NCBI GenBank assembly: GCA_011389815.1
Contig: JAABTP010000024.1
Coordinates: forward strand, 1-39,893
Origin: Desulfobulbaceae bacterium
Lineage (GTDB): Bacteria > Desulfobacterota > Desulfobulbia > Desulfobulbales > Desulfobulbaceae
DNA: 39,893 nucleotides
Direction of reading: 5' to 3'
Shown: positions 1 through 39,893 of the stretch, piece after piece
How positions within the stretch are numbered: the stretch's first letter is position 1
Layout of the letters: every line of letters starts with the position of its first letter
Translations under genes and position numbers: made by a program
The notes under the pieces: generated by a model
Seen by the model: the letters and a program-made list of their open reading frames with translations, nothing else
What the model was told of the DNA's origin: nothing
The model's database searches: none

Positions 1-77
1 AATTATAATATTATCTCCCCAGAATGTCTATTCTAATTATGCAGAATATGGCGTTTCCCACTAATCTGCGAAGAGCC

Positions 78-268
78 TCATTTTTCCATCTCCTGTAACA
101 GTTCAAGGATTGAAACAGCCCTGACTCTGAGGTCGTCTACTCTCTTCGCTTTTTTCAGAACAGCGAAAGGATATTCAGGATGATTTCACCCTCCACCGCA
201 ATCCTCAGCTGAGTCCTGTCATCAAGCGGTCGCTGAATGCAGCAGTTATCAAGATATATTTTCATCAT
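78..268 (-). pseudogene. PIN-domain toxin remnant with internal deletion
   Basis: On the minus strand an ATG at 268 opens [20 protein letters not shown], a typical N-terminus of PIN-fold ribonuclease toxins; the Asp after MKIYL is the first acidic active-site residue. The frame stops after about 37 codons. A different frame then carries a plausible PIN C-terminus ([10 protein letters not shown]...ELLQEMEK) ending at the TGA at 78-80. A normal member of this family has roughly 140-150 residues, so the middle of the gene with the remaining acidic residues is gone and the two ends are out of frame. It should be non-functional. Two further fragments of the same N-terminus occur near 1,754 and at 8,271-8,304. 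Confidence 0.6.
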
Positions 269-319
269 GATCTCAGTATACAGTAATCACTCCATGCAGG
301 TAAAGAGGCAAATCCAGAC

Positions 320-399
320 TCATCCCGCTTTTTTCTCCTCCACCCAACAATACAACACAGGCACCACAAACACCGTCAGCATCGCAATAAGTATCTTCT
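320..399 (-). pseudogene. C-terminal remnant of an RND efflux pump
   Basis: Minus-strand translation gives IAMLTVFVVPVLYCWVEEKK followed by AG and a TGA at 320-322. This matches the last transmembrane helix and tail of CusA/AcrB-type RND transporters (the TVFVVPVLY signature). Nothing upstream on the minus strand continues the gene, so only the last ~25 codons survive. The same tail recurs at 6,293-6,403 and, strongly degenerate, near 1,833-1,870. The PIN remnant lies just downstream in the minus direction, so the ancestral order was pump followed by PIN gene. Confidence 0.55.
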
Positions 400-534
400 G
401 AAAAATGTATGAAAACTATGTTGTTACCGTGCCGGAGCAGGATGCGGACCTTCTCACATCCAACTATTTCTACCGGACCCAGGCCAAGACGAACTGACCT
501 GCCTATGGACTTGGCGAACACATGGGGTTCGCCC

Positions 535-766
535 TTACTTCATTGTATTGATGAGTTTGTCGATATCCACAGATGGGTCTACAACAGGATGTAATTGTTC
601 TCTCAGGCGCTTAAACTCTTGCAGGGCAACCAAAACCTTCTTGCCCCTTGCTGGATCCGGCTGTTTTACAGCCTTTTTTTGTATATTTGTCAACGAGATA
701 TTCATAGAAGCCGAACAGCTCTCTTTTTGCGGCCTCGGGTAATATTTCCATGTTTAATTCTTTCAT
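535..766 (-). pseudogene. Frameshifted antitoxin-like gene
   Basis: An ATG at 766, preceded by AGGAG at 6-nt spacing, starts MKELNMEILPEAAKRELFGF, which resembles the N-terminus of DUF2281/VapB-like antitoxins that accompany PIN toxins. After about 31 codons the frame runs into a run of seven A residues and continues into an unrelated tail. The neighbouring frame instead gives a sensible end (VKQPDPARGKKVLVALQEFK, then ...DPSVDIDKLINTMK) stopping at 535-537. The most economical reading is a one-base frameshift in the A-run. The frameshift could be a sequencing error or programmed slippage, but the surrounding decay favours a pseudogene. Confidence 0.5.
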
Positions 767-819
767 AATCATCTCCTGACCCTGCATGTCAACGTTCTGG
801 AAATCTTTAGTATGTTCAG

Positions 820-1093
820 TATATTCAAATTCTCCCGGAAGCACAACCGTTGTGAGGGAACAAGGGATGCGGGTGGTTGCGGGGCAGCAGACGGTGGGAT
901 GGGGGAACGAATTGCGATCATTTTTTTTTGGGGGGGATTGGGTATTTGTCGGGGATAATTGAAGAGGATGGAGGGGGACAGCCCTTCGGGGGAAGGGCCG
1001 GGGTTGTTGCGTTCCTGGGCTTTATTTCACGGTACCGGTGGGCATTGGAGGAGGTGAGAAACGAGTTGATTAATTGGGTTTTGACCCCTTTTA
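820..1093. repeat. ~270-bp direct repeat, copy 1
   Basis: This stretch is closely repeated at 1,998-2,272 in the same orientation. Both copies start with TATATTCAAATTCTCCCGGAAG, pass through a G-rich core with a T-run, and end near GGAGGAGGTGA. Differences are scattered substitutions and small length changes in the T/G runs. Open frames exist but none keeps a recognisable protein in both copies, so I treat it as a non-coding duplicated element of unknown nature. Confidence 0.7.
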
Positions 1094-1139
1094 TCCGTGC
1101 TGCTCAAGGAAAATGGCTCCGGTTTTCTCCGAGCCTGTT

Positions 1140-1511
1140 TCACATTTTTTCAATATGCTTGCGAAGCTTTTTATCGAAAGTCAGGATCTCCTGCTGGTCA
1201 ACGGCATGATAAGCCCAGAGCAACGTGTCAACAAAGTCCAATGATGTTGTGGAATAGCATTCAAGGGCCTTCAGGAACACATCAGGTTTCTCGACTGCAA
1301 CCAGCTGTCTGTTGACGAGTTCACCGAGATACTGCTGAATCTGCTCTCTGTCCACTTTGTAGACTTTTTGCAGAACATAAACGACTTCGCATGCCGCCTC
1401 CATCGGAAGAAGAACATCCTTCTCCTCAATGAGTTCAACCGCCTTCGGCGACAGTTCAGGATGGTCGTCCAGCAGATAACGCAAGACAATATTTGCATCA
1501 ACAAGGGCCAT
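1140..1511 (-). CDS. PIN-domain toxin (VapC-like)
   Basis: The 123-residue product begins MALVDANIVLRYLLDDHPEL: the Asp in LVDAN is the first metal-binding residue of a PIN ribonuclease. The Glu in AACEVVYVL is the second, and LDFVDTLLWAYA-like SLDFVDTLLWAYHA supplies the third acidic pair, followed by ILTFDKKL. These are the usual four acidic positions, and length is normal for VapC toxins, which cut RNA. It overlaps the upstream antitoxin gene by 14 bp, the classic arrangement for a co-translated toxin-antitoxin pair. It is the only intact toxin in this otherwise decayed patch. RNA target unknown. Confidence 0.8.
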   Translation of the reverse strand: MALVDANIVLRYLLDDHPELSPKAVELIEEKDVLLPMEAACEVVYVLQKVYKVDREQIQQYLGELVNRQLVAVEKPDVFLKALECYSTTSLDFVDTLLWAYHAVDQQEILTFDKKLRKHIEKM

Positions 1512-1740
1512 GTTTTTCCTTCACAGCGTCCTGCCATGCCTCATGCTCGCGAGCAATCAAGGAAGAATCCGCGTATTGGCGCAGGCAACCTCGAAGGCTT
1601 CTTTCCTCCGGGGCTGTGCTTTTTTTCTGATGCGCCGTAGAGAGGACAATAATTTCTACCTGCTGTCCCCAAAATTGTTTAGGAAGATGCAGATGAACCC
1701 GCCCATTTTTTACTGTTTGGATTTTTCGAATCGCTTCCAT
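1498..1740 (-). CDS. Antitoxin partner of the PIN toxin
   Basis: Eighty residues starting MEAIRKIQTVKNGRVHLHLP. The N-terminal VKNGRVHLHLPKQFWGQQVE resembles the swapped-hairpin DNA-binding domain of AbrB/MazE-type antitoxins (a short beta strand, a conserved Gly/Arg, then LP), and the C-terminal half (LRQYADSSLIAREHEAWQDA) looks like a toxin-neutralising helix. It precedes the PIN gene and overlaps it by 14 bp, which supports the antitoxin role and autoregulation. Directly upstream lies a fragment related to the PIN N-terminus found at 268, so the promoter region is itself a recombination junction. Family assignment is by position and short motifs only. Confidence 0.65.
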   Translation of the reverse strand: MEAIRKIQTVKNGRVHLHLPKQFWGQQVEIIVLSTAHQKKSTAPEERSLRGCLRQYADSSLIAREHEAWQDAVKEKHGPC

Positions 1741-1753
1741 ATTGACCTCGTTG

Positions 1754-1870
1754 AGTTATCAAGATATATCTTCACCATAATCTCACTATACAGCAATCAT
1801 TCTGTGCAGGTAAAGAGACAAACCCAAGATTATCCCGTTTTCCGCCCTCCGCCCGGCAACACAACCTCAA
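1754..1870 (-). pseudogene. Degenerate copy of the RND-tail/PIN-start junction
   Basis: The stretch matches 247-350 with many changes: both contain a variant of TTATCAAGATATATTTTCA, then CTATACAG.AATCA, then GTGCAGGTAAAGAG. On the minus strand it reads a decayed pump tail ending in GGRKTG-stop, followed by MVKIYLDN, a PIN-type start, which then runs into the antitoxin start region. It is a second copy of the same ancestral junction and should not be functional. Confidence 0.45.
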
Positions 1871-1997
1871 CTTGTGTCCCCGAATTACTTTCCCAAGGAC
1901 AATGGTTCCGATTCTCCCCAAGCCGGGTGTAAAGGCCATTGAAAGCTGAAAGGGCTTGTGTCCGCTTTCGTTTCACTCAAGCAGACCTACCTAGCTG

Positions 1998-2272
1998 TAT
2001 ATTCAAATTCTCCCGGAAGCACAACCGTTGTGACGGAACAGGGGATGCGGGTGGTTGCGGGGCGGCAGACGGTGGGCTGGGGGAACGAGTTGCGATTATT
2101 TCTTTTTTTTGGGGGATTGGGTATTTGTCGGGGATGATTGAAGAGGATGGAGGGGGACAGCCCTTCAGGGGAAGGGCTGGGGTTGTTGCGTTTCTGGGTT
2201 TTATGTTTACGGTGGCGGTTGGCATTGGAGGAGGTGACAAATAAGTTGAATAATAGGGCTCTGACCCCAATT
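1998..2272. repeat. ~270-bp direct repeat, copy 2
   Basis: Second copy of the element at 820-1,093, same orientation. It sits between the toxin-antitoxin patch and the large secreted protein gene at 2,491. The region 2,273-2,490 beyond it shows no gene; it must hold the promoter for the secreted protein, with a ribosome binding site AAGGAGGGAAGT just before the ATG at 2,491. Confidence 0.7.
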
Positions 2273-2490
2273 AATTCCTGCATAATTGACAGAATCAAAT
2301 ATTTGTGCTATACGGGTTCATTCTGAACGTTTATCAATGCGAATTAGGGGTTGAAATCCATAGCACAAAATCAAGAGGATAGAGCTGTTGATTTTTATAA
2401 AACAGCAATAGCTTTTCTGTAACTGCCTGTTTTTACCGAGACGGGAAAATCCAATTCCTATTCGTATTTATCAATAAAAAGGAGGGAAGT

Positions 2491-5400
2491 ATGCAAGGTT
2501 ACCTAAGGATTAGTTTGATTACGGTACTGGCAACTGTTGCCATTGGAACATGCGGCGGTACATTTTTACAACCGTTATCGACGACACAGGCATTTGCACA
2601 ATCAGCAGAGGAACAAAATGCTGCTCAAAAAATAGAGCAGAAACGGAAAAAGATTGAATTGCATCCAGAAAACTTTTCGGGTGGCGATGTCGGCAATGCA
2701 ATTGGCACAGTTACAGCAGTTTCCTCCGTCGGGGGAAACACCGTTATCGCCTATGCTCAGGAGTTTGAAGAAGGAGTAATTGTCTATTCCGATGACTTCG
2801 GGGCAGTTCGTATCTCGACCGCTATCTGGAATAAATGGCAGTCGCTTGCATTACAGCAAACTGGTGACGGTAGTAACCTGTTTAACTATATCGGTGTTCC
2901 GATAAATGACTACACTTGGCAGGACAGCTATCAAGATGGCCGGTTTGAACGCGGCTGCATCCTTATTGAGTCGGGACCTTCCAAGCATATCGTCTATGGT
3001 GATATATATACTCGATATCTGGATGTTGCTAAAGATATTGGTTTGCCTGTTTCTGAGGAACAAGCTGGCCCCAACCAGGGACGCTATCAAGCATTTACCA
3101 ATGGAGAAATCTATTGGAAAGCTGATACGGGGGCTTTTGTGGTCCAAGGTGCTACCCTTGATCGTTGGAAGGTACAAGGAGGGGCTGGAGGGGCGGCGTT
3201 AGGATATCCACTCTCTGATACTGGCCCGCTTATAGTTGAAGATAATGATGGTAATCCAATAACTATCGGCACTGTTACTCTCTTTGAAAAAGGTGCTGTA
3301 TATGAGAGTAGCTATGGAACTTGGGAAGTAACAGATGAAATATTTTTTGGCTATAAAGAAACTGGAGGGCCAAGCGGTTGGCTTGGAGTTCCTGTCTCTG
3401 GCATAGGAACGAATGCGGATGGCTACAGCTACCAAGATTTTGAAAACGGAGTACTGGTCGATTATAGACCAGATGCCGACCTTAACCACTGGGCGGTGCT
3501 GCCATTCGGTGCTCTTGAATTTTATCTTACAAGACTTCAGGGGGATGGCGACGACTGCATGAGCACACCCTTTGGTAGCCTTTGCGGCTCTCAGGATATC
3601 TATGCTTACTTAGATATATATACGCCTGATGGTCATGTGGTCGATGAACGTTTTCCCAACAGCGGTTGCTACGGAAGCAGTAAGGATGTCGGCTGGCCAG
3701 TGACGATAACATCTGCTGTACATAGCGATTTTATCGCTGATGTTTCTCTTGAGGTATGGGATGATGATGATTCAAGTGGTAACGATCATCTCGGTACACT
3801 TCATGCGACATACTCTATAGACAATCTCTGGGGGGTTACCGAAGATGAGAATGGTATGCGCCGAAATGGAGATGCTGGAGCAGTTTTTTCGATACGTACA
3901 AAAGATTTGCCATATAATCCAGAGAACTTCTGGAAGTATATGTTTTGGCCGTTTGAAAATTTCAGCACAGATGAACTGACTTATGACCAGTATGCTGCAA
4001 CCTTTACCGATGTTGAAACAGATGAAGACTGGTGGCTTCACCCGTTTAATGCCTTGTGGTTTAAATTATACAAAGGTGTTGCAGCAAATGGGAACTGTTT
4101 CGGAATGGGACTTGAGTCAATCTATGCTCAACACGGATGGTCACCTTATTCGGAGCCTATCAATCGTTATTATCCCGAGATTAGGGAGCTGGAGCCTGAC
4201 CCCATTCAACACGCGGGACTTATAAATGAGCTGAATATCAAGCAAGGGTACCAGTTAGGGACAAATATGGTACTCTGGACACTTGGAATGGTTGCGAGCG
4301 GAGCAACCCATGATCCGCACTTAAATTACACTGGTGCAGCTACAGCTGCAGCGATAGGAGATCACCCCCTAATATCAATTTTTGACGATTATCTTTTTGG
4401 GAGTGGCCATTCTGTACGTCCATACCTTTTTGATGAATTCACAGAGTGTAGTGATGGAGGTCCCGGATGCTCCAGGATTTACATTGCTGACTCAAATTAT
4501 CCTTATCCGCATGCAAAGGAAAAAAACGGGGAGGTCGTTGAAAAAAATTTCATTGAAATAAATCATGTATTAAATACGTTTGAGTACCGCAACTACAGTG
4601 GCGGCTTCTTCACTGGTGGAAGAATGTTCTGGCAGCCAAGTATTCTTTTCACTCAATCACAAGTTACTCCCTTTGGAGCAGCATTTGAATTAATTAAAAA
4701 CGGTTGGTTTATTTTGGTTGGCAGTGAAGGAAGAGCTAATCAGATAACGGACGATACAGGTAAAACATTCTTCAAGCCTGGCTTATCTGGCCCTCCTACA
4801 AAATGGGCTGATATCCGCAACAGCACTGATGCAGACCGTCTTGCAAATTTGGCTCCTGTTATGGTGAGCAATGGTTCTTCTTCTACTATGCCTATGCAAC
4901 TGTATGCTGGTCAAGGTATAGGTGCTTCCATTGAAACAGAAATAGTTCCTGCGGCAAACGTTCCTGATGGTGAAATTTACGAAGCCGTCTTTGAATCCGG
5001 CAAGATTTCATCTGTCATCAAGAGCCCGGGAACAGAAGGAAAACCTGATAGTCTCACAGCGCATAATATTGGTGACAAGGGCAAGGCAGTTTCATTTGGT
5101 ATCCCTTCAGATGGTGTTGCTAAAAATATCACTTGGACTATTGCTGGACCGGACAAGCAAGTTTGGGCTGAATTGAGCAATATGAAGATAGTTCCAGGGC
5201 AGAATCTAAAAATCAAAGTAACCAACAGAGGGTATGATCTTGTCTATGAGAACGACGGGCCTGGAACAACTGCTGATCTGTCAGTTCATTCCGGGGCAGG
5301 CAGTGATATAGTTCATGTTGGTCAAATTGAGATTGATCCTGATCAAAGCGGAACATTACAGTATTTGCTTCCTGTTACGACAATAACGGTGACAGGTCAG

Positions 5401-6183
5401 AACTACGGCGAAAACGACTGGCTTCTCGATTCTGTAACTATTACCTTGTCAGTGCAAGATTTCAGCAGCAAAGGCATTGAGGTTATTCAGTACAGTAAAA
5501 ATAATATGTCAACCTGGGAAGAAGGTGACCCTGGAGAAAATCCTCTTGAGTTTATATATGGAGATGTATATGAAGATGAAGGAGCAACGACCTTGTACTA
5601 CCGATCTCGTGATTATGTAGGCAATGAGGAAGAACCAAAAAGTGAAGACTTCAAGATTGATACACGAAATCCCGTCGTGAACATAGCCGGTGATCAGACT
5701 ATTCACACCCGCATTGAACCTTTCCTCGTTGACTTTACTGTCAATGACCCTATTCCAGGTTCAGGGATTCAGACTACAGCGGCCAATCTTGACGGGACAG
5801 CTGTTACAGATGGTGAAACAATTGATCTCTTCTGGTTCTCATTAGGGACACACACTCTGACAGTAACTGGCAAGGACTATGCAGGACGAAGCACCACGGA
5901 ATCTATCGTCTTTGAGGTAAATGCTACACTGGAGAGTTTGGCAGAGATAATTCGTGAGCTACGTCGCAGAAGCGAGATTGATTCCAACGGTATTATGAAG
6001 AGTATGCTGGCAAAGGTAAGAGCTGCGCTCAAATCGTCAGATGCCGGTAGAAGGAAGACTGCAGAAAATCAACTCAAAGCCCTGCTTAATGAACTGCGGG
6101 CTCAATCAGGAAAGCATATTTCTGACCGTGGAGCTGAGATGTTGAGTAGTGATGTGAACTATGTGATCAATAACCTTCCGTAA
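2491..6183 (+). CDS. Large secreted protein with LGFP-like repeats, papain-like region and FIMAH-like end
   Basis: The 1,230-residue product starts with a Sec signal peptide (ISLITVLATVAIGTCGG..., cleavage near AFAQSA). Residues ~60-340 hold LGFP-like repeats (LGYPLSDTG, WLGVPVSGIG, each followed by a W/Y-rich 'FENGVLV' strand), known for cell-wall or carbohydrate contact. Residues ~345-470 look like a beta-sandwich rich in Asp. Around residue 535, GNCFGMGLESIY resembles the Cys-containing helix of papain-like peptidases, followed by conserved aromatic and His-containing stretches; catalysis is not proven. Residues ~1,060-1,145 form an Ig-like domain (HTLTVTGKDYAGRS). Residues 1,145-1,230 match FIMAH-type C-terminal helices (LAKVRAALKSSD, AENQLKALLNELRAQSGK). 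Likely extracellular, surface-binding, perhaps proteolytic. AAGGAGGG supports the start. Confidence 0.7.
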   Translation: MQGYLRISLITVLATVAIGTCGGTFLQPLSTTQAFAQSAEEQNAAQKIEQKRKKIELHPENFSGGDVGNAIGTVTAVSSVGGNTVIAYAQEFEEGVIVYSDDFGAVRISTAIWNKWQSLALQQTGDGSNLFNYIGVPINDYTWQDSYQDGRFERGCILIESGPSKHIVYGDIYTRYLDVAKDIGLPVSEEQAGPNQGRYQAFTNGEIYWKADTGAFVVQGATLDRWKVQGGAGGAALGYPLSDTGPLIVEDNDGNPITIGTVTLFEKGAVYESSYGTWEVTDEIFFGYKETGGPSGWLGVPVSGIGTNADGYSYQDFENGVLVDYRPDADLNHWAVLPFGALEFYLTRLQGDGDDCMSTPFGSLCGSQDIYAYLDIYTPDGHVVDERFPNSGCYGSSKDVGWPVTITSAVHSDFIADVSLEVWDDDDSSGNDHLGTLHATYSIDNLWGVTEDENGMRRNGDAGAVFSIRTKDLPYNPENFWKYMFWPFENFSTDELTYDQYAATFTDVETDEDWWLHPFNALWFKLYKGVAANGNCFGMGLESIYAQHGWSPYSEPINRYYPEIRELEPDPIQHAGLINELNIKQGYQLGTNMVLWTLGMVASGATHDPHLNYTGAATAAAIGDHPLISIFDDYLFGSGHSVRPYLFDEFTECSDGGPGCSRIYIADSNYPYPHAKEKNGEVVEKNFIEINHVLNTFEYRNYSGGFFTGGRMFWQPSILFTQSQVTPFGAAFELIKNGWFILVGSEGRANQITDDTGKTFFKPGLSGPPTKWADIRNSTDADRLANLAPVMVSNGSSSTMPMQLYAGQGIGASIETEIVPAANVPDGEIYEAVFESGKISSVIKSPGTEGKPDSLTAHNIGDKGKAVSFGIPSDGVAKNITWTIAGPDKQVWAELSNMKIVPGQNLKIKVTNRGYDLVYENDGPGTTADLSVHSGAGSDIVHVGQIEIDPDQSGTLQYLLPVTTITVTGQNYGENDWLLDSVTITLSVQDFSSKGIEVIQYSKNNMSTWEEGDPGENPLEFIYGDVYEDEGATTLYYRSRDYVGNEEEPKSEDFKIDTRNPVVNIAGDQTIHTRIEPFLVDFTVNDPIPGSGIQTTAANLDGTAVTDGETIDLFWFSLGTHTLTVTGKDYAGRSTTESIVFEVNATLESLAEIIRELRRRSEIDSNGIMKSMLAKVRAALKSSDAGRRKTAENQLKALLNELRAQSGKHISDRGAEMLSSDVNYVINNLP

Positions 6184-6197
6184 CAATAAACGGTAAC

Positions 6198-6241
6198 CAT
6201 GAGGGTATCGAAGCAGCAAAAGCGATGCCCTCATGATTTTT
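6198..6241 (+). terminator. Rho-independent terminator
   Basis: Fifteen bases after the stop codon, CATGAGGGTATCG pairs with CGATGCCCTCATG (13 bp with one G-U wobble) around a 12-nt loop, followed by a T-run. It ends the transcript of the secreted protein gene. Confidence 0.9.
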
Positions 6242-6292
6242 CCCTCTTCTGTTTTTCCTTTTCCTTTCCGTTTCCGTCTCTCTTGCCTTAAA

Positions 6293-6403
6293 TTACCCCT
6301 TCACTCGCCCCTCCTCAACCCAACAATACAACACAGGCACCACAAAAACAGTCAGCAGAGCAATAATCATCCCGCCAAAGGAAGGAATAGCCATAGGGAC
6401 CAT
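6293..6403 (-). pseudogene. C-terminal remnant of an RND efflux pump
   Basis: Minus-strand frame MVPMAIPSFGGMIIALLTVF continues VVPVLYCWVEEGRVKG and stops at 6,293-6,295. This is the final helix and tail of CusA/MdtB-type RND transporters; the rest of the gene (about 1,000 residues) is absent. It is a better preserved relative of the tail at 320-399. The stretch from here to 6,899 (about 500 bp) contains no gene I can support. Confidence 0.65.
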
Positions 6404-6899
6404 AATTATCCGAGCCCCGCCCGGAGAGCAAATTAGGGGCAGACCACGCTTTCCACCAACAACGTAAGAGTCAAAAAAACACGAACAAGAAAAACCAATT
6501 AACGAGCCCCGTATTCCGTGCTGCTATGATCCGAACAGTATGACAATTATGATTTTTTTGTCAAGAATAACTTTCTGATAGACTGCTGTCTTAAAAGGCC
6601 AAATTCCCTTGCGCCCCAAGGAAATTTATTAGATCAGCTCGCTCAAACACCTTGCAGAAAAAATTATATCTCCCTTTTCATCTCGTCAGCACCCCAACCT
6701 CCCGCGCCACAGCCCCGAGCTTCTCGTTCAGGATAAAACCACAAACTACACCTCCTCGCTCCCCGACACATTCCCTGCCCAAAAGCACCGGTTGTACTTC
6801 CGGGAAAAGAGGAATATACTGCTGACATTGACCATGAAGAAAGAGTGCGTTGTGGTCAAAGGCACTAGAATACTCGGCAACCTGTAAAAAACATACATA

Positions 6900-7505
6900 A
6901 TGGCCAGCAAAGAACGCTATATCAACCTGTTCACTGATTACGGATTTAAAAAAATCTTCGGTGAAGAGCCGAATAAAAACCTGCTCCTGGATTTTGTCTT
7001 TGACGAAGATAAAGACCAACCTGAAAAATACCGCTATGATGTTAAGTTGACAGACATTGACACCAATCGGGTGTTTTATGATAAGCTGACCTTTATCTAC
7101 CTGGAAATGCCCAAATTCAGCAAAAGACTGGATGAGCTGAAGACTCGGTTTGACAAGTGGCTGTACGTTATCAGGAACCTGAATCGGCTGGAACGAATAC
7201 CAGACATGCTGCGGGAACAGGTGTTTGAGCAGCTCTTTGATACTGCGGAGATTGCACGCTTTACCCCGGACCAGGTGCGTTCTTATGAGAAGAGTCTGAA
7301 ATATTATCGGGACATGAAAAACTCCCTTGATACCGCTTTTGATGAGGGGAGAGTAGAAGGAAAAGAAGAAGGTAAGAATGAAAGAGATAGAGAGATAGTC
7401 CGTAATGGAATTCAGCAAGGAATTGATATCAAAATGATTGCTCAGTTGACGGGCCTGTCAGAAGAAGAGATTAAGGAGATTGAAAAAGAGCGCTCGGACG
7501 ACTAA
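6900..7505 (+). pseudogene. Internally deleted Rpn/PD-(D/E)XK transposase-like gene
   Basis: The frame is open for 201 codons. It starts MASKERYINLFTDYGFKKIF and contains YDKLTFIYLEMPKFSK, both diagnostic of the Rpn/PF12784 family (PD-(D/E)XK nuclease 'transposases'). Full-length relatives have about 300 residues. Here LLLDF, the end of the first helix, joins directly to VFDEDKDQPEKYRYDV, which normally lies about 100 residues later, so the nuclease core with the catalytic Asp/Glu-X-Lys is missing. The C-terminal coiled-coil (EGRVEGKEEGKNERD) and terminal helix are intact. The deletion is in frame and may have arisen by recombination between short 'LDF' coding repeats. A nuclease-dead product might still be made and bind partners. 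Confidence 0.65.
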
Positions 7506-7606
7506 CAAGAAGAAAGAGTCGTTTATCCGGTAAAAAGGGTCAGAGTAAAATTAGATTTTACTCTGCAACTGATCAAATATCACGACTCGAATAATCCTCT
7601 TTTTCC

Positions 7607-8227
7607 CTAATCAGGGAGACTGCGCACAGTCAGCCGATTTCTTCGCGCTCCCTGTTCAGCAAACCGTACTTTTCTGTACACCTCGGCCAGCGGCAGTTCG
7701 CAGTCTATTGTTTCGACAGAGAGTATATCTTCTTCACCCTGATATATCGTATACACCCAGGAATTGTCGGCCTGCCGGGCAAATCGTTCCATCTTAAAGG
7801 TATACTGAGAAACCAGGATATACTCGGTAAATGAAGGGATCTCCTGATAATGGGAGAACTTGTCTCCCCGATCATAGGCCTCGGTGCTGCCGGAAAGGAT
7901 TTCTATAAGAACGACGGGATTCAGCAGCACATCGTTGTGCTCATCCTCATACTCCTCTTTTTCACAGACAACAACGATATCCGGGTAGGAATACTTTCTC
8001 CTCTTTTGGATCTTCACCTTCATGTCGCTGGCAAAGACGCTGCACGGCTTCTCCAACAGCTGATTGCCCAGCAGGCGGACGATATTTGTCGAGATCTGGT
8101 TATGTTCCCGGCTTGCTCCGGCCATGGCAAAGACTTCTCCGGCAAAGTATTCATGCCGGATATCACCATCACGTTCCCCGGTAAGATATTCTTCAGGGCT
8201 GATATGATGCTGCTTCTGTGCCTGCAT
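7607..8227 (-). CDS. Uma2 family putative endonuclease
   Basis: The 206-residue product begins MQAQKQHHISPEEYLTGERD and has the Uma2 (DUF820) signature: the YLTGE...IRHEYFAGEVFAMAGAS start, NIVRLLGNQL, and the PD-(D/E)XK core with SYPDIVVVCEKEE and NPVVLIEILSGSTEAYDRGD followed by KFSHYQEIPSFTEYILV. The Asp in YPDI and Glu in IEIL are the expected metal-binding residues. Length is normal. Uma2 proteins are very common in cyanobacteria and large bacterial genomes; their substrate is uncertain. The start at 8,227 is preceded by AAGGAGAAGGACC. Immediately upstream is the PIN N-terminal fragment 8,271-8,304. Confidence 0.85.
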   Translation of the reverse strand: MQAQKQHHISPEEYLTGERDGDIRHEYFAGEVFAMAGASREHNQISTNIVRLLGNQLLEKPCSVFASDMKVKIQKRRKYSYPDIVVVCEKEEYEDEHNDVLLNPVVLIEILSGSTEAYDRGDKFSHYQEIPSFTEYILVSQYTFKMERFARQADNSWVYTIYQGEEDILSVETIDCELPLAEVYRKVRFAEQGARRNRLTVRSLPD

Positions 8228-8270
8228 AGGTCCTTCTCCTTGATTATATCGTTCAACGTTGTCGCCATAG

Positions 8271-8304
8271 GAATGCAGCAGTTATTAAGATATATTTTCA
8301 TCAT
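8271..8304 (-). pseudogene. PIN-toxin N-terminal fragment
   Basis: Minus-strand ATGATGAAAATATATCTTAA and the following bases encode MMKIYLNNCCI, the same start as the remnant at 268. The Asp is replaced by Asn. Only about 11 codons remain before the frame enters the leader of the Uma2 gene. Confidence 0.5.
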
Positions 8305-8477
8305 GATATCAGACTTTTGTAGGTGTCCAGGGCCGTCTGTACCTCGGTTATTTTGGCATCATAAGCAGCAACAGTGAGATTATTGCCTAAATCCAGATTT
8401 GGATCAATTGCTCGTAGATCAGCAGAGCACTCCTGAGCATCGGTGATAGCTTTGGATGATTTGTGTTGATAGGCCAT
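8301..8477 (-). CDS. Small conserved-looking protein, probably truncated
   Basis: From the ATG at 8,477 (AGGAAG seven bases upstream) the frame gives 58 residues, MAYQHKSSKAITDAQECSAD...LTVAAYDAKITEVQTALDTY. It is mainly helical, hydrophilic and has no signal peptide. The stop codon is supplied by the first bases of the PIN fragment (ATGATG read as TGA), so the gene appears cut by the recombination that brought that fragment in. I recall longer proteins of this start, with a basic C-terminus, but cannot assign a function. Region 8,478-8,689 upstream is AT-rich and carries no gene; it should hold its promoter. Confidence 0.5.
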   Translation of the reverse strand: MAYQHKSSKAITDAQECSADLRAIDPNLDLGNNLTVAAYDAKITEVQTALDTYKSLIS

Positions 8478-8689
8478 GAGACTTCTTCCTGTGGTAAAGA
8501 ATTTTATCTTGAAGAAAAGAAGAGTTATAAGAGGCAATAAACCTGAATAACGTCTTTTGCTCCACCTGTCAAGGAATAAAATGAAATTTTTTTTAAGGAT
8601 AAAGGAAGGGATATGGAGGTTTTTCCTTCTGCGACAAGGAAATTTCTTGATGAAGAACAATCCGGCGAAGCAAAAAGAAAGTTTGCTGT

Positions 8690-8962
8690 TTAAACAGACT
8701 TCCTGTTGATTGCTGACAACCTTCTTGCAAGAGCAAACAACCTTCTATTGGTAGCTGCAAGCCTTTTGTTTTCTACCAACAACCTTCTGTTGATAGCCGC
8801 AAACCTTTTGTCAGGAGCAAATAACCTTCTGTTTATTACAAGCAACTCCTTGTCAGTTACTGCAAACCTTTTGTTTGCTTTCAAGAAGTACTTGTCAATA
8901 AACATAATTTCCTGCTCGAACTCTAAAGAAGCGAAAGGATAGACCTGGAGTTGCCGCACCAT
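8690..8962 (-). CDS. Heptapeptide-repeat protein downstream of mutS
   Basis: The frame begins at an ATG at 8,962, only a few bases after the mutS stop, with GGAGG nine bases upstream, so it may be translated by coupling. The 90-residue product has a short lead-in and then about nine seven-residue units of the form N-R/K-R-L-x-A-x (for example NRRLFAP, DKRFAAI, NRRLLVE, NKRLAAT, NRRLFAL). At DNA level the unit is 21 bp. The pattern predicts a highly basic amphipathic helix, perhaps a nucleic-acid or membrane surface binder; this is inference. The opposite strand is also open across the repeat (8,706-8,942) because the 21-bp unit keeps both frames free of stops, so a purely structural or non-coding role is possible. 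Confidence 0.45.
   Translation of the reverse strand: MVRQLQVYPFASLEFEQEIMFIDKYFLKANKRFAVTDKELLVINRRLFAPDKRFAAINRRLLVENKRLAATNRRLFALARRLSAINRKSV
8699..8890. repeat. 21-bp tandem repeat array (about nine units)
   Basis: Plus-strand units start at about 8,720, 8,741, 8,762, 8,783, 8,804, 8,825, 8,846 and 8,867, each a version of CCTTNTGTTNNTAGCNGCAA. The period is exactly 21 bp with imperfect units, typical of an old in-frame expansion. Confidence 0.75.
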
Positions 8963-8967
8963 CCTTC

Positions 8968-11661
8968 TCAACCTCCCTCCATTACCCCAACCAACTCATA
9001 CAACAACTCCTGCGCCTGCCTCGGCGTCAATTCATCAGGATCAACTTCCTTTAACCGGGTACGCAAAGGATCTTCCTTAGCCGGAAAAAGACTCATCTGG
9101 CTCGGTTCTGGTTTTCTCTTTGGTGAAACCGCAATGGTGGGTTCCCCTGTCGCTGTAAACTCCCCCTGCTCAATATTGGTCAAAATCTCCTGTGCCCGAT
9201 CAACCACCTGATCCGGAACCCCGGCAAGGGCTGCCACCTGGATACCATAGCTGCGGCTGGCTGCTCCCTGAACCAGCTTATGGAGAAAGTGAATGCGGTT
9301 ATCCCGCTCTCGCACCGCTATTGAGTAATTCTGAATCCGTTCGTGAGTAGTCGCAAGATCGGTCAGCTCATGATAATGGGTGGCAAACATGGTCTTGACT
9401 CCACGTCCGTTTTTATCGGCCAGATCTTCAGCCACGGCCCAGGCAATGGCAAGGCCGTCATAGGTGGAGGTTCCGCGCCCGATCTCGTCCAGAATCACCA
9501 GGCTGTGCTCAGTGGCATTATTGAGAATATTAGCGGTCTCATTCATCTCCACCATAAAGGTGGATTGCCCCCGTCGCAAATCATCCATTGCCCCGACCCG
9601 GGTGAAGATACGATCAACAAGGCCGATTTCTGCCCGGTCCGCTGGTACAAAGCTGCCAATATGGGCCATGAGCACGATCAGGGCGGTCTGGCGCAGGACC
9701 GTGGACTTGCCCGCCATGTTCGGGCCGGTGATGATCAGCAGCTCGTTTTCTTTCTGATCCAGGGTGACATTATTGGGCACAAAGCTGCCAGGATCCAGAG
9801 AGCGTTCAATCACAGGATGGCGGCCTTCAACGATTCTGACATTTCGTTGCTCTGTGATAACTGGCTTGGTGTACTGGTAGCGGTCAGCTGCTCGGGCCAG
9901 ACTGACCAGAAAATCCGTGCGGGCGATACCCAGGGCAGCAGCCAGCAGGCGTTGGCTTTGGGAGGCGATCTTTTCCCGGATTTCAAGAAACAGACTGTAT
10001 TCCAGGGTCAGGCGTTTTTCCTGGGCCGTGGAGATTTTATTTTCCAGCTCTTTCAGCTCCGGGGTGATAAAACGCTCTGCATTGACCAGGGTTTGTTTGC
10101 GGATAAAATCATCGGGCAGCTCTCCCTTCTGTGCCCGGCTGACCTCAAAGAAATAGCCAAAGACCTTGTTAAAGCCCACTTTAAGCTTGGCAATGCCAGT
10201 GCGTTCCCGCTCCTTGGCTTCCAGATTAAGGATGAGCTGCTTGCCGTCCCGAAGGAGATGAATCAGCTCGTCCAGCTCCTCATGAAATCCCTCCCGGATC
10301 AGTCGCCCTTCCCGCAGGGTTATTGGCGCATCATCGCGGATGGCCTTATGAACCAGCTCGTGCAGATCAAACAGGGGATCAAGTTCCATACCGATGTCCT
10401 GGAGCAGGCCACCAAGGGTGTTCATAAGTAATTTTTTCAGTTCCGGCAGTTGACCCAGAGAGTGCTTGAGTGCTGCCATGTCCCGTGCATTACCGTGTCC
10501 CAGAATCAGCCGACTGCATAGGCGTTCAATATCATAGATACCTGTGAGTAGTTCCTGAAGCTCCCGGCGCAGCAGGGTATCTTTGAGCAGGATATCAACA
10601 GCAGTGAGCCGCTGCTCGATTTTTTCCTGATCCTGAAGCGGAAAGAGCAGGCGTTGGCGGAGCAGGCGGGCCCCCATGGGGGTTGAGGTCAGATCAAGAA
10701 CCGAGAGGAGCGATCCCTTGCGTTTGCCGCCAATAATGGTCTCGGTCAGTTCCAGGTTGCGACGGGAGGATTCATCAATAATCAGAAAACCGGACCGGGT
10801 GAGCTGACTAAGCTGACGGATATAGGAGAGATCGGTCTTTTGGGTTTCCTGGATATAGGTGAGCAGGGCACCGCTGGCGCAGATGCCTGTTTGCATATCC
10901 TGGCAGCCAAAACCTGCTAAGGAGCTGGTGTTAAAATGCTCGTTCAGGGTGGTGAGCGCGGTCTCATAATCAAAGGACCATGCCTGTCGTTCTGTGATGC
11001 AGAGGCCCGAAATCAGGGTGGTGAGCATTTCACTGAGTCCGGCCAGAGATTCTCTTTCCTCGTCAGCAAGGAGCAGCTCTGCCGGTTGCATGCGGGTGAT
11101 TTCGTCAATAACCGGATCAATATTTTCATCCTGGAGCGGGATTTCGCTGATCAGAAAGTTGCCTGTGGAGACATCAAGAAAGCTCAGACCTATCTGGACG
11201 ATTTTTTTTCGCTTCCGGGCCGCTGTCAGGCCGCAGACAAAGGTGTTGCTCTTTTCGTCCAAAAGCTGATCATCCGTGGTCACACCTGGACTGACCACCC
11301 GGACCACCTCCCGCTTGACAATGCCCTTGGCCTGCTTGGGATCTTCAGCTTGCTCGCAAAGGGCCACCCGATAGCCTGCCTTGACCATTTTGCTCAGATA
11401 ACCAGCAACCGCATGATAGGGTACCCCGCACATGGGTACCTGATTTTCATCGCCTTTGTTACGGGAGGTCAGGGTGATGCCCAGTACCCGCGAGGCGGTC
11501 TCGGCATCCTCAAAGAACATTTCATAAAAATCACCCATCCGATAAAAAAGAATGGTGCCAGGATACTGCTCCTTGATCTCCAGGTACTGGCGGAGCATGG
11601 GAGTCATCTTTGGGGTTGCGGATGGTTCTGAGGCGGTTTTTGAGGTGTTTTTTGCGGGCAC
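8968..11661 (-). CDS. mutS: DNA mismatch repair protein MutS
   Basis: The 897-residue protein recognises mismatched and looped DNA and recruits MutL. The mismatch-binding N-terminal domain has the diagnostic FYRMGDFYEMFFEDA (residues ~39-53), with the Phe-X-Glu that stacks on and contacts the mismatch. The connector and lever domains follow, then the ATPase with Walker A GPNMAGKST, the Walker B region LVILDEIGRGTSTYDG and the FATHYHELT switch. The C-terminus carries the RKPEPSQMSLF linker and a last helix (DELTPRQAQELLYELV) of the dimerisation type. Length is normal for MutS1. It stands alone without mutL, and a short repeat-rich ORF follows immediately. Upstream 11,662-11,812 contains no gene and must hold its promoter. 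Confidence 0.97.
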   Translation of the reverse strand: MPAKNTSKTASEPSATPKMTPMLRQYLEIKEQYPGTILFYRMGDFYEMFFEDAETASRVLGITLTSRNKGDENQVPMCGVPYHAVAGYLSKMVKAGYRVALCEQAEDPKQAKGIVKREVVRVVSPGVTTDDQLLDEKSNTFVCGLTAARKRKKIVQIGLSFLDVSTGNFLISEIPLQDENIDPVIDEITRMQPAELLLADEERESLAGLSEMLTTLISGLCITERQAWSFDYETALTTLNEHFNTSSLAGFGCQDMQTGICASGALLTYIQETQKTDLSYIRQLSQLTRSGFLIIDESSRRNLELTETIIGGKRKGSLLSVLDLTSTPMGARLLRQRLLFPLQDQEKIEQRLTAVDILLKDTLLRRELQELLTGIYDIERLCSRLILGHGNARDMAALKHSLGQLPELKKLLMNTLGGLLQDIGMELDPLFDLHELVHKAIRDDAPITLREGRLIREGFHEELDELIHLLRDGKQLILNLEAKERERTGIAKLKVGFNKVFGYFFEVSRAQKGELPDDFIRKQTLVNAERFITPELKELENKISTAQEKRLTLEYSLFLEIREKIASQSQRLLAAALGIARTDFLVSLARAADRYQYTKPVITEQRNVRIVEGRHPVIERSLDPGSFVPNNVTLDQKENELLIITGPNMAGKSTVLRQTALIVLMAHIGSFVPADRAEIGLVDRIFTRVGAMDDLRRGQSTFMVEMNETANILNNATEHSLVILDEIGRGTSTYDGLAIAWAVAEDLADKNGRGVKTMFATHYHELTDLATTHERIQNYSIAVRERDNRIHFLHKLVQGAASRSYGIQVAALAGVPDQVVDRAQEILTNIEQGEFTATGEPTIAVSPKRKPEPSQMSLFPAKEDPLRTRLKEVDPDELTPRQAQELLYELVGVMEGG

Positions 11662-11812
11662 GATCTGCTTGTTTGGGTTCGGGTTAACTGGTAAGAACAG
11701 GATATAAAATGCTTTGAGCGGGAAGAGTAGATGGCGGCACAGGTTTTGTCAAGAAGATATGAGGGGAAAAGGTGATGATATTGCAAGATGGGTGGTGGTG
11801 AGGCGGGAGGTC

Positions 11813-12229
11813 TCAGGTTGTGATGAAAGGATTCACGATTTGTAGCTGGTCTTCTATGAACTGTCCATGGTGCATATCTTCACTGATTAGCAGCGTAGCT
11901 CCGCATAACAGGGCTGATGCAAGCACTGCACTGTCATAATAGGAATAACGGTAGCGTTCGGCTATGGCGCATGCCTTGCGGATCACCGGTACAGTCACGG
12001 TTTCAACATGAAAGGCATGGTCGATCTCCTGAAGCACTGCATCAACAGTATTCCATTCCACCTGCATTTTTCGGTGGAGGGTGTTCGCCAGCTCGTTCAG
12101 AATTTGTGTGCTTACTGTAGGACAGGAATAGCCACGAACAGCACGTCGGCTTACTGCCTGCTTATCAGGCTCGTCAACTGAATAGAGATAGAAAAGGATG
12201 TTTGTGTCAAAGAAAGCTTTCTCGCTCAT
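11813..12229 (-). CDS. PIN-domain toxin
   Basis: From the ATG at 12,229 the product is about 138 residues: MSEKAFFDTNILFYLYSVDE, then ILNELANTLHRKM, and YSYYDSAVLASALLCGATLL followed by ISEDMHHGQ. These give the PIN acidic set: Asp in FDTN, Glu in LNELA, Asp in YYDS and Asp/Glu in SEDM. It therefore should be a magnesium-dependent RNA-cleaving toxin. The frame is open further upstream to 12,322 but those codons lie inside the antitoxin gene, so I chose the start with GATGAGGCG in front. It overlaps the antitoxin by about 23 bp. Confidence 0.85.
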   Translation of the reverse strand: MSEKAFFDTNILFYLYSVDEPDKQAVSRRAVRGYSCPTVSTQILNELANTLHRKMQVEWNTVDAVLQEIDHAFHVETVTVPVIRKACAIAERYRYSYYDSAVLASALLCGATLLISEDMHHGQFIEDQLQIVNPFITT

Positions 12230-12425
12230 TCGCCTCATCCCGATTGAATTTGAACCCCTTGGTGGAGATACGGGCCGCATTGAACGATGCATCTGTTCCC
12301 TGTTTTTCGGTGAGGGGTTCAAGATGCACGATTATGCGGAACGGTTCCTGAAATCTTTCCCGGTACTGTTCGGGGATAGCGATCATGCCGTTTCGGATAA
12401 CAGTTTCAAAGGCCAGTGATTCCAT
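12207..12425 (-). CDS. Antitoxin partner of the PIN toxin
   Basis: Seventy-two residues, MESLAFETVIRNGMIAIPEQ, followed by YRERFQEPFRIIVHLEP. The pattern 'strand-N-G-x-I-x-I-P-E' is that of AbrB/SpoVT or DUF2281-type antitoxin DNA-binding domains. The end of the gene overlaps the start of the PIN toxin, so they form one operon and the antitoxin is made first. GGAGGAGCACT lies in front of the ATG. Assignment rests on this context and the short motif. Confidence 0.7.
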   Translation of the reverse strand: MESLAFETVIRNGMIAIPEQYRERFQEPFRIIVHLEPLTEKQGTDASFNAARISTKGFKFNRDEANERESFL

Positions 12426-12452
12426 AGTGCTCCTCCTATTCTATAGGTTTAT

Positions 12453-12677
12453 TCAATAATCGTAAGAAATAAGGGGTGCTTTGTCAAGGATGGATAACAC
12501 TTCGTCTCTTGAAACAAAGTCGTTGGTTCTGCCTTCGGCAATGGCATTGGCCATGCCGACCTCCTCCAGTGCTTCCAGCAGAATGTCATAAATGAGGTCT
12601 CGCTTGCTTTTGAGTAACTCTATCATTACTTCGGTGAGCAGCTCTTTGGTTTTTTCGTCACTGATAGAAAGTTTCAT
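12453..12677 (-). CDS. Small antitoxin-like protein
   Basis: From the ATG at 12,677 the product has 74 residues: MKLSISDEKTKELLTEVMIE, LLKSKRDLIYDILLEALEEV, then AIAEGRTNDFVSRDEVLSIL. The C-terminal 'EG..ND.VSRDEVLSIL' end is typical of small antitoxins that pair with RelE or PIN toxins. It lies 27 bp upstream of the antitoxin/PIN pair on the same strand, so the three genes may be one unit, or this is a solitary antitoxin whose toxin is lost. A longer upstream reading (to 12,791) has no ribosome binding site and was not used. Confidence 0.55.
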   Translation of the reverse strand: MKLSISDEKTKELLTEVMIELLKSKRDLIYDILLEALEEVGMANAIAEGRTNDFVSRDEVLSILDKAPLISYDY

Positions 12678-12817
12678 GCTGAGTACCTTGTATATTGTTC
12701 GTTGTGGAGACTGTAACCGGCGGCAGCAGTCTGAAAGTGGCATCGTAAGCTGGTGTCCTTGTATTATTCCAGACAACAAACTGTAATGCACGAAATAAGA
12801 CCTTGGTTCTTTCTTCA

Positions 12818-12837
12818 GAAACTCACCGGTGAGTTTC
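12818..12837. promoter_or_regulatory. Perfect 20-bp palindrome
   Basis: GAAACTCACCGGTGAGTTTC reads the same on both strands. It lies about 140 bp upstream of the small antitoxin gene on minus and just beyond the end of the Roco gene. No T-run follows on either side, so an operator for an autoregulating antitoxin is more likely than a terminator. Confidence 0.45.
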
Positions 12838-12881
12838 CGCTAAACTAAGTAGTGAGTTCTTTGTAAAGTCACTGCTTAATT

Positions 12882-15242
12882 TTATCTGCCCTGCCTGCGC
12901 TTCTGCTTTTCTCGGGCTTGGATACGTCTGAACAGCTCGCTAAGGTTGAAGGTTATCCCGAGCACGGTCACCTTAGATGGAACTATACCGGTAAGCAGTT
13001 CAGCCAAAAATTCTTTGTCCTTATTTTGGGGATCAACTTTTTTAGCCAGCTCAAGCAGCTCGTCTCTATCCTTTGGCTGTACCAAGCCAAGCAGTTCATC
13101 CACGCTGTAGTCTTGATCAGAACCCTCTGGAATATACCGTTCAATACCCCGCTCCGCATATTTCAACAAGGTTTCATAATCGACCGTCCGTTGCGGGTCA
13201 TCCGGCATGGGCACGCGCTCGCTGACGGAAAGTTTCTCAAAGCTGCTGTTGATGTCGGTCAGCAGGTAGCGGAGGTAGTGCAGGTACTCTCTGGGGCGTT
13301 CACCCTGTACCCAGAGATTGATGCGCCGCGCCTCCACATCCTCCTTGACCAATGCCTGTGCTCCACTCCGCTTATCCTTCAGTAGTACACCGGTGCGCCA
13401 GCAGGTGTTTTCATGAATATCCTTATGCACCTTGACCATAAAGCGGGGAAAGACAGAGGGCGGCAGAAAGTCAGGATAATGGAGGGCAAAGCCCAATGCG
13501 CTGTCATAGTCAAAGGAGAAGTTCGGTTCGACGACATGGAGGAGTTGAGGGATGAGTACAGATCCCTTGCTGATTGAGTAGCATAGCTCGAATTTTTCCA
13601 TCAGGTGCATAATATACAGATGCGTCTGCGGTGGGTAGGAGAATCCTTCTCCATGACCGTGCCGCAGGATTTCACTTAGGCTGTCCAAGTCGAGGATGCC
13701 TTTGTTAGCTGCTACCTGTTCCGCATTGATGAGCTTATAGACGGCGTTCGTCACCCAGGTTGGCTGGAGGATGTGCATGGCATCCAAGATGAAATCCTTG
13801 AAATGCACGACCACTCCCAGATCATTGAGGAAGTCAACCAGCACCTCTTGGTTATTATCCTCAGTGATGCCCGCCTTTTTGCAAAACGTTGCGTATTCAT
13901 TACTGCTGATGTAGGGTTTGTTTAGATTTTCTATCTGTTCCTTGACATGGAACCAGCTTTTAGGCCAGCGAGTTTCGGCCAGAGGCATCATCGCCAGCTC
14001 ATTGAGCAGTATCTCCCGGAATTTTTCTATGCCTTGGGTTGTGGCACAGGAGGTACGGTAAAAGCCTCTAATAGCGGGGTACTTGGTCAGCAGGAAAGGT
14101 CGGTTAAGGTCAAAGCCTGGATTGACATCCTGTTTGTTGAGGATAATGAGGACAGGCGAGTCTCCACCAAATGACTCGACATGGCGTAGCCAGTATTCAG
14201 GCCGCTCATCTCTCCGGCCATCTAATACCAGTACATAAAGACTCCGTTTGGACAGGAAAAATTGATGCGTGGCATGCATTATCTCTTGGCCGCCGAAATC
14301 CCAGATATTGACCTTGATAGCCTTGTCCTCGGCATGCACCTGCCAGTTGCGGATGTTGATGCCGTGCGTAATGGGTTCGCATTGGTCAAACGCTTCGCCA
14401 AATAGCCTTTTAACTAAAGAAGTTTTTCCTGCTGCTCCATCACCGACTAAAATAACTTTTACCTCATTCAAGGGCTGCACTTCTTCTTTCAGGGAGACAA
14501 AATAGCTGCGCACAGCCTCTATTCCTTGCTGGGCTATCTCTGCCGGAGGTGAGGTCAGCGGACAGCCTTTAAGGTAAAGTTTTTCCAGTTTGGTTAGTCG
14601 GGTAACTTCCAGCGGCAGAGTCGTGAACTGATTGTTGCTGAGGTCAAGTTCAGTTAAGTTTTTCAGTTGCAGGATGTCTGGCGGTAGGCTAGTGAGCTGA
14701 TTACCGCTGAGGTTAAGCCGGGTCAGGTTTGCCAGCTCGAAGAGTTCCGGCGGTAGGGTTGTCAGTTTGTTGCCGCTGAGGTTGAGAATTGCCAGATTAG
14801 TGAGCTGGAGGAGATTCGGCGGCAAAGCTGTGAGCTGATTATTGCTGAGGTCAAGCCGGGTTAAATTCGTCAGCTCAGAGATTTCTGGCGGAAACATTGC
14901 AAGTTGATTACCGCTGAGGTTAAGAACTTCAAGATATGTCAACTTGGTTAGCCGGAACAACTCAGGCGGCAGTTTGGTCAGTCCTTTGTCGCTGAGATCA
15001 AGCTGGGTCAGCAGCGATAACTTGATGATCTCCTGTAATTGGATAGCGCGACGTTGTTCTTGTTTGAGCGTCAATATATAAATGGATGCGGATAATGTTG
15101 TTATCAGCATGATAATTATACTCGTATGTATATCAATGTTCATCCCTATAAAAGACATGAACATAACAAATACACCCAACAGTGCGACTGTTGCCGAGAT
15201 GTTTGAAATGTAGCTGAAAAGCGTCTTGTTCATCTTGCTCAT
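12882..15242 (-). CDS. Membrane-anchored LRR-Roc-COR (Roco) GTPase
   Basis: The 786-residue product opens with two predicted membrane segments (residues ~14-34 and ~39-58). About seven leucine-rich repeats of the plain 'L-x-x-L-x-L-S-x-N-x-L-x-x-L-P-P' type follow at ~75-235. The Roc GTPase domain starts near residue 262: P-loop GDGAAGKTS (267-275), switch element WDFGGQE, and the guanine motif NKQD. A COR domain follows (LVDFLNDLGVVVHFKD, ILQPTWVTNAVYKLIN, LLHVVEPNFSFDYDSALGFA). Bacterial Roco proteins are GTPases that switch between monomer and dimer. Biological role here is unknown; membrane anchoring suggests signalling at the cytoplasmic membrane. The gene for a small membrane protein ends 7 bp upstream, so they are co-transcribed. 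The last ~60 residues (a basic QAREKQKRRQGR end) are not recognised. Confidence 0.9.
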   Translation of the reverse strand: MSKMNKTLFSYISNISATVALLGVFVMFMSFIGMNIDIHTSIIIMLITTLSASIYILTLKQEQRRAIQLQEIIKLSLLTQLDLSDKGLTKLPPELFRLTKLTYLEVLNLSGNQLAMFPPEISELTNLTRLDLSNNQLTALPPNLLQLTNLAILNLSGNKLTTLPPELFELANLTRLNLSGNQLTSLPPDILQLKNLTELDLSNNQFTTLPLEVTRLTKLEKLYLKGCPLTSPPAEIAQQGIEAVRSYFVSLKEEVQPLNEVKVILVGDGAAGKTSLVKRLFGEAFDQCEPITHGINIRNWQVHAEDKAIKVNIWDFGGQEIMHATHQFFLSKRSLYVLVLDGRRDERPEYWLRHVESFGGDSPVLIILNKQDVNPGFDLNRPFLLTKYPAIRGFYRTSCATTQGIEKFREILLNELAMMPLAETRWPKSWFHVKEQIENLNKPYISSNEYATFCKKAGITEDNNQEVLVDFLNDLGVVVHFKDFILDAMHILQPTWVTNAVYKLINAEQVAANKGILDLDSLSEILRHGHGEGFSYPPQTHLYIMHLMEKFELCYSISKGSVLIPQLLHVVEPNFSFDYDSALGFALHYPDFLPPSVFPRFMVKVHKDIHENTCWRTGVLLKDKRSGAQALVKEDVEARRINLWVQGERPREYLHYLRYLLTDINSSFEKLSVSERVPMPDDPQRTVDYETLLKYAERGIERYIPEGSDQDYSVDELLGLVQPKDRDELLELAKKVDPQNKDKEFLAELLTGIVPSKVTVLGITFNLSELFRRIQAREKQKRRQGR

Positions 15243-15249
15243 AGCGTCC

Positions 15250-15672
15250 TCATATTAAGTTCAATACTACAATCAACATGACACCAAGCACGTCCGCTAA
15301 GATACCCAACTTTATAGTTCGTGATCTATTGCTCCAATCTATGCCACGCTGATGGATGAGCATGATTATCAAAAGAACGCCAAGTATCCAGAGGGAGAAC
15401 AAGACATATCGCTGAATTTTCTCAAGGGCTATGGGTTGAAGAAGATTGGCGGGAGATGCAGCCTGCCCCTGCATGAAACCAGCTGCCTCAAGTGCCTTGA
15501 AGAGGGCCGATGTTAAGGCGGAGAAGACTAATTCAATCCCAAGAAACCAGTCTTCCCATTCTTGATCTGGAGAAGTCTTTTTGCCACGAGTCAGCTTCTT
15601 GATGATCACTCCACACGGCACGATCATCAGCGAGCTGACTAATATAACAAGACTGTTAGTTGATAAGGGCAT
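15250..15672 (-). CDS. Small multi-pass membrane protein, partner of the Roco gene
   Basis: This 140-residue protein has hydrophobic segments at ~8-25 (LVILVSSLMIVPCGVII), ~44-62, ~90-106 (VLFSLWILGVLLIIMLI) and ~123-140. I do not recognise a family. It is immediately upstream of the Roco GTPase on the same strand, with 7 bp between, and both proteins are membrane associated, which suggests that they act together, for example as sensor and GTPase. The start codon at 15,672 is supported by GAGGCGATT in front. Confidence 0.65.
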   Translation of the reverse strand: MPLSTNSLVILVSSLMIVPCGVIIKKLTRGKKTSPDQEWEDWFLGIELVFSALTSALFKALEAAGFMQGQAASPANLLQPIALEKIQRYVLFSLWILGVLLIIMLIHQRGIDWSNRSRTIKLGILADVLGVMLIVVLNLI

Positions 15673-15778
15673 AATCGCCTCTTTTTATTGCGTCAGCACT
15701 TCGTTATCCGTCATCGCCTGCGCACCTCAATCATTGATAAAAAGGGCCGTGCTGCCCTGCACCGGGGTCCGGCTGCCA

Positions 15779-15949
15779 GTTCCTCTCTCATGCAACTGAT
15801 GAGTTCCACTAGAATGCAACGATTTGTTCCTGCCTAATGCAACGACCTGTTCCACTCTAATGCAACAATCTGTTCCTGTCTAATGCAACAGATCGTTCCA
15901 TGAGTATGCGACTCAAAGGTTCCATTAGAATGCAACCGGGAGTTCCATT
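15779..15949. repeat. 23-bp iteron-like tandem array
   Basis: Seven complete units and one partial unit of GTTCC-N6-ATGCAAC-N5 begin at 15,779, 15,803, 15,826, 15,849, 15,872, 15,895, 15,919 and 15,942. The spacing is 23-24 bp, so the GTTCC and ATGCAAC boxes stay in register while the N positions vary. Regular phasing of a two-part box indicates a protein-binding array. It could be the end of a decayed IS21-type element (these carry multiple transposase-binding repeats) or an operator/iteron cluster. One isolated unit lies at 16,361-16,378 in the same orientation. Confidence 0.75.
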
Positions 15950-15951
15950 AA

Positions 15952-16290
15952 TCACCCGGCCTTGACCGCAGAAGCCCCGGAGACCCTCAGAGAGAGGAAA
16001 CAGGCAAAGTCCAGCACCTGCCGGGCCGCCTCTTCCGGAAGTGAGGCAAGTAGCGCAGCTGCCTGCTCCGCCGGTGAAACCCACTGTTCCGTCGCCGCGC
16101 ACCAGACCGGGATAAATTGCCCGGCATCAAGAGCGGCAGTCGTTAAGGTCTCTCCCTGTTCATCGCTGAATTCAAGTTCATAGACTGCATCATCATGACA
16201 ATGAATAATTGCGGCCCGCATTCCCGCCCGAAGATGCTGCTCAGGAATATCTCTGATAAGTTCTACAATGTCGCCGAGATCAGATTTCAT
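15952..16290 (-). CDS. DUF4926-like small protein
   Basis: From the ATG at 16,290 the product has 112 residues. The first half, MKSDLGDIVELIRDIPEQHL, RAGMRAAIIHCHDDAVYELE and FSDEQGETL, has the shape of DUF4926 proteins (an SH3-like barrel often paired with toxin-antitoxin genes). The second half, EQAAALLASLPEEAARQVLD, FACFLSLRV, resembles the helical 'LP.EA..QVLDF..FL' motif of DUF2281-type antitoxins. It may therefore be a fusion of two such small domains. The 23-bp array begins just past its 3' end. An upstream extension to 16,389 has no start support. Confidence 0.55.
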   Translation of the reverse strand: MKSDLGDIVELIRDIPEQHLRAGMRAAIIHCHDDAVYELEFSDEQGETLTTAALDAGQFIPVWCAATEQWVSPAEQAAALLASLPEEAARQVLDFACFLSLRVSGASAVKAG

Positions 16291-16360
16291 ATTTTTTACC
16301 TCTATTGACGGGTTGTGGGCAGCCCTATACGGAATATACCCTACCCCTCCTCCGGCTACC

Positions 16361-16378
16361 GTTCCATGAGAATGCAAC
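16361..16378. repeat. Solitary copy of the 23-bp array unit
   Basis: GTTCCATGAGAATGCAAC matches the units at 15,779-15,949 in both boxes and spacing. Together with the array it flanks the DUF4926-like gene. Confidence 0.6.
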
Positions 16379-16444
16379 TCAAGCCCCACCCCGGTCGGTC
16401 GGGCTAGCTCCCCAACCGAAGCTCATGATAACTTTTGCAATCCG

Positions 16445-17083
16445 TTACGACCTCGCAGAAACAAGCTGCCGGATAATCTCCTTTGTATGGCGCAACATGC
16501 CGAAGATTTCAATAATCTCGTCTTTTGTGGCATCATAGGCCAGACTTTCGCTGTAGATGTTTCCATCAAGTACAACAAAATACCAATGCCGACCAATAAC
16601 ATAAGCACCATAGATCGGATGAGAATGATGATTGATGGTTTGGGCTGCCACCATTTCGGCCAATAATTGCCCCAAAGGATCATTGGAGGTATCAAGTTGT
16701 TTCTTGTACTCGTGAAGGAAGAAAAATTGCTCTTGAGGAGCATGCCTGCCCTGGGCCACCAGAAAGTCCACGATCCCCCACAGCTTTTTATTGTCCGCAT
16801 ATTCCACAGACACTTCCCGTTCCATAAACGGTCGATATGCTGGATCGTAAAAATCAATCATGTCCAGAAGAAGGGCGATGAACGAGATTTTGAGTTCTTC
16901 TTCATTCCAATCACGAACGCGCAATGCAAGCTTCCTGGATAATCCTTGTAACTGCGCAATTTCCTCCGAGGTTACCTTGCTTGCTCCTGCAAGCCATGAT
17001 CGAAGCCCCTGAAAATCGGGTTCAAACGTCAATTGAAACTCTTCTTCAATCTCGGGCACAGTCCATTTTGAAAATGGTTTCAT
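16445..17083 (-). CDS. Putative PD-(D/E)XK nuclease-fold protein
   Basis: The 212-residue product contains WGIVDFLVAQGRH (an Asp at the end of a strand) followed by FFFLHEYKKQLDTSNDPLGQ, which fits the D-(x)n-E-x-K metal-binding core of the PD-(D/E)XK nuclease fold. LAEMVAAQTIN and YGAYVIGRHWYFVVLDGN then give the usual C-terminal helix and strands. Such proteins in bacterial genomes are usually annotated as hypothetical; function unknown. GGAAGGGATAGAACATC precedes the ATG. A second frame on the same strand (16,423-16,857) is a shadow. Confidence 0.6.
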   Translation of the reverse strand: MKPFSKWTVPEIEEEFQLTFEPDFQGLRSWLAGASKVTSEEIAQLQGLSRKLALRVRDWNEEELKISFIALLLDMIDFYDPAYRPFMEREVSVEYADNKKLWGIVDFLVAQGRHAPQEQFFFLHEYKKQLDTSNDPLGQLLAEMVAAQTINHHSHPIYGAYVIGRHWYFVVLDGNIYSESLAYDATKDEIIEIFGMLRHTKEIIRQLVSARS

Positions 17084-17266
17084 GATGTTCTATCCCTTCC
17101 TTATGGTTTCCCGGGAATATACCCCTCATCCCGGCCCTTGGGCCGGGACAACAAAATATGAAAGCCGCTTGATACTCGGCACTTTCATATGAAAAAACGT
17201 TTTGATGAGCAAGAGTAGAAGGATGGGCTGTTTTTGTCAAGAAGATTGAGAGCAAAAGGAGGGAAC

Positions 17267-17294
17267 AAAAAAGCCCATCGTTTGTAACGATGGG
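17267..17294 (-). terminator. Terminator downstream of nifA
   Basis: On the minus strand CCCATCGTT and AACGATGGG form a perfect 9-bp stem with a 3-nt loop, followed by six T residues. It lies about 160 bp beyond the nifA stop and would end the nifV-nifA transcript. Confidence 0.8.
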
Positions 17295-17314
17295 GAGTAT
17301 GTCAGGGCACTGTA

Positions 17315-17427
17315 GTAGGGGCGAATCCCTGTGTTCGTCCTTATATGATGTGTCGTAGGGGGAAACCTGTGTGTTTACCCTTGGCGTCATCCAAAAATAA
17401 AGGGCAGACACATGGGTCTGCCCCTAC
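17315..17427. repeat. GTAGGGG...CCCCTAC palindromic repeat cluster
   Basis: Begins GTAGGGGCGAATCCCTGTG and ends CATGGGTCTGCCCCTAC, with an internal GTAGGGGGAAACCTGTGTG unit. It is one of several members of this interspersed repeat in the window (also 21,828, 24,282, 24,369 and 28,244). Confidence 0.8.
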
Positions 17428-17453
17428 AGTATCTCTCGAAAAAGGGATGCCGA

Positions 17454-19103
17454 TCAATACAGGGCCGGTCGTTGCAGATTAAATTTTTTGATCCGATAGC
17501 CGATCTGACGCTGGGTAAGCCCCAGTTCACGGGCTGCACGGGCCTGCACCCAACCATGTCGTTTCAACGCTGTTTCCACCTGTTCACGCTCTAACTCCTG
17601 AAGAGAGCGGGGCGGGCTGTTTTCGCTTGTTCGCTGTTCAGGTACCTGACCCTGCATTCCCTGCATTTGCGGCGGCAGGTGTGACTCGGTCCTGTTTTGC
17701 ATAAGCCGTTCCGTTGGTGGCTGAAGAAAATAGCCAGGAAGATCATGAACAGAGAGCATATCACCTGTGGAAAGGATCACCAGCCGTTCCATCAGGTTCT
17801 GTAACTCACGGACATTTCCCGGCCAGTCATAATCAGTCATCAGGTCCAGGAATTCTGTGGTCATCCGTACCTGTTTGTCATTTCTTTTATTGCTTGATTT
17901 GAGAAAAAAGTCTGCCAACAAAGGGATATCATCTTTTCTTTTGCGGAGCGGCGGCAGTACAACAGGCACTACATTGAGTCGATAGTAGAGATCATTACGA
18001 AAGGTGCCTTCCTGCACAGCTTTTTCCAGGCTGACATTGGTTGCCGCGATGATACGGACATCCACATCAATAGTGCGATTGGAACCCAGCCGCTCAAACT
18101 GCTGTTCCTGAAGAACCCGAAGTAGTTTTGCCTGGAGGCCCAAAGGCATTTCACCGATTTCATCAAGAAACAGGGTCCCTTTATCTGCCAGCTCAAAGCG
18201 TCCTTCCCTGGTGCCGTCAGCTCCGGTAAAGGCTCCTTTTTTATGACCAAAGAGTTCGCTTTCCAAAAGGTTTTCCGGCAAGGCAGCGCAGTTGATTTTG
18301 ACAAAAGGTTTATCGCGGCGGGGGCTGGCCTCATGGATGGCCTGGGCTGCCAGTTCTTTTCCTGTGCCTGATTCCCCAAGGAGCAGAACACTGGCCCGAC
18401 TGGGAGCAACCCGCTCAATACTCCAAAAGACCTCCTGCATGGTTTTTGACTGCCCGATAATATAATGCTTTTTATGGCGGGCATGGAGGCGATCTTTAAG
18501 GCTCTGGTTTTCTGAAACCAATTTTTCCCGGTCTTTCCGGATGGCCTGGTTCAGATCAAGAAACTGGGAAATCAAGGTGGACAGTACCGTTAAAAAGCGG
18601 ACATCCTCTTCCAGGGAGGTCTCCAGGCCAAAGAGGCGATCAACACTAAGAACGCCCACAGGCTTTTCCTTCAGCAGGACAGGTACACCAATAAAGGAGA
18701 GCTTGGTCTTGCTGAACATCTGGCGGGAGCCTGTGCGGTTGAGGAAAAGAGGTTCACTGTTGATATCAGGAACAATAAAGGGCGATCCAGTACGAAAGAC
18801 CTTACCATAGATGCCCTCGTCAAGGTTGTAGATACCGCGCTGTTCTTCTTCAATACTCAGGCCGTATGAGGCCCGGATGGTTAACCTCTCCTGTTCGTCG
18901 TCCAGCAGGGTTAAGGTGGCGCGTTCCATCCGCAGGGTATCGTGGAGCACCTTGAGGATAGCAGAAAGGGCTGTATCCAGATGGACAGCAGACCCGATCA
19001 ACTTGACAATACGATATAACGCCTTGATTTCCAGAGCCTCAGTGCTTTCACTGATAAAGCTGTGGTTGGGGAAGAGGTTGGCTTCCTCTTTCTCCTTTAG
19101 CAT
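17454..19103 (-). CDS. nifA: Nif-specific sigma-54 activator NifA
   Basis: The 549-residue protein has an N-terminal GAF domain (~residues 30-185), a sigma-54 AAA+ domain with Walker A GESGTGKE (243-250), the sigma-54-contacting GAFTGA (290-295) and [20 protein letters not shown], and a Fis-type helix-turn-helix at the end ([20 protein letters not shown]). That last helix is close to NifA DNA-recognition helices, which bind TGT-N10-ACA. The linker before the DNA-binding domain has no Cys-X4-Cys pair, so it lacks the oxygen-sensing motif of rhizobial NifA, and no nifL is seen nearby. The start at 19,103 follows AGAGGAA. It lies 87 bp downstream of nifV on the same strand and faces away from nifH. 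Confidence 0.93.
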
Positions 19104-19190
19104 GTTTTTTCCTCTCTTTCGGATGAATAAACAACTCCACCCCTTGGGGGGGTGGGGTGTTAAATTAAATTAAATGAAAATATTAGCCTG

Positions 19191-20348
19191 TCACGCCGCA
19201 AGCGGCGAGGTGTCAGACCCGGAGCTTCGCAATGAGCAGCATTCTGCGGCAAAGCGGAGAAGCTGTTCCTGGTTAAGTGTCTGACCACCAGAACGTATCC
19301 GGTTGACCAGGTTTTTGATTTGCATATCATCAAGTCGGAGCCCTGCCTGATCAAGTTGCAGCTGGACAGCTCTGGCCCCGGTTTTTTCTCCAAATCGGAG
19401 ATCTCGTGTTCCTCCAACCCGTTCTGGGGCATATGGTTCATAAATGTCTGGATTGACAGTTATGCCGTGTTGATGTAATCCGGTCTCACAGGTGAAGATG
19501 GCCGAGCCAACCAAGGGGTGGTTATCAGCAATGGTTTTTCCTGTGCTTTGTGCAACCCGTTGACAGAGTTCCGGGAGAAATTCTGGGTGATACTTTTTTT
19601 CATTCAGGATAAAGGCAAGGTAACCAACAACTTCTTCAAGACGCGAATTGCCTGCTCGTTCGCCAAGCCCCAGAACTGTGGCATCCAGACCGTTGGCTCC
19701 GGCCTCCAGGGCTGCAATGGCATTGGCCGTGGCCATGCCAAAATCATTATGGCAGTGGACTGCTATGGGAAGCGAGGCCGCCGACGTAATAGTCTGGACA
19801 AGGCGGGTCATGCCAGCTGGAGAACAGATCCCCACTGTGTCTGCCAGGCGAATGCGGCTTGCTCCGTATTGCTTGGCAATTTTTGCTGTTGCACAAAGAA
19901 AGTCGATATCCGCCCGCGAGGCGTCTTCCATGCCCACAGATACAGCAGGGATGCCTGCGGCCAGGGCCTGTTGGATTGAAGCTGCAAGGGTCGTATGTAA
20001 CCAATCCCTATCTTTTCCCAGACGTTCCTGAATATGGGCATCTGAAACCGGGACAGACAGGGCAAGGAGGTCTGGTGAGCAGACAGCGGCAAAGGTGATG
20101 TCTTCTGGCTTGCAGCGGCACCACAGGCTGAGACGGCAAGAGTCAGCAGTGCGTTTTCTGGCCTCAAGGACAAGTTTGGGAAGATAGGTGTTGAGCGGAG
20201 ATGCTATACCGAGTTCAATTTCGTCAACACCAATGCGGCAGAGTCCCTGAATAATCTCGTGCTTATCCTGATCAGTGAAAGCAACACTGGGGGTCTGCTC
20301 CCCTTCCCGAAGGGTGGAGTCAATAAGTTGAGGCTGATTGATGCGCAT
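19191..20348 (-). CDS. nifV: Homocitrate synthase NifV
   Basis: The 385-residue protein condenses acetyl-CoA and 2-oxoglutarate to homocitrate, the organic ligand of FeMo-co. The TIM barrel starts with IDSTLREGEQTPSVAF, the DRE-type signature with the catalytic Arg and metal-binding Asp. HCHNDFGMATANAIAALEAG supplies the His-X-His metal ligands, and GLGERAGNSRLEEV and GLHQHGITVNPDIYEPY are typical of NifV/isopropylmalate synthase-like enzymes. It lacks the leucine-feedback domain, and the nif position favours NifV over a leucine or lysine pathway enzyme. It is first in a minus-strand unit with nifA; the start is 622 bp from nifH. Confidence 0.93.
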   Translation of the reverse strand: MRINQPQLIDSTLREGEQTPSVAFTDQDKHEIIQGLCRIGVDEIELGIASPLNTYLPKLVLEARKRTADSCRLSLWCRCKPEDITFAAVCSPDLLALSVPVSDAHIQERLGKDRDWLHTTLAASIQQALAAGIPAVSVGMEDASRADIDFLCATAKIAKQYGASRIRLADTVGICSPAGMTRLVQTITSAASLPIAVHCHNDFGMATANAIAALEAGANGLDATVLGLGERAGNSRLEEVVGYLAFILNEKKYHPEFLPELCQRVAQSTGKTIADNHPLVGSAIFTCETGLHQHGITVNPDIYEPYAPERVGGTRDLRFGEKTGARAVQLQLDQAGLRLDDMQIKNLVNRIRSGGQTLNQEQLLRFAAECCSLRSSGSDTSPLAA

Positions 20349-20736
20349 CTGTTTGTTATAATTTGGTCGTTACGTTCAGGGAGACCACTGAATCTGGGAT
20401 ATTGGTAAAAAAAGATACAGATATGAATATCCACATCATGTGCCATTTTTGCGTTTTTCATGTCTTTGTCAGGAAGAGGTGTAAAATCAGAGTATTGGGT
20501 GATAAGGTGTTCGTTTTTAACTGATCAATAAAGGAGATGAAGTTTACAATATTGGATTCTTTGCTCGTGAGATGCACATAAATGTAAGGAGAGGTGCGAA
20601 GAAATGTTGCGGAGGTGGTGTGAAAATTTATGCCTTGATCTGTTCGACTGTTATGTTTGCCGATCTTTTTCTTAATTGCGATTTCCCAACGATTGCAAGG
20701 CTGATTTGTTACAAAAAGGTATATTGAGGTTCTGAT
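20349..20736. other. nifV-nifH divergent intergenic region, distal part
   Basis: AT-rich, without a gene I can support. It must hold the nifV promoter; I found no convincing sigma-54 element on the minus strand. Confidence 0.6.
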
Positions 20737-20752
20737 TGTAAACAATATGACA
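20737..20752. promoter_or_regulatory. NifA upstream activating sequence
   Basis: TGTAAACAATATGACA is an exact TGT-N10-ACA site. It is centred about 115 bp upstream of the nifH -12 element, the usual distance for NifA binding and DNA looping. Confidence 0.8.
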
Positions 20753-20847
20753 AAAAGGTTTTCAAATAAAAAGGTCACGTTGTGGTATGTAGCGATTTCT
20801 CTCTTTTAGTTTATTGATATTAAACAATATAAAAAATATATCCCGAA

Positions 20848-20862
20848 CGGCACACCGTTTGC
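20848..20862 (+). promoter_or_regulatory. Sigma-54 (-24/-12) promoter of nifH
   Basis: CGGCACACCGTTTGC has GG-N10-GC and matches TGGCAC-N5-TTGC except for its first base. It would place the transcript start near 20,874, about 95 bases before the nifH ATG. Confidence 0.88.
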
Positions 20863-20912
20863 TTAAGAGAGGATAACATCAATACAAAGATGTTCATAAT
20901 GCAAATGATTAA

Positions 20913-21794
<882 letters not shown>

Positions 21795-21827
21795 TCTTCC
21801 CTGTTAAAGCGAATAAATAATGCATAT

Positions 21828-21855
21828 GTAAGGGCACGGTACGCCGTGCCCTTAC
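21828..21855. repeat. Palindromic repeat in the nifH-nifI1 spacer
   Basis: GTAAGGGCACGG and CCGTGCCCTTAC form a perfect 12-bp stem with a 4-nt loop. It belongs to the same GTAGGGG-type repeat family as the elements between nifD and nifK. In RNA it could stabilise the abundant nifH message or attenuate read-through. Confidence 0.85.
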
Positions 21856-21886
21856 GAACAAAGAAATATTCAGGAGAATAAACATC

Positions 21887-22231
21887 ATGTTAATGATCAG
21901 AGCTATCGTCAGACCAGAAAAATCCGACGAAATTCTTGCTGCCCTCATGGATGCTGGCTTTCCGGCGGTTACTAAATACTCTGTTGCTGGTCGTGGTAAA
22001 CAACGCGGTATTAAAATCGGCGATATCACTTACGATGAAATTCCCAAGATGATGCTCATGTCCGTAGTTCGGGACGAAGATAAAGATTTTGTCATCCAGA
22101 CTATCATGGAAACCGCCAGGACTTCTGAAAAGGGTGCCTTTGGTGACGGTAAGATCTTTGTCAGCGAGGTTGAGGAAGTCTACACCATCAGTTCCGGCGT
22201 CAAAGAAGGAGTTGTTGAGGAGGCCGCATAA
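21887..22231 (+). CDS. nifI1: Nitrogenase PII-like regulator NifI1
   Basis: The 114-residue PII (GlnB-like) protein begins MLMIRAIVRPEKSDEILAAL and contains FPAVTKYSVAGRGKQRGIKI, the NifI1 form of the T-loop entry. GDGKIFVSEVEEVYTISSG is the PII C-terminal signature. In methanogens the NifI1-NifI2 pair binds NifDK when ammonium is available and 2-oxoglutarate is low, blocking NifH docking; the same role is inferred here. There is no Tyr51-type uridylylation loop of GlnB. Its TAA overlaps the ATG of nifI2 by one base. Confidence 0.93.
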   Translation: MLMIRAIVRPEKSDEILAALMDAGFPAVTKYSVAGRGKQRGIKIGDITYDEIPKMMLMSVVRDEDKDFVIQTIMETARTSEKGAFGDGKIFVSEVEEVYTISSGVKEGVVEEAA

Positions 22232-22605
22232 TGAAAGAAGTCATCGCTGTGGTACGCATCAATATGATGAACCAGACCAAGAAGGCCTTAAGCGATGCCG
22301 GGGTTGACTCTTATTTTGTCCGCGAGGCGCAAGGCCGGGGCAAAGGATTTGCCAATCCTAAGGTACTTGAAGGGGTCGATGAAGGCTACGAAGAAGCGGC
22401 AGCTGTGCTGGGAGAAAAAGGAAAACTCTATCCCAAGCGAGTAGTGACCGTGGTGGTTGAAGACGAGAAAGTGGATGAGGTTGTGCAAGCAATCATTGCA
22501 CCCAATAAAACCGGGAAACCTGGTGACGGCAAGATATTTGTCGTGCCAGTGGCTGATTCTATCCGGGTTCGAACCGGTGAGACAGGTGAAGCAGCTATCG
22601 TCTGA
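22231..22605 (+). CDS. nifI2: Nitrogenase PII-like regulator NifI2
   Basis: The 124-residue PII-like protein starts MKEVIAVVRINMMNQTKKAL, has YFVREAQGRGKGF ahead of the variable T-loop, then LYPKRVVTVVVEDEKVDEVV and GDGKIFVVPVADSIRVRTGE. The longer T-loop region (FANPKVLEGVDEGYEEAAAV) is typical of NifI2 compared with NifI1. It forms a hetero-oligomer with NifI1. The start overlaps the nifI1 stop (TAATG), giving translational coupling and equal amounts of the two subunits. Confidence 0.92.
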   Translation: MKEVIAVVRINMMNQTKKALSDAGVDSYFVREAQGRGKGFANPKVLEGVDEGYEEAAAVLGEKGKLYPKRVVTVVVEDEKVDEVVQAIIAPNKTGKPGDGKIFVVPVADSIRVRTGETGEAAIV

Positions 22606-22634
22606 ACCTGAACAGGAATTTTGAGGAGAACAAT

Positions 22635-24278
22635 ATGGGAGCAGCAGAAAAGCTGGTGCAGTGGGATCCCACCGACATAAAAGCGGAACTTATTAAGAAA
22701 TATCCGCCCAAGGTGGCCCGTAAACGCGCCAAGCAGATAATGATCAATGAGGCCCTGGAGAACGGCACGCCGGAGATTACGGCCAATGTTCGTACCATCC
22801 CAGGCATCATCACCATGCGTGGCTGTACCTACGCTGGTTGTAAGGGCGTTATTATGGGGCCAACCCGTGATATCGTCAACCTGGTCCATGGGCCGATTGG
22901 ATGTAGCTTTTACGCTTGGTTGACCCGAAGAAATCAAACCGATCCGGGGCCGGAAGGACCGGATGGTGAGAACTTTATGACCTATGCGTTTTCAACCGAT
23001 ATGCAGGATCAGGATATTATTTTCGGTGGAGAAAAGAAGCTGGCTACAGCCATTCAGGAAGCCTATGATCTGTTTCATCCGAAATCCATCGCCGTGTTTG
23101 CAACCTGCCCTGTGGGGTTGATTGGCGATGATATTCATACGGTTTCCAAACAGATGAAGGAAAAATTCGGCGACTGTAATGTCTATGCCTTCAGCTGTGA
23201 AGGCTATAAAGGGGTTTCGCAGTCAGCAGGCCATCATATTGCTAATAACCAGGTTTTCCGTCACATTGTGGGCGAGAACGACGAGCCGGTTGAGGGCGAG
23301 TATAAAATTAACCTGCTGGGTGAGTACAACATCGGTGGTGATGGCTTTGAGATTGATCGGATCTTTAAAAAATGTGGGATTACTAATATCTCCACCTTCT
23401 CAGGGAACTCCACCTATAACCAGTTTGCCACGGCCCATCAGGCTGATCTGAATGCGGTTATGTGTCATCGCTCTATCAACTATGTGGCTGACATGTTGGA
23501 AACCAAGTTCGGTATTCCCTGGGTTAAAGTGAACTTTATTGGTGCTAACGCCACAGCCAAGTCCTTGCGTAAGATTGCCGCCTATTTTGAAGATCAGAAA
23601 TTGATTGATAAAGTTGAAGCAGTCATTGCTGAGGAAATGCCCGAAGTTGAGGCAGCAGCCAAAGAAGCACAGGCTCACACTGATGGTAAGACCGCCATGA
23701 TGTTTGTGGGTGGTTCCAGGGCCCATCATTACCAGGAACTGTTCAACGAACTGGGCATGAAGACCATCTCGGCTGGCTACGAGTTCGCCCACCGTGATGA
23801 CTACGAGGGACGTCGGGTTCTGCCTTTTATCAAGATAGATGCAGACAGCCGGAACATTGAGGAGATTGAGGTTGAGGCCGACGAGACCCGCTACAATCCC
23901 CGCAAGACCGAAGAGGCCATGAAGGTGCTGAAAGAAAAGGGCGTGAAGTTTAAAGATTACGAAGGTCTTGCCCCGGATATGGACGAGGGTACCCTGATTA
24001 TTGATGACCTGAATCAGTACGAAGCTGAGAAACTGGTTGAACTGATGAAGCCGGATATCTTTTGCGCTGGTATTAAAGAGAAATTCTCTATCCAGAAGCT
24101 GGGTGTGCCCATGAAGCAGCTGCACAGCTATGATTCCGGCGGTCCTTATGCCGGATTCAAAGGCGCAATCAACTTTTATCAGGAGATTGATCGACTGGTA
24201 AGCAGCAAGGTCTGGAGTTACATGAAGGCTCCGTGGCAGGATAATCCGCAGCTTTCCGGAACCTTTGTCTGGGAATAA
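22635..24278 (+). CDS. nifD: Nitrogenase MoFe protein alpha chain NifD
   Basis: The 547-residue subunit carries FeMo-co and half of the P-cluster ligands. P-cluster cysteines appear in RGCTYAGCKG, HGPIGCSFYAWL and FATCPVGLIGDD. The FeMo-co Cys lies in AVMCHRSINYVADML (equivalent to Cys275 of Azotobacter) and the His in QLHSYDSGGPYAGFKG (equivalent to His442). The protein is longer than the ~480-residue proteobacterial form, with an extra segment around residues 360-480 as in anaerobe-type NifD. The Gly-Pro-rich NQTDPGPEGPDG loop is present. GAGGAGAACAAT precedes the ATG. It follows nifI2 by 29 bp; nifK is separated by a repeat-filled 175-bp spacer. Confidence 0.97.
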   Translation: MGAAEKLVQWDPTDIKAELIKKYPPKVARKRAKQIMINEALENGTPEITANVRTIPGIITMRGCTYAGCKGVIMGPTRDIVNLVHGPIGCSFYAWLTRRNQTDPGPEGPDGENFMTYAFSTDMQDQDIIFGGEKKLATAIQEAYDLFHPKSIAVFATCPVGLIGDDIHTVSKQMKEKFGDCNVYAFSCEGYKGVSQSAGHHIANNQVFRHIVGENDEPVEGEYKINLLGEYNIGGDGFEIDRIFKKCGITNISTFSGNSTYNQFATAHQADLNAVMCHRSINYVADMLETKFGIPWVKVNFIGANATAKSLRKIAAYFEDQKLIDKVEAVIAEEMPEVEAAAKEAQAHTDGKTAMMFVGGSRAHHYQELFNELGMKTISAGYEFAHRDDYEGRRVLPFIKIDADSRNIEEIEVEADETRYNPRKTEEAMKVLKEKGVKFKDYEGLAPDMDEGTLIIDDLNQYEAEKLVELMKPDIFCAGIKEKFSIQKLGVPMKQLHSYDSGGPYAGFKGAINFYQEIDRLVSSKVWSYMKAPWQDNPQLSGTFVWE

Positions 24279-24281
24279 TCT

Positions 24282-24430
24282 GTAGGGGTAGACCTGTGTG
24301 TCTACCCATTATGCAAACAGGGCGAACACATAGGTTCGGCCCCTACAACCCATACGCGGAAATAATTCGTAGGGGCAGGTCCCCGTGCCTGCCCGGTATA
24401 ATCAGGGCGAACACAGGGATTCGCCCCTAC
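24282..24430. repeat. Two GTAGGGG...CCCCTAC repeats in the nifD-nifK spacer
   Basis: The first element runs from GTAGGGGTAGACCTGTGTG at 24,282 to CCCCTAC at 24,346, the second from 24,369 to 24,430. Ends are inverted and the interiors contain CAGGGCGAACACA-type units, as in the cluster at 17,315. They fill most of the spacer between nifD and nifK and would fold into long RNA hairpins. Confidence 0.85.
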
Positions 24431-24453
24431 ATAAGAATACGAGGTAACACAGG

Positions 24454-25827
24454 ATGTTATTACGACATACCCCCAAAGAAATCAGCGAGCGCAAGGGCCT
24501 GACCATTAACCCGGCCAAGACCTGCCAGCCTATCGGTGCCATGTATGCGGCTCTGGGCATCCACGGATGTCTGCCCCATAGTCACGGTTCCCAGGGCTGT
24601 TGCGCTTATCATCGTTCAACCCTGACCCGGCATTATAAAGAGCCTATTTCTGCCGGAACCAGCTCCTTTACCGAAGGTGCATCTGTTTTCGGTGGTCAGG
24701 CCAACCTGACTCAGGCCTTTAACAATATTTTTAACGTTTATAATCCAGAGATCGTAGCAGTCCATACCACTTGTCTGTCTGAAACCATTGGTGATGACCT
24801 GCCTCAGATCCGCAAGAAGGCGATTAAGGAAGGCAAAATTCCTGAAGGCAAACACGTTATCGGTGCTTCTACGCCAAGTTATGTTGGCTCCCATGTAACG
24901 GGTTTTTCCAACATGGTCAAAGCCATGACCGAGCTGGCCGAGCCCACAGGAAAAAAGAACGGCAAGGTCAACCTGATCCCTGGTTGGGTTGAGCCCTGTG
25001 ATATGGAAGAGCTGAAGCGTATCACCGATCTGATGGGTGTTTCCACCATCATGTTCCCTGATACCTCTGGCGTCCTGAACACCCCTCTGACCGGCGAGTA
25101 TAAAATGTTCCCGGCAGGTGGTACCACCATTGCTGAATTGCAGTCCACTGCTGATTCAACCGGTACCCTGGCCTTGGGCGAGTGGTGTTCTGCCGATGCG
25201 GCCCGTCAGCTGGATAAGCAGTATAAGGTACCCTGCACAGTGCTGGATATGCCCTTTGGCCTGAAAGCGACAGATCGCTTCATTGAGGCTCTGCGTACCT
25301 TGGCTGGTGTTAATGTGCCTGAAGAAGTCATGACCGAGCGTGGTCAGCTGGTGGACCTCATCTCTGATATGCACCAGTATTTTTACAATAAAAAGGTGGC
25401 ACTGGTTGGTGACCCGGATCAACTCATCGCTATGACCGAGTTCCTGGTGTCCATTGATATGTGTCCGGTTCACGTTGTTACCGGTACTCCGGGCAAGAAG
25501 TTTGAGAAGCGGATCAGGGAAATCACGGCAGACATGCCGTATGAGGTAAATGTCAAGGCCAAAGGCGACTTTTTCCTCGTCCATCAGTGGATGAAGAACG
25601 AGCCGGTTGATTTGCTGATCAGCAACACCTACGGCAAGTACATTGCCCGTGACGAAGACGTACCTTTTGTTCGCTGGGGCTTCCCCATCCTGGATCGTCA
25701 GGGACATCAGTATTTCCCTACGGTGGGCTATAAAGGCGGCCTGCGCCTGCTGGAGAAGATACTGACCGCCCTGCTTGATCGGAAGGATCGGGACGATACG
25801 GAAATGAAATTCGAGCTGGTGCTGTAG
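24454..25827 (+). CDS. nifK: Nitrogenase MoFe protein beta chain NifK
   Basis: The 457-residue subunit completes the P-cluster with cysteines in AKTCQPIGAMYAALGIHGCL, SHGSQGCCAYHRST and VHTTCLSETIGDD; the Ser next to the last Cys is conserved. It lacks the ~50-residue N-terminal extension of Azotobacter and Klebsiella NifK, which is typical of the anaerobe-type enzyme. GQANLTQAFNNIF and GWVEPCDMEELKRI are characteristic of NifK. The gene ends with TAG. No nifE, nifN or nifB follows in the window, so cofactor assembly genes must lie elsewhere. Confidence 0.97.
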   Translation: MLLRHTPKEISERKGLTINPAKTCQPIGAMYAALGIHGCLPHSHGSQGCCAYHRSTLTRHYKEPISAGTSSFTEGASVFGGQANLTQAFNNIFNVYNPEIVAVHTTCLSETIGDDLPQIRKKAIKEGKIPEGKHVIGASTPSYVGSHVTGFSNMVKAMTELAEPTGKKNGKVNLIPGWVEPCDMEELKRITDLMGVSTIMFPDTSGVLNTPLTGEYKMFPAGGTTIAELQSTADSTGTLALGEWCSADAARQLDKQYKVPCTVLDMPFGLKATDRFIEALRTLAGVNVPEEVMTERGQLVDLISDMHQYFYNKKVALVGDPDQLIAMTEFLVSIDMCPVHVVTGTPGKKFEKRIREITADMPYEVNVKAKGDFFLVHQWMKNEPVDLLISNTYGKYIARDEDVPFVRWGFPILDRQGHQYFPTVGYKGGLRLLEKILTALLDRKDRDDTEMKFELVL

Positions 25828-25875
25828 AAACCGTGCTGTACAGGATGTAAAGAGAGGAAGAACAGGAAGGAATTG

Positions 25876-25904
25876 TGGCGGGGCCGGGAGGCTCCGCCAT
25901 TTTT
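25876..25904 (+). terminator. Terminator after nifK
   Basis: TGGCGG and CCGCCA form a 6-bp GC-rich stem around a GGCCGGGAGG-containing loop, followed by TTTTT and a second T-run. A related sequence occurs at 32,358-32,388. Confidence 0.75.
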
Positions 25905-25949
25905 GCTTTTTGGACTAAGATTCTTTCGCCAAAACAAGGATGCCAGCAC

Positions 25950-26096
25950 TTATTGAGAAGTTACCTTCACTTCTGCAGTCATGTCATCAATTGCTGAAAT
26001 AAACTGTAGATAACGTTGATTCGCCTCCGATAATACCTCCGGGCGTCCCAAAGTCTGTCTGACCACGCTGTCATGAGGGTTGTCCGCTGTGCTCAT
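25950..26096 (-). CDS. Small ORF, possible Rpn-family N-terminal remnant
   Basis: A 48-residue frame, MSTADNPHDSVVRQTLGRPE then VLSEANQRYLQFISAIDDMT. The first half (NPHDS..RQ..GRPE) resembles the conserved start of Rpn/YhgA-type nucleases, which continue for about 250 residues more; here the rest is absent. It may be a remnant or an independent small protein. It faces away from the DGR. Confidence 0.35.
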   Translation of the reverse strand: MSTADNPHDSVVRQTLGRPEVLSEANQRYLQFISAIDDMTAEVKVTSQ

Positions 26097-26216
26097 AGGA
26101 AAAATATAACCTTTGTCGTGATATTTTGTGCAACCTGGTCTTTCAGGCGGATTACTCGACCAAGGTTCCTCGCCCCTGTTTTCTTTTTCTGTATTGGTTC
26201 AAAAAAATATATTTGT

Positions 26217-26245
26217 TTGACTGCCGTGAATCCTTGAAATATAAT
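26217..26245 (+). promoter_or_regulatory. Sigma-70-type promoter of the DGR target gene
   Basis: TTGACT, 17 bp, TATAAT: one mismatch from consensus with ideal spacing. Transcription would begin near 26,252, about 73 bases before the ATG at 26,325, which has GGAGGAGG in front. Confidence 0.8.
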
Positions 26246-26324
26246 ATTTTTAATACATAGTGTCATGTAGTAATATTTGTTAAATGGTGCGGGATAACGA
26301 GAAGGAACGGAGGAGGAAAAATAT

Positions 26325-27626
26325 ATGAAAACGACAAAAGACTTCAGCAGAAGGAAAAGAAATCGGAGCCTGGCAGCCCTATGCCTGATCTCTTTAATGC
26401 TCACTGCGCCTGCGGTGCAGGCGAATAAAGTGGTGGTGATACCGCTGGGCAGCACGACCAATATCGGTGCGTCCATCTATTGGACCGGAGAGTGGCAGGA
26501 CGGCTTTCAGTATGCCATCGGAGACGGGATGCAGTACGGTGGCAGTAGCTATCTCTGCGTGAAGGATCATGTATCCTCGTCTGCCAATACTCCGCCAAAC
26601 GGGACGTATTGGAGCCTGATGGCTGAGAAGGGTGATATCGGCCCTCAAGGATCATCTGGTGCTCAGGGGCCGCAGGGAGTCGCCGGAACTGATGGTGCTC
26701 AGGGCGTTCAGGGTGCTCAGGGGCCGCAGGGAGTAGCAGGGCCACAAGGGGCTGATGGTGCTCAGGGCTTTCAGGGTGCAGAAGGTCCGCAGGGCGTAGC
26801 AGGGCCGCAGGGTGCGCAAGGCCCTTCCGGTACCAGTTCATGGACAGACGCGACCGGCAAGGTCACGGCGACCGTGGATGTGGGTATCGGTACCGGCGCG
26901 GCGACACCGGGTGCAAAGCTGCATGTGGACGGTGAGATAAAAATGGAGGCAACTGCTGCCGCTTGTGATACGGCGTCCGCAGGCAAGATCCGTTGGAGCG
27001 GCTCGGATTTCGAGGGCTGCAACGGCACATCCTGGGTAACATTCACATACAGTCCGGTGGTGATCCCGACTGTGACTTCAGCCACCGGCAAGGTCTGGAT
27101 GGACCGTAATCTGGGCGCGAGTCAGGTGGCAACGTTGTTTGACGATACAGCCGCCTACGGCGATCTGTACCAGTGGGGCCGACCGACAGACGGCCATGAA
27201 CAGCGGGACAGCGGCACTGTAGGTACTCAATGGGGTGGCGCATAGCCCCAACCCGATCATGGGAATTTTATAACCGGCTTCTTAGATTGGCTGAGCACGC
27301 CGGACCCCGCGCTCTGGAATGGTGTAGCCGGTATAAATAATCCCTGTCCCACCAGCTTCCGGTTGCCCACAGATACGGAGTGGCAGGATGAGATCGATCA
27401 ATACGGAGCAACCAGCATCGCACTTTTTGATTCACCCCTGAAGCTTGTAGCGGCAGGTTGTCGCAACTACCTCGGCACGCTCTTCTTCGCGGGCAGCAGC
27501 GGCTACTGCTGGAGCAGTACGGTCGACGGTACCAGCGCCCGCGTCTTGAACTTCAGTAGCGGCAGCGCCGCCCTGCACAGCTTCTACCGCGCAAACGGCT
27601 TCTCTGTCCGTTGCCTCAAGGATTAA
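26325..27626 (+). pseudogene. DGR target protein with in-frame TAG (collagen-like, FGE/lectin-fold end)
   Basis: One frame runs 433 codons, interrupted only by a TAG at 27,243-27,245 (codon 307). The N-terminus is a signal peptide (LAALCLISLMLTAPAVQA). Residues ~50-100 form a small carbohydrate-binding-like segment (GEWQDGFQYAIGDG..YLCVKDH). Residues 103-169 are collagen-like Gly-X-Y repeats (GPQGVAGPQG). A C-terminal formylglycine-enzyme/C-type-lectin-type domain of the 'Fib_succ_major' kind starts with GKVWMDRNLGASQVAT and LYQWGRPTDGH, and resumes after the TAG with PDHGNFITGF, NNPCPTSFRLPTDTEW, and the variable repeat ending in SVRCLKD. The domain is split by the TAG, so the protein is either inactive or needs read-through. 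TAG is an ordinary stop elsewhere here (nifK, the MSL gene). Expected role: a surface binding protein diversified by the DGR. Confidence 0.85.
27446..27623 (+). repeat. DGR variable repeat (VR)
   Basis: The 178-bp repeat aligns without gaps to the template repeat at 29,986-30,163. I count 22 differences, and at every one the TR has A while the VR has G, C or T. They change 16 residues, mostly Asn codons (AAC) of the TR into Tyr, Phe, Ser, Leu, Val or His; one change is silent. The last 33 bases, from GCAAACGGCTTCTCTGTCCG onward, are identical and would hold the initiation-of-mutagenic-homing site. The VR encodes the last 59 residues of the target gene and stops at TAA 27,624. Confidence 0.97.
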
Positions 27627-27660
27627 GACACTTTGATTTATTTGTCATCTTTGTCCCTTT

Positions 27661-27692
27661 ACGACCGCATCGCGTAGCGTGCGGTCGTTTTT
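27661..27692 (+). terminator. Hairpin 37 bp after the VR
   Basis: ACGACCGCA and TGCGGTCGT form a perfect 9-bp stem; the loop contains a further CGC/GCG pair. A T-run follows. It may be the DGR cruciform that stimulates retrohoming downstream of VRs, a terminator, or both. A second T-run with a short CCGC/GCGG stem follows by 27,720. Confidence 0.65.
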
Positions 27693-27758
27693 ATTTTACC
27701 GCGTAGCGGGCGAATTTTTTTTCATGGCGCAATAGAATAATTGTGGTATGTTGGGGGT

Positions 27759-28247
27759 GTGAATACGGAAGAGAAAATACGACTGGCAGGCGATCTGTCC
27801 TGTCTGTATCTGCATAAGGAAGGCATTTTTTACAAGGTGTATAATAAGGATGCCATGCTGTTCATCGGAAACATCAAGCCGTTGAAGATTACAGCCAAAT
27901 TTATTAAAGTTGTTGATCAATATGTCTACAGTGCCGGTTTCCCGGAATCCGTACTTGAGCGGGTCAAAGAGAAGCTGCACAGCTGCGGCGGAGTGTTTGA
28001 AACGGCGGAAAAAATGCTAAAGGTCACCGGTGTCCGATGGAACGAGGCAGAGGATTATTCGGATTGGTGCGGACGGTGGAAAGGGAAGGCAGAAGAAAGG
28101 CATGAGGCTGACTCAGCAAGTATCGCACAGCAGGTGGCCGCTTTCCCGGTGATGCAGAGAACACCGATGGAGGCCGTGCAGTTCATTATAAGTATGCAGA
28201 AACAGCTGAATACAAAGCGGAATGCGGCCCCCGCATCGGGATTGTAG
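27759..28247 (+). CDS. DGR accessory protein, MutS-like (MSL) type
   Basis: From the GTG at 27,759 the product is 162 residues. LYLHKEGIFYKVYNKDAMLF parallels the mismatch-binding domain I of MutS (FYRMGDFYEMF), followed by ITAKFIKVVDQYVYSAGFPE. The last third is charged and ends in a weakly conserved helix. MutS-like (MSL) accessory genes are known in a subset of DGRs, so the position between the VR and the reverse transcriptase supports this call. Its function in mutagenic homing is unknown. The start is uncertain: an in-frame TTG at 27,741 is the alternative and neither has a good ribosome binding site. The stop TAG lies in the hairpin at 28,244. Confidence 0.6.
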   Translation: MNTEEKIRLAGDLSCLYLHKEGIFYKVYNKDAMLFIGNIKPLKITAKFIKVVDQYVYSAGFPESVLERVKEKLHSCGGVFETAEKMLKVTGVRWNEAEDYSDWCGRWKGKAEERHEADSASIAQQVAAFPVMQRTPMEAVQFIISMQKQLNTKRNAAPASGL

Positions 28248-28269
28248 GGGCACGACGTACCGTGCCCCT
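28244..28269. repeat. GTAGGGG-type palindrome between MSL and RT genes
   Basis: AGGGGCACG and CGTGCCCCT form a 9-bp perfect stem with a 6-nt loop. The MSL stop codon is inside the left arm. It is another member of the interspersed repeat family. Confidence 0.8.
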
Positions 28270-28274
28270 GTCCG

Positions 28275-29513
28275 ATGATGCATAAAAATAACGATACGCT
28301 GGATGAAAGGCTGTTTGCAGCCTATTACAGGGCGCGGAAAAACAAACGGAACACGTACAACCAGTTGCGCTTTGAGATGGATTATGAACATAATCTGTTT
28401 CAGCTTGCCGACGAGATCCGAAATCGTTGCTATACCCCCGGCCCCTGCACCGCTTTTATTGTTGATAAACCGGTTAAACGGGAAATATTCGCCGCTGATT
28501 TTCGCGACCGGGTGGTGCATCACCTGCTGCACGGAACGATTAATCCTGCGGTGGAAAAAAAGCTGATTCACGACACCTACAGCTGCCGAATTGGTAAAGG
28601 AACCCTGTTCGGCATAAACCGGCTTGATGCGTTCATCCGCTCCTGCACAGAAAATTATCAGCGGGATGCCTATATTCTTAAACTGGATATAACAGGCTAT
28701 TTCAGGAACATGCGCCATGATGTTCTGTGGGTAAAAGTGCAGCGGATACTGTCGGGCAGAAATAACGATTATGGCGGCCTGTCACGGGAACTTATCGACT
28801 ATCTGCTGCGACGGATTATTCACACCCCGGCGGCGGTCGGATGCAGGAGGAAATCTCCTGGCACGGCATGGAAAGGACTGCCGAAAAGCAAGAGCCTGTT
28901 TTATGCTGAAAAAGGTTGCGGTCTGCCCATCGGTAATCTGACCTCGCAGCTGTTCGGAAACATTTTTATGAATGATTTTGATCATTTTATAAAGCATGAT
29001 CTGCGGGTGCGCTGTTACGGCAGATATGTTGACGACATGGTGTTTGTTCATCAGTCCAAGGAATTTTTGCGGAGTATCATTAACGAGGCGAAAAAAGAAC
29101 TCGCAGCTGTTGGCTTGGAGGTGCATCCGGGCAAAATCTATCTTCAACATTACAGCAAAGGTGTGTTGTTTCTCGGTCAATATATTAAACCGTATCGAAA
29201 ATATATCAGCAGGCGGACAAAGAACAACTTTTACCGAATGATCAATGAAATCAACCTGCTGCTTGAAACGGAACAAAGAATAGATGAACAGGTGCTTGAA
29301 CATATCAGAGCAAGGATGAACTCCTATCTCGGCACTCTCGGTCATGCGGACACCCGCCATCTGATTATCAAGGCGAGAAAGAAGCTCTGTCCTCAGTTTT
29401 TCTTTTTCTTTTCATTCGATGACGCATACAGCAAAATAACGCTGAATATCCGGAACCTGCTATGGCATTATACACAGCCTTGCCTGTCTATAAAGTCGCT
29501 TATGACCTGCTGA
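28275..29513 (+). CDS. DGR reverse transcriptase
   Basis: The 412-residue protein copies the TR RNA with adenine-specific errors and the cDNA replaces the VR. Motifs: AYILKLDITGYFRN (catalytic Asp138), GCGLPIGNLTSQLFGNIFMN (the DGR-type motif 4 with SQ, residues ~215-232), GRYVDDMVFVH (catalytic YVDD at 251-254) and LGQYIKPYRKYISRRTKNNF for the thumb. The GLPIGNLTSQLFGN signature separates DGR enzymes from group II intron and retron RTs. Two adjacent ATG codons (28,275 and 28,278) can start it. Its end overlaps avd by 52 bp. No maturase or endonuclease domain is present. Confidence 0.95.
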   Translation: MMHKNNDTLDERLFAAYYRARKNKRNTYNQLRFEMDYEHNLFQLADEIRNRCYTPGPCTAFIVDKPVKREIFAADFRDRVVHHLLHGTINPAVEKKLIHDTYSCRIGKGTLFGINRLDAFIRSCTENYQRDAYILKLDITGYFRNMRHDVLWVKVQRILSGRNNDYGGLSRELIDYLLRRIIHTPAAVGCRRKSPGTAWKGLPKSKSLFYAEKGCGLPIGNLTSQLFGNIFMNDFDHFIKHDLRVRCYGRYVDDMVFVHQSKEFLRSIINEAKKELAAVGLEVHPGKIYLQHYSKGVLFLGQYIKPYRKYISRRTKNNFYRMINEINLLLETEQRIDEQVLEHIRARMNSYLGTLGHADTRHLIIKARKKLCPQFFFFFSFDDAYSKITLNIRNLLWHYTQPCLSIKSLMTC

Positions 29514-29821
29514 TTGAGCTTTTTAGGCGCACAGGTAAATTTCCCAGAGAATACAAATATACGCTCGGAGAAAAGCTGAAGAACGAGGCTCTGGAATTGA
29601 TCCTCAATATTTACAGGGCCAATAAAAGCCGGAATCGGGACAGATTGGAATGTATAGCCGAAGCGCGGGACAATGCGGAAGCGATTCGTCTGCTGTTGCG
29701 TTTAAGTAAGGATCTTAATGTGATCGGTAATAAACCCTTTGTCCAGTTGAACAGCGGCATTGAGAATGTCTCTGTTCAACTGGTCGGATGGGAGAAATAT
29801 ATGACCGGAGTTGCAGGATGA
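29462..29821 (+). CDS. avd: DGR accessory variability determinant Avd
   Basis: The 119-residue basic, all-helical protein starts MALYTALPVYKVAYDLLIEL, with KFPREYKYTLGEKLKNEALE and NIYRANKSRNRDRLECIAEA following. This is the four-helix-bundle family of Avd (related to bacterial S23/bAvd proteins), a pentamer with a positive channel that binds the reverse transcriptase and TR RNA and is essential for mutagenic cDNA synthesis. It overlaps the RT end by 52 bp in another frame, so the two are co-expressed. Stop TGA at 29,819. Confidence 0.93.
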   Translation: MALYTALPVYKVAYDLLIELFRRTGKFPREYKYTLGEKLKNEALELILNIYRANKSRNRDRLECIAEARDNAEAIRLLLRLSKDLNVIGNKPFVQLNSGIENVSVQLVGWEKYMTGVAG

Positions 29822-29900
29822 CCGGAAGGTCTATTCTGCGAGCGTGTCATATTCATCCTGACAGACCGCCGGGACGTATTTCCTTATGTCCGGGCAGAAA

Positions 29901-29921
29901 GGATGCCTCGACAAGGCATCC
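29901..29921 (+). other. Hairpin upstream of the template repeat
   Basis: GGATGCC and GGCATCC pair (7 bp, 7-nt loop) between avd and the TR. It could structure the TR RNA for RT-Avd binding. Confidence 0.4.
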
Positions 29922-29985
29922 GCTTCAGGTGCAATGCCCGCACCCGGATTACGCCTGAAGATGTCAAGTGTTTGTCCGCCCGCCA

Positions 29986-30163
29986 TGTAGCGGCAGGTTA
30001 TCGCAACAACAACGGCACGCTCAACAACGCGGGCAGCAACGGCAACTACTGGAGCAGTACGGTCGACGGAACCAACGCCCGCAACTTGAACTTCAATAGC
30101 GGCAACGCCGACCTGAACAGCAACAACCGCGCAAACGGCTTCTCTGTCCGTTGCCTCAAGGAT
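29986..30163 (+). repeat. DGR template repeat (TR)
   Basis: The 178-bp TR sits 3' of avd and outside any supported gene. Its AAC and AAT codons lie exactly where the VR varies (the translation would read RNNNGTLNNAGSNGN). The non-A positions match the VR completely. It is transcribed from the same strand as RT and avd and ends 6 bp before the terminator stem. Confidence 0.97.
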
Positions 30164-30169
30164 GAATGG

Positions 30170-30210
30170 ATCCCCTCTGCTATGTTAACGGCGGAGGGGA
30201 TTTTTTTTTT
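30170..30210 (+). terminator. Terminator closing the DGR unit
   Basis: ATCCCCTCTGC pairs with GCGGAGGGGAT (11 bp with one U-G pair), followed by ten T residues. It immediately follows the TR and fixes the 3' end of the TR RNA. Confidence 0.93.
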
Positions 30211-30338
30211 GTTTATTCGCCCCCGGATGAAAGGCAAAACGCAGTCAAAATACCGGTTGCAACATGTATCTTATAGATTGTAAAATAATATCCAATCATA
30301 ATTTTTCACCCTTTACCCTACTGCCGGAGGATTGATCA

Positions 30339-31463
30339 ATGCCCACAGCAGGCATCAAAGTGCTCTTTATCGGCAAGAGCTGGGTTGTACCCTATGAAGC
30401 AAAAGTCTGCGAAAATATCAGCGGATTGTTCCAGGATATTGCCTCATTCGCCCCGGATGTCCTTGTCACCAGCGAGTTTGCTCCAGGGGCTTTAAATATT
30501 GCCGGGCTGGAACTGCGCAAAAGATGGATACACGTCAAACCCGATGCCACGGATGACGAGGTGACCCTTGCTATTGACAGCTGCTATATCGGCACTCTGT
30601 TCGGCCCTCATCATCTGGATGAAAGTTTTCCCTTGGTCAGTGTCTATACCCCGACCTATAACACAGGGGATTTTCTCAGAGACACCTATCAGTCTCTTCG
30701 TGAACAAACGTATCCGAACTGGGAGTGGTGCGTGGTTGACGATGAGTCCAGCGACGGTACCTGGCAGAAGCTGCTTGAGCTGGCAAGGGAAGACTACCGG
30801 GTCCGCCCGATGCGGATAAAACACAGCGGCAAGATCGGGCATCTGAAGGATATCGCCACCCGGATGGCCAACGGCAAGTACCTGATCGAGCTGGACCACG
30901 ATGATATGCTGACCGATAATGCGGTGGAGGAGGTTCGCCAAGCATTTGATGCCAACCCGGATGTCGGTATGGTCTACTCAAATTGCGCTAGTTTTTTTTC
31001 CGATGGAAGCCCGCAGATGTTCGGCGATGACTTCTGGAAGGATCGCTACCGGGACACGGAGTACCGGGGAAAGATGTACAAGGAGTGTCTCAATCCTGAT
31101 ATTTATGACAGCTTCGGCCCTGAGCATCATCAGCTCTTTGGCTGGTTTCTGACCGTCGGACCAAATCATGTTCGGGCCTACAGGGCGGAAACCTTGCGTA
31201 GTCTTGGAGGGTATAACCGGAACTTCCCGGTTGCCGACGACTGGGAACTGTACGCAAGATTCTTCTTGCATTCAAAATGTCTGCACCTGGACAAGATGCT
31301 CTACCTTTACCGCTTCCATGATGCAGCCTCCAACACGACTTTTACGCGCAATAAATCCATTCAGGATCATCTTGAGCTTGGACGCCGTCATCATGCCGCA
31401 GCATTTATCGAATATAATAAGCGACGTCAGGCAATGTCGGAAGATTCTAAGAATGTTGAATGA
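30339..31463 (+). CDS. Family 2 glycosyltransferase
   Basis: The 374-residue protein has an unrecognised N-terminal ~85 residues (a Rossmann-like VLFIGKSW start), then a GT-A fold catalytic domain. Its parts are PLVSVYTPTYNTGDFLRDTY, WEWCVVDDESSDGTW (nucleotide-sugar site), GKYLIELDHDDMLTDNA (the DXD-like metal site) and FPVADDWELYARFF, the acceptor loop. It should transfer a sugar from a nucleotide sugar to a surface glycan or protein; donor and acceptor are unknown. The DGR terminator separates it from the DGR. A good ribosome binding site (GGAGGATTGATC) precedes the ATG. Co-occurrence with a secreted DGR target could mean glycan decoration of the same surface, but this is inference. Confidence 0.88.
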   Translation: MPTAGIKVLFIGKSWVVPYEAKVCENISGLFQDIASFAPDVLVTSEFAPGALNIAGLELRKRWIHVKPDATDDEVTLAIDSCYIGTLFGPHHLDESFPLVSVYTPTYNTGDFLRDTYQSLREQTYPNWEWCVVDDESSDGTWQKLLELAREDYRVRPMRIKHSGKIGHLKDIATRMANGKYLIELDHDDMLTDNAVEEVRQAFDANPDVGMVYSNCASFFSDGSPQMFGDDFWKDRYRDTEYRGKMYKECLNPDIYDSFGPEHHQLFGWFLTVGPNHVRAYRAETLRSLGGYNRNFPVADDWELYARFFLHSKCLHLDKMLYLYRFHDAASNTTFTRNKSIQDHLELGRRHHAAAFIEYNKRRQAMSEDSKNVE

Positions 31464-31725
31464 GCCGTTTGCAGGTATGATTGAGTGCAACAAAATCGAA
31501 AAAGGGGACAGAACTATTTTCGATAGTCAAGCAGGGTGTGTCTCACACCCGCTTTCCATAATCGGCAGCACCGACAAGCTTCTTCGCTCCCTCAGCCCCT
31601 TGAACCTTCTGCCATGCAAATACTCATCGAATTCGAGGCAGCAGCAACTCCCGACCGACCGCACATTTTTTGAACACCTCGCCCGTCGGGATAACGTTTC
31701 CGGTGTCGTCCTGCCGGAGAAACAA
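31464..31725. other. Intergenic, no gene supported
   Basis: No convincing gene on either strand. A GGGTGTG/CACACCC hairpin with a 3-nt loop lies near 31,535. This is also the downstream end of the antitoxin gene pair. Confidence 0.5.
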
Positions 31726-32010
31726 TTAAACAATAGCAATTTTACAGCCCAAGGCTTCAACCATTTTTTTCACAGTGTCGAACTTCGGCGAACTTCCTTC
31801 AGCCAACGCTTTGTAAAGATTCTGCCTGCCGAGTTTAGTGGCTCTTGCAATCTCAGACATACCTTTAGCCTTGGCAATATCACCCAATGCACGTTGAAAG
31901 CCTTCAACACCATTTTCTTCCAACATAATCTGAAGGTACTCTTTCATCATTTCCGGGCTGTCAAGGTACTCACTTGCATCCCACTTGCTTGTCGTCACGT
32001 CCTTGCTCAT
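31726..32010 (-). CDS. HigA-family (COG3636-like) antidote protein
   Basis: From the ATG at 32,010 (GAGGAG six bases upstream) the product has 94 residues: MSKDVTTSKWDASEYLDSPE, MMKEYLQIMLEENG, FQRALGDIAKAKGMSEIARATKL (GMSEIARATKLGRQNLYKAL is the helix-turn-helix), then SPKFDTVKKMVEALGCKIAI. The layout is that of addiction-module antidote proteins of the HigA/COG3636 group, which normally pair with a Gp49-like RelE-type toxin. No such toxin is next to it. It overlaps the upstream gene end by 41 bp, so the two are translated together. Confidence 0.8.
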   Translation of the reverse strand: MSKDVTTSKWDASEYLDSPEMMKEYLQIMLEENGVEGFQRALGDIAKAKGMSEIARATKLGRQNLYKALAEGSSPKFDTVKKMVEALGCKIAIV

Positions 32011-32257
32011 GAAGCTCCTCACGATCAAACGTATACTGATCCGGTAAAACACCCTCCGCTTCTTTAAAAATATCTGATAAAACATGCTGTTTTGTTGTTC
32101 GATCAGCCTGCGCCTGATATTTAAAGAGCAAGAATTCATAAAATGTGAGCAACTCCTGCCGGGCGACTTCGGGCAGTTTGAGCAGGTCCAGCACATGATT
32201 TCCAATATGTAGCCCAGTTTGTTGTATCATTGCTTTTTCCCTTTTTTCTCTATCCAT
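31970..32257 (-). CDS. VapB/DUF2281-like antitoxin
   Basis: The 95-residue product contains HVLDLLKLPEVARQELLTFY then EFLLFKYQAQADR, the 'L.LP...RQELL.FYEFL' motif of DUF2281-type antitoxins, and ends with VLPDQYTFDREELHEQGRDD, a typical toxin-binding tail. The related, frameshifted gene at 535-766 has the same plan. No PIN gene follows; instead the HigA-like gene overlaps its end. I chose the ATG at 32,257, with GAGG upstream; a second start at 32,230 is possible. Confidence 0.6.
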   Translation of the reverse strand: MDREKREKAMIQQTGLHIGNHVLDLLKLPEVARQELLTFYEFLLFKYQAQADRTTKQHVLSDIFKEAEGVLPDQYTFDREELHEQGRDDKQVGCK

Positions 32258-32357
32258 TATCACACCTCTTTTCTCTTACACTCTTTAATCTATTTTCACC
32301 CTAACTTATTAGGATACCACCTGTACCGCTCTGTAACAACCTCAATTTCGTAAAACC

Positions 32358-32388
32358 GGGGGGGCCGAGAGGCTTCGCCATTTTTTTG
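32358..32388 (+). terminator. GC-rich, T-run element similar to the nifK terminator
   Basis: GGGCCGAGAGGCTTCGCCATTTTTTT closely resembles GGGCCGGGAGGCTCCGCCATTTTT after nifK. It lies between the tonB end (minus) and the antitoxin genes, so it may be an interspersed repeat or a weak terminator. The stem is not perfect. Confidence 0.35.
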
Positions 32389-32400
32389 TTTCTATGCCAT

Positions 32401-33429
32401 TCAATCCAAATTAAAGCGCACAGGAACCAGCACCTCCATAGTTGCAGGCCGACCGTTTTTTGTTCCTGGAGAGAAACGCCATCTCTTCACGGTCTTCAGG
32501 GCTGATTTATCAAGTAATGTATGACCGCTACTTTTATGGAGCCTTACTTTATTCACTGAGCCGTCTTTGAGTACGGTAACGGCAAGAGTCACTGTCCCCT
32601 CAAGCCCGCGCCGTCTGGCCATACGAGGATATGCTGGTGGAGGGTTGCTCTGATAAAGCGGTGTTGCCTCCTGGATAGCCTTCTTGACCGGTGCTGTTGA
32701 TCGTGTTGTTGTCTGAATCTTTCGTCTCGGCTGTGTGTGTACACGTCGCACTGGCTGTTTTTTTGTCCTGCGCACAATCGGCTTGGTTTGCCGTACAGGC
32801 CGTATAGGCTGTGGAGATGGAGCAGGCCGAATAGTAGGCTGGATATTTTTCAGCTGCGGCCGTGGTATTGGCTCCTGTTTTACCGGAAGAGCTGCCAACG
32901 GCTTGAATGGTTGCAAGGTAACCGGAGCAACATCGGGCAGGGGTGGTGCCTTCTGAACAGTTATCTTTTTCAATTTGGGCTGAGGCACTGGCGGACGGGG
33001 CTTCGGCGCAGGCTTCACCTGTGCGACTTTTGGTGGTAGCTTGATTGGTGGTGGCTTGGGCCGCGAAACAGTTTTGGGTTGTGGCTGGACAACCTGCTTT
33101 TTTACCGTTTTAGGTTGAACCTTGGGCAAGGGTTTTTGTTTCTTGACCGGCTTGGTTGGCTCAGGTTTTGCCTTGACAGGCACCAGCGGACGGATCGGTT
33201 CATACTCCACCGCTGCAATCTCCGGCGGGCTGGATATTTCCCGCACGATTTTTTTCTGTGGTGGCGGAGTTGGTGCAATCCTCTTGAGACTGACGGAAAT
33301 CTTTTTTCGGGCAGGAGGTTTGGGCGGCACAGTTTTAGGTAACTGCATCTGCCAGGAAAGCAAGGCACCGTGCAGGGCAAGAGTTACAACGACTGCGGGC
33401 AGCATCCGCTGCATTACCTCCTGGTTCAC
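32401..33429 (-). CDS. tonB: Energy-transducing protein TonB
   Basis: The 342-residue protein spans the inner membrane near residues 10-26 (LPAVVVTLALHGALLSW). It has a very long periplasmic Pro/Lys-rich linker (~35-255; KPEPTKPVKKQKPLPK-like repeats). The C-terminal TonB domain (~262-342) includes PPPAYPRMARRRGLEGTV, LKDGSVNKVRLHKSSGHTLL and ALKTVKRWRFSPG. It harvests proton-motive force through ExbBD and pulls on TonB boxes of outer-membrane receptors. It starts within the exbD stop (4-bp overlap ATGA), so tonB is last in exbB-exbD-tonB. Confidence 0.95.
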   Translation of the reverse strand: MNQEVMQRMLPAVVVTLALHGALLSWQMQLPKTVPPKPPARKKISVSLKRIAPTPPPQKKIVREISSPPEIAAVEYEPIRPLVPVKAKPEPTKPVKKQKPLPKVQPKTVKKQVVQPQPKTVSRPKPPPIKLPPKVAQVKPAPKPRPPVPQPKLKKITVQKAPPLPDVAPVTLQPFKPLAALPVKQEPIPRPQLKNIQPTIRPAPSPQPIRPVRQTKPIVRRTKKQPVRRVHTQPRRKIQTTTRSTAPVKKAIQEATPLYQSNPPPAYPRMARRRGLEGTVTLAVTVLKDGSVNKVRLHKSSGHTLLDKSALKTVKRWRFSPGTKNGRPATMEVLVPVRFNLD

Positions 33430-33854
33430 GGTGTTGCGGTCTCCGCCTCGGCCTGAAGAGATATACTGGTGAGGCCAGCCTGCTTGACCCTGTCCAGTAC
33501 CTGAAAAAGCCCCTGATAGGAAACCGATTTATCGGCAAAGATCTGCACATTAGGGTTCTTCTCCTTACTTGCCGCCTTTTTTTTCTCAAGTAGCTGTTCC
33601 AGCTCCGGGAGTTCCACAGGCTCCTCATCAACAAAGATTTTCAGCCCGTTGTCCGCATCTTGAATAGTGATGCCGAGGGCCTCGTTGGTTTCCAGGCCTG
33701 CAGTGCCGGATTGTGGCAGATCCACCTGTTGGCCCCGATGTACAGCCATGGACAGCATAGCATAGATGAAAAAAACCAGCAGCAGAAACACGATGTCGAT
33801 CAGGGGGAGCATTTCCACACGGGGCGCACCTATACTGCGGTTACTGAGTTTCAT
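33426..33854 (-). CDS. exbD: Biopolymer transport protein ExbD
   Basis: This 142-residue protein has one membrane segment (EMLPLIDIVFLLLVFFIYAM), with the proton-conducting Asp at about residue 20, and a periplasmic ExbD/TolR domain ending in SLQAEAETATP. The DKSVSYQGLFQVLDRVKQAG stretch is typical of the domain. It overlaps exbB upstream and tonB downstream by 4 bp each, giving coupled translation. MotA/TolQ-type energisation of TonB is the expected role. Confidence 0.95.
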   Translation of the reverse strand: MKLSNRSIGAPRVEMLPLIDIVFLLLVFFIYAMLSMAVHRGQQVDLPQSGTAGLETNEALGITIQDADNGLKIFVDEEPVELPELEQLLEKKKAASKEKNPNVQIFADKSVSYQGLFQVLDRVKQAGLTSISLQAEAETATP

Positions 33855-34474
33855 TGTTTTCCCTCCACCATTGCTTTACGATACCCTACCTCCAGGCGGG
33901 TTGCATATTTTTCCATGAGATGAGCAGCGTTCTCAATTCGGCTTTTGAAATAGTTATATGGGAACACGGTAATAATAGAGATTGTTAATCCCGCTGCTGT
34001 GGTAATCAGGGCCTGGGCAATACCACCAGTGACCAGCTTGGGGTCTGCCATGCCGCTGCTGCCGAGCATCTTAAAGGACGAGATAATGCCAATGACTGTG
34101 CCCAGAATACCCAGAAGCGGGGCCACTGTGATCATGGTATCCAGCACGGTCATGAACTGTGACATTTTTTTGAGCAGATGTTGGGCTTCAGACTCCATTG
34201 CCTTGCTCATATCATAGTCTCGGTGCAGGATACCGACCCTGAGTACACGAACAACAAGATCGTTTGACTCGTCAGTCTTTTTTACTATCTTGTCCCAATC
34301 CATGTCCTCAGCAGTAGACAGTATGAGTATTTCATCACGCAGGGGACGGTTGCGTTGAAGAGCCTTACTCCCCCAAAACAAGGTGCGTTCAAGGATGATG
34401 GTCAGCACAATAACTGAACAGGCCAGCAGCGGCCACATGACGAATCCGCCGTTTTGTATTAACTCCCACATCAA
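33851..34474 (-). CDS. exbB: Biopolymer transport protein ExbB
   Basis: The 207-residue protein belongs to the MotA/TolQ/ExbB family with three membrane segments: ~12-32 (FVMWPLLACSVIVLTIIL), ~120-142 (VAPLLGILGTVIGIISSFKM) and ~155-180 (GIAQALITTAAGLTISIITV). The cytoplasmic loop between the first two is of normal size. It forms the pentameric proton channel with ExbD. It is first of the three-gene exbB-exbD-tonB group. The 140 bp before it contains no gene. RBS AGAGAGGTAGAATACATTTG precedes the start. Confidence 0.95.
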   Translation of the reverse strand: MMWELIQNGGFVMWPLLACSVIVLTIILERTLFWGSKALQRNRPLRDEILILSTAEDMDWDKIVKKTDESNDLVVRVLRVGILHRDYDMSKAMESEAQHLLKKMSQFMTVLDTMITVAPLLGILGTVIGIISSFKMLGSSGMADPKLVTGGIAQALITTAAGLTISIITVFPYNYFKSRIENAAHLMEKYATRLEVGYRKAMVEGKQ

Positions 34475-34614
34475 ATGTATTCTACCTCTCTTTTGTTTTG
34501 GTCAGGATATTGCTGAGTTCTCATAGTCTCCTCCGGTTTTGAAAAAACGACGATCACAGAAGAAAGAAGATGGGAAAACCAGTGACCGTCGCCTGTTACA
34601 AAAGATAACTCAAA

Positions 34615-35388
34615 TTACCTTATTTCTAAAGTCAACGTTGCGGAAAAGGACTCAGTATCACAAACCTGTTGATCCGGGTAGGGTTCCTCATATTCAGCCT
34701 TAATCAGCCAGATGCCAGGCTGAAGAATCCGAATTTTCCCCATTCCTTCGCTGTCAGTCTTTGCAGTATAGGCAAAGACATCCCCTTCCGTGGAGAATCC
34801 CATGTAGGTAGCAAATATTCTGCTCTTATACGGCTTGCCTCGCAGGAGAACCTGCACTGGGAAATAATCCCCGGCATGTAAGGTGGCGGGATTATCCTGG
34901 GGGATAATCTCCAGAGTATGACCGTGTGCCTTTTTATCTATCGCAGCGTCTTCAGCCTCCACAGCAAGCAGCCCTTTCATGCTCTTGTGTGAGCGGACGC
35001 ATCGCAACACATTCTCCAGGCCCTCTTTGTTTTGTTTTTTCCATCCTTCTGTGGTTTTGCTGTAAAAAGCAGGTTTGCGTTCCCCGGAAACAGTATAGAT
35101 ACCCGGTTCGCTCAGTGCTTCTTCCGGTTCATATTCAATGACATTGGCCGCTTTCAGAGGGATTTCCTGACTGGCAGGACCAATCAGAGTCATATTCTCC
35201 ATATCCTCCTGCTGCAGAAAACTGCCCAGAGGATAGCCATGCCCGTAACCGATATTGATCTTGGGTGATGCTCCGGTGTGGAGAGAGTAGCTGTCTGCGT
35301 TGACCCAAGGGTAATGACCAAAGGCTTGGCTGTTGATCAGGAATGTCATCCCCATGCAAAAGGCAAGAGCTACATAGTTTTTACGCAT
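34615..35388 (-). CDS. DUF4198-like periplasmic protein
   Basis: The 257-residue protein has a signal peptide (FCMGMTFLINSQAFG), after which the mature protein begins HYPWVNADSYSL, the common start of DUF4198 (NikM/NikL-like or nickel/cobalt uptake-associated) proteins. The C-terminal half, HAGDYFPVQVLLRGKPYKSR, then DSEGMGKIRILQPGIWLIKAE, is the typical DUF4198 beta-sandwich with the W-x-I-K-A strand. N-terminal His near the cleavage site could bind metal. It lies between two TonB-dependent receptors and exbBD-tonB, so it probably delivers or senses the metal imported by these receptors. Confidence 0.75.
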   Translation of the reverse strand: MRKNYVALAFCMGMTFLINSQAFGHYPWVNADSYSLHTGASPKINIGYGHGYPLGSFLQQEDMENMTLIGPASQEIPLKAANVIEYEPEEALSEPGIYTVSGERKPAFYSKTTEGWKKQNKEGLENVLRCVRSHKSMKGLLAVEAEDAAIDKKAHGHTLEIIPQDNPATLHAGDYFPVQVLLRGKPYKSRIFATYMGFSTEGDVFAYTAKTDSEGMGKIRILQPGIWLIKAEYEEPYPDQQVCDTESFSATLTLEIR

Positions 35389-35494
35389 TTTTTTTTCTCC
35401 TTTACAGTGTTAGTTGAAAGTAAACATCTAATTATTAAAGTCGGAAAAGCAGGGTGCTTTTTCGGTATATATTCCTGCTGAAACTGCTGAAACG

Positions 35495-37561
35495 TCAGAA
35501 TTCTAAAGTCATGGTCAGGTAGACTGACAGCGGCAGAGCTGGCGAATAAGATGTGGCGGAAGTGTAGTCCGCATACTTGTCGTCGAGAAGGTTGATGATG
35601 TCAAGAGAAAGCCGATATGTCCTCTCTGTCTCGAAAAGATAAGAGACCTGTGCGTCCAGCCGCCCCCAATCCTCCGACTCATGCTCATTTTGATTGTCAA
35701 TATAGTATCCGTCCTCCCAATGATAACGCAATCTTCCGCCTAAGCCCTCAGAGGGCTTGTAACCGAGTTCCAGATTCACAATGTGCGCCGGCACTCTGGT
35801 CAGTGTATTGCCGGAATAGGACAGGCCGTCAATCTGATATTCGTCGAACTCCGCATCAATATAGCTGTAGTCGGCGTGCAGATAGCCATAATCAAAGCCG
35901 TAGAGGTCAAGCCCCAGCTCTACCCCGTTGCGGGTGGTTTTGCCCACGTTGTCAAATTCACCGGATCCGGCAACTGTCTCAATGAAATCTTCGGATGTCT
36001 TCAGCTGATAGGCGATAAGCTCGGCCATGATCCAGTCGTTTGGCCTGATACGGGTTCCGGCTTCAATCTGTTTCCTCTTCTGGGGATCCCAGTTTTCCTG
36101 TTTGAAAGCAGCCATTTCCGAGAAACCGGGCATGAGAGCGAAGCCTTCGCTGTAATTGGCGAAAAGCTCAAGATGATCGTCTAGCAGGTTGAGTACGCCA
36201 CCCGCCTTGGGGGAGAAGATGGTCTGGGTATCCATAGAAAATTCCTTGCCTTCGTCAAGGTAGTCCGCAAGGTCGCCGTTAAAATAGTCGAATCGTGCTC
36301 CCAAGAACAGGCGCAGGAAAGGCGTGATCTGGATACTTCCTTCGGAAAAGACGCCCAGGGACTGCATATCAATAGTATAATTCCAAAACTGCTCGCCTTT
36401 TTCCCGACCGGTTCCGGCCAGTAATCGCCAGCGCTTTCGGGTGTCATCCTCAACCATGTAATCGGCACCGGCGGTCAGCCGCAGCTCCCGGTCAAAGACA
36501 TCACCGATGAAATTATAACTTCCCCCCAGCCCGTAAACAGCACGGTCAAAGTCCCGGAGATTGCCGACAACGGTATCTGCATCAAGTCCTTCCGGATCAT
36601 TTGCATACCAGCGTTTGAAGTTCTGGTCCGAGTTCCAGAGATAGAATAATGCCTTGGAGGTATTGTTCAGGGTATAGTCAAAGTCCAGTCTGCCCTCCAG
36701 TCGGTCTTTGCTGCCGCCGTTAACCTCGCTCACGGCCTGAGTGGGGTCTGCATCAAATTTTTCCTGGGTCAGGTAGCCCGGAGCATCCCAATCTGAGTTG
36801 AAGGCACGCAGACTGATTCTGGCTCGCAGTGCGTCGGTCAGCCTATGGCTTATTCTGGTGGCACCGTTCAGTTTGTCCCAGTCGGAATTATCCTGGTACC
36901 CGTCCGTATGGTAATTCTGCAGGGAAAAAACATAATCGGTTTCATCTGTGGAAAACCCGCCGACATAGTTGGTTTCATAGGTATTATGGGCCCCGTAATG
37001 CAATTTCACCCGCTGGTTATCAACACGCTTTTTGGTGTAATAGGACAAGGTTCCCGCAGAAGCATAGTTGCCGTAGAGTGCCGAGGCTGGCCCCTTGATG
37101 AGTTCTGCCCGTTCCACCTCTTCAGGATTGATGGTATTTGTGTCTGCATAGCCATCCCCCTCGTTCAACAGGATACCGTCCACATAAATCGCCGTGTTGG
37201 GGCCGTGCGAGTTGCCGGAAAAACCGCGCATGATGAAATTGGCCGCAGTTCCTCCCTGTTTATATTGCACAATAGAGACACCTGATGTCTGTTCCACCAT
37301 ATCCAAGGGGGTAATGTAGACACGGTTGGTGATCTCCTCATTGTCCAGAATCGTAGCCGAGGTACTCTGCAAGTTGGTGTTGACCGCTTCGCCCCGTACA
37401 ACCACTTCGTCAAGTACGGTCGAGGCTGCTGCACCTTTCTGTTTTTCCTCTGCTATCATTTCTTCTGCTCCAGAGATGACCGGGATCAGGGGAAGCACGG
37501 CGGAGGCAGCCAGCAGAGCATATTTCCTGCTGTTTTTTTTCTGTTTGTCGGTATGTTTCAT
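35495..37561 (-). CDS. TonB-dependent outer-membrane receptor 1
   Basis: The 688-residue receptor has a signal peptide (ALLAASAVLPLIPVISGAEE) and a TonB box-like LDEVVVRGE soon after. The plug domain follows: MVEQTSGVSIVQYKQGGTAA, FIMRGFSG, YVDGILLNEG, VERAELIKGPASALYGNYAS. The 22-stranded barrel ends with the terminal aromatic LTMTLEF needed for BamA insertion. Substrate cannot be read from sequence; it falls near siderophore/metal-complex receptors. It is separated from receptor 2 by 124 bp and from the DUF4198 gene by 106 bp. Confidence 0.92.
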   Translation of the reverse strand: MKHTDKQKKNSRKYALLAASAVLPLIPVISGAEEMIAEEKQKGAAASTVLDEVVVRGEAVNTNLQSTSATILDNEEITNRVYITPLDMVEQTSGVSIVQYKQGGTAANFIMRGFSGNSHGPNTAIYVDGILLNEGDGYADTNTINPEEVERAELIKGPASALYGNYASAGTLSYYTKKRVDNQRVKLHYGAHNTYETNYVGGFSTDETDYVFSLQNYHTDGYQDNSDWDKLNGATRISHRLTDALRARISLRAFNSDWDAPGYLTQEKFDADPTQAVSEVNGGSKDRLEGRLDFDYTLNNTSKALFYLWNSDQNFKRWYANDPEGLDADTVVGNLRDFDRAVYGLGGSYNFIGDVFDRELRLTAGADYMVEDDTRKRWRLLAGTGREKGEQFWNYTIDMQSLGVFSEGSIQITPFLRLFLGARFDYFNGDLADYLDEGKEFSMDTQTIFSPKAGGVLNLLDDHLELFANYSEGFALMPGFSEMAAFKQENWDPQKRKQIEAGTRIRPNDWIMAELIAYQLKTSEDFIETVAGSGEFDNVGKTTRNGVELGLDLYGFDYGYLHADYSYIDAEFDEYQIDGLSYSGNTLTRVPAHIVNLELGYKPSEGLGGRLRYHWEDGYYIDNQNEHESEDWGRLDAQVSYLFETERTYRLSLDIINLLDDKYADYTSATSYSPALPLSVYLTMTLEF

Positions 37562-37685
37562 AAATTTCTCCGTAATTAACAGCTCCTGTTATGAAAAAAT
37601 GCTCCCGACCGCCTGAACTGTGCAGTCGGGAACAGGGAGATGGCTTTTTAAGAACCCAAGAACCCTTCCTTGGATTGCCGGGTAC

Positions 37686-39671
37686 TCAGTAATTGATCGC
37701 AAAATTCAAAAAATATCCCCTTGGATTCGCTGTCCGGAGCCAAGTTGCAGCTTCGGTGCTGGGATATCTTTCGTCAAAGGCATTTTTTACCTCAAAGGTC
37801 AGGGAGTAATCGTTATGCCTGTAGCCGACTTTTGCATCCGCAACCCAATAATCAAGGGTGTTTTTTCGTTCCCCTACGTAATCGTTGGAATAATCATCCA
37901 ATAGCCCCTCTCCGACATAACGATAATCAAACCCGGCAAATAAGCCTTGGGGCGGTTGCCATTCAAGGCCGAAACTGTACAGCCATTCCGGGACAAGGGA
38001 AATATCCGTATCTGAATAATCAACACCGTTTTTGACGTAATCGACATATTCCCCTTTGGTGTAGGAGATATTCCCGTACACGGTGAGGTGGTCAACAAGG
38101 GTGTAATCAACATCAAGCTCCACACCAGTGCGTCGTGTTTCTCCCTGGTTTTCCTTGGTGCCCTCTGCGTCAAAGGCAACGATTTCGTCTTCTGTCTCCA
38201 GAATAAAACCAGTTAGGGTGCCCGCAAGGCCTTCAATGCCTGAAAATTGTACCCCCAGTTCGTACTGGCGGTAGGTTTCTTCCTGCAAGTCAGGATACAT
38301 GAACTTGTCAAAGCCGTTGGGCAGCTTGAATCCCTCTCCGTAGGTTGTGAAGAAGGTGTAGCCATCAAGCGGTGAATACTCAACAGCTGCCTTGGGACTG
38401 AAGATACTGAAGGTTTCCATGTCTGAGCCGGTGCCGGTCAGATTATCATCCAAGTCTCCGCCAACAGAATCAAAGCGTCCGCCCAAGGTAATGGTCCAGT
38501 CGGAGAGAAAGAATTGATTTTGCAGATAGGCGGAAAAGGTGGTGATTGCGGAGTCACCATCCACGGTGATTTCTTCTCGGGCAGAAGGAATTCTGCTCGG
38601 GTTATTGGCATTGATGGTATGGGTCAGTTCTATCTGACTGTCGATACCGGTGGTCAGGGTGCTGGGTATTCCCCAGGCATCATAGTCGAACAGGTGACTG
38701 AGACTTCCACCGTACATATCCCGATCATGGTACTCTTCACCCACTGTGGTATCTCTGTCCCGGTATCGGGTCAGGTTCATGGTGTAGCCGTACAGCATCA
38801 GGTTGAGGGTGGCGTTGTCCGAGGTTTCCCAGCTCATATTGGTGCTGCCGCCGTAGCGGTAACGTTCACCACTGCCTAATTCTTTTGCGCTCCAGTAGTC
38901 TCCGGCATCCCACTGCTCTCTGCTCAGGTATTCTGGATGGTCCCAGGAGGTGGAGTGCAGATTCAGGGTAAGACCTGCTTTCATTTTTTCGTTGAGATCA
39001 TAGGTCAGCTTGCCGCTGGCATTGGCAAGGGTCCAGGCAGAGTGATCAGTGGCCCCTTCGCTTCGTGAAATCTCTGCCCCGAACACTGAAGAAAGTTTGC
39101 CGTCAGTGCGACCGGCTGAGGCGGAAAAGCGCTGTCTGCCAAAATCACCAGCCCCCAGTTTATAGGAGCCAAAATCTCCTGATCGTTTGGTGATGATGTT
39201 GACCACACCAGCCCGTGCAAATTGTCCGTACAGAGCAGAAGACGGCCCTTTGATCACTTCGATGTACTCAATATCTTCCGGGATAAGGGTGTTGAAATCC
39301 CCGTAGCCATCTCCGTGGGAGGTGGATTCATTGATAGGCACACCATCGACAAAGATAGCAACCCCTGTGTTATGCCCCAGTCGGAGCCCCCGCATGGCAA
39401 ACTGACTGGCTACTGCCCCCTGGCCATAATCCTGTATCACCACGCCTGGAACCTTTTGCATGAGATACAGGGCTTTATCCAGATGTACTTCCTCCAGTTC
39501 TTCTGACTCAATAACGGTTGTTGAAGGCGGTACAGAGGAGACACGCTCGTGTTCACCGGTAACAACCACCTCCTGCATGGTCAGTACCTTACTCGGTTCA
39601 CTGGCGTGACTGACTGATGCAGTCAGGATCAGGGTTGGGATAATCCAGGGGATCTTCTTGTTCTTCTTCAT
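37686..39671 (-). CDS. TonB-dependent outer-membrane receptor 2
   Basis: The 661-residue receptor has a signal peptide (IPTLILTASVSHASEPSK), TonB box MQEVVVTGEHE, and plug motifs VPGVVIQDYGQGAVASQFA, MRGLRLGHN, VDGVPINES and IEVIKGPSSALYGQFARAGV. The barrel ends in YFLNFAINY with the terminal Tyr. Its plug is related to receptor 1, indicating an old duplication with diverged barrels. Both would be powered by the exbBD-tonB set downstream. Confidence 0.92.
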   Translation of the reverse strand: MKKNKKIPWIIPTLILTASVSHASEPSKVLTMQEVVVTGEHERVSSVPPSTTVIESEELEEVHLDKALYLMQKVPGVVIQDYGQGAVASQFAMRGLRLGHNTGVAIFVDGVPINESTSHGDGYGDFNTLIPEDIEYIEVIKGPSSALYGQFARAGVVNIITKRSGDFGSYKLGAGDFGRQRFSASAGRTDGKLSSVFGAEISRSEGATDHSAWTLANASGKLTYDLNEKMKAGLTLNLHSTSWDHPEYLSREQWDAGDYWSAKELGSGERYRYGGSTNMSWETSDNATLNLMLYGYTMNLTRYRDRDTTVGEEYHDRDMYGGSLSHLFDYDAWGIPSTLTTGIDSQIELTHTINANNPSRIPSAREEITVDGDSAITTFSAYLQNQFFLSDWTITLGGRFDSVGGDLDDNLTGTGSDMETFSIFSPKAAVEYSPLDGYTFFTTYGEGFKLPNGFDKFMYPDLQEETYRQYELGVQFSGIEGLAGTLTGFILETEDEIVAFDAEGTKENQGETRRTGVELDVDYTLVDHLTVYGNISYTKGEYVDYVKNGVDYSDTDISLVPEWLYSFGLEWQPPQGLFAGFDYRYVGEGLLDDYSNDYVGERKNTLDYWVADAKVGYRHNDYSLTFEVKNAFDERYPSTEAATWLRTANPRGYFLNFAINY

Positions 39672-39716
39672 TCTCTTTTGTGCTTATAGATTGACGGTTA
39701 TGTTGACATTGACATG

Positions 39717-39893
39717 TCAGTGTTCTTCCTGATGCAGCATCTCTTTGCTGACCTTGACGCCTAAGCGAACAAAATGCTCTTCAGCGTCTTTGATCGTAAT
39801 TTTCCAACGCCCTACAGTGTCCGGGCGGAAACAGAAATAGCCGTTGCGGTCAGTGCGACCGGATTGGAAGGGAAGTTCAGCATTGGGAGCAAA
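39717..39893 (-). CDS. Periplasmic metal-uptake-associated protein, C-terminal part
   Basis: The gene enters from beyond the window; 58 codons and the stop are present. FAPNAELPFQSGRTDRNGYF, CFRPDTVGRWKITIKDAEEH resembles the beta-sandwich of NikL/DUF4198-like proteins (the 'R.G.F.F.P...G.W.I...D' pattern). It ends 46 bp before receptor 2 and probably heads the same operon. Confidence 0.6.
   Translation of the reverse strand, partial: FAPNAELPFQSGRTDRNGYFCFRPDTVGRWKITIKDAEEHFVRLGVKVSKEMLHQEEH

What the first reader, a model, noticed from the sequence alone, without database searches (positions are those of the whole stretch)
26217..30210. Complete diversity-generating retroelement with adenine-only VR/TR divergence
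All parts are present: target gene, 178-bp VR, MSL-type gene, RT with the DGR motif GLPIGNLTSQ, Avd and TR. I aligned VR and TR base by base: 22 differences, all at TR adenines, altering 16 residues, and none at C, G or T. This is the hallmark of mutagenic homing and implies recent activity. The target is a secreted collagen-like/lectin-fold protein, so the system would diversify a surface binding site in a nitrogen-fixing anaerobe.
Basis: partly seen in the sequence, partly recalled or inferred. Interest (0 to 1): 0.9.

Follow-up and report, generated by a model that had tools for sequence, protein, structure and literature searches.

The report
DGR with a stop-interrupted target gene
A sediment-type bacterium carries a genuine gene-diversifying cassette (a diversity-generating retroelement) that has rewritten part of a collagen-stalked secreted protein gene, but a stop codon just before the rewritten part means that, as assembled, the varied binding head would not be made.

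Summary
VR 27446-27623 and TR 29986-30163 differ at 22 of 178 positions, all TR adenines (chance about 2e-14), changing 16 residues. A MutS-like (MSL) gene, RT and Avd lie between them, and the order target-MSL-RT-Avd-TR recurs in Desulfocapsa-type relatives.

The ORF with the signal-like N-terminus and collagen repeats stops at 306 aa; most of the lectin-like head and the whole VR lie beyond it. All 25 aligned relatives are open there, and the orthologue at the same locus in a congener (G002) reads GAG. No pyrrolysyl-tRNA synthetase passed the cut-off. The VR also carries Cys at a Tyr kept by all 25 relatives. So this is an apparently active diversifier facing a recently broken target, or an assembly error; reads would decide.

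Also found: a covarying hairpin 37 bp after the VR, shared by nine loci, including two congeners with neither this RT lineage nor a TR ("orphan" targets); and a second, different DGR in the same genome (FGE target, HRDC accessory), nearly all adenine-specific.

New member of a known kind; moderate interest, not 0.9.

The parts
26325..27245 (+). Target gene, 5' part: 306-aa ORF with signal-like N-terminus, collagen-like repeats and the start of the head domain; ends in an in-frame TAG (27243-27245)
   Evidence: ORF; Pfam Collagen E 2.5e-12; orthologue in G002 has GAG at the TAG codon
27246..27626 (+). Target gene, 3' part: same frame, rest of the FISUMP / C-type-lectin-like head, ending TAA
   Evidence: Frame open after the TAG; Fib_succ_major E 2.1e-7, below curated cut-off; 25 aligned relatives open here
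27446..27623 (+). Variable repeat (VR)
   Evidence: 22/178 differences from TR, all at TR adenines
27661..27688 (+). Post-VR hairpin, 37 bp after the VR: outer stem of up to 9 bp, bulged T, inner stem; probable homing target-site element (role inferred)
   Evidence: Fold z -5.0; covarying stem in nine loci
27741..28247 (+). MSL-type (MutS domain I-like) accessory gene, 168 aa from TTG; relatives start at the position of residue 7, so the true start may be a little downstream
   Evidence: Family of five in the same place; weak MutS_I matches
28275..29513 (+). Reverse transcriptase, 412 aa, YVDD, GLPIGNLTSQ
   Evidence: RVT_1 E 7.8e-17; phrog_1423 E 1.8e-92; nearest solved chain 8ub7 E 3e-30
29462..29821 (+). 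Avd, 119 aa, overlapping the RT gene by 52 bp
   Evidence: bAvd E 1.2e-13, over cut-off; phrog_3206 'Avd protein of DGR' E 2.1e-19
29986..30163 (+). Template repeat (TR)
   Evidence: only two copies of the sequence in the genome
30170..30211 (+). Hairpin with T run after the TR, terminator-like
   Evidence: Fold z -3.95

Best explanation
This is a cell-encoded, not obviously phage-borne, DGR with the order target-MSL-RT-Avd-TR. TR RNA is copied by the RT with Avd, with errors at adenines, and the cDNA replaces the VR at the 3' end of a gene for a collagen-stalked, lectin-headed secreted protein; a hairpin just after the VR probably marks the target site. The machinery is intact and has homed recently. 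In this assembly the target frame has a derived nonsense codon (TAG where the congener has GAG) upstream of the VR, so the diversified head is most likely not translated now: the diversifier writes into a silent or dying target. Shown: adenine-specific divergence, intact RT and Avd frames, in-frame TAG, orthologue with Glu. Inferred: that homing still goes on, that the hairpin serves homing, that the family are surface adhesins, that the TAG is real rather than an assembly error.
For: 22/22 differences at TR A, P 2.1e-14; RT, Avd and MSL; same order and adenine-biased VRs in L014, L015, L016; in-frame TAG; no stop in the same domain of 25 aligned relatives; GAG in the orthologous gene of G002, which sits before the same glycosyltransferase gene; no PylS over cut-off; Cys at a Tyr kept by all 25 relatives; covarying post-VR hairpin.
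Against: No reads or expression data. The genome is a 233-contig draft, so the TAG may be an assembly or sequencing error. The sign of lost constraint in the VR is weak: P 0.02, or 0.07 without the silent change, and the second DGR of this genome also shows 3 of 6 changes at adenines outside AAY codons.
Confidence: 0.7

Rival explanations
1. The DGR and its target are both fully functional; the TAG is a sequencing or assembly error, or a minority variant in the population.
For: Draft of 233 contigs; all relatives open at this place; machinery intact and VR fresh; one substitution accounts for the TAG.
Against: The rest of the frame is clean on both sides of the TAG; Cys at an otherwise universal Tyr fits lost constraint.
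Confidence: 0.25
2. The TAG is read through or recoded, so the full protein is made, perhaps at a low level.
For: The frame continues in register with a conserved domain after the TAG.
Against: No pyrrolysyl-tRNA synthetase over cut-off; no relative has a stop there, the G002 orthologue has GAG. Suppressor tRNAs were searched only in the window (none), not genome-wide.
Confidence: 0.04
3. VR and TR are an ordinary recent duplication and the adenine bias is chance.
For: None found.
Against: 22 of 22 differences at TR adenines, none at the other 127 positions, beside a DGR-type RT and Avd, with the same pattern in relatives.
Confidence: 0.01

Closest known systems
Bordetella phage BPP-1 DGR (mtd, avd, brt)
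   Same: Adenine-specific VR/TR divergence, RT, Avd, VR at the 3' end of a probably C-type-lectin-fold protein, hairpin downstream of the VR (PMC3240598)
   Different: Cell-encoded beside nif genes; extra MSL gene; TR at the far 3' end after Avd; hairpin 37 bp from the VR with a bulged T and without the GRNA loop of the phage examples; target interrupted by TAG
Desulfocapsa-type DGRs found here (L014, L015, L016)
   Same: Same gene order, RT 71-77% identical, Avd about 75%, MSL 44-50%, same post-VR leader and hairpin
   Different: Their target frames show no stop where they can be read; L015 has two tandem VRs in one gene; L016 RT is frameshifted
Legionella collagen-like adhesin Lcl
   Same: Collagen-like repeats followed by a C-terminal head; best structural match of the head (8q4e, Z 6.9)
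   Different: No sequence relationship of the head detected in the PDB search; I know of no DGR acting on Lcl
Cellular DGRs of multicellular bacteria, several per genome (PMC10907252)
   Same: More than one DGR in this genome; the congener G006 has two FGE-like heads on large NTPase-like proteins as DGR targets
   Different: The target here is a secreted collagen-like protein, not an NTPase sensor; no RT tree was built

Membership tests
Diversity-generating retroelement | Paired TR and VR differing at TR adenines | tested here: met
   22/22 at A, P 2.1e-14
Diversity-generating retroelement | DGR-type reverse transcriptase with intact catalytic motif | tested here: met
   phrog_1423, nearest solved chain 8ub7, YVDD present; activity not tested
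Diversity-generating retroelement | Accessory protein (Avd, or HRDC or MSL) | tested here: met
   Avd over cut-off; MSL weak
Diversity-generating retroelement | VR inside the coding sequence of an expressed target gene | tested here: not met
   VR is in the frame of the target, but beyond an in-frame TAG in this assembly. This is a property of the present target allele, not of the cassette
Diversity-generating retroelement | RT-dependent mutagenic homing | not testable with these tools
   Needs reads or a reconstituted system
DGR post-VR hairpin/cruciform element | GC-rich inverted repeat shortly after the VR, stem kept by covariation | tested here: met
   distance 37 bp against 4-34 bp in the phage examples (PMC3240598)
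DGR post-VR hairpin/cruciform element | 4-nt GRNA loop (phage examples) | tested here: not met
   Loop and bulged T differ
MSL (MutS-like) DGR accessory | MutS domain I (PF01624) | tested here: inconclusive
   All 5 members match, best E 0.001; window member E 0.014, 16.0 bits against a cut-off of 20.6; structure model too poor
C-type-lectin-fold DGR target | C-type-lectin-like fold of the VR domain | tested here: inconclusive
   Model pLDDT 84; Foldseek nothing at E <= 0.001; VIA list dominated by C-type lectins, Lcl, Mtd and TaqVP at Z 4-7, under the Z 8 guide

The most novel reading that the evidence does not exclude
The nonsense codon is real while RT, Avd and TR keep homing, so the VR is written without selection on the protein: the locus would be a natural read-out of raw, unselected DGR mutagenesis, and part of a wider pattern in this genus in which diversified adhesin-like genes and their hairpin target sites outlast their DGRs (orphan targets in G002 and G006).
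Probability: 0.3. Interest if true: 0.5.

Novelty: new member of a known kind. Interest (0 to 1): 0.4.

Why it matters
It shows DGRs, two of different kinds in one genome, in a nif-bearing bacterium related to Desulfobulbales; no paper in the held library names diversity-generating retroelements together with Desulfobulb- or Electrothrix. The congener loci with the same target and hairpin but no machinery give an orthologous with/without comparison of a DGR. A nonsense-interrupted target with a fresh VR, if real, would let the raw mutation spectrum of a wild DGR be measured without selection on the protein.

Tried and rejected
Stop-codon recoding: no PylS over cut-off. Phage origin: the cassette lies between a nitrogenase gene and a glycosyltransferase gene, and the scan of viral contigs with the RT found no relative (such scans find close relatives only). 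Further VRs of this TR in the genome: none; two other FISUMP genes of the genome (contigs C87, C99) do not match the TR. A second copy (TR) of the VR region of the orphan targets in G002 and G006: none. Relatives of the head by sequence in the PDB: none at E 0.1; Foldseek nothing significant. MSL structure: model too poor to search (pLDDT 42); MSL profile against PDB sequences gave only low-scoring ubiquitin-type matches. One search failed for a wrong frame. The organism could not be named: closed congeners of 4.8-5.1 Mb are compatible with cable bacteria of Ca. Electrothrix (5.09 Mbp, PMC10926707), but this is a guess and was not tested.

Full report
Observation. The repeat pair is real: 27446-27623 (VR) and 29986-30163 (TR) match without gaps and differ at 22 of 178 positions, every one at a TR adenine (12 to T, 7 to G, 3 to C). 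The TR has 51 adenines in 178 bases, so 22 of 22 has a hypergeometric probability of 2.1e-14. The changes alter 16 residues and leave one codon silent (GGA to GGT). A 23rd mismatch in the tool's 181-bp repeat is in the target's stop codon, outside the repeat. The sequence occurs only twice in the genome.

Machinery. The 412-aa RT is open and carries YVDD and GLPIGNLTSQ. It matches phrog_1423 (E 1.8e-92) and, as nearest solved chain, 8ub7 (E 3e-30), which from memory is the Bordetella phage DGR RT. Avd passes the bAvd cut-off and matches phrog_3206, 'Avd protein of DGR'. It overlaps the RT gene by 52 bp, as in relatives. The 168-aa gene before the RT has no hit at standard thresholds, but all five members of its family hit MutS domain I, best E 0.001, which fits the MSL accessory (PF01624, PMC10053308). 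I call this supported, not proven.

The target ORF stops at TAG 27243-27245. The same frame continues without another stop to TAA 27624-27626 and contains the VR. None of 25 aligned related heads has a stop in the domain. In the congener G002 an orthologous gene, with the same collagen-like build and 76-77% aa identity outside the repeats and the head, has GAG at this codon. It lies just before the same glycosyltransferase gene (95% aa identity). The TAG is therefore derived, most simply by one substitution. No pyrrolysyl-tRNA synthetase passed the cut-off. VR mutagenesis can neither make nor remove this codon, as it lies 200 bp outside the VR. As assembled, the product would be a 306-aa collagen-like protein without the varied head. 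An assembly error in a 233-contig draft cannot be excluded.

Constraint on the head. Of 26 aligned heads, 25 have Tyr before the invariant Trp; the window has Cys, by A to G at a TR TAC codon. Changes at adenines outside AAY codons are 4 of 19 in the window against 1 of 47 in three relatives (P 0.02; 0.07 without the silent one). But the second DGR of this genome, whose target is open, has 3 of 6, and adenines in AAC contexts are mutated more by the BPP-1 RT itself (PMC12875486). I treat this as weak support for lost constraint.

Related loci. L014 and L016 (Desulfocapsa) and L015 (labelled Proteobacteria bacterium) share the RT at 71-77%, the MSL gene at 44-50% and Avd at about 75% identity, in the same order, with adenine-biased VRs. 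L015 has two tandem heads in one 1795-aa target, both differing from one TR mostly at adenines. Decay is common: the L016 RT is frameshifted, L017 keeps fragments, G043 has an open target and MSL but a truncated RT, and no Avd was detected near it. G002 and G006 have related targets with the same hairpin but no RT of this lineage (G006's only RT above the threshold is 34% identical and belongs to an FGE-type DGR) and no second copy of the VR region.

Locus comparison. In G002 the gene order is target, hairpin, about 0.7 kb with tandem repeats, glycosyltransferase; in the window the 2.7 kb between target and glycosyltransferase hold MSL-RT-Avd-TR. Identity of the orthologous proteins falls from 77% at the N-terminus to 28% over the VR. 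The hairpin is nearly identical in G002, so loss of the cassette there is my preferred reading; gain in the window is not excluded.

Hairpin. 37 bp after the VR a 28-nt hairpin folds far better than shuffles (z -5.0). In nine loci 8 of the 9 outer-stem pairs form in all sequences, and 6 of those 8 do so with more than one pair type through changes on both sides; the bulged T and C-rich inner stem recur. Arms were aligned by hand. In BPP-1 a hairpin after the VR is needed for efficient homing; phage examples have 7-10-bp stems, GRNA loops and distances of 4-34 bp (PMC3240598). Position and stem fit, the loop does not. Only some of the nine have a T run behind it, so it is unlikely to be only a terminator. 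Its role in homing is inferred.

Target. The 5' part is collagen-like with a signal-like N-terminus (seen directly). The head model (pLDDT 84) resembles the C-terminal domain of Legionella Lcl (Z 6.9), many C-type lectins, and the DGR targets Mtd (Z 5.8) and TaqVP (Z 4.1). Foldseek alone was not significant, and Z under 8 may reflect only a common arrangement. A collagen stalk with a lectin-like head fits an adhesin (inference).

Second DGR. Contig C97 (L050) of the same genome carries an FGE-domain target, an HRDC gene, an RT and a TR/VR pair with 14 of 15 differences at TR adenines.

Verdict. A genuine, apparently recently active DGR whose target reading frame is interrupted in this assembly: a new member of a known kind.

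Noticed in passing
L050 283-3350 (contig C97 of the window's genome): A second DGR of a different kind: FGE-sulfatase-domain target 2034-3350(-), HRDC gene 1405-1908(-), RT 417-1421(-), TR 283-416, VR 2038-2171; 14 of 15 differences at TR adenines.
   Followed up: partly
L054 4389-12065 (congener G006): A DGR with two VRs, 12 of 12 and 23 of 23 differences at TR adenines, in FGE-like heads of two large NTPase-like proteins; resembles the putative antigen sensors of PMC10907252.
   Followed up: partly
L015 62-5449: A 1795-aa target with two tandem VR-bearing heads served by one TR.
   Followed up: partly
L057 5652-8072 (congener G002) and L019 (congener G006): Targets of the same family with the post-VR hairpin but no RT of this lineage and no TR copy: possible orphan DGR targets.
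   Followed up: yes
window 26034-26120: A stretch of about 85 bp upstream of the target recurs three times within 12 kb of congener G002 at 86-90% identity (L057 1518-1591, 2570-2655, 9576-9657): a dispersed repeat of unknown nature.
   Followed up: no
window 26325-26460 and L050 2034-3350: Both DGR targets of this genome share an N-terminal motif (VVVIPLG) after a signal-like sequence, seen directly in the translations: perhaps a common secretion or anchoring module.
   Followed up: no
L057 about 7500-7980 (congener G002): Tandem array of a repeat unit containing CCCCAAGGGGAT between the target and the glycosyltransferase gene, where the window has the DGR cassette.
   Followed up: no
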